DNA of 64,000 bases from Tachypleus tridentatus (lineage: Eukaryota; Arthropoda; Merostomata; Xiphosura; Limulidae): the NCBI RefSeq assembly GCF_004210375.1, contig NC_134837.1, positions 22,577,586 through 22,641,585 of the forward strand, in the 5' to 3' direction. The position numbers were made by a program, and so were the translations under genes. The first letter of the stretch is position 1, and every line of letters begins with the position of its first letter. Shown one piece after another: positions 1 through 64,000 of this stretch. Under the pieces are notes generated by a model. That model ran no database searches. It was not told the origin of the DNA and saw only the letters and a program-made list of their open reading frames with translations.

Positions 1-1740
1 CATGCAAATGAACCAAATGAGGAAAAAGAAGGAAAGACTGGACGATGATAGAAGGACAGGTAAAAAGATAAAAATATGGTGAAAAAAGTGAAAAGAAATT
101 GACAAGGCCATATGATATCATGGTGTAGACTGACAATCCCTAGTCAAACAGCCTGGTGAAAAAAGAATGATAAGCAACAGAACAAGAACCAGTGGTGATA
201 GAAATGTTACTTGCATCAGGAAATAGTTGGAGTGAAAGGAAGAATCAAGTGGTACAAAAGAGAAGCAACATAAAATGAAACTCTAAGATGAAATAAGAAG
301 AGCTGTCTAAAATGCTGATGATGATGGAGAAAAGAAGCCAAGACATAGCTGGCCAATAAGACATATCAAAAGGACTTGACAAGCAGTGTCACTAAACATC
401 ATCAGTACATGTTGGGTGAGATAGATAGCAGAGGACATATACAGAAGAGACCAACATAGGCCGAGGATGTCAAGAGCCACAACAGCCTGTTGTGGAACTG
501 GAGATCAAAAGAGCTTAGGGTAATCAGACATTCCATGACTCACACACAAAATGTAAAAGAATGAACCTGAAGAAGAAGTGAAGAGAAAAGAACCCTGAAA
601 AGGACCAAATACAAAGCAGAAATCAGGTACAACTAAGAAAATAAAACTAGCCCTCCCAGATAAATAGCTTTTTGGAAAAGAAAAGATGTAGCTACTGAAC
701 AGGAGCAAAATGTGGCTAAATGTCTAGAAAGGAATGGAAATGATAGAAGACTGTAGATGTGGTAAATAAAAGTCTTTATGACTTGGTTGAAGAAATAAAG
801 AGCAAAATGCATGCCACATGGTAAAGTTCAAAACTGGTATACCATACTGTGATAGATAAACCAAAGGAAACATTGTAATAATGAGGCTACTGGAATGAGA
901 AGAAAGGCATTTCAGGAATAGAATACTCCATTCAAAAGCTGAAGGAAAACAACCTATTAAGAGGAAGAAATACCTTCAATGAAGAGGTGTCAGTTCCCAG
1001 CATTCAAGGGAAGAATGAAGAGAGAGGCAAGTGACACTCCCTGTGACAATCAAAACCAAGAGTTCTGAAAACGTGTCCTCAAAATAGTGGAGGTGCTACA
1101 GATCAGAATATGGAGGGAAAACAATGGAGAAACTGGAAAAAGAGCTACTTGGATCCTGGTGGAGGTAAGAAGAAAACAGAGAGCAAATGGATAGGTCAAG
1201 GAGAAAGCAGAGAAATGAGCCCTGGTAAGTGATATTGAAGACAGAGGATCAACATCCTAAAGACTGAAGGAATTCCTGGAACTATGGATTGAAGAAAGCA
1301 GAAGGATAATAACAATAAGCCATGTTAAAGAAATCATGGAAACAAGGAGGATGACGTAGGAAATAGTGGGAACAATGCTGAGACAAGATGATTTCATAAT
1401 GAAAACTAAAGTTAGGTGAAGGAAAAATCAATAAAAGTACACTGCAAAAGCAAGGAATAAAAATCAAGAAAAAACATGGGGCACTGGAAAAAGGGAAAGC
1501 ACAGTATAAACTCAACACAATCAACAAAGATAGAAACAAATGAGGGGCTACTCAACAGAAATGATAAGGCTAAGGTAAATCAAGATGGTGGAAAGAACTG
1601 GACAAAAATGTTGGTCAAGTGGTAAGGCTCAGGAATAAATACTGCATAGGAATCAGAGTAACTTAGGAGGGAAAATGGTAGTAATATCTTCTACACACAA
1701 AGAATTTTCAGCAGTCATAAACATGGTGAGGAATTTTGAT
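1..1740 (+). repeat. Purine-rich tract resembling the family X tail
   Basis: The plus strand is dominated by A and G with frequent aga, gaa and gga triplets, as in the tails of the family X copies at 33.6-34.2, 49-49.9 and 55.6-58.0 kb. Its complement gives short hydrophobic Phe/Ser/Leu-rich frames that I do not treat as genes. I did not find the diagnostic family X modules here, so membership rests on composition only. Confidence 0.35.
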
Positions 1741-2289
1741 AAAATACATTGTATGCTTTCTCAAGTTCTGTAAACAACTATAGTATATGACATTAATTAG
1801 TCTTATTTCATGTAAAATATTGACTTCATGAAGAAAAGTAGAATCTCTGATGAATAAAGCCCCATAAACAGAGGGTTTATAGCATAGGACTGGTCAAAAA
1901 TGCCCTTCAATTTTGTTTTATAGAAAATAACTTATGTACAGCTTCATGGAATTAGAAAAACTTTAAAAGTAAGGCTCTTGGCCTGGTAAAGTGATATATC
2001 ATAGGGGTGATATTATGGCCATTTTCAGAAAGCAAGGTAATAAAAGTTTTCCAAGACTTGTAGCAAAATTTTAATTATAACTTGCCAGCATGATTAATGG
2101 ATATTTCAAACAGCAGAGTTAGTCACCTGAAGTTGGATTTCCAGTTCTGGCTTCGAGTTATTTGACATTATGGCCATTTTCATATTTCATATTGAACTAG
2201 ATGTACTTTGATTCTTAAAAGGGAATCACATTAAAAAAGGTCTAAGGTATAAATTAAAAAACTTAAATAGCACTAAAAAGATTGATGAC
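1741..2289. other. AT-rich stretch, nothing recognised
   Basis: I see no open frame, repeat unit or convincing splice pair in this AT-rich interval between the purine-rich tract and the LINE fragment. Confidence 0.5.
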
Positions 2290-3300
2290 CTTTAAAAAAC
2301 TAAAAACGTTTCCAAGGTGGACAGTGCATGCAAACGGTTTTAGAGAGAAAGATGTTAAAGCCATCTGCTGTGGTCCACTTCAGTAAACAATTGAGAGCAG
2401 TCTGTAGCTGCCGCTCAACATCCCTCATGTTCAACAACTGACAAGAGGTGTGAGAGTCATTGACATAGAGCCCATTTGCAACAGTAAGAAGGAGTTGTTC
2501 AGTGATGTCTTTATACTGTATAGAAAAGAACGGGAGAGTGTTGAACCCACATGAGCTTGGAATCGCCTGTCCCTCAACAAATTTTTAATAAAAATGGGCA
2601 AATGGCCATGTAACCCATATATATGGAGGTCCTGCAAAATATCATATCTCCATGTTGTATCATAAGCCTTCTCAATGTTAAAGAATAATGATACAAGATG
2701 TTGTCATTTGAGAAAGGCTTCTCTGATTGACGTTTCAAGTCGAATCAGGTGGTCCATGGTGAAGCGCTGTTGTCAGAACCCACACTGGATGGGTGAGAGG
2801 AGGTTGTTTAGTTCAAGAAACTAAACAAGACAAGTATTAACCATAATCTCTAAGGTCTTACAGAGAGAGCTCATCAAAGCAACTAGACAATAGTTTGAAT
2901 GAACCTTGGGATCTTTCCCAAACTTAGAGAAAGGAAGCACAATAGCTTGACACCAGGCATCAGGGAAAACATTCTCTTGGCAGATTCAGTTAAAAACAAT
3001 CAGAAAAACAGTAAGATAACAAGATGGATAGCATAGTATTTCATAGTATACATCATCAGGTCTGACTGAACTACTGCCAGACTGATGGCCAGTTTGAGTT
3101 CCACCTGTGTAAAGGGACGATTATAGTCATAGAGACAATCAGCAGGAAAGAGGTGATTGCCCTGCCCGAAAGGTGACTGTATTGACAGGTTTCAGAAATG
3201 TTTCCTGTAAGGAAAGACATACAAGATGGTAGGAAGCAATCAGTGTTTTAATGTCATCCAGATTACAATGTAAATCTTAGCAGTTCCATTGTATCAAGGT
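2290..3300 (-). pseudogene. Jockey-like LINE: endonuclease start and reverse transcriptase, decayed
   Basis: Conceptual translation of the minus strand across several frames gives non-LTR retrotransposon pol. An endonuclease start (DDIKTLIASYH, then LSLQETFLKP) lies near 3180-3290. The frame then jumps to RT N-terminal sequence (FTQVELKLAISLAV), so most of the endonuclease is deleted. RT follows with a FNIEKAYDTTW-type block and LQDLHIYGLHGHLPIFIKN near 2580-2700, a signature of the Jockey clade. The reading is broken by stops and frameshifts and ends before the catalytic YADD region. It continues the gag fragment immediately upstream on the same strand. The clade assignment follows known Jockey motifs and was not tested by search. 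Confidence 0.75.
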
Positions 3301-4025
3301 GACCATTTTTATTTATGTGTAGGCAAACTGGGTGGAGAACCCTTCTGTTTATGATCATGTCTTTTTTCTTTACTGTCTTTATTTGAAGGTAGGTCTATCG
3401 ATGTCCATGGATCCTGCCCTGGGTCGATTGAACAGGTCTTTGCTCTTGAAAGAGGATTACAGCAACTGAGGATGTGAACGAATGATCGTTTTGCATCTTG
3501 GGGTGTGAGAAGAAGATGTACCTGAAGAAATGCTTGCATCTGGAACCAAAGGAAGTGGATCTTGGGATTTGCTGGAATGTATGTTAAGGACAGAGATGGG
3601 TGTTGAAGTTGATTTATCAATTTTTTTAACCATGTAGGTCAAAAGACTTTTCATTTTGTTTGAGAATAATTCATTTGGAGGCAAGAGAGATCCATCTGCA
3701 CTCCCACTGTAGTAGTGGAATGATGTGCAGCAGTATACATCCGAGATAAAGTGGTGGACAGCAACTTTTGAGCTTCAGGGTAATGTTTTCAACTGTTTTT
3801 AAATGCTGTCCACCATGTGTGCTCGTTGTAGTGACAAGGACCACGACATGAGGTCTTCGAGTGACCAAACTGCTGATACTGGAAACATCTGAGAGGGTTT
3901 GGAATGTATGGCTATACCCTGCAATTAAGATAACCTGCCTTGATGGTGACAGGTGGATGTGGTGATATAAATGGCAGAACGAGGATACTGGTCACCATTG
4001 TAATTCCATCTTTGCGAGTGGAGAT
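3301..4025 (-). pseudogene. Jockey-like LINE ORF1 (gag-like) fragment
   Basis: Minus-strand translation shows PYIPNPLRCFQ followed by FGHSKTSCRGPCH near 3840-3900. This is the CCHC zinc-knuckle region of Jockey-type ORF1 proteins, which bind the element RNA. The second cysteine of the knuckle is replaced by tyrosine and a stop lies just before it. A low-complexity Ser/Thr/Pro-rich stretch follows down to about 3310. The upstream edge abuts the Penelope-like copy at about 4030. It is non-functional. Confidence 0.7.
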
Positions 4026-4032
4026 ATGCTTC

Positions 4033-4950
4033 ACTATACATTCCTTGGGACTCAGCACATGAAACAAAACAAAAACTCAACATACTAAGAAACCAAATAA
4101 ACACAGCCATAAAACTATGCTCACCAGATAAAATTAATGATGAATTAGACAAAATAAAACAATACTTCATCAACATCAATAAGTTTCCTCCACAAACCGT
4201 AGAAAACATTATAAGCACACACATAGACAGAAAGCAAAATCAACCAACAAAAGTAAATATATCTAATGAATAAAAAAAATCACGAAACCATATACTGCTG
4301 CATACCATATATTCCCGACATCAGCAGACAAATAACCAACATTTGGCAAAAAACTAGTAACAAAATATGACATTCCAGTTAATACCAAATTTATTCAAAA
4401 CCCAGGCACAAAACTGAGGTCTATACCATGTAAAACTACACTGACAAACACCACACCAACATTATTTATAAAATACAATGTGATAACTGCCACGACTTCT
4501 ATATTGGAGAAACAAGTAGAAAAATGGAAACCAGATTCAAAGAACATAAAAAGTCACCTGCACATGTTTTCGAACACTGCAAGTCAAATAAACACAACAT
4601 AACCATAAAAAAACATCAAATACTAAATAAACAAACAAACATAAACAAATGCAAAATTAAAGAAGCCTTACTTACACAACAACTTAAATCCAAAATAAAT
4701 CAATATAAAGGGACGCCTTTATACCTATATTAAATATAATAAAATAAAATTATATATTCAAACATCTAACACTGTCCTCTACATTCCGACACTCAGTTAC
4801 ACAACCCCTTCCAAACATGTGGTCAGCTTCTGGTCAGTTACCTCTTTCTTTCTTTGTGAACCTGACGATGACCGAAGAAGGTCGAAACATTGTTCACTCT
4901 TCTACATAAAATATTTTCTCAACCCAAATGAGCCGTTTTTGCATATATAT
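4033..4950 (+). mobile_element. Penelope-like element copy 1, 5'-truncated
   Basis: This copy is nearly identical to the 3' two-thirds of the copy at 30.3-31.9 kb and begins abruptly at the sequence coding IPWDSAHETKQK. It keeps the post-RT linker and the C-terminal GIY-YIG endonuclease (IYKIQCDNC, then FYIGETSRKMETRF near 4450-4560), the domain pairing that defines canonical PLEs. A frame break lies near 4270 in an A-run. The 3' untranslated part carries a hammerhead-like motif (4856-4897) and ends near the GAGCCGTTTTTGCATATAT sequence shared by all three copies. It lies between two Jockey-like fragments of opposite orientation. Confidence 0.85.
4856..4897 (+). ncRNA. Hammerhead-ribozyme-like motif in PLE copy 1
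   Basis: Helix I pairs GTGAAC (4856-4861) with GTTCAC (4892-4897). The CUGANGA core is at 4862-4868 (CTGACGA). Helix II pairs GACC (70-73 of this block, 4870-4873) with GGTC (4880-4883). The second core GAAA is at 4884-4887. Helix III is minimal (ACAT). One extra U (4869) lies between core A9 and helix II, a departure from the textbook core. Hammerhead motifs with very short helix III are known from Penelope-like elements, where they are thought to process element RNA. Activity is inferred. Confidence 0.5.
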
Positions 4951-4984
4951 TTACCTATCAACTGTTTTTTCACTATTTTATTTA

Positions 4985-5990
4985 AGTTTTTATTTGAGGG
5001 GTCTATAATAAAAAAAATAATATTTTGGTGTCCACTGACCCCACCCACCATGGAGCCCTACGAAGGGATGCACTACAATGCCAAACAAAGGCACTGCAGC
5101 AACGCCAGGGTTTCATGAGCACTATACTCAAACACTAGCATTAGATACAATATCCACAACACCTGTTGAGAACATCCAACACTAGTACTTGGTTGACCCT
5201 AGCCCAAGTGAACCAGCCGATTAATCCAGAGGGGGCATCCGAAGGCCATCCATCCACAGGAATTGAAGGCCCTAGTGGTGTGTTAGGGTTGGACCCCTCA
5301 ACCACCAGGATCCTCTCCTCCACTTCCTTGGTCACCACACATGGCAAACATGTGGGTGGATGTTTAGATCCCAGAGGAGATAAACTGAAAGAACAGAACC
5401 TTCCCTAGGAGGTCCCCTCAGCATGTACAGGAATCCACACCGAAGAGAACAGTGTGTGAAAAGAGTATAAAGAATGCACAGGCATTGATACAACAACTTC
5501 CTTTGACAATATCTCTGATAAAAAAAAAAAGCTAATACACTGTAGATTTAGTCTGGAAGATGTTATTCTGATGCTTATTCAACAGTGTTTGGTAACTGTC
5601 AAAAAGTTTCATCCTGACAGCATGCTTCACACCAAAATAAGGAAAAGAGATTGGATCAACAGTGCCAGTGACGAGTAATTTGGCTCTAGTGATGACATTT
5701 CATTCCTCTATAGTCCAACATGAGCAGGTATCAAATAAAATTGGGCAGCTTAAAGTGATGAAGTTAAAGTTAAGGGATTTCAGTCTTTAAGAAAAGCTCA
5801 ACAAGTGTGCATAGGTAATATTGTGATGCTTATTGATGATGTGGTTCAGAGCAAGTGAGATTGCATACCATTCTGCTTCAAATACAAAAACTTAAGATGG
5901 GATTTTGTGAGGAAAATGGCAGTTACAGTAAACCATGACAGTCCCACAGTCACCTGATTTTAAAAAATCAGACAAACTGTAAAACAGAAA
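4985..5990 (-). pseudogene. Jockey-like LINE 3' part: RNase H domain and 3' region
   Basis: Minus-strand translation near 5850-5960 reads GDCGTVMVYCN and VFVFEAEWYAISLALNHI, matching the RNase H domain that ends pol in Jockey-type LINEs. The lower-coordinate part (about 4990-5480) would be the 3' region. It contains a 68-codon open frame that I cannot assign. RNase H lies upstream, on the minus strand, of the gag-RT fragment at 2.3-4.0 kb. The two pieces are therefore not collinear parts of one intact copy, and the PLE sits between them. Confidence 0.55.
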
Positions 5991-7021
5991 ATATTTTCTT
6001 ATGTGATTTTATCTACACAAGTAACTGAAGCAATGTGTGTATGCGTATACATACATATAATATTTAGTACATATCCCCACCACAATGTGGATCCTATTTC
6101 TTCAGTCACTTTATAATCCCACACTGCAGTTTGTACCCTAGAATCCTTTTTAAAAATGCAGCATATTTGTTTAATTTTTAATCTAGATGTGTTTTGTTTT
6201 GACTTTTTAAAAAATTATGGTTATGATATAAATGATCAGAGGTTGGGATTTGGTGTTTCTAATACAATCCTTCTTCATGATTTTATTCACTTATTTAACT
6301 TCATTAAAATGTACAAATATATGGTGATAATACATAAATTTCTATAAATTTAGTAATGTGATATTGGAATAACATAAAATCTGAAGTTTTATTGAAAGAA
6401 AACTATGTAATACATTTATACGCATTTAGATACATGACAAAAAGTGTTTGAGGAAAGAAGGTATTTTTCAAGTCTATTTTGTTTTAAACAGCATTTCACA
6501 ACAAAAATTATAAAATTTCAGAAACTCAAAAAATCATAAATACTATATATCATTTTCCCCTTATTTTGCATAGAAATTACTTATAGAAAGTAAAGGTATG
6601 CAATTTGATTCAGTATCTTCTATGTGGAACCAAAGAAGACAAGTCTGCTGATTTGAAAAATCCTGTCCAAAAACTGGTTAACCAAAGACTATTCCCCCCC
6701 CCCATTACAAAATGTTAAGATATTAACATTGAATAAAAACTAAAAAATTGTTTCAAATGTCCAGTCAAAAACAGTGTTGTATATGATTACTCTGCTTGAC
6801 AAAAAACAAACACCTTGTTGTCCCAGTCACTCATGCTTAGTTTTAATTTTATAATACTTAATGAAACCTTTGTAAGCACAGCATACAACTGCTATTGTTT
6901 TGTTTCTAAAAACTACCAAAGACAAAAGTTTGTAATATATTTTGAATACAGTGAACAAATTGTATCACTTTTAAAACTATTACAAATGATTATTTCGAAT
7001 GAAAACTAACATATATACATA
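5991..7021. other. AT-rich, nothing recognised
   Basis: Mostly AT-rich sequence with a run of nine C near 6697. The open frames are short and without domain character, and I find no splice pair worth reporting. Confidence 0.5.
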
Positions 7022-7023
7022 TA

Positions 7024-8257
7024 CACTACATGATCAAAAGTATGTGGACACCCAACAATCACATCCATACATGCTTGTTGAACATCTCTTTCCAAAACCA
7101 TGGGCATTAATATGGAGTTGGTCCTCCCTTTGCTGGTATAAAAGCTTCCACTCTTCTGGGAAGGCTTTTCACCAGATTTTGGAAAATGGTTGCAAGGATT
7201 TGCTCCTATTCAGCCACAAGAGCATTACTGAGGTCAGGTGAGAAGGCCTGGCTCGCAATCGGTGTTCCATTTCATCCTAAAGGTGTTCTATGGGGTTAAG
7301 AGGTCAGGGCTCTGTGCAGGGCAGTCAAGTTCTTCCACACCAACCTTGGCAAGCCACGTCTTTATGGACCTCGCTTTGTGCATGGGAGCATTTTAATGCT
7401 GAAACAAAAAAGGCCTTCCCCAAACAGTTGCCACAAAGTTGAAAGCACACAATTTTCTAGAATGTCATTGTAAGCTGTAGCATTAAGAACTTTCACTAGA
7501 ACTAAAGACCCTAGTCCAAACCATGAGAAACAGTCCCAGACCATTATTCCTCCTTCACAAAACTTTACAGTTGGTACTATGCATTCAGGCAGGTAGTGTT
7601 CTACTGGCACCCACCAAACTCAGATTCATCCATCAGACTGTTAGATAGTGAAGCATGATTTATCACTCCAGAGAACATGTTTCCACTGCTCCAGAGTCCA
7701 ATGGCATTGTGCTTTACACCACTCCAGCTGATGCTTGGCATTGCACATGGTGATCTTAGGTTTGTGTGCAGCTGCTCAGCCATAGTAACTATTTCATGAA
7801 GCTCCAGATGAACAGTTCTTGTGCTGACGTTGCTTCCAGAGGCAGTTTGAAACTTGGTAGTGAGTGTTGCAACTATGGACAGATGATGTTTATGTGCTAT
7901 GCACTTCAGCACTCAGTTGTCCCATTCTGTGAGCTTGTGTGGCCTACAGCTTTGTGGCTGAGTTGTTGCTGCTCCTAAAAGTTTCTATTTCAGAATAACA
8001 GCACTTACAGTTGACTGGGGCAGCTATAGCAGGGCAGAAATTTGATGAATTGACTTGTTGAAAAGATGGCATCCTATGATAATGCCACGTTGAAAGTCAC
8101 TGAGCTCTTCAGCATGACCCATTCTACTGCCAATGTTTGTCTATGGAGACTGCATGACTGTATGCTTGACTTTATACACCTGTTAGCAGTGGGTGTGACT
8201 GAAACAGCCAAATCCACTAATTAGAAGAGGTGTCCATGTAATTTTGGCCATGTAGTG
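7024..8257 (-). mobile_element. Tc1-like DNA transposon, decayed
   Basis: Terminal inverted repeats begin CACTACATG...AAAAGTATGTGGACA on the left and end GGCCATGTAGTG on the right. The element is flanked by TA, the Tc1/mariner target. The length of about 1.23 kb fits the family. Minus-strand fragments encode a DDE transposase: [24 protein letters not shown] (split here as [11 protein letters not shown] and [11 protein letters not shown]) and a degraded PAQSPDL block with a frameshift just before NPIEHL. The catalytic glutamate codon of that last block is still readable. Stops and frameshifts make it non-autonomous. It is a sister copy of the element at 47.2 kb. Confidence 0.9.
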
Positions 8258-9102
8258 TATATAACATCATATTTAATAAGCAGCCAAAAAAGTTACATTA
8301 AAATTAACAAACTTCTTAATATTTTACCACCTGTTTTTCAACTGATGAGTTGGATAGATTAATTATCTAAAAATAAAACAAACATACAATTTACTGTATT
8401 TTAACTCTTTACTGTTGACTTTATCATAACAAATACCAACTAAGCAATATTTCAGGCAAATAAAATGAAGCAAGTAATTTTTCATAACTAAGACATGTGT
8501 ACAATGTTATAAAGAAAAGACTTGTTTAGCATGGGTTATGAGAAAGATATATAAAGATAAGATTTCATTGCAAAGGTCTAAAAATGTGGGAGAGACAGAA
8601 TTAACTGAAAAAGAAGCAAACAAAGATATAAATGCTGCAAGTAATAAAACAAGACCTAATTATAATATCATGTGTTATTGATTATAATAATAAACAGCAT
8701 ATTGCTTTGTTTAATATATACCTATATAACCCAATTCCTGATATAAATAAGTAGAACTTTAACACCCGAAGAAGAGGTTTTCCTTTGATCATAGGCCAAA
8801 GGTGAGGTCACTGTGTGTGCAGACTCACCTTCAAAATCTTATTGAACTATTTTATGAATGTATGTCAATAAGTTTAGTATCAAACTGTAGATTATAATTC
8901 AAATATTAGTACCATACATAAGTTAATTTCTTAATTTAAGACTAAATGTAAAAAAAATACCCTAAATAATGATTTTTGCATGTCACATGGTACACTGAAT
9001 GCAGCACTGATTCAAAATTAGAGATTGTGATGTCTAAATACATAATCTATAGTTTCTTATAACCTAGATACACAAAATGGTTATAAGGTAGTGAAAGAGC
9101 GT
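8258..9102. other. AT-rich intron-like sequence
   Basis: No repeat or long frame is recognised. The only item of note is the weak candidate exon at 8852-8884 on the minus strand. Confidence 0.4.
8852..8884 (-). CDS. Possible terminal coding exon of the minus-strand gene
   Basis: The minus strand shows a reasonable acceptor (TATAATCTACAG) just above 8884. Reading in phase 0, as required after the 15648-15683 exon, gives FDTKLIDIHS and a TAA stop. A strong donor-like AAG/GTGAGT lies 20 nt after the stop, which argues against a simple last exon. No clear polyadenylation signal was found. I rank this well below the other exons. Confidence 0.2.
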   Translation of the reverse strand, partial: FDTKLIDIHS

Positions 9103-9214
9103 CTTTTTCTTATAGCAAAGCCACACCGTATTATCTACTGTGTCCACCAAGGGGAATAGAACCCCCGAATATAGCATTGTAAGTCTGAAGACTTACTGCT
9201 ATTCCAACAGGGGA
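9103..9214 (-). repeat. tRNA-derived SINE, type 2
   Basis: The copy reads TTTTTCTTATAGCAAAGCCAC on the plus strand and ends near a run of G. Its complement carries a degraded B-box-like GGTTCTATTCCCC. It matches the copies at 53.61 and 63.46 kb. The tRNA-like head faces the minus strand. Confidence 0.7.
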
Positions 9215-9669
9215 CTAGTAAAAAGAGTTAATCAAGTTGAAGGGAAACCAAGGTGCATGTATTGCATGATTGCAACAGAGTAGAATCAAAGCAATGCACA
9301 ACAAAGTGATGTCAAAAGTGTGGTTCATCAATTTGTTAAAAATCAAAACCCAGCAACAAAAGAAGAGTTTGATGTTGGAACCAAGTTAACAAAAGCCAAG
9401 GAGTAAAGTTAAGTGGATGAAGCAGTAAATCCAGGAAAGAGTGTCTTTTTATATTCTTATCTTTCCTGTTTTAGTTTTGACAGTGGTTCAGTTAACACCT
9501 GAAATCCAAGCAGATGCTTCCAGAATCTAGCTAAAAGTTCAGATAACATTTATGTCTCTTTGACTGAACACTAATCCAATCCATGTTATTATTCAACTTC
9601 TATAGATAGATCAATAAGTTATGTTTTCTTGTGAAGTCTTAACAGTTTTACACCAATTGTAAAATAAAA
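9215..9669. other. Nothing recognised
   Basis: No supported feature. It may be the degraded left part of the element containing the 9670 frame, but I see no terminal repeat. Confidence 0.4.
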
Positions 9670-10245
9670 ATGGTAAATGTAAAGAGGGCACCTAAATGTT
9701 TGACTGCTGAGCAAGCAATGAATATGTTCAATCAGTTAGATCAAGGAAGAGGTGATAATAATGATGATTATGATACTGTAATTGACTTTGGAAGAGACTC
9801 TGGTGATGAAAGGAAACAGTCTCCGAGACCCAGTTCTAGTGCTTCTGAATCAGCTGATCAATGGGGTCATCACTTCAACCAGGACATAATGGTAAAAAGA
9901 GGCTACAAAACTGAGTTTCAGCTAGACTTGTTTCATCTTCTAGATCTACACTCACTACTAAAGCCAGAGACAATGACTAGGCTGAGATAGATTTGATAAG
10001 ACAGGTCTGCCACAAGTAATGAATTTGAGTTTTTGTCAAAGAAAAAGTTTGATCCTGGTGTACACACTAATATCAATGATAATTCAGTACAACTTAAACA
10101 TTTCAAATCTCTGTCTACAGATGATGTAAGTAATATTTTTATCACTGTTATCAACGAGTATGCCAAAGCATAATTTCCAAAGAAAAGTCTTGCTTGGAGC
10201 CAGTCTGGCATTTGATCTGGACTCCCTTTATCCATTATAAGCTAC
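9670..10245 (+). pseudogene. Possible piggyBac-like transposase N-terminal remnant
   Basis: An ATG-initiated 106-codon frame begins with KRAPKCLTAEQAMNMFNQLD, then an acidic Asp/Ser-rich stretch. After the stop a different frame gives FKSLSTDDVSNIFITVINEYAKA. The order LTAEQA, acidic linker, then a short helix before an INEYA-like motif recalls the N-terminus of piggyBac/PGBD transposases. The DDD catalytic core is absent. No TTAA-flanked ends were found. It could instead be another protein, so the call is tentative. Confidence 0.35.
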
Positions 10246-10264
10246 TGAGGTTTTTTGCAATGAC

Positions 10265-10410
10265 AATGTAAATGGGAATCAACAAATGATCTAGGAATCG
10301 AGACTCACCAGTTTCTTTACATCCTCCTATTGAATGTTTGTTAATAGGAGGATGTAAAGAGACTGGTGAGTCTTGATTCCTAGATCATTTATTGATTCCT
10401 ATTTACATTT
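10265..10410. repeat. Long hairpin: about 67-bp inverted repeat with 11-nt loop
   Basis: The left arm (10265-10331) and right arm (10343-10410) are near-perfect reverse complements with a few mismatches. They are separated by GAATGTTTGTT. The arms contain no coding motif I recognise. The structure follows directly the possible piggyBac-like remnant. Confidence 0.9.
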
Positions 10411-10625
10411 ACATTCCCATTTCCCTTCACCATCAAGTGAAAATGAAATTAAGAAAAGTTATGATGATAATTATAAGGACATTATGAAAATAAATCTAGC
10501 AAAACTCCTCCAAAATTTCTTGCTGATTATAAATTGTGTGATTCATTGTTTAAGAGTAGAAAATTAATGCTAGTGTGGATGAGAATTGGAAATCACTGTT
10601 AAAAGTCAGTTGGTAAATAAATGTA

Positions 10626-10868
10626 TAGGGTGGTCTGTAAGTCCCGACCCATCCATATGCTGTTATGTTATATTTAATTGTGCATGTATTATAAATTTGT
10701 TTCTTTTTTTTTCAGAGAAATATGGCTGATCTAAGCCCATTTACACTTGAAGAGCGTATTGTGACATAATCGTCGCATAATATTATGCAGTGAAAATGAG
10801 GAACAGCACACAGATACAGTGGATACATAAGATATATGGATGGGGAGTGACTTACGGGCCACCCTGTA
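10626..10868 (+). mobile_element. Mariner-derived MITE (internally deleted)
   Basis: The left end reads AGGGTGGTCTGTAAGTC and continues with CCATCCATAT. The right end is its near-complement, ending GGGCCACCCT, and TA flanks the element. Inside, ATGGCTGATCTAAGCCC opens a short frame MADLSPFTLEERI, which looks like the start of a mariner/IS630-type transposase. It hits a stop shortly after. The element is therefore an internally deleted, non-autonomous derivative of about 240 bp. Confidence 0.8.
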
Positions 10869-10950
10869 GAGAAGTGGGTACAACATGTAGTAGGAACTGG
10901 AAAAATTGAGATACTGAAGTTTTATTTGAAGTAGGATTATCAATTTAGTG

Positions 10951-11442
10951 GTGAGGTGGATATGTCCCTTCACTATAACTGTGTTGTGAGGTGGATATGT
11001 TCCTTCACTATAACTGTGTTGTGAGGTGGATATGTCCCTTCACTATAACTGTGTTGTGAGGTGGATATGTTCCTTCACTATAACTGTGTTGTGAGGTGGA
11101 TATGTTCCTTCACTATAACTGTGTTGTGAGGTGGATATGTCCCTTCACTATAACTGTGTTGTGAGGTGGATATGTCCCTTCACTATAACTGTGCTGTGAG
11201 GTGGATATGTCCCTTCACTATAACTGTGTTGTGAGGTGGATATGTCCCTTCACTATAACTGTGTTGTGAGGTGGATATGTCCCTTCACTATAACTGTGTT
11301 GTGAGGTGGATATGTCCCTTTACTATAACTGTGTTGTGAGGTGGATATGTCCCTTCACTATAACTGTGTTGTGAGGTGGATATGTCCCTTCACTATAAGT
11401 GTGTTGTGAGGTGGATATGTCCCTTCACTATAACTGTGTTGT
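10951..11442 (+). repeat. 35-bp minisatellite, about 14 copies
   Basis: The unit begins GTGAGGTGGATATGTCCCTT and continues CACTATAACTGTGTT. Fourteen head-to-tail units show few variants: TGTTCC for TGTCCC in three units, and one change each in three others. Near identity implies recent expansion or homogenisation. Confidence 0.97.
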
Positions 11443-12820
11443 TCAAGTGACATCTAAAGTAGATGTAGTGTACTGAGTAGCTGAACAAATATATCATGTA
11501 AATATGCTTAAGTCATGGTACACTAACGTTGCACTTGAAACTTGTGTGAGAACCTCTTTAGCTACCAGTAGTAACAAGAGTGAACAGAAAACTAGCTTAA
11601 ATTCTTATAAGCAGATAGAGCAATATAGATAGTAAAAATACTTAAAAGGCTAATCTCTAAGCAACAGGAGGAAGAATGCAAGATTACTAAAGTGTATTTG
11701 ATGATAGGCTAAGGAAGATCTGGTTAGTTAACCACATGATAAAAGTAATCTTAATGCTGAGAAAAAGGAACCCAAAAGGAGTGTCATACCATTTGAAGCA
11801 AGCTACAAAAGAAGAAATCAGGAAATTGTTAAAAGAAGGGAAAATAAGGGAAGGAATATTCTAGCTTTTATGCATTTTCTATAGTGTTAGTATTTAACAT
11901 TGATAAGGTTATATACTGTTCTGAAGAGGCTGAATGAAGTTACTATTGGCACTTCAACCCATTACCTCACATTGATGATATGCAGTTAGTCAAGCAACGT
12001 ACACAGATTAATTGAAAAGTTATTTCCAAGTCAAGAAAGAAGAAGAGGATATAAAGAAAAAAAATGCTTTCTATTCCTTATGGATTATTAAAGTTAAATA
12101 TAATGTTCATGAGAGCAAAAAATTCTACAGTAACATTTCAGAGGTTAACAGTAAAACCAGGTAAATGCAAGTTTAGGACAGAAGGGACATCCTTTACTCA
12201 TCATGTAAAGGATATAATGTCCATTTAGAGGCAAAGATAAAAGCTATTATAGATTGAAGGAAAACTACAACAAAGAAAGAAGTCAGACCTTTGCTTAGGA
12301 AGATAGGGTGTTACAGAAAGTTTCTTACAGGATTTGTAGAAGTAGAGCTCCACTCACATTTTTAATCTATAAATTAGGACCAAAACATTTCATGTGGGAT
12401 GAGGCCACTGAGAAGGGTTTTAGGAAATAAAAATGGATCAGTGTAAAAAACAATTATATATAGTTATAAGGAGACTACAAACTGATGCATTCATTATAGA
12501 GATGTATTTATGCCAAAACTAACTAGCACACAAGAAGGCTCTAGTCCCTACTAAAAAGAATGATTGACAATTGTCTGGGGCTTGACAGATTAAGTCCTTT
12601 TCTCTTAAGTAAAGCATATGTCACAGAAATAGACCATAATCCTTTAATCTGGTTGCACAGGGGAATGAAAATAGAAAATTGCTTAATAAAGTTTTTTACT
12701 ACAGAGTTTTAATTTCACAGTATGTTATAGACCAGTAAGTGGTTATCAAAATGCAGATCCCTTTTTGCATATGAGTTATTGAGATCAGACCATCACCACA
12801 CTTTGATTAAAACTAATATA
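11443..12820 (+). pseudogene. Ty3/gypsy pol remnant (RT to RNase H)
   Basis: Plus-strand frames give ordered Ty3/gypsy pol blocks: KQATKEEIRKLLKEGKIRE and RLNEVT near 11.80-11.95 kb; KIKAIIDxRKTTTKKEVRPL (x a stop) and KIGCYRKFLTGF near 12.23-12.34 kb; then YVTEIDHNPLIWLHRGMK and FNFTVCYRPVSGYQNADPF near 12.61-12.77 kb. These match the RT start, the RT-RNase H connection and the end of RNase H. The copy is riddled with stops and has no LTRs that I can see. It is followed directly by the Tc1-like element. Confidence 0.8.
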
Positions 12821-14160
12821 CAGCACTGTGCAAAAGTATTATGACAATGGTGAAGATTAGACTTCAGGCTACTTTCAAAGAGGAATGTAATGTAAATTAC
12901 AGGTGAAACATAAAATTTTATTTATCTTTCTGTTTAGTACCACAAAAACTCAGTGGAAGTGCTTGACTTCATTAAAGAGCTAATATTTTGTGTGTCTCCC
13001 TTTTGCTTGAATAACTGCAGATAGTTTTTCAGGCATTGGTGCAACACGTTTAATCAAAGTGTCCTTTGGGATTATACTCCAAATGTCTAACACACTCCCA
13101 TAAAACTTCTTTGAAAGTAACTTTTCATCTATCAAATCCAGAATCTGCTTAACTGGGTTGAGATCAGGGTTCTTTGGGGGCCACTGCATCATTTGAATGA
13201 CTCCAACAACTATGGTTGGATGAGTGTTTGGGGTCATTATCTTCTTTGTAGTAGAATTATTTTCTAATAATATACAAACTACTGCCCATACTATGACAAA
13301 TCATTATCTGATGGTACTTGCACTGGTCCATTATTCAGAAGAAAAACAACCCCAAACCATTACAGCACCTCCCTCAAGTTTTGTGGTAGGTGCTAAGCAT
13401 AGAGGTAAGCATCTTTCACCTTTCTTCTGTTGAATGTTAAACCTACACTTTGAACCAAATATTTCAAACTTAGACTCATTCATCTATAACACTCTTTTCC
13501 AATCATTAACACTCCAGTTTTTGTACTTCTTATGCAATTTTGAGTCCCTTGACAATACATGGAAATTGAAGTAAAGGTTTTTTAGCAGCTACACAACCAA
13601 ATATTCCATTCTCATTATTATGAGTATTTTCTTGATACCATAGATCTGGACACTTTTCTGAGATTTAAAGTCTGCAACAATTTGTCACAGAGTTCAACCA
13701 GCATCACGTAAAGCTTTTATGTGAACTCTCTGCTCTACTGACAATTCCCTATGCTTTTTTTGGCTGTGGTATGGCAACATAACATTATTTTTATCAAGAT
13801 TTATTTGTGGAATACTATTACATTGATTTCTTCTAGCATGTACCACTACCATATGGTAGCTCCTTGATGGATTCCTTCTACAGACTTAAGACACAACATG
13901 GAGTACCATGACAGTTATTTCAGACCATAAGTTTTATCAGTATGTTCATTCAATCAGAACACTTTATGACATACCTTTGGTATAAGTATATGGGAATTTT
14001 GAAAAAAATATGTATTCTCACTATAGTTCATTGAATAGTCAACAGGAATCAGTGAGACATTACTGCAGAGCTAAAATTTACATTCTGTAATAGAATGGAA
14101 GAATTAGTGCTATAAAACAGTAAAATATTCTCTTATCCTAACACAGTTTTGCATACTGTA
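12821..14160 (-). mobile_element. Second type of Tc1-like element, decayed
   Basis: The left end CAGCACTGTGCAAAAGTATT and the probable right end TTTTGCATACTGTA form a degraded inverted repeat. The minus strand encodes the transposase C-terminus: MQWPPKNPDLNPVKQILDLI and, at the end, SAVIQAKGRHTKY (12980-13237). In Tc1 transposases the residue after NPI/NPV is the third catalytic acid, normally Glu; here it is Lys, so the enzyme would be dead even if intact. Upstream fragments are heavily shifted. The right boundary is uncertain. Confidence 0.75.
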
Positions 14161-15647
14161 CAGATATAAGGGACTTAAAATCCATTCAGCTAAGGTTAAA
14201 ACTGAAATTGTATGTCAATATCTGGTTATGAAATGAACAGAAGAATAAAAATTTGTGAACTTACTAGTTTAAAAGCTAAAATATAATGTAAAATGGATGA
14301 GATGAAGGAACTTCTTAATTGTATATTGATGTATGTATAAAAGAAACTTCAACCTTTTCAAGTGGTTTAGTGATATATGTGAACCAAAACTGTGATTTTT
14401 TTAAAATGTTGCAATGATGTAAATAAAAGATTTGAAGCTTATAAAATATAGAGAGAAAAACTGTAAACAGTAATGTGGTATGTGTAAAGATAGTAAAATT
14501 TTAAGTGTTAAGCCAAAGACTGCAAGTGGCAAAACAACAAAGGTATGATATGTCAGAATTTTGGAGCATAGAGAAACATTATAAGAAGAATGAAACACAA
14601 ATGAGGTTTAATACAATCAATATTTTTTAATGTTCTTAGGGACTGGAGAGAGGAAGAGAAATACTTTGTTACAGACTGCTTCTTACATGTCTTTGTTATG
14701 GTTGTGCTCTGTTCACATCTTGCTTTCCCTTTAACTTTATTAAGGTTGTACTTATTTCTATCAGTTATTAAGTATTGCCAACTTAAAAGTAACAAAATTA
14801 TGTTTATTACTGTAATCAATAACACACAAGTTTAGAAATAAGTCTGTTTTCTACTAGCAGCATTTATTTCTCTCTGTCTCTCATATCTATCAGTCATTTT
14901 TCTTTCCACTGAATTCTTGGCTTTATATATACATCTTTTCTCAAACCCACACAGAACAATTTTTTTCTCTTTTCCTGTTCTTGTAAATGTGGCTTGATTA
15001 TAATGTTTCTTAATTGTACAGGTTTTCTTGTTTATGTATCATTCAAGAAGAACAGTGGCCATTCCCTCTGATAGTTTCCTAATGACTTAGAGTACCATAA
15101 TCCCTAAGGAACTGAGCAAAATCTGATACCTTTCTCACCTCTCTCAACCAAAATTGATGTTCCTTATACCTAACTTTATATCAATAGGAAGATTTGTACC
15201 AATAATCAAGCCATTTATTTGATACAGCAAAATAATGTACAATATCAAATAGTATTAGTAATTTTCCATAATAAAAGTTAGAAAAAAAACTAGACCTATG
15301 ATATTAGATAATTAATTTTTTTTTTGCAATTTGTGAGAGGAAATGCTTTAGTTTAAATAATACAGAATTCAGAAAAAGTCAATTAAGAATACAATTTAAT
15401 GAATATAAAGGCAACAAATTTCTGGAAAACATTACTTTATAAAAAATGTTTTTTGTCTAGTCTTGACATCTAACCACACAGCTTAAAATGCTATTCTGTA
15501 ATTTAAAAGAAAACATTTATTATTTTGGCTTATCATGCTTACAAAACTGCACATTATCTAACATAAGTAAATTAGATTTCAACTTGCAAGATTTGAATTC
15601 TACCTTTGCAAACATTTGATCACAGGGAAATCAAATTGCTTATTTAC
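14161..15647. other. AT-rich intron-like sequence
   Basis: No repeat or coding region I can support. Short minus-strand frames near 14.4-14.8 kb look compositional. Confidence 0.4.
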
Positions 15648-15683
15648 CTTCACAACTGTTGCACCATATGATGTACTTCTCAC
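15648..15683 (-). CDS. Minus-strand host gene, 36-nt micro-exon
   Basis: On the minus strand a polypyrimidine acceptor (TTTTCTTTCTACAG) is followed by exactly 12 codons reading VRSTSYGATVVK. A donor (AAG/GTAAAT) follows. It begins and ends in phase 0, matching the phase-0 end of the 23597-23862 exon. The protein is unknown to me. The intron to the previous exon, about 7.9 kb, holds family X and LINE copies. Confidence 0.55.
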
Positions 15684-16019
15684 CTGTAGAAAGAAAATAC
15701 CCCCTGAATTAAATAGTTCCTTTTATTAACTTGCTGTTAAACAACTGTTTTCTAGTATGCTTCTGGCTATATAACACTATGTAACACAAATTTTGTTCTT
15801 AGATAGTATGTATTATTCCCCAATTGCTTATGTTGTAAAAGTACAGAAAATGGTCATTATTCCCTTCAAACTTTACTTTTGTGACCTGGATAATGAAATT
15901 TAGAAATTAACCTATTTTCTATGTAAAAATAGGCAAATTTGCACATTTTCCTTTACATTAAGTCTGAATAAAACAACATATGAATCAAGATTTACATGTA
16001 TTTATACTGAAGTTATACA

Positions 16020-16990
16020 AAAATGTTTAGAAGCGAGTAGTTTTTTGAGATTTGTAACTGCAATGTAAATCACTTTCACATATCAGCCCCCAAATATTGT
16101 CTCCCATCATGTTTTTGTTATACGCTCCTCGGCTGCAGCACTCAAAGTCCAGTATATCTTGGTGGAAGCACTTGCCTTGCTCCTCTGAGTATACTCTCAT
16201 GTTCTTCTTGAACTTATCAAGATGAGCATCAAGAACATGGACTTTCAGGGACATCCTGCAGCCCATTTTGCCATAGTTCTTCACCAGAGCCTCAAGCAGT
16301 TACACATAATTTTTGGCCTTGTGATTGTCCAAGAAGTTCTGAACCACTGAAAAAAAGCAGGCCCATAAATTTTATGTGCAATGGTGGGAACAACACTTTC
16401 TAGAGGTCCACTGGTGGCTCACACTTGACGTTGTGCAGCCCCACAGAGGTCGGTCTTTTGTGGCCAGTGCCTCTTGTTGTAGTACACTGTGGTGTCCCTG
16501 CTGTTTCAAAGGCAAAGATAACAGGGAAACTTGGTAAAGCCTCTTTGGAGACCCATCAGAAATGCTACCATTTTAAAGTCTCTGATAATCTCCCAGCCAT
16601 ACTCGTTGTACTTCAAGACTTCTAGCAAGGTTTTGACACTGCTGTATTCCTCTTTGACGTGCACTGAATTTTAAAAGGTCTAAAATTTGTATGATATAAA
16701 ATCTTACTATTCAAGCAAGCAAAAATTGTCCATCTTACCTTCTAGAGTTTTTTTACAGTGTTCACAGGTAAAATTAGGTGCCCAGGGTTTGTCTTGATCC
16801 CTGACAGGCATGCAGAAATATGTCTTGTAGGCTTCACACATTTTAGCAGATGCTGTCACAAAGTACTTTTTCGCTCTTGTCTTGATAAATTAGCCACATA
16901 CATAGCAGAATGTGTAGAATGCTTGCAGCTTCTTGATGCCCTCTCTGGTAAAATCAGATAGGTCTATGTGTTCACTTAGGCAGCTAGAAC
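16020..16990 (-). pseudogene. Multicopy arthropod transposon-like protein, decayed
   Basis: The minus strand gives an N-terminal Cys-rich part (KLQAFYTFCYVCG, then a stop, then KMCEAYKTYF and FTCEHCKKTLE, 16750-16961). A central part follows (HVKEEYSSVKTLLEVLKYNE and FKMVAFLMGLQ, about 16540-16670). The C-terminal part reads KNYGKMGCRMSLKVHVLDAH and EEQGKCFHQDILDFE (16027-16284). I recall this order from a repetitive, uncharacterised protein family found in many copies in arthropod genomes, but cannot name it. The usual segment of roughly 200 residues between the Cys-rich and central parts is missing. GT...AG borders sit where the two parts meet. Stops and frameshifts indicate a pseudogene. 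Confidence 0.65.
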
Positions 16991-17036
16991 TAAACTGAAG
17001 TGGTGAGTAGTGAGCCCCTGTATATATATTACTATG

Positions 17037-17134
17037 GAAAGTTCTAGAAAATTCTGAAAGGTTCCTGAAAATATTCATAAGTTTTACAACATTCTAGAAA
17101 GTTCTTGAAAATTTTTGTAAGTTCGAGAAAATTC
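17037..17134. promoter_or_regulatory. Heat-shock-element-like GAA/TTC array
   Basis: Alternating GAA and TTC pentamer cores recur with the 2-nt spacing of heat shock elements. The first block is GAAagTTCtaGAAaaTTC at 17037-17054. The second is TTCtaGAAagTTCttGAA at 17092-17109, and the third TTCgaGAAaaTTC at 17122-17134. TTCtgGAA recurs at 17171-17178. Three or more alternating units normally suffice for HSF binding. The array lies just upstream of the transposon-like minus-strand ORF, in promoter position. Function is inferred. Confidence 0.65.
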
Positions 17135-17179
17135 TCTATCAGTTACTCAGCACTGAATCTACCTGAAATGTTCTGGAAA

Positions 17180-17645
17180 CTGGGTAAATTTGAAAATTTC
17201 ATTGCCCAGGTCACAAAAGCAAAGTTTAAAGAGAAAAACAGGTCTTTTCCATTTATTTTAGGCATAAGCAATTGGGAAATAATACTTTCTGCCCAGGAAC
17301 AAAAAAAAAAGTAAAAATGTTGTTACATAGTGTAATTGAAGATGTTAAGTGTAAATAAACACATAATATGTATCACATTTGACTCACAAAAATAAATATA
17401 TTTATAATATTTGAACAATGAAAAATATTCAATCACTAGTGCAGCCTTCTTTATTGAAATATGAAAGTAGTCCTTTTTATGCATGGCTGAATAAGTCCAA
17501 GTCAGTTTGCACATACATTGCAAAAGTAATATATAAATTAGCAGTTTTTGGAACTGAGAACTATGTTTCACAATCCATAAAGTACAACTCAATCATATAC
17601 TCTATGGTGAAAAATCAGACACCATAAATAAAAAGTTAACATTTT
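17180..17645. other. Nothing recognised
   Basis: AT-rich sequence with short frames on both strands that overlap each other and show no domain character. Confidence 0.4.
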
Positions 17646-19028
17646 CCTAAATTGAAAATGTATTTCCAATAATACTTACATCCACTCATATTTACAGCTA
17701 TTACTCGCCTGCCAGGGTTTCTTCCATTATCCATTTAAGCATTGGCCTGATGTTTTCTCACTTGATCCTGTCCTTTATATCTTACTTCATTGCTCTTGGG
17801 AATATTTGTGTCATAACACTCTCTACTTATGTCATTGTGTTCTCTCTCCTAGCACTGTGTAAACTAGTATCACTTATGCCTTACTAAATCAAACAGAACA
17901 CTTCCAGTCAGAATTATGAATATTCATCCTCACTCCACAACCATGTGGGCAAGGTACATTCCATTTGCCCCCAAAATAATGGGAAAGATGTGGAGCAACT
18001 GTATTCAACCGAGAATGAAGTATGTTAAGGGATCACCCTACATTCAGAATTATAGATAGACAGTGAACCTTCTTTCATAAAAAATGTACTGAATCTGTAT
18101 TGATCAAACAGAAGGTCCATGCACATACTAACAGGATAGAGAAGAATCAAGTTATTACGAGCAGGGTCTCTTGTAGTCTGTCTACTCCTACCAACATCTG
18201 GTAAAAACATATAGAGACCCAAGTAGGCAGACTACCAATTTCACCCTCTTATACAAGAATGGAGGAATTCACTCTAACACTCTGGAAGAAATGCCTCTGT
18301 CCACCACTTCACTGACTGGAAACTGGGTGTCATAAGGAAAGTGCAATAGGTGAACCAACTTTCTGAAATTTTTAAAAACAAACCAACTTTGATTTATTCA
18401 GTCTGGTGATTGGCAGTAATAAGCAGGATCCCTTTATGCTTTACTCATGATAGTCCATGAGTGGTGGTCCAGTATAATATAGTAATAACACCTGGTTAGC
18501 TCCTAGGTGGTCTTATGGAACATTTCATTTCTGAAGATGCTGTTCCTTTCTGTATAAAGTATATTGCATTAGTGGCTGCTGGTGCAGAAATGATTTGATA
18601 AAAGTGCACCTGCCTGGACAACACTCACCAAAGAGCAGGATGCTATGAAAATAAGTTAAAGAACTCTGAAAGGTAGCAATGAAAAGATTCAAGTCAAGGT
18701 GAAATGGCTGAGATAGCTACAAGGAGTAGACAACAATTCTCAGATGAAGAAATTTCCAAATCAGGCAAATAATGTTAGATAAATGTACTGGAGAAGATCC
18801 ACACATCAGTCTACATCAGACTTCAAGTGGGCCACAGGGTTGCTAATGGCACAGAAAAGTGACAAATCTTATTGGATGTAACTCACAAAAGAACCCTCAC
18901 CTTCAAAACAGCTCAGAATAAAAGTTATTCTCTAGCATCTCTAAAGGCATTAGAGCCAGCAAAAAACCTTCAAGACCCTAGTCAAAATATGACTGGAGAT
19001 AGAAGTGAAAACAAATGATTAATGAAAT

Positions 19029-19189
19029 ATATATGCAAAAACGGCTTGTTTGAGTTGAGAAAATATTTTACGTAGAAGAGCAAACAACGTTTCAACTGTC
19101 TTCGGTCATCGTCAGGTTCACAAAGAAAGAAAGAGGTAACTAACCGGAAGCTGACCACATGTTTGGAAGGAGTTGTGTAACTGAGTGTC
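19029..19189 (-). mobile_element. Penelope-like element copy 3, 3' end only
   Basis: This is the reverse complement of the last 160 bp of the copies at 4 and 31 kb, from the CTCAGTTACACAACTCC region to AGCCGTTTTTGCATATAT. It is severely 5'-truncated and non-coding. It is inserted inside a family X copy and still carries a degraded hammerhead-like motif. Confidence 0.85.
19080..19121 (-). ncRNA. Degraded hammerhead-like motif in PLE copy 3
   Basis: On the minus strand GTGAAC, CTGACGA, a stem region, GAAAC and GTTTGC occupy the same spacing as in the other copies. The right side of helix II is AGTT instead of GGTC, which weakens that helix. Helix I keeps pairing through wobble. The motif is probably inactive. 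Confidence 0.4.
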
Positions 19190-20800
19190 TTTGTGTATAA
19201 TTTGGGAACTCAGGGGCAGAACATGTGACGTGTAATGTTGCTAGGTTGTGCTGGGTACACTGCATCCAATATCTCCTTTATGGTGAACTGACATCCTGTA
19301 AGGGTAAGATGAGGATCATGCCTACTTCACCTTTAAACAGGAATTTTGGATAAAGATCCAAACCAATTACAGGATATTTCTAATTGTGTGAGGACTTAGG
19401 TGGATTGGTTCACCTTAATCCACAACCTCCTTCAGAGTAGAGAGCATGATTATTGCAGAAGTATGAACTTGCTGAGCTCATCACCAAAATAGATTGTCAA
19501 TATGGCAATAAAGAAGGAGAATGAGAGAATCCAAAGGATCCCAAGTAAAATTCTGTAAGCTGTAGATAACCCGTTAAAAGACTTCAGATAAGCTCGACCA
19601 TGAAGTAGAAGAAGAGTCATCATAGATTCCATCCCCAAAAGCAATAGAAACATGGGAGGAAAAAGGAAGGAAGCAAACAGGGTGTACCAAAATACCCATA
19701 CTAGAGAATAGTGTGAAGAGGATATGGCTGTGCCCCATTCAGAAGGGTGACTAAGAACCCTTAAATAATAAGGGAATGAGAAGGGTGAAAGGAAGGACTT
19801 CATTTGGCTGAAAAACAAGCTCACTGGAGTATTGTCAATAAGGAGATAATAAGTGGGCAGGCTGACACTTTCTCAGAATAGTGAAAAGAAGCCAGTCATC
19901 CTAAGAAAAAGGAAAATGCAATCCCAGGTCAAAAAAGGTGTAGAGTGAAGGGCAACACCAACTGACAAAGGCATCAAAGCCAGCCTGAAGGGGAATAATA
20001 AAGAAACCATATGACAAGAGCTCAAGACCTCAATGAGACAGGTAAAGTCTGAACTGATGAACAAAGTCAACAGATGAGCTCCCAATGAACCCAAATCTAC
20101 TGGGCAGCCTCCAAAACAAATATTAGTGGGCCTTGCATCATTGGGAAAACACTGAATTATGGTACAAGGGAAGAAGGAAAAGGAGAGTCATAGAATGGAA
20201 GATCTAGTAGATAAAAACTTGTAGCACGTATGGTGTAGAGTGGGACAAACAAGACTCTGAAACAGAAAGGGTGGAAAATAATTGGAGTGAGAAAACATGA
20301 TAAATATATTATACTGCAAAAATAGGGCCACATGTGGGATTGTAGAAATGGTACATTAAGTAAGACATCACAATTTAAAATGTCTTATCAACATAGAAAC
20401 CATGGTTGCAGGGTTAGAGCTGAAGATAAGAGGTGGGCAAATGAGAAAGTAAGGATGGAGAAGACACCCTTGGGAAACCTTTCTAGGATCCCTACCCAAA
20501 CCTCAGACAGTTGAAATAAAATGGGAGGAATTGCAATAACTAGCACAAGAAATTAGAAATGAGAAAATAGTACTCTAGCGAGACAAACCAGCAAAATGAA
20601 CCAAATGCACATGAATCTGTTTTAAAGACAGTCAGTCCAATAATAAGAAAGAGAGGACTGATCCAAAGCATGAACCAGACAATTAGGGAACAAGGAATTG
20701 TTTTTGTATCACTAGTAAAAAAGAAAAGGATGAGGATCATAAATACATTTTAAGTAGCACTTCTCAAAACATCATATACCTGAGAAATGCAGTTCTCAGA

Positions 20801-21999
20801 AATCAACACAAGCTAAATAAAACCCATAGGCAGGGTGGAGGAAGGCACATCTTATTTCAGGTGGGGTATGTGCATGTGATAGCTGTTGAGGTCTTCATTA
20901 ACTATGCCAGGTACAAAATGCACAATGCAGAGGTAAATACCAAAGGGTATTCATAGAATACTTAAACTATGGTTCACCAGTTCCTGGGGCCTGAAGTATG
21001 GCTACAGATGGAATAGACAGACTTGAAATGGTAACGCAAGCTTGAATTTTGTAAATCATTTAAAATATTTGGCAGCAAAACATAAGTAAAAAAAAGTTTT
21101 TTAAAATACTTTTGTTCTTATTCATTCATAATAAATATTTTGCATCTTACTTCACAGTTTTTAAAATTATTGACTAAAAATAAGCTATGCACCAAGTACA
21201 GATTGCACCTGGTTTATATATAAACTGTATAATGACACCAGTTAGAAGCTTCTAAGTCATTCTACAAAACCTTGGCTTGGTTACCATCTAGTGAATGCAG
21301 TAATGACTATTTACACAAAAGCACTTGCAGTTTCATTTGTTACACAGCACCACTGTATATAAAATGTATTAGTTCGAGGTGACTGTGTATCCAACCAAGT
21401 ATTAACTATTGGTGCTGGGTGTTCCTACAGCAAGCTCGTGATATGTCTAAAACCATTTAAGATATAAAAAAAAAAACATGCTGTCCTTTAAATAGACTGT
21501 ACCTATTGCACACCTCAAATCTAAAAGAATATTATTTAATTACATCATTATCTATCCAGCAAACAATAACAGAATTTAAATTTTTCATGCTACTGTAACA
21601 AGGGGCCACCAGGACCATCACTATTGTTTTATTCCAAAATGCAAGAAACCATACTGCATCTATTTAATTTTTTTATTACTTGTATATTGATATCCAATTT
21701 CTTTTATTTTCCACATGCACATATCTACATAATATAATTTGAAACAATACCAAAATAACAGACATATACACCATGATGTAACAGTAACTTTTATAAAGTT
21801 AACAAATAATTCATCCTTGAATTTTTATAACATCTAAAGTTGTGTTTGCACTAAAATAAATGTACGGAAAAGAAATATTTTGACTTTTGATAAAGGATAG
21901 GTATATTTTTTATATAACTAACAATGCCTAAATGTATAAAAATCTTTTATCAGCTCTTTAAATCTTGTTTTTCATGGCTGAGAAAGTTACCATTTTCCT
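20801..21999. other. AT-rich, nothing recognised
   Basis: Neither strand gives a domain, repeat unit or splice pair I can defend. Confidence 0.4.
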
Positions 22000-22800
22000 G
22001 TGCTGAAAATGTATTGCTGATAGATACTTACCCTTCCTCATGTAATAACTTTGTTTAACACCACTACTCTTGAAGTTCTTACCTACTTTCAGGCAATTTC
22101 TTATGGCAACAACTGTGGTTTAGCATGCAAATAAGCATATGACAACCCTCCGCCAATGCGATTGAAACGTGCCTCTCTGGCACAGCTGGCTCCTTTTTAT
22201 ACTATACAGCACTATCATCATTTCAAGATTAGGAATAAGAGAGACATTGGAAGTAGGGAAAATGGGTAGTAAGTGAAAAAGGAAATAAGTATCTATCAAA
22301 AATAAGTTTTCACTGTTGGGAAATATTAACTTCCAATACGATACCTTACCTCTTCTCACATAATAGCTAGAATCCCACAGTGAAAACTGTGAAAGGATTA
22401 GTGTAAAAGTTACCAAGATTAGCACTCTTCAGAAGGTACCCCAAGAAAACCAATTGAATTTGATACCCTAATGCTTAAGTTCAAACCCATGGAAGGCCAC
22501 ACTTCATCTGTATCAGGTATACTTTTTACTCATTGTAAAGATGTGTGCCAGCAGTCTTGTGGAACACTTCATATCTTCAGTGAGTATTACAGACCTTTAC
22601 AACCATGTGGGTACATTTAAATTTAATTAAGCCTGGACATGCACACCTCACCATAGGGCCAGATCTAGAAAAGGAGAAAGGGTCACTGGACAATGAAAAA
22701 AATAAAAGTAAAGTACTGTAATGTAGAACAGGGTACAGCACAACTTTCCCAAATGAAGTTATTGCAAGAAATAACATACTTTTCTTCAGATGGTTCAAGG
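22000..22800 (+). repeat. Family X repeat, left-part copy
   Basis: Homologous, with many substitutions, to 54100-54690: TGAAAATGTATTGCTGATAG at 22003, AAGTATCTATCAAAAATA at 22287, ACCTTACCTCTTCTCACATA at 22343, TTCAGAAGGTACCCC at 22429 and CATTGTAAAGATGTGTGCC at 22535. It is followed by the TGTGGAACACTTC module at 22558. It lies on the same strand as all other copies. Confidence 0.7.
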
Positions 22801-22879
22801 TAAAATAACTTCAAATGGACAACAAGGGACCATTTAATTTTTCAAAGTTATTTTTGTATACCCACTCTTTATTCTTCAG

Positions 22880-23560
22880 GAAACTGTTTCATCTCTTAAA
22901 TTATTTTAAAGTATTGGCTTCCACTATTGCTAACAATAACATATTCCTATTCAGCCAACCTGTTAAAAAATGAAACTATCTTAACTGAAGCCTAGAGTGT
23001 CTTTGTCAAATCTTAAACTTAGTTCATCTTATTATTAGAATACTGCACAAAGAATTAAGAAACTTTCATCCTACTGAATGCACAGATAATCTTGTAAACT
23101 TCAATAAGATTACCTCTTAACTATTTCTGAAGAGAAAATAGATTAATTAGATCTTAATCTATTTCTGTAAGATAATCCTTCCATCCAGAGAATCACCCAA
23201 GTTGCTCTGCTCTCAACTCTTCCCAGTAAGTCAATATACCCTTTTACAAAACAAAAATAAAACTATATACACATTTCCTAGCCTAACAAAATTCTGTTAG
23301 CTTTACTAGACTATCAAGAGAGCTCTGTTTTAAGGGTTTAGTATCTTATCCACCACAATGTCAATTATGCTACTGAGTGAGTTCCTCTGTATGTATCTAT
23401 ACATGTATATAGATATCAGTAACCCAAATGAGTTATTTTGTATTTACTATCATTAAATGTCATTTGCCAAACATTTGCTGTAGTGATCCACTTGAAAAAA
23501 CTTCATTGATAACACACTGGTCATGACCTACTTGTTGAAGGACTTTCATTTAGATTAACA
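22880..23560 (-). pseudogene. CR1/L2-like LINE reverse transcriptase fragment A
   Basis: The minus strand near 23410-23480 reads WQMTFNDSKYKITHLGY, the post-catalytic RT block typical of CR1/L2-clade LINEs (usually WQMxFNxxKCKVMHxG). The remainder aligns by eye with fragment B at 24.87-25.70 kb. It is strongly decayed. It sits next to the 23597-23862 host exon. Confidence 0.55.
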
Positions 23561-23596
23561 AATAATTTTAAGTTAAGAAAACTAAAATATGTCTAC

Positions 23597-23862
23597 CTTT
23601 TGTTGTAATTTGGCACTAGTATAATCAGTGTCATTATTCTCACTGCCTGTAAGCTTTGGTGTTTCAATAACTTGTTCAGCTCCCCTTGAACTTTCCAACT
23701 GTTCTATGTATGAAGATGATGATGGTGATGAAGACAGTACAACAGACAAAGGTTCTTCAAAATATGTTTCCTGTTCTTCATGGTAGGAATTTCCTATTTC
23801 TTCTGTAAACACAGGCCCTAAAGAATTACTTGATGTTCTTCCTGTTGTATCTAATGTATGTT
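23597..23862 (-). CDS. Minus-strand host gene, main visible exon (266 nt)
   Basis: On the minus strand the acceptor TTTATATGTTATAG precedes the exon and the donor AAAAG/GTAGAC follows it. Two nucleotides complete a split codon, then 88 codons are open: the exon starts HTLDTTGRTSSNSLGPVF, includes YHEEQETYFEEPLSVV and a SSSPSSSS run, and ends DYTSAKLQQK. The two leading bases join the G left by the 27940-27961 exon to give Glu. The segment is acidic and Ser-rich, probably disordered, and no domain is recognised. Codon content is unlike the flanking repeats, which supports a real exon. The gene identity is unknown. Confidence 0.7.
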
Positions 23863-24869
23863 CTATAACATATAAAACAACATATTATTGTCAATAATAA
23901 ATGTTAATGAGAAATTAGCAAGTGTACTAATGAAAACTGTGGCTTTATATATAAAAACAAAAAATAATGAAACACTTCTTGTTATTTTAAATTACATACA
24001 TAAACAAAACAGGTAGCATGCTTTGTTAACTATGTAACAGTGCTACTCTATTCATAACTTGTCAAATACATTTTGCTTTCCATTCTCAAGCTTCATATTA
24101 AAGATAAAACATAATTTTAATTTTCTTTACAATTTTAGCATCATTAATACACAGGGGAAAACATATTACCACTGTTTGTATATTAAAAAGAAAAAACAGA
24201 TAACAAAGGTGTACATGAATAATTTAACATAATTTTCTTTAGATTTAATAGAATGTTTCAGATTTTATTAATCTAACCATCACTCCCAAAAATATATTAA
24301 GAGTACTCTATCAACAAATGATACACTGACTCAGTATTGTATTTAAAATAACTGCACAGACCTACTACTTTCTTTTTTAACTAGGATCTATGATATATTT
24401 TAAACCAATATACATGATTCAAATAATTATATAATAATGCACATAATACAATTTTTCCATCCTCCTAGCAAAATATCTTTCCTAAACATATATTTCTCAT
24501 TTTTACTTAATAGTACAACCTTTTCCTCACAAATTGTTAAAAACTTGGATTCTGTATTCTGGAACAACATTCTTATTATTCAATCTATTTCATCACAGAA
24601 AAAAAAAAAATGTTTCTTTTATTTGTTATTATAATTCTTTGGAGAAGCAATTACATAATAATAATAATGTAAAAATAATAAAAAGCTATATACACATAAC
24701 TTTATTCTAATGCTAATGAAGATACAACAACCTGTCTCATTCAGAATATTTAATTATTGATATTTCTTTATCTTGCTTTTATCAATACTGCATTTACACA
24801 ATATCCTATTTAGTGTTACTAACAGATCCTCATACACACATCCTTAAAAAGATAAAAACTAAATTCCAC
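23863..24869. other. AT-rich intron-like sequence
   Basis: Low-complexity AT-rich DNA. No element or exon is supported. Confidence 0.4.
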
Positions 24870-25700
24870 CATTTATTTTTCAGGATATCATAGGTTTACC
24901 ACTTAAAACTTCTGTAAAGTGCTGTCCTTCACTACTGTCAATAGTGTTTCATTTCACAAGTCAATCCCTAAGCTAGAAAAACAAAGCTGTTTCAGATGAT
25001 GCTTAGCCTTTCTTTTTCAAATCTTAACCTTGTAATAGGATGAGAGGTTACAATATATATTAAGGAAATCAGCAACCTTTGTTCTACCAATGCCCCAGAT
25101 AATTTTGTAAGCTTGAATAAAACACCTTTTACTGTTTTTATCAAGAGATAATTAATATGCTAATAGATCTTAACATATTTCTGTAAGTTAACCTTTCATC
25201 CTTAGAATCACTCTAGTAACACTCATCTCACCCCTTTCCAATAAGTCAATATGCCTTTTTAGATAAGACCAAAATTATATACACAATTCTAACTGAGGTC
25301 TAACTATTGATTTTTAGACATGAACAATTACCTCAATTGACCTGTAATCAATATATCTGTAAATACACCCTGAATTTTATTAGTTTTATTATTACTCACA
25401 CTTCCTTGATGGCTTGATAACTTATCTACCAATATCCTTTTCTTCGGACAAATAAATAAGTGGCTTTACATCTATATAAAATAAGTCTGTGATTTAAATT
25501 ATCATAACCAAAATGCATGACCTTGCACTTACTATAATTAAGTACCATTTACCAAATATTAATCTAACCTCCCAATCACTCAGTCTGTAGCACCTCAACA
25601 TCTTCAATACAGCTTGTAATATTAAAGTTTGTAACTAACAATCAAATTTATTAATGACACCTCTATAAACATCACTATTGTAAATAATAAAAAGTACTAA
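24870..25700 (-). pseudogene. CR1/L2-like LINE reverse transcriptase fragment B
   Basis: The minus strand near 25505-25560 reads LNYSKCKVMHFGYDN, the same RT block as in fragment A. The lower-coordinate half aligns with fragment A over phrases such as AAGTCAATATGCC and CAGATAATTTTGTAAGCTTG. Stops and shifts occur throughout. Confidence 0.6.
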
Positions 25701-27050
25701 GCCTTGAATAACTGCAAACAAAGGTTCACGTTCCTGGACTTCATTAACAACAATTTGTTTTTCCATTTCTCATTCAACCACCTTACAATCAAAAGAAATA
25801 TTTTCCAAACTCTAAGTTTTGTAATTTTCTTGAAATTTAAGTTCACTAAATCAACATATAACGTTTTTAAAAATAAAAAATACTGCCTTGGAAAACTTTA
25901 AAATATTATAACAAAAGTAAAGAGCTTTGCCACTAGGAGATTTATCTAAATAATTTAATAAGAATAAATAATGAGTTGTTATGGGTTTTACCCAAAATCT
26001 TCCTTGTTTTTACACAGATGAGGGACAGATAGATAACTTGATAAATGGAAGATAGTGTATGTTATAAGTATATTTAAAGAGAAGGGTCTAAAAACATCTA
26101 GGTAACTTATTATGACTTCTGTTATTAGTAAGCTACAGAAATCTAGTGCTAATAAAAACTTTAGGAAAGTACTTTGAAGATTACAAGTTGATGAAAAATT
26201 CTTAGCACAACTGTAAAAAGTTTTTATTTTGTCTCAACTGATTTAGTGACATTTTTAGATATCGCTTTTGGTTGTATGGGTGAAGATACTTCAACAGAAG
26301 AAACTTTGTTGAACTTGTGTTTAGATTTCTAGGCCTTTCATAAAGTTACTTGCATTGGAATAGGTTTACTTGCAAGTTAAGTTTTCAAGGAATTATGGGA
26401 AAAACTCCAAATGTATATCAACAGTTGCTTTAACAACAGAGGGTAAATAAACAGGCATCACCAGAATTAGGAATATATGTTTAATGGGGGTCTTTCTTTA
26501 TATTTTTGTTGTTTATTGTCTATTGTATATGTATTTAGATTTTTAAATGTGTTAGTAGTACTAAACCACTAGATAAGGCTGTTTTTCAGGATATTTTTAA
26601 GAAAAAGTTTCCCTCATGTGAAAGGGCTTTGACAGCCTTACCAAGTGGGCCAATACGTGAAAAATAATTTTCAACACTGATAAATCTAAAGTGATGTATT
26701 TATGACTGAAAGTTTGGAAAGTCATATTTTTCTGTGGAAAAAATATTAATGCATACAGAGTAAGGAAACTTTAAACATGATAATTATAAAACTAAAAAGC
26801 TTTAAGCCTTTGGCTAAAAGTTGTGAAACAAGGTTCTTACATTCTTTTATATACATTTTGAACTTAACATAGAGATTATTTTCAGCATACTAAACAAAAC
26901 ATTAGAAAGAGTTCCATTTTGGGCTCTAATGATCAGTTTTGGTTTACTTAACTATATAGTGATGATACAATTTGTATTATTCCTAATTTTAAACTTTTTA
27001 AGTTATAAAGGGATTTATAGATTTGAATCTGTTTTCAGTTTTTTTCCTAG
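25701..27050. other. AT-rich intron-like sequence
   Basis: No supported feature; it falls in the long first intron of the minus-strand gene. Confidence 0.4.
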
Positions 27051-27126
27051 GGCATAAAAATAGAGCAACTTGAAATTTGGATAAAAGCCAATGGGACACC
27101 AGAATGCAATATTACATCCATACATG
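27051..27126 (+). CDS. Candidate plus-strand internal exon, gene unknown
   Basis: A very good acceptor (GTTTTCAGTTTTTTTCCTAG) is followed by 25 open codons, including IEQLEIWIKANGTPECNIT, and a good donor (CATG/GTATGT). One frame of three is open. No partner exon was found. It lies inside the first intron of the minus-strand gene and upstream of the plus-strand gene start. It could be a chance exon or part of a third gene. Confidence 0.35.
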
Positions 27127-27939
27127 GTATGTGTTCTCTATGGTCTCTATTATTAAATAAAATCCATCCAGGTAAATTTTCTGACATTGCCTCAGAATGT
27201 GTGCAATATTTGTTTGCTCAGTTTTCTCCCAAAAATTCAGTTCTAGGCTAAATATTACTGTAACTGGTATTAGACGTTTTTTTTTTATCTTTTCACTTTT
27301 ACCAACTTAATATGGAATGTTAAATGATTTGCCAGTTGATACAGTGATAATAACTTTACTCAGTTACTAGTTGTAATAATACTAATATACCTAGTTCGCT
27401 TATTACAGTATAGTGTCACTAGAACTGCTGGCATGTCGCAGGTTGAATGTCCTTAGGTTCTTATTTACATGAATGGTTATAGTTGAGTTATGTAGTCTTT
27501 GTATTTTGATCTGTTATATATATATATTTTTATCTAAATTCTACGTTAACTTATAATCGATGTTGGATCGCTAACAACTTCACGAGCTCGTGCAATAATT
27601 TTGTGGAAGTATAGACCAAATATCGAGCTGGATACTTTCAGTTTTTGTACAATTTTAAATTCACTATCGTACCGCAATGAGAACTGTCATTATATAAACT
27701 CCCACTGTCACTTATTAACAGTAACTAACACTAACAGAGTACGTAACGCGATATTATTATTACTGTTGTGGGGAAATGTTTGATCCTTGGATTACACAGT
27801 GAATTAATACTCATGTCTTAGGTTTTCAACAGATTTGTCGTAATTCTGTGTCTCTTAGCAATATATAAACAAAATAATAATAAATAAATATATAAACACG
27901 TATTTGCCGAAGGCAATCTAACTCACTCATTGAGCCTAC
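27127..27939. other. Promoter-proximal intron, nothing recognised
   Basis: CpG dinucleotides become more frequent toward 27.9 kb than in the flanking AT-rich DNA, consistent with an approaching promoter. No other feature is supported. Confidence 0.4.
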
Positions 27940-27961
27940 CTATCATATTTGAATCCTCCAT
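27940..27961 (-). CDS. Minus-strand host gene, first coding exon
   Basis: ATG at 27961 opens seven codons (MEDSNMI) plus one base, then a donor G/GTAGGC. The leftover G joins the two leading bases of the 23597-23862 exon to make Glu, so the frame is kept. A TATA-like AATATAAAAAG lies just upstream of the ATG. It is too close to position a start site upstream of this ATG, so the true start of transcription is unclear. Confidence 0.55.
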
Positions 27962-27994
27962 AGTCTTTTTATATTCGATACTGAAGATGGCGCG
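27962..27994. promoter_or_regulatory. Bidirectional promoter core with TISU/YY1-like start motif
   Basis: The two candidate start codons (27961 minus, 27987 plus) are separated by 25 bp. The plus start lies in GAAGATGGCGCG (27983-27994), which matches 10 of 12 positions of the TISU element (SAASATGGCGGC). TISU is known from genes with very short 5' leaders and overlaps the YY1 motif. Shared-promoter function is inferred from position. Confidence 0.5.
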
Positions 27995-28030
27995 GCAATC
28001 AAATTTTGGCTTATCCCTGTTGCTATGTGG
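27987..28030 (+). CDS. Plus-strand host gene, first coding exon
   Basis: ATG in the TISU-like motif opens 14 codons plus two bases (MARQSNFGLSLLLC then GG), ending at a strong donor (GG/GTAAGC). The first base of the 36894 exon completes Gly. The hydrophobic LSLLLCG could suggest a signal peptide. The following exon is helical and soluble-looking, however, so I do not claim secretion. Gene identity is unknown. Confidence 0.55.
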
Positions 28031-28540
28031 GTAAGCACAAAACAACGAAATGGGCTATATCTGTTCTACTCACCACGGGTGTCAAAATCTGGTTTCTAAT
28101 GTCGTAAGTTCACAGTCAAACTACTGAGCTACTGGAGCGGAAGCTCATGTCCAAAGTTATTCTGTCGGTTTAATTAAATTGGTGATTATTTGGTTATATA
28201 AGTGCCGGGCTTACTTTTGAATGGTACTGATTGAGAGGATAAATATTGAGGAGCATCTGGGTATGAGAAAAATAAGGAATAAAAATATTTTATAATACAA
28301 ATTTCAAAAAGAAAAAAATTAAGGGATGTTACAGTAACCGACTACTGTGAAATTGCCTACTGATTTAAGTGGAAATACTGAAGAGATGGCTTTTTTCTCT
28401 TTTGTAAATACGCTTTTAGCGATTAAAGATAAACATACTTTTTAAATTTAAAAAAATCAAAAGCCCCCGGTAACCCAATGGTAAATTATAGACAAAATCA
28501 TATTTCGATATCTGTGGTACGCAAAAAAGAAATAGCTCAT
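28031..28540. other. Intron-like sequence, nothing recognised
   Basis: Unique-looking sequence downstream of the plus-strand first exon, without a supported element. Confidence 0.4.
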
Positions 28541-28767
28541 TATTAGTACTAGAAATAAATGACCTTATAGCACCAAAATGTTTTTATTTAATTTGGTAAT
28601 CAACGTTTCACTCTTCAGCAACTTCGTGGGTGTTTGTTAAAGCACAAATCGAAGCTGACAGTACAAAGCTCGTAGGAAAGAATATAGCTGTAAATCGAAA
28701 CATTGAATGTCTAATTAAATAAAAACAACATTTTGGTGTTATAATGTCGTTTATTTCTAGTATTAAT
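28541..28767. mobile_element. MITE-like element with about 50-bp inverted repeats
   Basis: The left end reads TTAGTACTAGAAATAAATGA and continues CCTTATAGCACCAAAATG. The right end is its near-complement, CATTTTGGTGTTATAATG then TCGTTTATTTCTAGTATTAA. The 227-bp unit has no coding content. Superfamily is unassigned. Confidence 0.75.
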
Positions 28768-28824
28768 ATGTACTTTATGCACTAATATACACTATAGAAA
28801 TTAAATAACTCAATATGATTTGGT

Positions 28825-28975
28825 TTGTTTTGAATTTCGCACAAAGCTACACAAGGGGTATCTGCGCTTGCCGTTATTAATTTAGTAGTGATATAGTAGA
28901 GGGAAAGCAATTAATCAACACCACCAACCGCTGTTCTTGGGTTACTATTTTACAGACGTGAGGTAGTCATATTTG
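28825..28975 (-). repeat. Diverged tRNA-derived SINE, type 1 tail part
   Basis: GAATTTCGCACAAAGCTACA, ATCTGCGCTTGCCGT and the following blocks match the family tail with many substitutions. The tRNA-like head is lost. Confidence 0.65.
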
Positions 28976-29699
28976 CGGGTTGATATGGTGACTACTTAAT
29001 ATTGCAAGGATAAATATCAGCTTTTGTATTCATCAAATTTCTAGACTGTCATTATTACTTCGGCAGCATGTTAATTTATTTTAAAGTACAAATTTTATTC
29101 TCGTGAATATTGCACTGAAAGAAAAATTGACAATTCTGACTACAAAAATAACGTAATATGACTGTTATTTGATAAATGAAAACCTTGGCTTTCTATTGGT
29201 TATATAGTATTATAGGTCAGAGAGAACTAATGAGAAATCCTGAAAGATGGAATGGGTCAGGTGGGTATGACAAAAGAGGTCTCTTTTTCTCTCTGAGGGT
29301 TAAGTGATCCAAACAGTTAAAGGCTATAAATATTATGCGTTGCCTGGGCAATGAGAATATTATAATGAGTAACTTCCGTTAAATTTTATATTTCTTGGAG
29401 GGATGACAAATGAATTAGAGAAAAGGCCATACGTAAAGAAAAAAAGTCAAATTTCTTACACTACTGGAAATTCCAGGTTTTAAAAATATTTCTTTATAAA
29501 TTATGAACTTAGAACTTATATACTATTAAAATATTGATTATTAGCTACGATTATACGCTATACTAAATCACTCAACAAGAAACAAAAAGTAGTTTAATTA
29601 AGTTTACCAGAAATATCGTGGAATGCACAATAAAAATGCCTGTGGAAAGAGGGTTACTGGTTCAAATCTCTTGATCAAACATGCTCGATTTTTTAGCAG
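28976..29699. other. Intron-like sequence, nothing recognised
   Basis: Neither coding potential nor repeats could be supported. Confidence 0.4.
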
Positions 29700-29898
29700 T
29701 GATGGTTAAGTCCCGCTAAAATCAGGGGTTCGATTCCCCTCGATGGGCTGAGAATTTGTCCTCCAAGTTGGGGGTTGTGCGGTAGGCTAACAACCTACTC
29801 ACTTAAAAACCAGCGTGTTCATAAAACCGCAGCGTATGCGGCCCTATGTTCCTTACGGAATAGAGTGTTATTTGACTGATTGATTGATGGTTAAGTCC
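29700..29898 (+). mobile_element. 171-bp retroposon with 14-bp target duplication
   Basis: TGATGGTTAAGTCC occurs at 29700-29713 and 29885-29898. The 171 bp between carry a tRNA-like B box (GGGGTTCGATTCCCCT) near the left end and a TGAT-repeat tail at the right end. Its body does not match the other SINEs here. I read it as a separate, 5'-truncated SINE-like retroposon. Confidence 0.75.
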
Positions 29899-29952
29899 AC
29901 TACTGGTAGAGGGATAAATGATTAATTTTACAAACAAGGTTATCACATTAAT

Positions 29953-30036
29953 TTTTTTTTTTGCAATTTCGCGCTAGCCGTCCCTAATTTAGCAGTGTGA
30001 GACTAAAGGGAAGGCAGCTAGTCATCACCACCCATT
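29953..30036 (-). repeat. SINE type 1 fragment cut by PLE copy 2
   Basis: The sequence GCTAGCCGTCCCTAATTTAG through CATCACCACCCA is family tail. It stops exactly where the inverted PLE segment starts. The missing rest of the SINE is not found beyond the PLE, so insertion came with deletion or the SINE was already truncated. Confidence 0.75.
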
Positions 30037-31890
30037 GGTTTATGAGGTTTGGGGATGCCGTATATTTGCGGTGTGCGTGAGTCGGTTTTACGAAGGTAGG
30101 AATAAAGTGTTTGTGAAATTGTGTTGGCTTTTTTCATTTGTAGTAGTAATTTGTTCAGTTGCGTCTCGTGTGTCTTTGTTGGATTTGTGTGTATTGGTTT
30201 AAATTTGTTCGTGTCTGATAGGATGTTATTCATTTTTTGGATGTATTCATTCGTGTTCATTGTGACTATAGCGTTACCTTTACCCCCAAACCTCATAAAC
30301 CAGATTGTCTATTACGACCAATAATGTCCACATATGAATCGTTTAATTGCAATCTTGGTAAATACATAGCATGGGCATTCTCCAAATATGTAACATCAGC
30401 CAGCTCATTCATCAAAGACTCTTTTAATTTCAAGTCTAATCTTAATCAACTTAATCATAAAGCCTTAATGGCCAGTTTCGATGTTATATCCCTCTTTACA
30501 GAAGTTCCAACCACTGAAGCCTGCAAGATAGCCTTAGAACTCTATATCTGAGACCCTAACCCAACCATAGAAATTCCCAGTAACCAGTTAGCAACCCTAA
30601 TAGAATTCACCACGATAAAGACAAACTTCATGTTCAACAACCAAAACTATATACAAACAAATGGCCTAAGCATGGGCAACCCAGTATCACCAGTTCTATC
30701 CAATATTTTTTATGACACAAGTTGAAACACAAGCAATTAAAACAGCATTACATCCACCACTATACTGGTACAGATATGTAGATGACACGGTTGCGGGATT
30801 CAAATCTGCAGAACACATACTTAATTTTTTCAATCACATTAACTCTATACATCCCAACATTAACTTCACATGTGAACAGGAAGAAAGCAATCAAATATCA
30901 TTTCTGAACCTCAAAATTACAAGAACCGACACACAATTTAAAACAGAAATCCACCGAGAAACCATCCATACTGGACTATACATTCCTTGGGACTCAGCAC
31001 ATGAAACAAAACAAAAACTCAACATACTAAGAAACCAAATAAACATAGCCATAAAACTATGCTCACCAGATAAAATTAACGATGAATTAGACAAAATAAA
31101 ACAATACTTCATCAACATCAATAAGTTTCTTTCACAAACCATAGAAAACATTATACGCACACACCTAGACAGAAAGCAAAATCAACCAACTAAAGTAAAT
31201 ATATCTCACGAATCAAAAAATCACGAAACCATATACTGCTGCATACCATATATTCCCGACATCAGCAGAAAAATAATCAGCATTTAACAAAAACTAGTAA
31301 CAAAATATGACATTCCAGTTAATACCAAATTTATTCAAAAACCAGGCACAAAACTGAGGTCTATACTATGTAAAAACTACACTGACAAACATCACACCAA
31401 CATTATTTATAAAATACAATGTGATAACTGCCACGACTTCTATATTGGAGAAACAAGTAGAAAAATGGAAACCAGATTCAATGAACATAAAAAGTCACCT
31501 TCACACGTTTTCGAACACTGCAAGTCAAATAACCATAGAAAACACTCAAATACTAAATAAAGAAACAAACATAATCAAACGCAAAATTAAAGAAGCCTTA
31601 CTTATACAACAACTTAAACCCAAAATAAACCAATATAAAGGAACGCCTTTATACCTATATTAAAATAATAAAATAAATAAAATTATATATTCAAACATCT
31701 AACACTGCCCTCTACATTCCGACACTCAGTTACACAACCCCTTTCAAACATGTGGTCAGCTTCCGGTCAGTTACCTCTTTCTTTGTGAACCTGACGATGA
31801 CCGAAGAAGGTCGAAACGTTGTTCGCTCTTCTATGTAAAATTTTTTCTCAACCCAAACGAGCCGTTTTTGCATATAAATTTCTCAACAAG
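30036..31890 (+). mobile_element. Penelope-like element copy 2 with inverted 5' segment
   Basis: The plus-strand part (30284-31890) encodes the RT and C-terminal GIY-YIG domain. RT motifs include KPDCLLRPIMS, ASFDVISLFTEVP, LSMGNPVSPVLSNIF and RYVDDT, whose YVDD is the catalytic box. The endonuclease has IYKIQCDNC and FYIGETSRKMETRF. Breaks are a stop after LELYI (near 30549), a one-base shift in a T-run near 30707, a stop near 31285 and later stops. The segment 30036-30302 is inverted and encodes, on the minus strand, the N-terminal neighbour (GKGNAIVTMNTNEY to YGIPKPHK). A hammerhead-like motif lies at 31785-31826. Non-autonomous now. Confidence 0.9.
31785..31826 (+). ncRNA. Hammerhead-ribozyme-like motif in PLE copy 2
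   Basis: Helix I pairs GTGAAC (31785-31790) with GTTCGC (31821-31826), with one wobble. CTGACGA is at 31791-31797 and helix II pairs GACC with GGTC. GAAA is followed by CGTT, so helix III is the self-complementary ACGT. Such a tiny palindromic helix III would favour a dimer. As in copy 1, one extra U precedes helix II. Confidence 0.5.
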
Positions 31891-32399
31891 TGGGTTTCTC
31901 GACATCACTGAATAGTCACTTTAGATAAATACAACATTCATTACAAAGTAAGAAATGTTGGATTTAAACAGACTGAAACATGATTTGAAAGAAGAAAAAA
32001 AAACAGATTAAAGTGAAAATCTAGTAAAAGTGACAATTGTAACAGGTTGCTTTATCGTGTAAACAAGAAAGCGTCGTTTAGGGCGACAAGACGCCAATTA
32101 CAATAGATTTATTGAAAAACCCAGGTATGCAGTATCGATTGAGTACATAAGTCAACCAATTCGAGAAAATTTACAAGTAATGCAAGGAATAAATAATACC
32201 AAATCCAATTCTACGTCAAAAGATATACACTTAATTTACACTTATTAACATAAAGATATGAAGACTCATAACGAACGAAAACAATAACATCGATTATATT
32301 AAAGTTTACACTTTTAGTAACTTATATTAGATCTGTAAGGGTTCTAACACTATCAACATTATTTATTTAACTTTGAGACTTTTGCATGATACATTATAT
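31891..32399. other. Intron-like sequence, nothing recognised
   Basis: The first 30 bases (CTCAACAAGTGGGTTTCTCG) might still belong to the PLE 3' end, but no other copy confirms this. The remainder shows nothing. Confidence 0.4.
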
Positions 32400-34240
32400 T
32401 TCCATTTTGAGGTGGACCGACATCCATGCGAGGGAAAGATGAAGATCACACCATCTTTACTTCAAACCCAAGAATTAGGGATTAAAATCCCCACCGATTT
32501 CTGGTGATGGCATGAGAATAATTACTGACCTATTGATTTAGGAATTGACATCCAGTATCGAAAGGAAGCCTATTACATGGAACCAACATACCTAACAGTG
32601 ATACAGGCCAGAACCATCCAACGGCAATAACATCCCCATAGGAAGAAATTGAGGAACAGCTAAAGATAGCACGGGAACAGTTCCATAAACTACCACTATG
32701 ACCAAAGTCACAGCAACTGGGGAGGAAGATAGACAATTCGAATCTGTGTGAGGACTTATGTTAATTGGTTCACTCTAATCCAAAACATCTGCGATAGGAA
32801 CTGACTTCCACATGAAGGTAGGACGAAGTCTCCCAACTGAAGGAGTGAACTGAAACTGTGATGGCTCAGCTCAGTGTTTATGTAAAGCGTATGTCATGTC
32901 AATCATTAAGGTGATGGCTCAAATCCAGTGTTTGTGTAAAAGAAAGCAAGAGATCATGTCATCCCGTAAGGTGACGGCTTAACTCCCAGGATTCTGTAAA
33001 TAGTATTACGACGCCACATCAACTAGTAAGCTGACAGCACAACTCTAGTGAATATGTAATAGGTATTAGTAGACCACATCAATATTCAATTCTTGTTTGT
33101 GATCAGGAGGCTACGTCAACCATCAAAGTGATGGCTCAACACATCTTGAAGCCACATTACATACACATTATCAGAACACAACTGTCCTCTCTCAACTGAA
33201 TGATTCGAACCTTGTCTTTGTGTAAAGCATACAAAAGGGTACTTTTGTGATCAACCATCCCAGCAGTTTAGAATGGGAACTAATAAGGATAACCATATTC
33301 CACTCAAAGAAAGGAGGGTTACAATGTAGTGGAGAGTCCAGAGGAATGTCATCACTGATGATAGTGTGATGGATGACCACAAAACATTATTTTGAAAAGC
33401 AGACTACACCGAGTTATTCATTCAAGGCAAGACAGCAATCCCTTTCTGTTCTACCCATGTAGTCTATGGGTGGTATGATTTAGAATGGGTATGCTTATCA
33501 AGCAAATTATTGCAAGGTATTTAACCATTAAGTGATCTTGTGAAACACACCTTCTCTATGGTGAGTGTGCAAAGCCATGGACGAGAGAGCACAAGCCAAC
33601 ATGGCTGACTACAGATTTAAATTTTAAGAATATTTGGTCAGGCACCACTCATCACAGAGCGGGATTCATGTGATAAAAAGGGAGAGAAGAGCTCCTGAAG
33701 TATGGAGAATAGCTACAAATGGTACACAAAACTCTGACGTAGATGATGCATGATACGATTAAGATATTGGGAGATGAATATATTGGGAGTGGTCCACATG
33801 CAGGATTGTGAAACCTCCTCCACTGGACAATAAAGGAAAGAAGTAATAAAAAAGATGAAATGTCGAATCTGATGAGAGGAAACATGGAACAAGGTATGAT
33901 AGGAAGGAAGGGAAAAGTAGGCCAAATTAACCAAAAATTAGACCTAGTTTGTAAAGGTAGAAGTTGAAAGATCGTAAAGGGAAGAGGATTGTTAAGGAGT
34001 AAAAATTTGATTGCCTGAACAGTTAGAAGCACATGCTATTTAACAACAACAGATGCTGACTGGACATAAGCCTATCTGGATCTGGTGTAGAGTAAAGATG
34101 GGAAGGAAGGGAAATAGGAGAAATATGAAGAAAACTGTCGCTATCTTAAGAAGAAAGAAGCGATTGGGATAAAGGAGAAGATAGGTAGAGTGATAAAGGG
34201 CGTCATATCAGAACATTGACCTCTACAGTCCAAGAGAAGG
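32400..34240 (+). repeat. Family X repeat copy
   Basis: Shared modules in order: GTGTGAGGACTTATGTTAAT at 32742, a degenerate 60-bp array at 32858, TTATTTTGAAAAGCAG at 33386, GTAGTCTATGGGTGG at 33460, a TTGTGAAACACACC module at 33538, then a purine-rich tract to 34.2 kb. The order agrees with the copies at 39 and 55 kb. Confidence 0.6.
32858..33140 (+). repeat. Degenerate 53-60-bp tandem array inside family X
   Basis: Units begin GTGATGGCTC (32858), GTGATGGCTC (32911), GTGACGGCTT (32971), CTGACAGCAC (33031) and GTGATGGCTC (33128). Each includes a TGTAAA-type core and a CATGTCAATC-like end, with ATTAAG or AGTAAG before the next unit. Divergence between units is high. Confidence 0.7.
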
Positions 34241-34245
34241 CTTGT

Positions 34246-34523
34246 TTGTTTGATTTTGAATTTTGCGCAAAGCTACACGAGGGCTATCTGTGCTAGCTGT
34301 CTCTAATTTAGCAGTGCAAGACCAGAAGGAAGGCGGCTAGTTATCACCACTCACTGCCAACTCTTGGGCTACTCTCTTACCAACGACGAGTGTGATTGGG
34401 CTTAACATTATACCACCCCCACAGCCAAAAGGGCGAGTATGATTGTTGTAAAGGGGGATTCGAACCCACGATCCCTAGATTACAAGTCGAGCGCCCTAAC
34501 CACCTGATCATGCTAGGCCATTG
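34246..34523 (-). repeat. tRNA-derived SINE, type 1, near full length
   Basis: The plus strand starts with TTTGTTTG, then AAGCTACACGAGGGCTATCT, and ends with the complement of a tRNA-like head (B box complement GGATTCGAACC). All family blocks are present. Confidence 0.9.
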
Positions 34524-35367
34524 AAGAAGGGAGTATAATTTAAGTGTACTGCTGTAGTATTACAATGTGTTCGGTCGATTGCTGGAAATTTGTAGTGAAT
34601 GCTGGAGGGATTTGCACATTTTATATTTAAAAAATAAACACCCAACAAAACAACTATTTAGATATAAAACAATTGAGAATATTAACCTCGAGGAAGCCTC
34701 AAAGGCGAAATGTTGGCAAAAAAATGTACATATATATACACACACATGCATCTCTGGAGTGCAAAGTCGTTCTCGCAGAAATAGACTTTCGTTAACTCAG
34801 CAAGTTACAAATATCGATACTGTATAATAAAGAGTAAACTTACTGATAGAAAGTAATACAAAGATAGGATAAATTGTTGAAATAAAATACTCGAAAAGCA
34901 CATAAACCTAAACTATCACGAGTACTACTAAACGAGAAGTGATAGTTTAGTAAAATTCAGTAGAGAATCACATATGTCAAGACTATATCGTACTGTTATT
35001 GGTGGAGAATTGTCGCTTGAAAATTTCCCTGTGAGACGCATGACAATCAGTCAATTCCAAATAAGTGGAAGGTTAAAAGCTCATGGCGTGCGCTAAAATT
35101 TTTTTGCATGTAGAAGGAGATAATGAACCGGATTAACTGTTTACGTTAAAGGAGGTTTTGGACCGTATCTGAATCCAAAATTTATGACACACACAGCTGA
35201 AAACAAATTAAGTTAAAACTTAAAATATTTAAGTACTGGCACTAATTACTTTATGTATGTTTGCGTTTTCAACATAATTTACTAATTTAAATATATTTTT
35301 TTTTCTTTTGTATCACATTTCCCATGATGAGATTTATTTTTTAAATTGATCTGCATTACATGGAGGT
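34524..35367. other. Intron-like sequence, nothing recognised
   Basis: Short frames at 34.56-34.83 kb overlap on both strands and have no domain character. Confidence 0.4.
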
Positions 35368-35672
35368 ATATATTAGTGTGGCCTGGCATGGCCGAGCGCG
35401 TAAGGCGTGCGACTCGTAATCTGAGGGTCGCGGGTTCGCGCCCGCGTTGCGCTAAACATGCTCGCCCTCCCAGCCGTGGGGTGTATAATGTGACGGTCAA
35501 TCCCACTATTCGTTGGTAAAAGAGTAGCCCAAGAGTTGGCGGTGGGTGGTGATGACTAGCTGCCTTCCCTCTAGTCTTACACTGCAAAATTAGGGACGGC
35601 TAGCACAGATAGCCCTCGAGTAGCTTTGTGCGAAATTCCAAAACAAACAAACAAAACAAAATATATTAGTGT
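35368..35672 (+). repeat. tRNA-derived SINE, type 1, full length with target duplication
   Basis: ATATATTAGTGT flanks the element at 35368-35379 and 35661-35672. The head GGCCTGGCATGGCCGAGCG is tRNA-like, with anticodon-loop-like CTCGTAA and B box GGTTCGCGCCC. Then come the conserved body and an AAACAAAC tail. The clean 12-bp duplication makes this the best-delimited copy. Frames on either strand here are not genes. Confidence 0.95.
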
Positions 35673-36893
35673 AAATGTAAAACAATGTTGAATAGTCAAA
35701 AAATATTTAACAAAGTGGAATTATTAGTACTAATGAAGTTTTAGTTATAATTGATGAGTAGTGTAATAACACCTCAAATTAACAAAATGAAAGGCTAAGG
35801 TTATTAGATGTAAAAGAAAGCCACTAGATATAGAAGCCATTAAAATTGATTTTTTAATACTTTGAATTAAGTGCACCACAACTTGAAGAAATCTCTAAAA
35901 GAAATAAGAATATGTAGGAAATAATGGAATAAATTAGTCCAACAAATAATATTAGACCTTTAGTTAACTATCGATTATAGTCCTAAACTTACATCCTGAT
36001 ATTAAATTTTATAGCATTACTATATAAAACTTTAATATAAATAGAGCGAGAAATTTTAAGATGATAGGAAGTATTTTTAATGTTTCTCAAAATAGCATCT
36101 CTCAATAAAATTTTTGAAATTTCACGATGTAAAAAAATATAGTAAGAGTAAAATAACTTATAAGATTTTATGAAGCTAAAATTAGATATCAATTACTAAT
36201 TTTTACTATGTCATACACAATTTAAGTTTTTCTGCTGTGAGAGAGAAAAATCAACCTATATCAGTGACATCTACTCTCTCAAGAGGGTTAAAGTAAGGGA
36301 GATTGTGTACAGTTTTACAACTGTATGTTTGTTATCAACATAAAGGAATGTGTACATAACATACATTTTGTAAATTTACTTACATGGACAAATTTATTTG
36401 AATATTCGTCTTTACCATCAAAACCACTACATTGGCATTAACTCCAGATTCCTGACTTTTACATTTCACTTTGAAATAAGATAGAACATATTACTTGTAT
36501 GCAACTTCCCAAAGATGAAATATTTCACATTAAGTAAAATGAACTTTATGTCTAAAATATCTATTATGTAATCAATGCAGACATATTAACCTTAGTAGGA
36601 CAACACAACTTTTTAAATCTTTTTCTGCACCTTACTTTCAAAGTATAATTAAATCACTTTACTCTCAATGTATTTTGATGAAATTATTATTATTAAATGT
36701 GTTATAATTCAAAGTTTTTAATTTATTGAAGTTCATATTCATTTAATTCAAAAAACCCTCTAAAACAAAAAATGCCAGTTTTTGTTGTCATAGATGCCCT
36801 AATTGTTATAAAAATCAAATTTAAAAAAAATCATATGTTATGTAAACATTTACTCTAGATTTTCAAATTACAGTTATTTAGACTGTTTTCCAG
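35673..36893. other. AT-rich intron-like sequence
   Basis: Strongly AT-rich, with no element recognised. Confidence 0.4.
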
Positions 36894-36959
36894 TGATCTG
36901 AGTACTTTCCAAGAATTTGTCCTGTATGAAACTATTGTAAAAGATTCTTCAGTTCCAAG
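36894..36959 (+). CDS. Plus-strand host gene, second visible exon (66 nt)
   Basis: A good acceptor (TTAGACTGTTTTCCAG) and donor (CCAAG/GTAAGC) bound 66 nt. One base completes Gly from the first exon, then 21 codons include LSTFQEFVLYETIVKDSS, and AG is left over. It is open in the required frame. The peptide looks like an amphipathic helix. No family is recognised. Confidence 0.6.
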
Positions 36960-38214
36960 GTAAGCCATGCCAACTTGCAAATTAGAAGATGTGTCAAGTG
37001 ACAGTTTTAATTTTAATGGCATGCTTGTAACCAATGGAAAAATACATTTTGCAGACTTGTAAATTATCTTCTACCTAACACAATACAAACATTGACTATA
37101 CAGGTGTACAATTTCAAGTACATCATTGCCCTTAAAGTTTGGTTGTTTTCTCTCACTTTACACATATTGGTTTGATAGACAGTTAAATTGTGTTTAGGAG
37201 TTACTTTTGTATTTTAGTTAAATATAACTTGTTGATATTTGAAGTTAAACATAAAGCTGCACAACAGGCTATCTGTGCTCTACCCATCACAAGTATGAAA
37301 ATTTGTGATTTTTTTCTAGTTGCATTTATAACAAGAATTTACAAACAGTTTTTATTTGGTGCTTTTTGTTCAAAAAATGGTTATGAAGTTTAATGAAGAA
37401 CTCTAAATTAGTAAAATAAAAACAAATTTCTTAATTTCTGAATTGTAACTGTAACTTTTGTTAATTCGTAGTAGAAACTTTATACGAGTAAACATAATTA
37501 ACTTCATGATAAAATAGAGTATGAAACTATTCAATTTATTTGGAACAAAATTTAGTTCAGTCACTCCAGCATAATAACCAACCTCATACTTTGTATGTTG
37601 CATTATCCATAATCATGTTGGCATTGTTTTGTAGACATATGTGACTAGAAGTCAAGTATAATATTATTCACATCTGTGTTACTTTCTATAATGATATGAA
37701 AATGTATCAGAAAATAAAATTATGTTTTTGCAAAAATAATTGAAGAATTGCTTTAAATTAAAATCCAGATGCTTATAATTTTAAGAAACTAATACAAACA
37801 CATGACTATTTTAACAAGTTTAATTACACAGTATTTGACAACATTAAAATTGGATGTCTTTGAAGAATGGTATGTGGCAGGGGTAAGAGTTGACTGTCAC
37901 ATGAAATATATAAAATATGAACAATGAAAGCTACAACATCCTATACAAGATAAACCAAGGTATTGATGTATATTATTTACTATAAATAAATATAAACCAA
38001 TAGTAGATATGTATGGCAGTCCAATAATCTATTAATCTATCAGTGTATCCCTAGTGAAAAGCTTTATTGACAGTGGCTAATGAAGGTGTAATTAAAACGA
38101 AAATATAATACATAATTCTGAATGAAAATCTAAAACATGTATGCTGTATTTTTTAGTAAAAGGTTTTGTCAGGATTATTTTAGGCACAAAAACATGTCAA
38201 AGCATTACATCTAA
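36960..38214. other. AT-rich intron-like sequence with one SINE scrap
   Basis: Apart from the SINE type 3 fragment at 37229-37320 I see nothing supported. Confidence 0.4.
37229..37320 (-). repeat. SINE type 3 fragment, diverged
   Basis: AAAGCTGCACAACAGGCTAT, CTGTGCTCTACCCATCACAA and GTATGAAAA parallel the copy at 59.99-60.11 kb. The rest is lost. Confidence 0.5.
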
Positions 38215-38690
38215 CTTTTCTGTGATCACTCTTCTCCAGATCTTTTCTTACTTCTTTTCCAACCATATCTTCATTATTGGTTAATTCATCTTGTTATTTC
38301 TCTGACAATTTGGTATAGAAAATCATCTTGAATTATTTCGAGAAATCTCCCACACTTGCTGTTTGATTTCATTCACTCCTAATCAACTTGCTTAAAATTA
38401 AAGTTTCACACAATTACTGTATTAGTATTTTTACCTGTAAAAACCCAAATTATTATTATGAAGTTTATAATTGATTGTTTCTGTTTGATCAAATAGCCTG
38501 TAACATTTTCAAATCAAAAACTTCTAACCCTTCAAACTTCTTGTTTTAACTCAAACAGATTCACCTCTTGACTACAACTTTTTATATCTAATGGAATAAA
38601 TAGCATTCCTTGAAAGTGTTGTATATTTCTATCATTGTCAATAAGCCATTTGCCCTACTTTAACATAAATGAGGCTTGACAAATATTCAT
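38215..38690 (-). pseudogene. CR1/L2-like LINE endonuclease fragment
   Basis: The minus strand reads GDFSK, a stop, then FKMIFYTKLSEK, DELTNNEDMVGKEVRKDLE and KSDH (38225-38340). This order corresponds to the end of the apurinic-like endonuclease domain in CR1/L2-type LINEs (GDF, a QDNFL-like block, then xSDH). It has the same orientation as RT fragments A and B. Confidence 0.5.
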
Positions 38691-39189
38691 ATTAAGAGCC
38701 AGGTATGCTTACCTTAATTTTACTACTCTTTGCACTGGAAAATTGGGGCTACATATATTTATGTACCTTCACAGAAATGCATGCATGGTAATGACCATGA
38801 TATCTACAGACTACAACCATTTGATAGTATTGCCAAATAAACTGCCTTTGGTTTTATCTGAATCTAATGTGCACTGATTGGTTGAACTGAGAGACAGAAG
38901 AAAAACAAAATCGAGAAAGGTTAGTAATGTGTTGTGCAACTGCAGCACTTCATTCCTGGGAAAAAAAACAACTGAATCTGACATGAAAATCCTAGAATAA
39001 AAGTTTGATTTAGGATTCAAAGAATGCAAAGCATTCCATACATATTTGCAGTAAATAACTCTCTAACAATAGTATTTATAGGAAAAGCAAAACAACCCCA
39101 AATGTCACAGTGAAAAATTTTAACATGAACAGCTGAGCACTAGTATACACTGGTTGGCAAGCCAAGAAGTGTAGTGTAATTAGGGTGCA
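38691..39189. other. Nothing recognised
   Basis: A weak minus-strand micro-exon pattern near 38.71-38.75 kb was considered and dropped. No other feature. Confidence 0.4.
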
Positions 39190-40440
39190 ATCAGGTAGTA
39201 CTGTGCATGTCCCACCTTAGTTGAATTAGACAGGTCAGGACAGTGGTGATGAATCTGTCCTGCTGCAGGAGAGCATATTAGATGTTTGAGGGGTGACCCC
39301 TACTATACATAAAGTGTTACTACTACTGCCACACATCCCACCATCAGGCCACCTTGTGGGAGAGCAGTAAGTCCCTGAATTTACAATGCTAAGATCAGGG
39401 GTTTAGTTCCCCACATTGGATCTACTTAAAGAAAGGACAGGGAATTAACATTGGGACAACCTAAAGAAGTGTCTGGGTCCCCTTCTGATGCCTACTGGAA
39501 AGATCCTTTATTAAAGATAGTGTAATGAATGACCAGAAAACTATTTTTAAAAGCTGACAAGTGTGAGCCAAAGACGTAAACAATCATTTCTCTGGTGCTA
39601 GCTTTTCTCATGATAGTCTGTGAAAGGTATGGTCTGAATCTGACAATTGAGATTAATATTAATATCTTGGGGACACCTCTAGTGGTCTTGTGGGACATCC
39701 CATCTCAACAGTTGCCACTGTTTAGACCCAGGGCAGATGGGTTGAGTGCTTTCCTCTACTTCTGACCAGCTCTTCCAGTTTTATTAATACAACTGTAGTA
39801 ATTGGCAGATCCATAGTTAAAAGGTAGCATGTGTGAGATCAATGGAGGAAGAGGAATCACAGGGTAGAAACAAAAATGATGGGAATCCTGAAAGAAGATA
39901 TACATGTTATGTAACACTGAACAGCCAAAATTAGACACAGAATGTGATCTAGTCCTGAATGAGCACAATGGTGAGAAATGAAAGGGAGGGAGATGAGAGA
40001 GAAAGAATAATCACCTTTCCAAGGAGCCAATCTAAGGAAGAAAGGCTTTGTTGAAGTAGAGAAGTGTGAACATATGTACAGTGAAAGAGAGTATTGGATG
40101 CATCAGTGGCATATACATCTGAAAGACAATGACTACATTGTGAAGGAAAAGGAAATATGTTTTTGAGAAAAATAATATAAGAAACATGAAGTCAACAGCT
40201 TGAAGGAGCACATGTAAAACTATAAAACCAGATTAATGTCCTTGTTTAATATAGGTATAGGATGAGGGGGTTGATGAAGGAGGAAGGATTGGAAGACTGT
40301 GGAGAGGATAGGGGTAGAAAAAGCTGGTAGTAAAAAGAAAAGCAAAATGTAGTTGATGAACTTAACTGATAACAAGCAATGTTAAAATTCGAAAAAAACA
40401 ATGATTTAACAATTAACTGAAAAAAAGACCAAAATTTTAA
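39190..40440 (+). repeat. Family X repeat copy
   Basis: CTATTTTTAAAAGCTGAC at 39540, CATGATAGTCTGTGAAAGG at 39609, GTGGTCTTGTGGGACATCCC at 39682 and the purine-rich tract from 39.8 kb follow the same order as in the 33 and 55 kb copies. Confidence 0.55.
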
Positions 40441-41416
40441 CTACAGTAGGATGGCCCAGAGAAAATGAATGGAGGATAGACCAACATTAAAAACCTGTCA
40501 CTTCTGTTGAAAGATGACTGAAGCATAACAGGTGTGGGATAAGAAGTCTACACATAAAAAAATATTGTTGCATGACACCACATATCACATGCATTGGCCG
40601 AATAGTTTAAGGAAAAAAAATGAATTATTCCAGTCATTTTCATGAAAATAGTGGTATCTGCTTCTTTTAGATCTAAAGACCAAGAACCCAATACTGACAG
40701 GCCTACACTTCAAGAGACAGATCACAAATCATAATTGTTTTTAAAAAATTCAACTTATTTATTGTGTTCCATCGACACTTATTCAATATCAGGGCCTACA
40801 AATTGCAATGTAATTATGTACTCAAGTCCTGTATAACAAATATGTTTGTCATGTTTTAATGTGTAGAAAATTGTTGTATATATATATACATAATATCTTT
40901 CACTGTGGACTCCTACATTACAGTAGAAGATGAGCATATTTTTAGGTCTAACATGTAACAACTTCATTATATTTGTGTGTACATCTAAATATCCATATAT
41001 CTTGATCATCTGTTATATTATATTGGTGTTCTACTGTACACATCTGATAATAATATGATGTAAAAGTTCAGTGGTTATCACTTATTCTTAATATTTTTGA
41101 TGTTTTTCTAAACTGTACTTTTCCTCTAATAATTTTTATGTTACACAATCCTTGTAAAAGGTTCTTAGTTCACATATTTAGTTGCAATATTTGGAAGTAT
41201 TTTCGATTTATCATACATTATGTACAAGAGTATACTTTGCATGCAATTACCTGAAAATAGGCTAAATTTTGTTGTATTTAGAAAATTTAAATATATTTCA
41301 CATTATTTGTCTCACTCCATAGGCTTGTTGCCAGAAGTATAATTTTCTTACACCAAATATGAAGCACTGACTATATATTTTTATTAATATTTCAGAATAT
41401 ATATTTTATTTTTCAG
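40441..41416. other. AT-rich intron-like sequence
   Basis: Nothing supported before the exon at 41417. Confidence 0.4.
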
Positions 41417-41466
41417 GCAACTAGAGGTACTGCTGAACCTGTGTCTTGACATTTGCTGCAAGGCTG
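41417..41466 (+). CDS. Plus-strand host gene, third visible exon (50 nt)
   Basis: A strong acceptor (ATATTTTATTTTTCAG) precedes G, which completes Arg from the previous exon. Sixteen codons QLEVLLNLCLDICCKA and one base follow, ending at G/GTGAAA. The peptide resembles a helix of a TPR- or HEAT-like solenoid. The donor is average, and the frame stays open some 30 codons further, so the 3' border is less sure than the 5' one. Confidence 0.55.
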
Positions 41467-41479
41467 GTGAAATTGGTCC

Positions 41480-42050
41480 CTACCATTTACAGGAAGCTAG
41501 TTTATTTGGAAACAATAAACATTACTTATGGAAGTGGCAAGAACAAGAAATATAGATCATTTCAATCCAGTTGGTACAGGGTTTATCCTTGACTGATCCT
41601 TTGTACTATCCAACCTCAAGGTATTTTGCTTTTATTGTAGTTTTGCTACCAGAAATAATCTTATCACCTCAGTTACAAAGCAGATAATCCATTTACAGTT
41701 GAAGGATTCTCCAGCTGGAAGGAACCTGGAGGAAGATTCAATCATTATGAAAGAATCCATGCTCACAAAGAAGCCTGTTTAAATAAAATACTCTTGGCTG
41801 GCCAGCAGTTAACACGCAACTAAATATTCAAGTAGAGTATGACTGGACTCACAGAAGGAAAATGTCCCTGATTTAAATGCCATCTTTAAGATAGTCATTG
41901 AGACAAGGACTTTAGACTAGGTATTGTGAGGCAATTTGCATCAGCTTCTTAAACTCCAAGTCAAAGATAATAAAGGTTTAGATTCCTTGCTATTAGTAAA
42001 AATTTTTATTGGTCTATTGGCAACTAGTGTAGATTTGAAAATAATTGTAC
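41480..42050 (+). pseudogene. hAT-type transposase fragment (TTF zinc-finger region)
   Basis: Plus-strand frames give RSFQSSWYRVYP (stop) L near 41553, CFYCSFATR near 41630, NPFTVEGFSSWKEPGG and HYERIHAHKEAC near 41690-41780, and GNLHQLLKLQVKDNKGLDS near 41930-41985. These are ordered motifs of the TTF-type zinc finger and following region in hAT/ZMYM-like transposases. Stops and shifts are frequent and the catalytic domain is missing. Confidence 0.65.
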
Positions 42051-42900
42051 TTGATCAGCAACACTTGCCACTAAGTGGGATCCAAATGAAAATAATGAAA
42101 GAGTCCTTGAAAGAGGATAGAAATAGACACAAAAAAATATAATCATTCACCTCTCTCACAGTCTAGCTGAGGTGTGGAGAATAGCCATGGGGTTGCTGAA
42201 AACCATTTAAGAAGGTAACTGTCAAATCATGTAAATAGTGAGATATAAACATATTAGGTATGGATAAAAAAAAAGTGATGTGAGCTATGAAGCTTGTCCG
42301 TGCATATAACATAACATTGGATAAGTCCAAGCCAAACATAATAGACGATCCAGATCCAAACTGTCAAATAAATGAGAAATGGAGGGAAGATGAATTGGAG
42401 AGAAAGCCTTATCCCCTTCTTTAGCTGCTGAACTTTTGGTAAGAAAAGGCCTAACTGGATACAACAGAACACAAGTAGAATTGCAAAGAGTCCTGTGAAC
42501 ATGAATTGCAAACACATTCAAATGCCAATGTTCACTAGTCATAAAGGAAAAAAATAAGTTTAAAAAAAAAGTTGATATAGGGAATATGATGCTAAAGATA
42601 AAGGTTCAATGAGTGTATGAGATATAGAATGGAGAACCACTGTGAGATCCAAATTTTGTACCTGGAAAGGACATTAAGAACTGATAACCTGAAAAGATTT
42701 CAGAAGACAAAACCAGGGACTCAAAAACATTTCATTTCCAATGAAAACAAAAATTTTATGAAAAGCTGTTATATACAAAGAAATGGATAAATGTACCAAA
42801 CCTTTCTCAAATAACCATGTCAGAAATTGAAAAACATGAAGCACAGTGGGAAAAAAGGATTAAAACCATGTCTGAGAGACTTCTAACAATAAGTAAACAA
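42051..42900 (+). repeat. Purine-rich tract, probable family X tail
   Basis: Starts with TTGCCACTAAGTGGGATCC, shared with CTGCCACTAGGTGGGATCC at 48590 in another copy, and continues purine-rich. This marks the hAT/family X boundary. Confidence 0.5.
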
Positions 42901-44188
42901 TTATTGTTGATAAACATCCAAAGAATGCCAAACAGAGTGCATTAATTCTTTTTTAAACATGGGCTAAGTCCCTTGTATTGACCTTGTAACCATTTTGAGC
43001 TTGTTAGAATTTTGTTGCTATAGCTTTTTAAATTAGTGTATGAACAAAATTTTGTAGATTATCAGTAAACATTACAATGCTTTCATATGCAAAATATCAA
43101 CAAATTTTTATTAAGTCTTAAGGTTTGTTAAGCAATGGTTTTTCATGCTTTTTTCTTTTTACGTTGCTTATTCAACATGCAAAGTAATTTTCATTTTAAA
43201 ATTAAAAATATTTTTATGCATCAGCAAAAATTCATATTTCACAAGCATAATCTTTACAATGTTCAGATAGTTGTCAAACATATCTTAAGAAGAAACTTAT
43301 TTTCTATCTGTTATTTTTACTAACATATATCTGTAGTGGTTTGGTAGGTTTGACAGATTTCATAACTACTAGAAAAATTAGGAAATAACAATAAATTATG
43401 CCTTTTTTGTTCTAGAATAGTTACAAATTATAACATGAAAACAAAAGTGTTTAGACTAAATAGCTTAAATAGCATAACATTATACATTTATATAGAGTTA
43501 TTATTTTTATTATATTGACTTCTCAACCTGTGCTTGGTTAACAGTACAGAAGTTACAATGACTTTGCACATGTGCACACATGTAACAATATCCAATAGAA
43601 TAAAACTGACCTTTATTCTTTACAAAGTAACATGTCTTGGCTGTGTTTTAGTAGAGAGACTAGTATTTTGTAAAATACACTGCAATCACATTTCAGCTAT
43701 CACACATTATATAAATTTAGAAATAAGTTATTAAACATATTATTTTTAAAACATAGAACAGTTAAGAAAAAAAGAGATAAAGGAAAAATTATCTCTTCTA
43801 GTTATGACCTACACATTCAGTTACTGCCTGATTTTGCTAAGCCTTTTAAAATTTTGCACATGGAGGATGTGATACAAAATTTTTTCTTGGTTTTTTTATG
43901 CATGCAGCTGAATAACGAAAAGCCATAAATTACAATGTTGAGACTATAAAATTCCACTATAATTTATCAAGCTTAGTATCTAAGCTGTATTTCAGCTTAA
44001 AAATAATGAAAATTTGAGCAGACTAATGACACAACCTACCTCTTTGAAATCTTGGTTTGAAAGAACAAAATGGTATCTAACATTTTATAATGGCTGAGAA
44101 ATCTACTAGGAGGTGATTCTGAGTTTTCAGTTACTTATTCACATGACATATATTGAAGTAAGTGTATATAAGGTGCCATTTTCAAAAA
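42901..44188. other. AT-rich, nothing recognised
   Basis: No repeat unit, domain or good splice pair recognised. Confidence 0.4.
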
Positions 44189-44422
44189 ATAGAAAGAGGT
44201 ATGTGGACCACTGTGTTTGATTGAATAATAGAAAGAGGTATGTGGGCCACTGTGTTTGATTGAATAATAGAAAGAGGTGTGTGGGCCACTGTGTTTGATT
44301 GAATAATAGAAAGAGGTGTGTGGGCCACTGTGTTTGATTGAATAATAGAAAGAGGTGTGTGGGCCACTGTGTTTGATTGAATAATAGAAAGAGGTGTGTG
44401 GGCCACTGTGTTTGATTGAATA
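44189..44422 (+). repeat. 39-bp minisatellite, 6 copies
   Basis: The unit starts ATAGAAAGAGGTGTGTGGGC and continues CACTGTGTTTGATTGAATA. Six copies differ at few positions. Because 39 is a multiple of three the minus strand stays open through 13-residue repeats (YSIKHSGPHTSFY), which I do not treat as a gene. Confidence 0.95.
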
Positions 44423-44459
44423 CATAAGCAATATCTTAATAGATAAGAATTATATAAGG

Positions 44460-47239
44460 TTCTTATTTTATATTATAGATTGTCAGTGCAAGAACTTTAG
44501 ATAACAGATGAATTGGAGGGAATGCATAAAGATAAAGATCCATCCAATCCTGGCTGAGAGCACCTATGTCCAAAGCCAGAGGGTGAGGTATAGGAGACCA
44601 GAAGAGCAAGAGCTGAGAATTCCAATGTGTGTCAACAGCATTGATTTGAGGCATCCTAAAAGGACAGCAGATACAATGAAAAACTTGTGAATGAAACATA
44701 TATTCTGTGGGAAGTACTCTACTGGTACAGGATAACTGATCAGCCACTAAATTTATTACACTTGGAGTATGACAAGCAAGGAGAACAATTGTATGATAGT
44801 TGGCTCAAGAGGGAAGATATAATGCTTGAAAACAAAGTTCCCTTGCTCGGAAATGTATGACACTAGTGTAGAACTGTCTGAGAGATGCATTATTACCTAT
44901 CTTTGCAATACTACAAGACTCTTGAGACATAGCTCACTGAACTTATAGAAGGTAGAATAAATTAATGTAGAGAGGTGATTCTTCTTCTGTCCAGCAGCCT
45001 TAGAATTCTATATTTCCTATCCAAGAATCTCAGCCCTGAAGAGAAGCATCCGTGAAAAGATGTGGGATGTGGGAGCAGGAGAGGGACATCTACTGTTGTA
45101 TTGCTCTTGTTCAACTATCAGTGAAGATCAAACATGCTGGAATCTGATAGGATCATTGGACAATTCAGCACATATGTGCAGAGGTTCCATTGGTCCCATA
45201 ATGACCACTGAAGGGAATGCATGTGGGCCCAACCAAAAATGATGAGTGATTCCAAGGATGCTCACATCTCTATAGGAGATGGAACTGTATGCACTATGGA
45301 AAATAAGACACCATATTAGAAGAATGACACATTTCATGGTCTGAGGATGCAGAGGAAAATAATGGGCCTGACTGAGATAAGAGTTGAAAAGTACCCCTAA
45401 ATGGATGAGGTCGGAGTAGGAATAGACTTATCCATTTTGATGAGTAAATGAGCTCTCGTAATTGTAGATGAAAGAGTTCAAGTATGAAGTTCTGTCAAGG
45501 GGCAGGAAGAAGCACGAACTTGAACTCCCTCAAGCAAGGCATTTCTCTCTCCAAAAGATTCCAGTAATAAATCCACCAAGAAACAAAGGAGAAAGCAGAA
45601 GCCAGTACTCCTACTAAAGTAGAATTCAATAAATGACTATGATTCTTTGAAAATTGAGTATGTGATCTTTGATATACCTCAAACAACAGTTACAAAGAAA
45701 ATAAAAATGAAAAATTATTCTAAGGGACAGACGAATTCATGAAAACTAAGTTTAGTTAAGAGGGACAATGACATCAAATTTAGAATCCTAAATAGGGTAC
45801 AGAAGATCTTACTTCTAAGAATGCAAATATGGTTTCCCTTGGCAACAGAAAGCTAAGGCATGCTGATCCAATGAATGAGGAGAACAAGATATGGCAGTAC
45901 TCTCTCTTAAGTGATTAGCAAATCTTCTAGTATACACAGCAATGTCTCCCAAAGGTGGACAAACCAGGTAATCAGGTGAATGACCTCCCCTCCATAACAA
46001 GTAAAGAGAATAGCTGCACAAGGTACTACAAACTTGTTGAACTCGCCGCAAAAGTCATGCAGGAGGTAAGATATGTGTTATAGGCTCATGATTAGCTGCC
46101 TGAGGAAAGGAAGATGCTAGTAAAACACAAATTCTTAACAGTTCACTCCTGGTTCTCATCAGCTCAGCACCTGAGCCAACAGGAGATAAAACAATAGATC
46201 TCGTGTTAGACCCATGAGGTGGTTCTTTGTGTATAGGGGGCTTGATATCCTCTATGAAAAGAACCATCATCAGTTCCTGGGTAACTCTAGACTCCAGATG
46301 TGGCTGAATATGAGCACTAGGAAACTTGATTTCTGACCTGAGTTCATATCCAAAAACATCTCACTTAATTTTTAATGCAAAATAAAGGAAATAAGGAACA
46401 AACTCTGAACCCAATAAGGCAAAAAAATCATCTAAAGAGTATGTATAAACAAACCTATTCAAGACTGAAGAGAAACCTGCAGGAAGCACATAAAACTATA
46501 AAAAAGTGAATAGGAAGTAATAACAGGAAGCTCATATGTGGATCTGGAATAGGGAATGCATTGCAGTAGGTAGATAGAATCACAATATTTAACTTGCTAT
46601 GGGCAATATAGTGGAGTATAAAGGCTGGAGCAAGTAGCTTTAGATTCATTTCAAGAAGAGTAACTTTTATTGGGATAAAGCTATAGTGTGATAGTTGATA
46701 TGTTTTGGAATTTTAATTTAGAACAAACAGAAATCAACTCAAAATTTAAATTCATATGTATAAAATTAAACAAATAAAACTATTAGTGAATAGAAAAACT
46801 TCAAAGTTGAAATTTAATCAATGAAAGAATGAATACAAGTATGCTATTGCCAAAACAATAATTAGAATGACAAAAGTCCTCTTCTTACTGAATGTGTCCT
46901 GATAAGTTAGGAGTTTGATTTCTTTCATTATACAACTCAACTTACAAGGAAACCTATAGGGTTCACCACTCCAGCAATTGGGAACTGGAGTGCTTCATTA
47001 GAATTAAATAAAAAATGGAAAATATGCATTGGGGAGCACAAAGAAATGACACAATGGTGACTGTGTAGTGGATGTCTGAGATTATGAAAAGCAGAAAGAC
47101 CCAGATTGTAAGGATCATGGTTCAGTGGGGATTGATAAAAATCCCCATTTGCTTTATTCAGGAAGTCTATGAGTGATGGTACTTTATATAAAATACATTG
47201 AAAATAAAAATTTGTTATACATATATATTTATATATATA
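44460..47239 (+). repeat. Family X copy, left of the nested Tc1 element
   Basis: A purine-rich tract (44.5-46.7 kb) is followed by TTTGCTTTATTCAGG and GTCTATGAGTGATGGTAC (47150-47180), the module that precedes the GTGGTCTTA module in other copies. The Tc1-like element interrupts at this point. The purine-rich part may belong to a neighbouring copy. Confidence 0.5.
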
Positions 47240-48467
47240 CACATTACATGGCTAAAAGTATGTGGACATCCAACAATCACATCCGTATATGCTTGTTGAA
47301 CATCTCATTCCAAAACCATGGGCATTAATGTGGAGTTGGTTTCTCCTTTGCTGCTCTAACAGCCTCCACTCTTCTGGCAAGGCTATTTACTAGATTTTGG
47401 AACATGGCTTGGGGATTTGTTCCTATTCAGCCATGAGCATTAGTGAGGTCAGGCACTGATGTCAGATGAGAAGGCCTGGCTTGCACTCGTTGTTCCAATT
47501 TTTCCAAAGGTGTTTGATGGGGTTGAGGTCAGGGATCTGTGCAGGCCATTCAAGTTCTTCCACACCAACAACAGCAAACCATGTCTTTATGGACCTCGCT
47601 TTGTGCATGGGGGCATTATCATGCTGAAACAAAAAAGGGCCTTCCCAAAACTGTTGCCATAAAGTTGGAAGCACACAATTCTGTAGAATGTCATTGTATG
47701 TTGTAGTATTAAGATTTCCCCTCACTGGAACTAAAGAGCCTAGCTCAAACCATGAAAAAAAGCCCCAGACTATTATTTCTCCTCCACAAAACTTTACAGT
47801 TGGCACTGTGCATTCAGGTAGGTAGAGTTCTCCTGGCATCCACCAAACCCAGGTTTGTCCATCAGACTGCCAGATAGTGAAGTGTGATTCACACTTCAGA
47901 GAATGCATTTTCATTGCTCTAGAATCAAAGGGCAGTGTGCTTTACACCACTCCAGCTGACATTTGGCATTGTACATCATGATCTTAGGCTTGTGTGTGGC
48001 TACTCAGCCATGGAAACCCATTTCATGAAGCTTCTGACATTGCTTCCAGAGGCAGTTTGGAAATCTATAGTAAATGTTGCAATTGTGGGCAGATTATTTT
48101 TACGTGCTATGTGCCTCGGCACTCAGCGGTCCTGTTCTGTGAGCTTCTGTGGCCTACCACTTCGTGGCTGAGCTGTTGTTGCTCCTAAACATTTCCACTT
48201 CACAAAAACAGCACTTACAGTTGACCAGGGCAGCTCTAGCAGGGCAGAAATTTGATGAACTGGCTTGTTGGAATGGTGGCATCCTATGAGAGTGCCACAT
48301 TGAAAGTCACTGAGCTCTTCAGTATGACCAATTCTACTGCCAATGTTTGTCTATGGAGATTGCATGGTTGTATACTCGATTTTATGCACCTGTTTCCAAT
48401 GGGTGTGGCTGAAATAGCCAAATCTACTAATAAGAAGGGCTGTCCATGTACCTTTGGCCATGTAGTG
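47240..48467 (-). mobile_element. Tc1-like DNA transposon nested in family X
   Basis: Inverted ends (CATTACATGGCTAAAAGTAT on the left; TTTGGCCATGTAGTG on the right) and TA flanks delimit 1.23 kb. The minus strand has a 150-codon frame (47462-47914) with the transposase core: [44 protein letters not shown] and [15 protein letters not shown]. The DNAP motif carries the second catalytic Asp. The third catalytic residue, normally Glu in NPIEHLW, is Lys here. Stops precede the N-terminal half. It is a sister of the 7.0 kb element. Confidence 0.92.
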
Positions 48468-49990
48468 TATATATCATCAGAAAAGCATCCAGTGGTCTTA
48501 CAGAAACAACCTGTCTCTACAATGAGTGTTTATAATTATATGGAGCTAGTGCAAAAACAAATATTCACCATATGTAACTAGGTAACACCTGCCACTAGGT
48601 GGGATCCTTTAATGTGATGTATATGAACATAACAAGATACAAAATAATAACAGGTCACGTTACCTCAGTCAAAGGAGAACAGGTATATTTGGAATTACCA
48701 CAGGTGGAAGCCTATACCTTTCTCAGGAAAACACAGCTAGGTTGTGCACGTGTGAAAAATGTACTGGAAGGCGTTCTCACATACCAGACTTAACAATCCC
48801 CTCAAAAGGATGGTGGTTATGAGCAGTTAAAGGCATACTTAGATGACAAATGTGGTGTGAAGAAACATTCTGCAGATTGCAACCTTTCACAGACAAGTCA
48901 GAACATGCCAGTCGTATGAGTTGACAAAACCAACTAGTAAGTGTAATAGGTGATAGATAACAGGGATTAGAGGAATTGCTACAAACAGACAGACAGGAAT
49001 GTGAACCACTAAATGAAAGGAGACAGTATGAGTCATATTACATAAGTACAGAAGAGGAGTAAAGATGGGAAATGGAAGGTAAGGAAATAGAAAAAGAGAC
49101 TAAAGAACTTTCTCGAGAAGCTGATATCCTGGGAAGGAAGGACCAATCTGGATTAAGGATAACATACAAGAAATGGTGGATGTTGGAATAAATGGCATAA
49201 ATATCTTAAAGAAGACAACTGCATGCCAAGATGGGGAAAGAAGGTATGAGGAATACGTTGTAATGGGTTTACAAAGATAACTGGACAAGGCATGAAGGAC
49301 AACAATGAGATCTCAGTCTGGTAGAACAAAGATAGACTGCAGATGGAACAGACAAATGAAACTGAAAAGGAAGGAAATAAGCAGAGACATTCTGGAAGCA
49401 GGAAGATGGTCAACAGGACATCCCTATAACAAGCAACAGTTGAAACAGACAACCCCCAATCAAACAACCAGGCAAAGAACTGGGACAGGTGAGGAACTAA
49501 AAGATGGGGTAGTTGGAAGAGCAGGAAATGGATCAAAGTCTGAAGTAAGACCAATGCCACAGGTACATCGATAAGAGGGAAAGGCAAACAATATGGGCTA
49601 GGAAGGATGCTACATGGAGAGCAAGTCCCTAAGGTAGGTAAGGGATTGGTTATGAGACACAATTGAAGATGGTATTTGATGACACTTGAATGAAAAACAT
49701 CCAATTGGTGTTGTTGAAGGAGCCATTGGACAGATGTAGGGCAGGAGTTGCTGTTGCTCGAGTAAGGTCCAGAGCAGATGAAACCACAAGTGAGCTGGCC
49801 AGTACAGAGTAAGCAGGAGAACATGACAATGAGAAACCTGGATAAGGGAAATTACTTTTATTGAATGGTAGGTATATAGGTGAAGGCTCCTCCAGTCTTC
49901 ACCTTTCTACTTCTGAGGTAGTTGTTCCCTTTGCCTGATCAAGAATTGGCTAATAATAATTATATCAGAGGCTGGTACAGTTCACATCAA
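48468..49990 (+). repeat. Family X copy, right of the nested Tc1 element
   Basis: CCAGTGGTCTTACAGAAAC at 48490 and CAATGAGTGTT match the module that follows GTCTATGAGTGG elsewhere, so the copy is resumed right after the Tc1 element. A purine-rich tract continues to 49.9 kb. The 223-codon hydrophobic minus-strand frame (49153-49824) lies in it and is read as compositional. Confidence 0.55.
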
Positions 49991-50779
49991 CTCATGTAGG
50001 GATGGAGTTAGTGCAATACATTCAGTGGCAGTTGTTTGCTTATAGCAGTGAAGAGAGGGTAAGCATTTATCTGAAATATATTTTTGGTAAGGAAAATGTT
50101 AATTTCTAGTGTTTTGTGCATAACATCTTATCCATATTAGTGTTTCATCTAAATTTTCTTTTGGTTGGGTGTTGCCTGGACATTATTTCTGCTAGTTTAA
50201 TATGAAGTTATAGCAAGCTCTAAATTATGTTTCACCTATTAATATTGTTATACATTTGTGGTTATTTATATTATCCAATAACTTTATTCCCATGCATTAT
50301 ATGGTTTGTGAATTCTTGCAATTTATGATGTGTTTCACATTGTCAAAAATGCATGCAATATAACCAGGATGAAAGTATTATAATTAATTAAAACTGATGA
50401 TGAGAGCTGAAATAAATGTATGGTTATGAGTCACTGCTACTTGAAGTAGAAAGACCAGGATTTTTTATAAAGGTAAGTATACAAAATTAATTTTCTTCAT
50501 GTAGGAAAATGAATGAAAAATAAGTTAGTGAAAATAAATACTTTTCATGGTCTGTATCATTGTTATATTGTAGTCCAGATTTAAATTTTAAGGTAAGAGA
50601 AACAGATCTTTGTTACAATTTATATTACTAAGGGCTAACTAAAGACTTAGTCAATGCATTTCTTTCTCCAATGTTTTCGTATTACTACACCAAATATTTT
50701 TCAACATTTAAGTACTTGAGACAGGCATTCACCTTTTTAATGTTTTGTTTGTAACAACTGAAGAAAGTTAAACACTACT
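49991..50779. other. AT-rich, nothing recognised
   Basis: A lone donor-like AAAG/GTAAGTAT near 50.47 kb has no matching acceptor. Confidence 0.4.
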
Positions 50780-51930
50780 CAAGTGAAAAAGAATCCAACA
50801 CAGACATAAAGTTGTCTATCCAGAATTATGAAACAATGACAAGATGATTCAGAAATCACATGTCAGTGACGGGGCATGAAACTCCCATCATTATGGGAAC
50901 AAGAAAAAGATGCAAATAAAAGCCTTGAGATAAATGAGAAGCAGGTTCTACAGCTCTCACTGCGAACAAAGAGGTAACAATTTTTTGAAGATGATAACAA
51001 TGCAGAGGACTGGCAGGAAGAGCGTTATGAAAAATAAGAAAGAGAAAAGATGAGAAAGAATGTGCAAAACCATAAGACTGCTGTTGAAGGAAGGATATTG
51101 GAGGATACTGATGGGACCACAGCTTAGAAGTGGTTAAAAAGAATAGTTACTGTTGAGAGCCACAACAGCTAGCCTAGCTATGAGGAATGGAAGATGGTAA
51201 ACAGAAGCAAGAGGACAAGGTATTTTGGATTAGTGAGTTGGAAAATTAAGGAAACAATAAAAAATTGCAACAAGAAGCCCAAGCTTGGGATTCTAAGAAG
51301 TTAGGAGCACTCCCAAAAGTCATGTCTGTAATCAGTAGATGAGATGAAGGACCCAGATATAAGAGGATGATATGCAGATACTTAATTAAGATCTTAAAAA
51401 CAAAGAAACTAAGTCTAAACAGGGAAAGAAGGAGAAGAAGTGGCAAACAAATAACTATAATGGTCATAATGAAGAGCTTCATTGAGGACGTGAATAGTGG
51501 AGAAAGTTAGGTTAAAGATAAAAAAACAGATACTGGAAAGAATGAAAAAGAGGAAGAAAGAGGCGAACTTCAAAAAGAAAGAAAATTACACAAGAGATTG
51601 GAGATCAATAAATATAAGAAAGCCATGACTTGAAGCCATAGCAAAGGCTATTTAGGACAAGAACAATTCAGCATTGTGACAGAAGAAGATGATACACTTT
51701 GTAAAACAATCAGACACATTGTAATTTACATGTAAGAAAATGCTAGAATATCACATATCTAATTCATGAGCATAGTAAACAGAAAAGGAGAAAATGCATG
51801 TCCCTCAACAGACAGAGAGAAAAGAGACAAAAACAAAGGCTGAAGGAGGAAGAGCTAGCTAAAAATCATTCACAGGCAAGGCATACTCTACAAAAGGCAA
51901 CAAAACAAGACATTTGACAATTAACCTCCA
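50780..51930 (+). repeat. Purine-rich tract resembling family X tail
   Basis: Same composition and orientation as other tails; no diagnostic module found, so assignment is by composition. Confidence 0.35.
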
Positions 51931-52623
51931 CATACAAAGTTCACGTGAGTGAGCTTTAATATCATAATTTATTTATGTATTTTTCAATGGAGATTATGAC
52001 TGAATTGTTTTCATAAACAAAAGAAATGGAAATAATAAATTTGAACTACTATTTAATGAATTTTTTGCAAGTTGAATTTAAAATGAAAACTTTAGTGAGA
52101 AATGATAAAGACATGTGATACAGTGCATAATGGTCCAACCCATTGATTTTAAATTACTCTTGTCCAAAGTTTGCTTTGGAAAAATGGCAAGAACAAAACA
52201 GGCAATGTGGGATGCATTAATATATATGTTTAATAGACAAGAAATATTCATTATCAGGAAACCAATGCAGCTATGCAGCTTTATCAGTAACTTATATTTC
52301 ATTAAATTATTAAATACAAGCAAACTTTCTGGGCTAAACTTTTAATACAGAGGTGATGCCAGCCATAAATTAGGTTCTTCTCATCTTTCTAGTTTTGTCA
52401 ACAGAATACAAATCTGCAATTATTAAGCAATGTCAAGTGTAATAAGTTTGTTATGTTTGAATTTCATTAAACAGTGCAACTGTACAATAGAATACACCAG
52501 AATTTTACAAACCTTTGTCATCAATACCACCCATTAATAAATAGTTTTTTTTTCTTATTTCCTCTTTTGCTTCTTTTAAATGAGTTAATTAAGTGGTGAG
52601 ATGTAATACAAGGATACTAAAAT
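51931..52623. other. AT-rich, nothing recognised
   Basis: Overlapping frames on opposite strands at 52.08-52.35 kb lack domain character. Confidence 0.4.
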
Positions 52624-52693
52624 GCTACATGTGTTGTGCTACATGTGTTGTGCTACATGTGTTGTAGTACATGTGTTGTGCTACATGTGTTGT
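52624..52693 (+). repeat. 14-bp tandem repeat, 5 copies
   Basis: The unit GCTACATGTGTTGT (variant AGTACATGTGTTGT in the fourth copy) occurs five times without interruption. A partial AGTACT follows. Confidence 0.95.
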
Positions 52694-52991
52694 AGTACTT
52701 ACTTATTGTTTTCATTGATAAAAATATATGAACATTCTTAATTTTGCATTATTGCACTATTCACTCCACCTAATCACTCTTGACCCACAAGAGATTAGTT
52801 GCACCCCCTCTTGAGGGATTTTTCAACATTTTGGAAAATGATGGAGTGCACTGTTTAAGGATTATAGGACTAAATAACACTATAAGACGTATTATAAATG
52901 AAGAAAATGTTGTAATAGAAACTTACAGGTAAAAATAAAGTTTTTGTTGAATTTAACATGCTAAAGTACATCTGAGCATTTTTTTGTTTAG

Positions 52992-53037
52992 GAAATTCAA
53001 AATGCAAAAGTTACTTGGAGCGGGCAACTCATGATAT
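52992..53037 (+). CDS. Plus-strand host gene, fourth visible exon (46 nt)
   Basis: The acceptor TTTTTTTGTTTAG is followed by GA, which completes Gly after the 41466 donor. Fourteen codons NSKCKSYLERATHD then two bases run to a weak donor AT/GTAACA. With the previous exon it reads like a TPR-type helix pair (KAG then SYLERA). The donor is poor and no later exon was found, so the gene probably continues beyond what I can see. Confidence 0.45.
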
Positions 53038-53611
53038 GTAACATTATTATAGGCTAGATGAATGAAACTTATACATTTCTAAATTGTATTATGATATAAA
53101 TTTCATCTATAAGTAATAGTCAACAGACAACTGCTAAGTTTGTTGAGCTAAGAATACTATTTAGAAGTTTATGTAAAAACTGATGAAATACTAGTATCTG
53201 ATGTCTTCTTTCATAATGAAAAACCTATGGCTTCTTTTTTTCTTCAAATTGAAAATAGCCTTTAGATTTGTACTTGAACATACTGCAAAACTTTCTTTTT
53301 ATTGTAATCAGAAGTTGATAAAAATGTGTTTAGTACAGTAGTATCGTTAGTATAAAAAGAGTAAGGGGTAAATGTCGTTGATAGTTTACGGGAAAAAAAA
53401 AGAAGAACATCTGGTCAAGTACTTCATTTCTTGTGTTTCATCTGTATTCTCTGTTCATTAGTATAAAAGCAAATAAAATGTAAAAGTTAGAATTTTTTTG
53501 GGTTAGATTAGGGAAAAACAAATAGTAATAATTTTTATGATGTATACTCAAAACTGGCCTCTTCATCATGTACTTCAAATGTATTATGTGGGCTACATGT
53601 TTGTCAGTTGA
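53038..53611. other. AT-rich, nothing recognised
   Basis: No further exon with the required phase could be supported here. Confidence 0.4.
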
Positions 53612-53724
53612 TTTTTTTTCTTATAGCAAAGCCACATCGGGCTATCTGCTGAGCCTACCAAGGGGAATTGAACCTCTGATTTTAACGTTGTAAATCCGGA
53701 GACATACCGTTGTACTAGCGGGGG
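53612..53724 (-). repeat. tRNA-derived SINE, type 2
   Basis: TTTCTTATAGCAAAGCCACA, TCGGGCTATCTGCTGAGCC and GACATACCGTTGTACTAGCG match the other type 2 copies; the complement has a B-box-like GGTTCAATTCC. Confidence 0.9.
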
Positions 53725-54099
53725 AGTTGATTTATAACTTATATGGCATGAATATTAGTTAGGCACAGTTTAAAGGTCGATAAAACAATAAAAGTTAATT
53801 ATAAACAGATGTACACTGTTATGAGTTTATAACTTTTTAGGATAAACAGATGTAGTTACGTCACAATTGGAAGTCATTATAAAGAAGGAAAAAGAGTAAC
53901 TTAGATTTACTTCAAAATTTTCATTGGTGGTTGTGAAGTCAGTCACAATGACCAACTTTGTATAGTCTTAGGGTAGAGAAAGTAACAGATAATATATAAA
54001 GTTTTATTGAAAAACAATGAGAGTTAATTAGGTGGTTTTAGAGATTATGAAAATGAAATTTGAGATTTTTTTTCAGATGAAGAAAGTTAACCTATTAGT
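53725..54099. other. Nothing recognised
   Basis: Short AT-rich gap before the family X copy. Confidence 0.4.
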
Positions 54100-57000
54100 A
54101 CACTGAAAATGTATTTCCAACAGATACCCTCACTCACATAATAGCCTTCCTCAGTTTATACTGCTCTCTGTATGTGCAAGTTTTGATCAGTTATAGCCTT
54201 TAGGCTTCCATCTAACAACACATGTTTACACATAGTTTTGATGTGTTGTTGTTTGCAAATTATCATGCAAGAACTGTCCATCAATAGGAATGCAACACAC
54301 ACTTCTAGTTCAATTGACTCTCTCTATAGTGTAGAACACAACCATAATTTTAAGATTAGGCAAAAAATAAATACACCAAAAGTGGGGAGGAAGGGTGGAA
54401 AGTGAGAATAAAGATAAGTATTTATCAAAAATACATTTTAAAAGTAGGAAAATGTTAACTTCTGATATGGCACCTTACCTTTTGTCACATAACAGTTAGA
54501 ACAATACGTTGAAAAGGTGGAGAGATCAGTGCAATAATTACTTAGGTAAGTTCAGAAGGTTCCCAAGTAGAAACCATGGAGTGAAGTACATCAATGTATA
54601 AAGTCACACATGTGGGAGACTGCAATCCATCTATACCAAGTATATTCCGTATTCATTGTAAAGATAACATGTTGTTAAATCAGGTGAAAGAGAGCTAGTC
54701 CAATCAATGATAGAATGTACTAGATGGGGTAGAGTGGATAAGGTACATCAGGCTGTATTTGGTAGGCCAATAACTATCAAAAACTAGGTAGTGTCAGGTG
54801 TTTTTTTTTTCAGTCTTCTGTATGAGGAGTGTCCAAACAATTTTAAACTCAAACCCAGGAAGAAAACAACTTCTGTTCTGATGACCAACCCAGATAGGGC
54901 ATGTGTGCAAACTCAGTACACAACCAGCACCAGACCATCTGGGAATCCAACATCCAGGCAACATAAGGAAATGGAAAAGTAAGAGTGATGGGTTAACAGC
55001 CACCCAAAACCAGGTATCTTTCATCCAGTTCACAGTAGGATGAGGGCTTCTACCAATCAGATGTGTGAAGATTTGTATTAGCTGGTTCTTTGCTGATCCA
55101 AACATCAGACCACTTACAAACTGACATCCAAGAGTGGTAGGATGGAATAAAACCAGCAAGGGGGTGAAATGTATGTGATCTCCAATTCAAAACCAGATAG
55201 CACTAGGAATTTATCTTCTGGTCTGTAGAAGGAGAGAACTCACCATTTACATTAACAGAACATGATTGCATACTGTTGGCTGAGTGGAAGTTATAACAGG
55301 TGGAAGCCTCTATAGTCCATCACCCCAGAGGATAGGAACTGGTAATTAGCAGACTTCTGTAACCCTGTGGAAGAGGGAGACAATGTGATGTGTTGTCTAG
55401 AGGAATAGAATAAGATAAGATGATTGATCATAATAAAAACCCTATTTTGAAAAGCAGGCCAGTTTCAAGGCAAGATGTATGACTAATGATCTTGATACTG
55501 CTTTACATTGTTAACACAATGAGTTGGTACAGTCCAGTAGAGACTTTATTTATGAATCAAGATACTGTGAGGAACCCTCTATCTCAGCAGTGAATATTAT
55601 AGATCTGTAAGGTCATATGGTGTAGATTTAAAGTTAAGGATACCACAAGCACCATTTGCCACTTAGCAAGATTAAGAGTAAGTTATATATAAGAATGATA
55701 ACTCCCCATTTAAAAATAGTAAGGGTATGTAGAATGGTGTCAAGAGAAATTACATATCCAGAGGAATTAAGAAAATAGTCCATAAAATGAAGGAAAGATG
55801 TGATAAAAAGAAGTGGGACATATAAATGCAATTTTGCATGAACTCTTCCAACATATGATGGGAATGAAGAGCCAGAGAGAGATTAAGGTGTCAGATTTGG
55901 TGAACATACTTGAAAGAGTTGATGTCAATCTACATCCAATGAAGCACAGGCTAAATAAGTGAAGTGCTGTAGCTGTCCCTTGACAGTAATAGTAAAAATC
56001 TCTCAAAGAGATGAGAATTCCAAACAATAAATAAATGGAAGCAGGAACCATAAAAATTATCAGAGTTGGTGAGAGAACAATGAACTACATGGATGGGACA
56101 AATTTAAAGTAGAATAAGAATAAAATTTAGGAAAAGAAGGGGAAATATGAGAAGCAGAAATGGAATACACACAGCTCCTACAGTGAAAAGGAAAAAAGTA
56201 AGAGTTATTACTTACACGAAACATAGTACAAGGAAAAAGAGAGAAAAGGTAAGGGCATGGAGAACAGTATTCAGATTCTAATCAGCGAGGACTTCAAGAC
56301 AAGGATGAAGGTAGCAAAGTGAATGAAAGAGTTTAGAAAAGACAGGAGAGGAGAGTACATGAGAATAATAAGAAAACCTGAAAGTATTAGGTGCAGCTGC
56401 TCAGTAACAAGCAATGATCTAAAGCAGTAAGGCTCATTTCACCAGCCAATGAAAATATTTGGAAAAATGAGGGACAGAAGGAAGGGAAAGAAAAAAAACA
56501 TGATACAAAGGTCAATTATAGGTAGACATGTAGGGGGAGAAAAACCAAACAAAAATAAAAGGAAAACTGCAGGTAAAGAATATAGGATGCCCTGTAAGGT
56601 ACTGGACAAAACCTACTTGTAAAGTTGTAGTGTTGACTGATCAATAGCAGAGGAATGAGAGAGATTGGAGAACCAGATGCAATAGAGGAAGCCATGGTTG
56701 AACTGACCAGTAAGGAGTTATCAGGTGAATTCAATATCTAGTGTTCATAATGAGGGAAACACGAGGGACAAGACGTGTAGAAGGAAAAGCATAAAGAAAA
56801 AAGTTGGACTAGTCCTGATGGGAAGTATCTCATGCTAATGCTGCGGGAAGAGGAACATGAAACCAAGAAATGGGGACGTAGGCTGTCGAGAAGAAGAGTG
56901 TCAAAATGAGAGGAGAGCAACTTGAACGTCATAGGAATGATGGACCAATCCATAGGTACAACCTTTGTGAGCCATGATAAATGATACATGACAAGTCAAA

Positions 57001-58060
57001 TGGAATCCAGAATAGACAAGCTATTAAACATGTATAGAATAGGTTCAAAAAAGAAAATCATTAGTGTAGAAACAGGGAGAAGACAAAGAGCCCTCCTAGT
57101 GATTAATAAAGGAGTCAACTGCAGAGTTAATGGTATGTATAATCAGTTGGCATCTATGAACGATCAAAAAAACCAAAATTGAATGTACCACTAAAAGTTC
57201 TAAGAGGAGAATTTGAAGAGACGATACGTCTTGACACCAACAACTCAAATTCACATGAGAGTCAAGACATGCCCCACATCTTATTAAGGTGGCATTTGGA
57301 AACAGAAGACTTAGATGAGATGAAGTGGAATATTCACTATAGGAGAAGCTTTATGAAGTCAGCAGGTGAAGTATTCAGATAAGGAAGGAGGATGGTTGAA
57401 GACAATGTGCAATAAATGTCACAAATGAGCACACCCTAAGGGGATATAGGATTCCATGGAAGCCTACATCCCAAAGAGAGAAAGAACCACCATACAGAGA
57501 GAAGGAAAAGATATGACAGAGGAAACTAATTATTCCATGTCCCTCTAAAGAAGTGTCGAAGGCTGGGCTCTGCAGACATATGAATGATATAACACCCAAA
57601 TGAAATGGGTATGACATGAAGATCCTCCAAGATGAACCAACTAACCCAGATGCATCACCTTCCAAAGAAGGAGACAAGAGTGGCTAGAGAAGACTTGTTG
57701 GGAAAGATCTCAATTAAAAAGAAAAGGCATCCAAAATGTCAGTATCAATTATTCCAAGCTGTTGGATGAAAGACCAATGTAGAATGAGGAAACCCCAACA
57801 GGAAAGTACAGGAAGACAATAAACAGACTGAGACATGAAAGTTGTAAGATTTGACAGCTATCTACAGGTTTCCTGGAATCAAAGAAAAGATGGAAAGAAA
57901 AATATTTGAAAAGGAATGAGAAATTCATCCAATAGCGATTGTAGCCATTAGGACCAACGCTGCCAACAACCAATGCTGGCAAGAGATGAGATCCCTGGGA
58001 GAATGTAAAGTAATGGTAACAGGAGAGGAAAGACAAAGATGAATGCTGTCTGTTAAAAAT
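54100..58060 (+). repeat. Family X repeat, longest copy
   Basis: Left modules (54105-54690) align with the 22.0 kb copy. CTATTTTGAAAAGCAGGCC at 55442, an AGTTGGTACAGTCCAGTAG module at 55512 and GAGGAACCCTCTATCTCAGC at 55570 align with the 33 and 39 kb copies. A purine-rich tract fills 55.6-58.0 kb. The copy thus links all modules in one stretch of almost 4 kb. Minus-strand frames here are hydrophobic and fragmentary. Confidence 0.6.
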
Positions 58061-59975
58061 CCTAGTTCTTAACTAATGGTTTATAACACTCTCAGTTTGA
58101 ATAAATTGCTTCGCGAAGCTGATATATCAATAATTATTTTTCTTCTGTTACCTTTAGAGTAAGATTGGAAGGAATTTAGGACAAATTACTTGTTTTAATG
58201 TTATTATTAGCAAAGCCGAATTTGAGACTATGACAGGATTTGAAAGCATTGATTTAAAAATGTAACGATTTATTAGATCATTTACAGTAAAAGCAACAGC
58301 ATCTTATTAAACAAACTTTTAAGTAAAAGTGAAATACATTCAAGACCTGATTACTTTTTCAGATGAATTGATGCCATACTGGTAATATTTAGAAGATCGG
58401 CAATGTTCAGTCTGTCCAGTTTATTCAATCAAATTTACACCAACATCTTCTTGGTTATAGATTAAACGAAAGTAGCAAAAATATCTGCTACTTTTCAATA
58501 CTAAAACTATAAGTTAAAGTAAAGAACAATATGTAACATGTCAGCTCCGTTACATCTGCCATATCCTGTGCCGATGAGAACTTTTATTCAATACCAGAAT
58601 TTATCAACCCGGCTGGGATACAAGTCATGGTAGTGGTCAAGGAGATAAATTTATGACCAGTTTCACTAACTGTCGGTATACACAGTATAATTAAAATATA
58701 TTCAGATTACATTGTTATTGTATGAAATTATAGATATTATTTAGCATTATTTCAGAATTCTGTTCCATAAACTGAATATAACGTAATTAACCTAAATTTA
58801 TGTCATGTTTAATTTTATAACACAGGCACGTAAAAGGGTTCATTGTGGTGATTGCATCCTTAGCAAAACTGGACACGGTTTTAATTTTTTTTCTTCTGTT
58901 ATATTTTCTTTTGGACTCTAATATCTCAGAAGTATTATACGTTTATAAAACAATTCTGCCGCTTCATTAACATTATTTGAAGAGGTAAACTACTGCCAAT
59001 CAATTTCTCCCATCAGGTGATACTTAAAGTCAAAATTAACTTTTTTTTTCAAATCATAAGTATACTCTAAACAATTAGCTGGACTTAATCTGGTAAACAA
59101 AGTTAAAATACGTAACGTTTAATGCAGTTTATTTCGCAACTTCGCATTTCAATCACATGCAGGAGCAAATTTTGTTTAGTTTTTGTTACGATCGTGAAAT
59201 GTTGCAAGTTCAACTGTAAAAAGCTTCCAATTTTTAAAATTAATTTCAAAGCTAAACATCGTCAGCTGTTATTATTACGAAATAACAGAGACTCTAAAGT
59301 TCTTTGAAGACAAAAGTATCACAAAAATTTGTTGGCAAAGAAGTTTATTTTAGGTTAACCAACAAGCAGAAGTCGTCTTCAAAGAAAGCAGTAGAACTTA
59401 AGTTATTTATAGCAGCGTGTAGGTCGGTCCTTGTAGTTCGACTAAGCTTCAAGAACGAATTAAGAGCATGTTCACATCTACGGGATATTCAGAGGTCTCA
59501 GTTAATTAGGTTTGAGTGATTTAAAAGTTCTATTTTATTTATTTAAAGAGCATATTTAACTCTAAGCTCATCAACTTTGTAATTCGGTAACATAACGATT
59601 TCTAGACGTCAAGTATAGCTTCGATAATTTCTCAATGTGTAAGATGTGGATATACGGCACACTTCTACTTTGGGTTTCACAATGTAGGTATCCCTATTTT
59701 AGCAGTAAGCAGTTTTTATACTTTTGTTTTCAGTATCTAACTTGGATGTTTTAAACCCTTGAATTATTTGATAACGAAGCCGATCAATTTGAAACGAAAT
59801 ATCTTATTTAAGCTATTTTTAGAAATTAAGCAAAACACTAATAGTTCTCGTGGTTATGTAGTAAACGATACTTAAATATATCTGAATTATGCAGTGAAAC
59901 AATTCATTATTTAGAGCATAAAGCAAATAAGTAATGTAATCGTCATATTTCTAATTTGGCTAAAGAAGTTAAACT
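58061..59975. other. AT-rich, nothing recognised
   Basis: More CpG than the flanks around 59.1-59.6 kb, but no exon or element can be defended. Confidence 0.4.
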
Positions 59976-60124
59976 AACATTATTGTTGTTGTTGTTTTCA
60001 ATTAAGTACAAAGCTACACAATGGGCTATCTGTGCTTTGCCTACCACAGGTATCGAAACCCGGATTTTATCGTTGTACGTCTGCAGACATACCGTTGAGC
60101 CATTGGGGGGGGCAACATTATTGT
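59976..60124 (-). repeat. tRNA-derived SINE, type 3, with target duplication
   Basis: AACATTATTGT flanks the element at 59976-59986 and 60114-60124. The body has AAAGCTACACAATGGGCTAT, GTATCGAAACCCGG and GCAGACATACCGTTGAGCC; its complement shows a tRNA-like A box and a B box CGGGTTTCGATACC. Confidence 0.9.
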
Positions 60125-60198
60125 AACAAGACCTTCTATACAGTATTCGAAACCACTTTTTTGTAGTTTTTAATTTTATAACAAATGTGCATTGCAAA

Positions 60199-60470
60199 AA
60201 GTTTGTTTTTGAATTTCGCGCAAAGCTACAGGAAGGCTATATGCGTTACCGTCCCTAATTTAACAGTTTAAGACTAGAGGGAAGGCAGCTAGTCATCACC
60301 ACCCATCGTCAGCTCTTGGGCTACTCTTTTACCAACGAATAGTGGAATTGTTCGTCACATTATAACGCCTCCACGGCTAAAAAGGCGAGCATGTTTGGGG
60401 CGATGGGGATTCAAACCCGCGTCCCTTAGACTACGATTCAAACGCCTTAATCACCTGGCCATGCTGAGCC
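60199..60470 (-). repeat. tRNA-derived SINE, type 1, near full length
   Basis: GTTTGTTTTTGAATTTCGCG at the left and the complement of the tRNA-like head (TGGCCATGCTGAGCCC) at the right. All body blocks are present. Confidence 0.9.
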
Positions 60471-61512
60471 CATAAAACCTTTGAAATGTTCAAATTGGCG
60501 GGAAAGTAATTGGAAATTGAAGCTTCACTGAAGTTTCAGATTATTCATATAACTTAAAAATTATTTCGGGATTTTGCAAGTGTTACCAAAACATTCTAAA
60601 ACATTTAGTTAGGATATAGCAAGAAATTAGACTTAAATCTTAAGGCCCAGGATCTTAGTGTAAGATTCATGAAACCGTGAAAGTTTGTCTTTAGATTAAA
60701 AATTATGTATAGATATAATAATATTAGATCAGTATTGTCATATATTTCCAAACTAATATTTTAAATAAAACGTTAGAATCATTCTTCGGGTTACAAATAG
60801 TTTTAGAGAATCCTATAGTTAGTTAATGATGGAAGTGATAACTCGTTGTTGAAATGTTTTAAGATATTTCGTAGATGAGAAACTTTGAATTATAGTGGCA
60901 TAACGAATTAAATTTGTTAATAATATATTAGATATTTTTTGTTTATTTTTAAATATTATACTTGTGATTTGTGTTTGGTAATTGTATAATGCTACCATCT
61001 AATATAAACTTGTTAATATATAATGTATAATTTAAGGACCAAGAAATGCATTTGTATTTGGTAAACACGGTTAATCACTAAAATGTAAATAAATTATGAA
61101 GAGCAGTACTGTTTCCAAGTTAACATTTAGGTTTACTCTTATCATAAAGTTGAAAGGGTAAGAGTCGAAAATCCATGACCTATTTGGTACAGCACTTTTC
61201 AACCTTCACATAGCTTGTTTGTGACCTTATTCTACTTCTTACATTCCTAGTTCACTTTTACATCTCTTGATTTTTTTATGAATGTATAAATGCTGTTTGC
61301 TATGTTGGCACTTACATGTATATTATATGAACTTTCTACCATATCCATTATGTTACGTATTATAACTCATACCGGACGGGCTTCCGATTTATTATGTTAC
61401 ACGTTAGGTTTTCAAATAGCAGGAAATTTTAATTTTAATTTAGAAGTTAATTAAATGTTTGTATTATCAAATGTATTTTTGTAAACAAGATTGTTACATA
61501 TAATTTTCTTGA
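60471..61512. other. AT-rich, nothing recognised
   Basis: No open frame over 60 codons and no element recognised. Confidence 0.4.
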
Positions 61513-61750
61513 TACGTAATCTGAGGGTCGCGGGTTCGCATCCCCATCGCGCCACACATGCCCGCCCTTCCAGCCGTGGGGGCGTTATAATGTGACGATC
61601 AATCCTACTATTCGTTGGTAAAAGAGTAGCCCAAGAGTTGACGGTGGGTGGTGATGACTAGCTGCCTTCCCTCTAGTCTTACACTGCTAAATTAGGGACG
61701 GCTAACACAGATAGCCCTCGAGTAGCTTTGTGCGAAATTCAAAAACAAAT
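61513..61750 (+). repeat. SINE type 1, 5'-truncated
   Basis: Starts inside the tRNA-like head at CGTAATCTGAGGGTCGCGGG (A box missing) and runs through the whole body to GCGAAATTCAAAAACAAA. Confidence 0.9.
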
Positions 61751-61832
61751 TATCAATACTTATATATTTTAATATGCAAAGAACAATACATTTTATGATA
61801 ACGGTTATTATAAATCGTTATTACAAATGATG

Positions 61833-61953
61833 GTTGTGACGCAGTGGTATGCCTGCGAATTTACACCGATAGAATCCGGGTTTCGATACTGTCGTTCGCA
61901 AAGCACAGATAATTAGGGGTTTAGCTTTGTGCTTAAACAACAAACAAACAAAA
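61833..61953 (+). repeat. SINE type 3, tRNA-like strand on plus
   Basis: GTTGTGACGCAGTGGTATGC (A-box region), CCGGGTTTCGATACTG (B box) and a tail with GCTTTGTGCTTAAACAAC then AAACAAAC repeats; complement of the 59.99 kb copy type. Confidence 0.8.
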
Positions 61954-62072
61954 ATGATTATTTATATACAACTTTTTTATAAACTTACAAACAATGTTGA
62001 GACTTCTATCTGGTTTGGAACTGAATCTTATATTGACGGTTTACGATGAGCTAATTAATTCTTTGTTGATAC

Positions 62073-62345
62073 GGGCCGGCATGGGGATATGATTAGGGCG
62101 CTCGACTCGCAATCTGCGGGTCGCGGATTCGGAATTTCCGTCGCACTAATCGTGTTCAAGCGTTCAGCCGTGGGGGCGTTGTAATGAGACGGTCAATCCC
62201 ACTTTTTGTTGATAAAAGAGTAGCCCAAGAATTGGTGGTGGGTGATGATGATTAACTGCCTTCACACTTGTCTCACACTGCTAAATTGAGGACGGCTAGT
62301 GCAGATAGCCCTCCTGTAGCTTAGCTTGAAAATCCAAAACAAACT
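62073..62345 (+). repeat. SINE type 1, left arm of the inverted duplication
   Basis: Head GGGCCGGCATGGGGATATGA, body with AGACGGTCAATCCCAC and GTAGCCCAAGAATTGG, tail AAAATCCAAAACAAAC. Several CpG-type changes mark it as old. Confidence 0.9.
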
Positions 62346-62503
62346 GTTGATACACAAGTACACTTCACTTCACGGGAATGCCAGGTAGTTCTATTCTTGG
62401 TTGGCCTCACGCGGTTTACAAGCTCATTTTTTTACCGAAGAATACATCTGTTGTCCTCGTGGTTTTATTATCGTCCGAAGGTAGTTCACTGAAGTTGAAC
62501 GGT

Positions 62504-62776
62504 TTGTTTGTTTTGAATTTCGCACAAAGCTACTCGAGGGCTATCTGTGCTAGCCGTCTCTAATTTAGCAATGTAAGACTAGAGGGAAGGCAGCTAGTGA
62601 TCAACACCCACCGCCAACTCTTGGGCTACTCTTTTACCAACGAATAGTGGGATTGATCGTCACATTATAACGTCCCCACGGCTGAAAGGACAAGCATGTT
62701 TGGCGCGACGGGGATGCAAACCCGTGACCCTTAGGTTACGAGTCGCACACCTTAACACGCTTGGCCATGCCGGTCC
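62504..62776 (-). repeat. SINE type 1, head joined to the next SINE's tail
   Basis: GTTTGTTTTGAATTTCGCAC at the left; the complement of the tRNA-like head (CTTGGCCATGCCGGTCC) ends at 62776, directly against the tail of the following copy. The two form a head-to-tail dimer on the minus strand. Confidence 0.9.
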
Positions 62777-63044
62777 TTTGTTTTTTGAATTTCGCACAAA
62801 GCTACACGAGGGCTATCTGCGCTAGCCGTCCCTAATTTAACAATGTAAAACTAGAGTGAGGGCAGTTAGTCATTACCACCCGCTGCCAACTCTTGGGCTA
62901 CTCTTTTATCAACGAATAATGGGATTGACCGTAACATTATAACCTCCCACGGCTGAAAGGGCGAAGATGTTTAGTGTGACGGAGATTCGCCCCTGACCCG
63001 CAGATTGCGAGTCGACCCCCCTAATCATATCTCCATGCCGGGCC
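62777..63044 (-). repeat. SINE type 1, right arm of the inverted duplication
   Basis: TTTGTTTTTTGAATTTCGCA to the complement of the head (CTCCATGCCGGGCC). Its head matches the 62073 copy more closely than the intervening copy. Confidence 0.9.
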
Positions 63045-63100
63045 GTATCAACAAAGAATTAATTAGCTCATCGTGAATCGTCAATATGAAATTCAGTTCC

Positions 63101-63445
63101 TTAACCAACTGGTAATGCCTGAATGGTTTGTAATGTTCGAAATCTACAAACTTTCCTGGTCAAATATCTGTAGCTTTCCGATTAATAAGCGTTTATCACA
63201 ACTACATTTTCTAGTTTAGCAAACCAACAATTTAAACCCGTCTTTCCGCGTTGCGTTGGTTATCTTTCAAAAGCTTGAGAGGAGATTTTCCAGAAATTTC
63301 AGCTAAGGCAACAATACTGGTATTTACATACACACATTGTACATTGTTGATTGCTACGCTCGAGAATCTTCTACAAATTCAGAGAGCAATACAAATTTAA
63401 CAATATAAGTTACATGCATTTCTAAATATATAATATTGTCAGTAG
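63101..63445. other. Nothing recognised
   Basis: Unique-looking sequence between SINEs. Confidence 0.4.
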
Positions 63446-63592
63446 CGGATTAACGGGTGTGTTTGTGTGTTTTTCTTATAGCAAAGCCACGTCGGGCTAT
63501 CTGCTGAGCCCACCGAGAGGAATCGAACCCCTTATTTTGCGCTGTAAATCCGAAGACATACCGCTGTACTAGCGGGGGGCCGGATTAACGGG
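63446..63592 (-). repeat. tRNA-derived SINE, type 2, with target duplication
   Basis: CGGATTAACGGG flanks the element at 63446-63457 and 63581-63592. The body has TTTTTCTTATAGCAAAGCC, GGGCTATCTGCTGAGCCCAC and GACATACCGCTGTACTAGCG; the complement has B box GGTTCGATTCC. Confidence 0.95.
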
Positions 63593-63954
63593 CGAGCAGA
63601 TGAAACTGCTGCACAGGGTCTCCCAAAGCAAATGGGGACCCCAACAATTAAAGTTAGAATAATATATATATAAAAGTGTTCTTAAACAGGAAATGAGTTT
63701 TTATTTTTATATTTTGAAATGGTAATGCTATTTGTAATTTTATTATAGTTATGAGTAGATTTTTTTTCGAGGAAGATTTATGATTCTAAACCAGGATTAA
63801 CATTTTAAAATGTACATTTTCAAAATATGGAATTTAATTATAAACATACACATATCTGTAGACCAAAGTGTATATTTAACTTCGAAGCAACACTTGTTTT
63901 GAAGAACAAAAGTAATACCCATAAGGGATGTTAGATTCTTATGACAATGTCTCG
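63593..63954. other. AT-rich, nothing recognised
   Basis: A 61-codon minus-strand frame overlaps the end but shows no domain. Confidence 0.4.
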
Positions 63955-64000
63955 TTTTCTTGTTATTGTTTTTACAGCGCAAAGCTGCGCAATGAGCTAT
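63955..64000 (-). repeat. SINE type 3 start, cut by the window edge
   Basis: TTGTTTTTACAGCGCAAAGC then TGCGCAATGAGCTAT parallels the first 45 bp of the 59.99 kb copy. Confidence 0.75.

Follow-up and report, generated by a model that had tools for sequence, protein, structure and literature searches.

Two ATG codons that face away from each other at about 28.0 kb of a 64-kb stretch of contig C13 (hereafter the window, within a genome of 2.17 Gb; negative coordinates and those beyond 64 kb lie in its flanks) raise the question whether one gene or two start at this site. The minus-strand ATG (27961) opens the predicted first coding exon 27940-27961 (22 nt, ATG...ATAG, MEDSNMI) with the donor TAG/GTAGGC (score 3.9), and the plus-strand ATG (27987) opens a putative, doubtful first exon at 27987-28030 (44 nt, MARQSNFGLSLLLC plus 2 nt) with the donor TGG/GTAAGC (score 4.1). 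Donor scores of this height are reached by 1.5-1.6 % of all GTs (plus strand, 264 kb), and acceptors are present before 23862 on the minus strand and before 36894 on the plus strand. An earlier note on this DNA had described a head-to-head gene pair with start codons 25 bp apart and first exons of 22 and 44 nt; spacing (27962-27986 between the ATGs), exon sizes and the presence of ATG, short open exon and donor on both strands were all confirmed, the 22-nt exon being invisible to ORF callers.

The geometry as such is rare. If an ATG is counted only when a purine stands at -3 and a G at +4, when its exon remains open for 15-150 nt and when the donor scores 3.8 or more (a definition chosen post hoc, once the pair was known), the opposed strong-Kozak pair at ≤25 bp is the single instance in the 64 kb and also in 264 kb. 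Order-1 Markov simulations of the window yielded such pairs in 0 of 400 runs at ≤25 bp, in 1 at ≤60 bp and in 13 at ≤200 bp, in agreement with a smaller set of 40 simulations. This speaks for a real pair, formed by an HMG20-like gene on the minus strand and a plus-strand gene without named family, with leaders that are very short or overlap and with a plus donor recruited from a SINE. Taken together with the evidence below, such a pair is unlikely, though to be taken seriously. The reading preferred here, to which moderate confidence is attached, regards the site as the place where a single HMG20-like HMG-box gene begins, together with its core promoter, the plus ATG not being a gene start; it has to call the opposed ATG pair, which no simulation reached at ≤25 bp, a coincidence.

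The minus-strand gene is best traced from its second coding exon (23597-23862), which encodes an acidic, Ser-rich segment without Met, and whose frame, should the weak donor at 23597 be skipped, continues to a stop at 23582. A genome search with this exon retrieved one match, the exon itself; scanned as 23644-23862, it outscores all other minus-strand exon candidates of the window that are not repeats (scans left of 27.9 kb and at 28-62 kb). Two further minus-strand exons beyond the window (about -1480 to -1390 and -13390 to -13267) can be joined without a break in phase, giving KRKGGWPKGKKRKK...APSTGYVIFLSERRQQ...SSKEKQ, and match Pfam HMG_box (E 3e-11) and, as best PDB entry, 2crj_A (SMARCE1-family name, E 1e-12), which we take to be HMG20B. 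The HMG box is preceded by a basic stretch (GGWPKGKKRKK, left of the window), a type of N-terminal extension which we regard as a trait of the HMG20 family. HMG box, PDB match and family traits of this kind make an HMG20-like gene most likely, an assignment that uses the general HMG_box model and PDB rather than a family-specific model. For the C-terminal coiled coil that HMG20 proteins presumably carry, one candidate exon (REKEIVVLSQHLENVKHTNLEFQQKLEELK) without database match was found; the C-terminal exons are not firmly identified, which counts against the single-gene reading, and a Pfam scan of the minus strand at 14-24 kb gave no match.

Exon 23597-23862 and the two exons following it are free of Met as far as halfway through the HMG box, and the start codon must therefore come from an upstream exon that ends in phase 1. 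Among minus-strand first-exon candidates with a donor score of at least 2.5 between 23.89 and 29.5 kb (n=4), only the ATGs 27961 and 27946 provide the right phase. Both reside in exon 27940-27961, the sole in-phase first exon of this donor strength over 5.6 kb. Splicing of the minus ATG to 23862, as earlier proposed, fits an HMG20-like gene in view of this in-phase start, the CpG boundary (see below) and the HMG-box exons; the exons would be joined in one mRNA. The join further downstream does not close: the donor at 23597 scores 0.9 and is in phase 0, while the following HMG-side exon needs phase 1 or 2. This gap, predicted to be a missing small exon or an alternative donor, is a further point against the single-gene reading. 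It could also mean that both ATGs are unused, the exon at 23.6 kb being a separate short gene (it may reach its own stop at 23582) or the HMG20-like start being non-canonical and farther off. Considering that the in-phase start is unique and that CpG content changes sharply at 27.25 kb, such a case appears quite improbable.

A second HMG20-like locus, on contig C4 (G000:C4:101761295-101761501), is 46 % identical over the whole query and retains the EKQ exon end. Its HMG-box exon is unsplit and lacks the intron at TG/YV that the gene of the window has in addition; conversely, the C4 copy has a stretch (RDANAPR) that is missing from the gene of the window. A weaker HMG20-related locus (38 % identity) is found on C7. 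The C4 locus has a CpG boundary at about 101734 kb, and the idea of a shared promoter there was discarded, as the 14 kb upstream contain no neighbouring domain of CpG depletion and no matching start exon was recognised.

The observed-to-expected CpG ratio (o/e; 2-kb bins, those with fewer than 500 unmasked bases excluded) divides the region into a CpG-rich zone at 27250-36000 (0.47-0.73), presumably unmethylated, and CpG-depleted domains to its left (-54k to 26k, 0.00-0.25) and right (36k to 58k, 0.00-0.20). The ratio climbs at 27.25-27.5 kb and again at about 58 kb. The zone is uneven, with ratios down to 0.10-0.45 at 33.0-34.2 kb (250-bp bins) and a peak at 34.75-35.25 kb. The minus exons downstream of 27940-27961 lie within one depleted domain (about -54k to 27.25 kb), and the gene would extend from about 28.0 kb leftwards beyond the window; judged from CpG content only, its end may be near -54 kb. 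The distance to the nearest depletion is about 0.7 kb for the minus ATG and about 8 kb for the plus ATG, an asymmetry that argues against the pair and that repeat insertions at 28.5-35.7 kb may explain in part. As a separate observation, the sharpness of these domains (-54000 to 27000, 27250-36000 and 36000-57500; about 0.1 vs 0.5-0.9) makes them resemble a map from which methylated gene bodies can be read; for Limulus, exon methylation deduced from CpG o/e is reported (PMC6409797).

T-A skew follows the direction of the two HMG20-like loci, being negative along the minus-strand gene in 23 of 28 and 52 of 75 blocks (75/103) and positive along the plus-strand C4 copy in 36 of 54. To the left of the start, the flank fits a minus-strand gene. 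To the right, the CpG-depleted domain from 36 to 57.5 kb has minus-like skew as well (negative in 18 of 25 blocks after 7 of 32 strongly purine-biased blocks had been dropped), which hints weakly at minus-strand transcription and disfavours a plus-strand gene. One may therefore consider that this domain is another minus-strand unit, either a tandem gene or upstream HMG20-like exons starting near 58 kb, with no plus-strand start at 28 kb. Negative skew in 27 of 38 blocks across 27-57.5 kb and the renewed rise of CpG at 58 kb agree with such a unit; the skew is weak (11 of 18 blocks with a stricter purine filter) and confounded by purine-rich repeats, and no convincing minus exons emerged. This possibility, which overlaps with the preferred reading, is rather unlikely.

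The same domain was searched for exons of either strand. Exon scans on the plus strand, together with one chain model, and an exon scan on the minus strand (36-57.5 kb each) returned only purine-rich, transposon-like or short candidates. Pfam had no match in the three plus frames of 36.8-64 kb (two frames at 55.8-56.8 kb), and on the minus strand of 36-56 kb it matched only transposase, of Tc/mariner type (47462-47941, DDE_3, E 6.9e-7). The recovery of this transposase near 47.5 kb indicates that the masked-frame search was able to detect something. Rfam and tRNA scans revealed no family at gathering score and no tRNA; one viral UTR match (E 0.35) was at chance level and below cut-off.

In case of the plus strand, the proposed start was to be spliced to 36894. 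A putative exon DLSTFQEFVLYETIVKDSSVP(R) is indeed present at 36894-36959 (acceptor 0.8, donor 7.0), and a possible continuation in phase with it, QLEVLLNLCLDICCKAG... to a stop, at 41417-41555 (acceptor 6.6), with an AATAAA about 230 bp further. The phases of the chain 27987-28030/36894-36959/41417 are compatible throughout, the donor of 7.0 and the acceptor of 6.6 are very strong, and exon 36894 resides in the CpG-depleted domain of 36-57.5 kb and is hence probably transcribed; these points favour the pair and weigh against a single gene. Against the pair stands that none of the three plus exons has a Pfam or PDB match, and that no convincing paralogue was found. Candidate paralogues from genome duplication were rejected: the five weak matches beyond the window have E values of 0.8-10 and internal stops in four cases, and the two candidates examined more closely (L031, L032) have a repeat-like stretch in common. 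In L038 (MARQS... common with the plus exon), the similarity of flanking DNA ends at 18 bases, as expected by chance. ATG, donor and acceptor of the proposed plus splice thus exist as described, while family and paralogue searches, the TISU match and the origin of the donor give it little backing.

A plus-strand gene could also start elsewhere, with the HMG20-like start remaining at this site, e.g., at ATG 29247 or near the CpG peak of 34.75-35.25 kb. The alternative start exon ATGGAATGGGTCAG/GTGGGT has good Kozak bases, is in phase with 36894 and carries a donor of 7.7, compared to 4.1 at 28030. It is one of five phase-2 starts with a donor score of at least 3 between 27.9 and 36.9 kb, and it comprises only four codons and has no family support. 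Such a displaced start, which again overlaps with the preferred reading, is very improbable.

The plus ATG had been assigned to a TISU/YY1 element. The 12-mer GAAGATGGCGCG (27983-27994, plus; minus reading CGCGCCATCTTC followed by AGT) agrees at 10 of 12 positions with SAASATGGCGGC, which we take as the TISU consensus. The match itself holds, but it does not exceed chance: the window contains 3 sites with at most two mismatches on both strands versus 3.2 expected, which argues against the pair, and no site with at most one mismatch occurs in 264 kb. It had also been argued that the tight spacing requires the extremely short leaders of TISU genes. This requirement would fall away, as the 5' ends of divergent transcripts may overlap each other.

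Genome-wide, SAASATGGCGGC occurs 402 times compared to 36 for the reversed-pattern control (about 11 times), the GCG-ending variant SAASATGGCGCG 111 times (17 for the reversed controls) and GAAGATGGCGSS 217 times (53 for the controls). Repeats seem to add to the count of SAASATGGCGGC, as some of its copies are clustered on C1 (near 156 and 168 Mb). Of other genomic copies of GAAGATGGCGCG, 20 of 32 listed were sampled, near-duplicates included (at least three groups among the listed sites), and 1 of the 20 begins a frame that leads to a donor or a long ORF, the base rate being 93/1082; judged by eye, and in another frame, this copy presumably represents a Dscam-like Ig exon. The 12-mer is thus over-represented without marking start exons, as far as this small sample goes, a behaviour that might suit a promoter site of YY1 type. 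That the full TISU/YY1 motif is in excess across the horseshoe-crab genome constitutes a separate, testable lead.

The plus donor coincides with a repeat. An old SINE copy occupies 28028-28134 (plus; profile match, E 2.2e-19), its 5' head maybe reaching back to about 28018; a search of about 0.33 Mb with this profile gave 94 matches (E≤0.01), with related subfamilies counted. Most of the donor lies inside the SINE head: TAAGCACAAA, starting at the donor's T, matches the head (TAAGC of GTAAGC), a further argument against the pair. Among 80 readable heads compared, a donor of at least 3.8 is present at that place in a single copy, the one at 28028-28134, which is compatible with a chance mutation as well as with recruitment; the latter would count against a single gene.

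From these findings, the following picture is preferred. The HMG20-like gene would start transcription at this site, with 27940-27961 as its first coding exon. Plus-strand GAAGATGGCGCG would most likely represent no start codon context; on the minus strand, CGCGCCATCTTCAGT, located 22-33 bp upstream of the HMG20-like ATG, may act as a YY1-type promoter or initiator element. The plus ATG with its open run to the donor would be an unused side product: an old SINE would have inserted next to the promoter, and mutation of its 5' head would have created the donor. The claimed head-to-head pair hence retains its sequence elements and geometry as well as its minus-strand half, which fits an HMG20-like gene, and loses most of the case for a plus-strand gene, in view of the TISU match at chance level, the donor within a SINE and exons without matches. 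A second gene in opposite direction 25 bases away is possible and weakly backed, in part because its splice site sits in an old repeat. The boldest version, a true coding pair in which both genes share a YY1-type element, one using it as initiator and the other as start-codon context, and in which the plus exon became spliceable only after the SINE head had mutated into a 5' splice site, i.e., a new bidirectional start from a transposon, is improbable. If the pair were true, its start codons would be spaced very tightly, and a SINE would have supplied the splice site of a first exon. As it stands, the site illustrates how a reading without tools finds what appears to be a real gene start, yet sees a second gene on thin evidence.

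Plus-strand Ig exons extend from 64144-64422 to about 128 kb, probably as one gene that ends in a basigin/neuroplastin-like transmembrane exon (KLAALWPFLGICLEVSILCGIIFFYEKKR) and has a start candidate of its own, the signal exon MCKMWIYGTLLLWVSQ (59635-59683, plus), some 30 kb from the HMG20-like start. Use of the plus start at 27987 as signal-peptide exon joined directly to Ig exon 64144-64422 was rejected due to a phase clash (exon 1 ends with 2 surplus bases and the Ig exon requires 1), which an intervening exon could resolve; the CpG state moreover changes at 58 kb, and the exon at 59635-59683 is the better signal exon. In human, HMG20A and NPTN are both located at 15q24, and HMG20B and BSG both at 19p13.3, and given this co-location the linkage of HMG20 and basigin/neuroplastin-like genes may be ancient. 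In the open-licence PMC literature, no paper was found to bring together three among HMG20A, HMG20B, PEAK1, basigin, neuroplastin and synteny.

Other features of the region include (i) HSP70-family exons, presumably of the mitochondrial type, on the minus strand of the left flank (-90321 to -90052, PF00012, E 9.5e-36; -92979 to -92873, by eye), (ii) plus-strand retroelement-like ORFs with the motif CDNCHDFYIGETSRKMETRF (30222-31663 and 4434-4733, from ORF reading), which we take to be Penelope-like, with no Pfam match above cut-off for 30670-31287, and (iii) two clean minisatellites at 10951-11442 (35-bp unit, 14 copies) and 44188-44422 (39-bp unit, 6 copies). In the genome as a whole, the coagulin family, to our knowledge confined to horseshoe crabs, was found at 19 places, all 19 above cut-off, compared to none of 14 control genomes, which marks the animal as a horseshoe crab.

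Known systems resemble the site in part. Bidirectional promoters are defined by transcription start sites within 1 kb (PMC7817982). The site is similar in that opposed, start-codon-like ATGs lie in a CpG-rich, presumably unmethylated zone, and differs in that the second (plus) transcript is putative, predicted from sequence alone; among the matches listed from the open-licence PMC literature, nothing pairs HMG20A with bidirectional promoters. According to PMC2518114, TISU genes have a median 5' leader of 12 nt, TISU fits the YY1 consensus and mutations of its flanks lower fidelity. The plus 12-mer shares with TISU the AAGATGGCG core with the ATG inside, but it ends in CG instead of GC and its match is at chance level. 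With respect to the SINE, the candidate donor of the plus exon within the SINE head recalls exonization, i.e., the known derivation of splice sites from SINEs, with the difference that the donor is a putative one. Finally, the minus-strand gene differs from HMG20A and HMG20B (BRAF35/iBRAF, SMARCE1-related) in a coiled-coil C-terminus that is not firmly found, and resembles them in the basic stretch, the GYV motif and the HMG box, in both horseshoe-crab loci with an intron right after ...EKQ, and also in its acidic, Ser-rich N-terminus, as in the human proteins.
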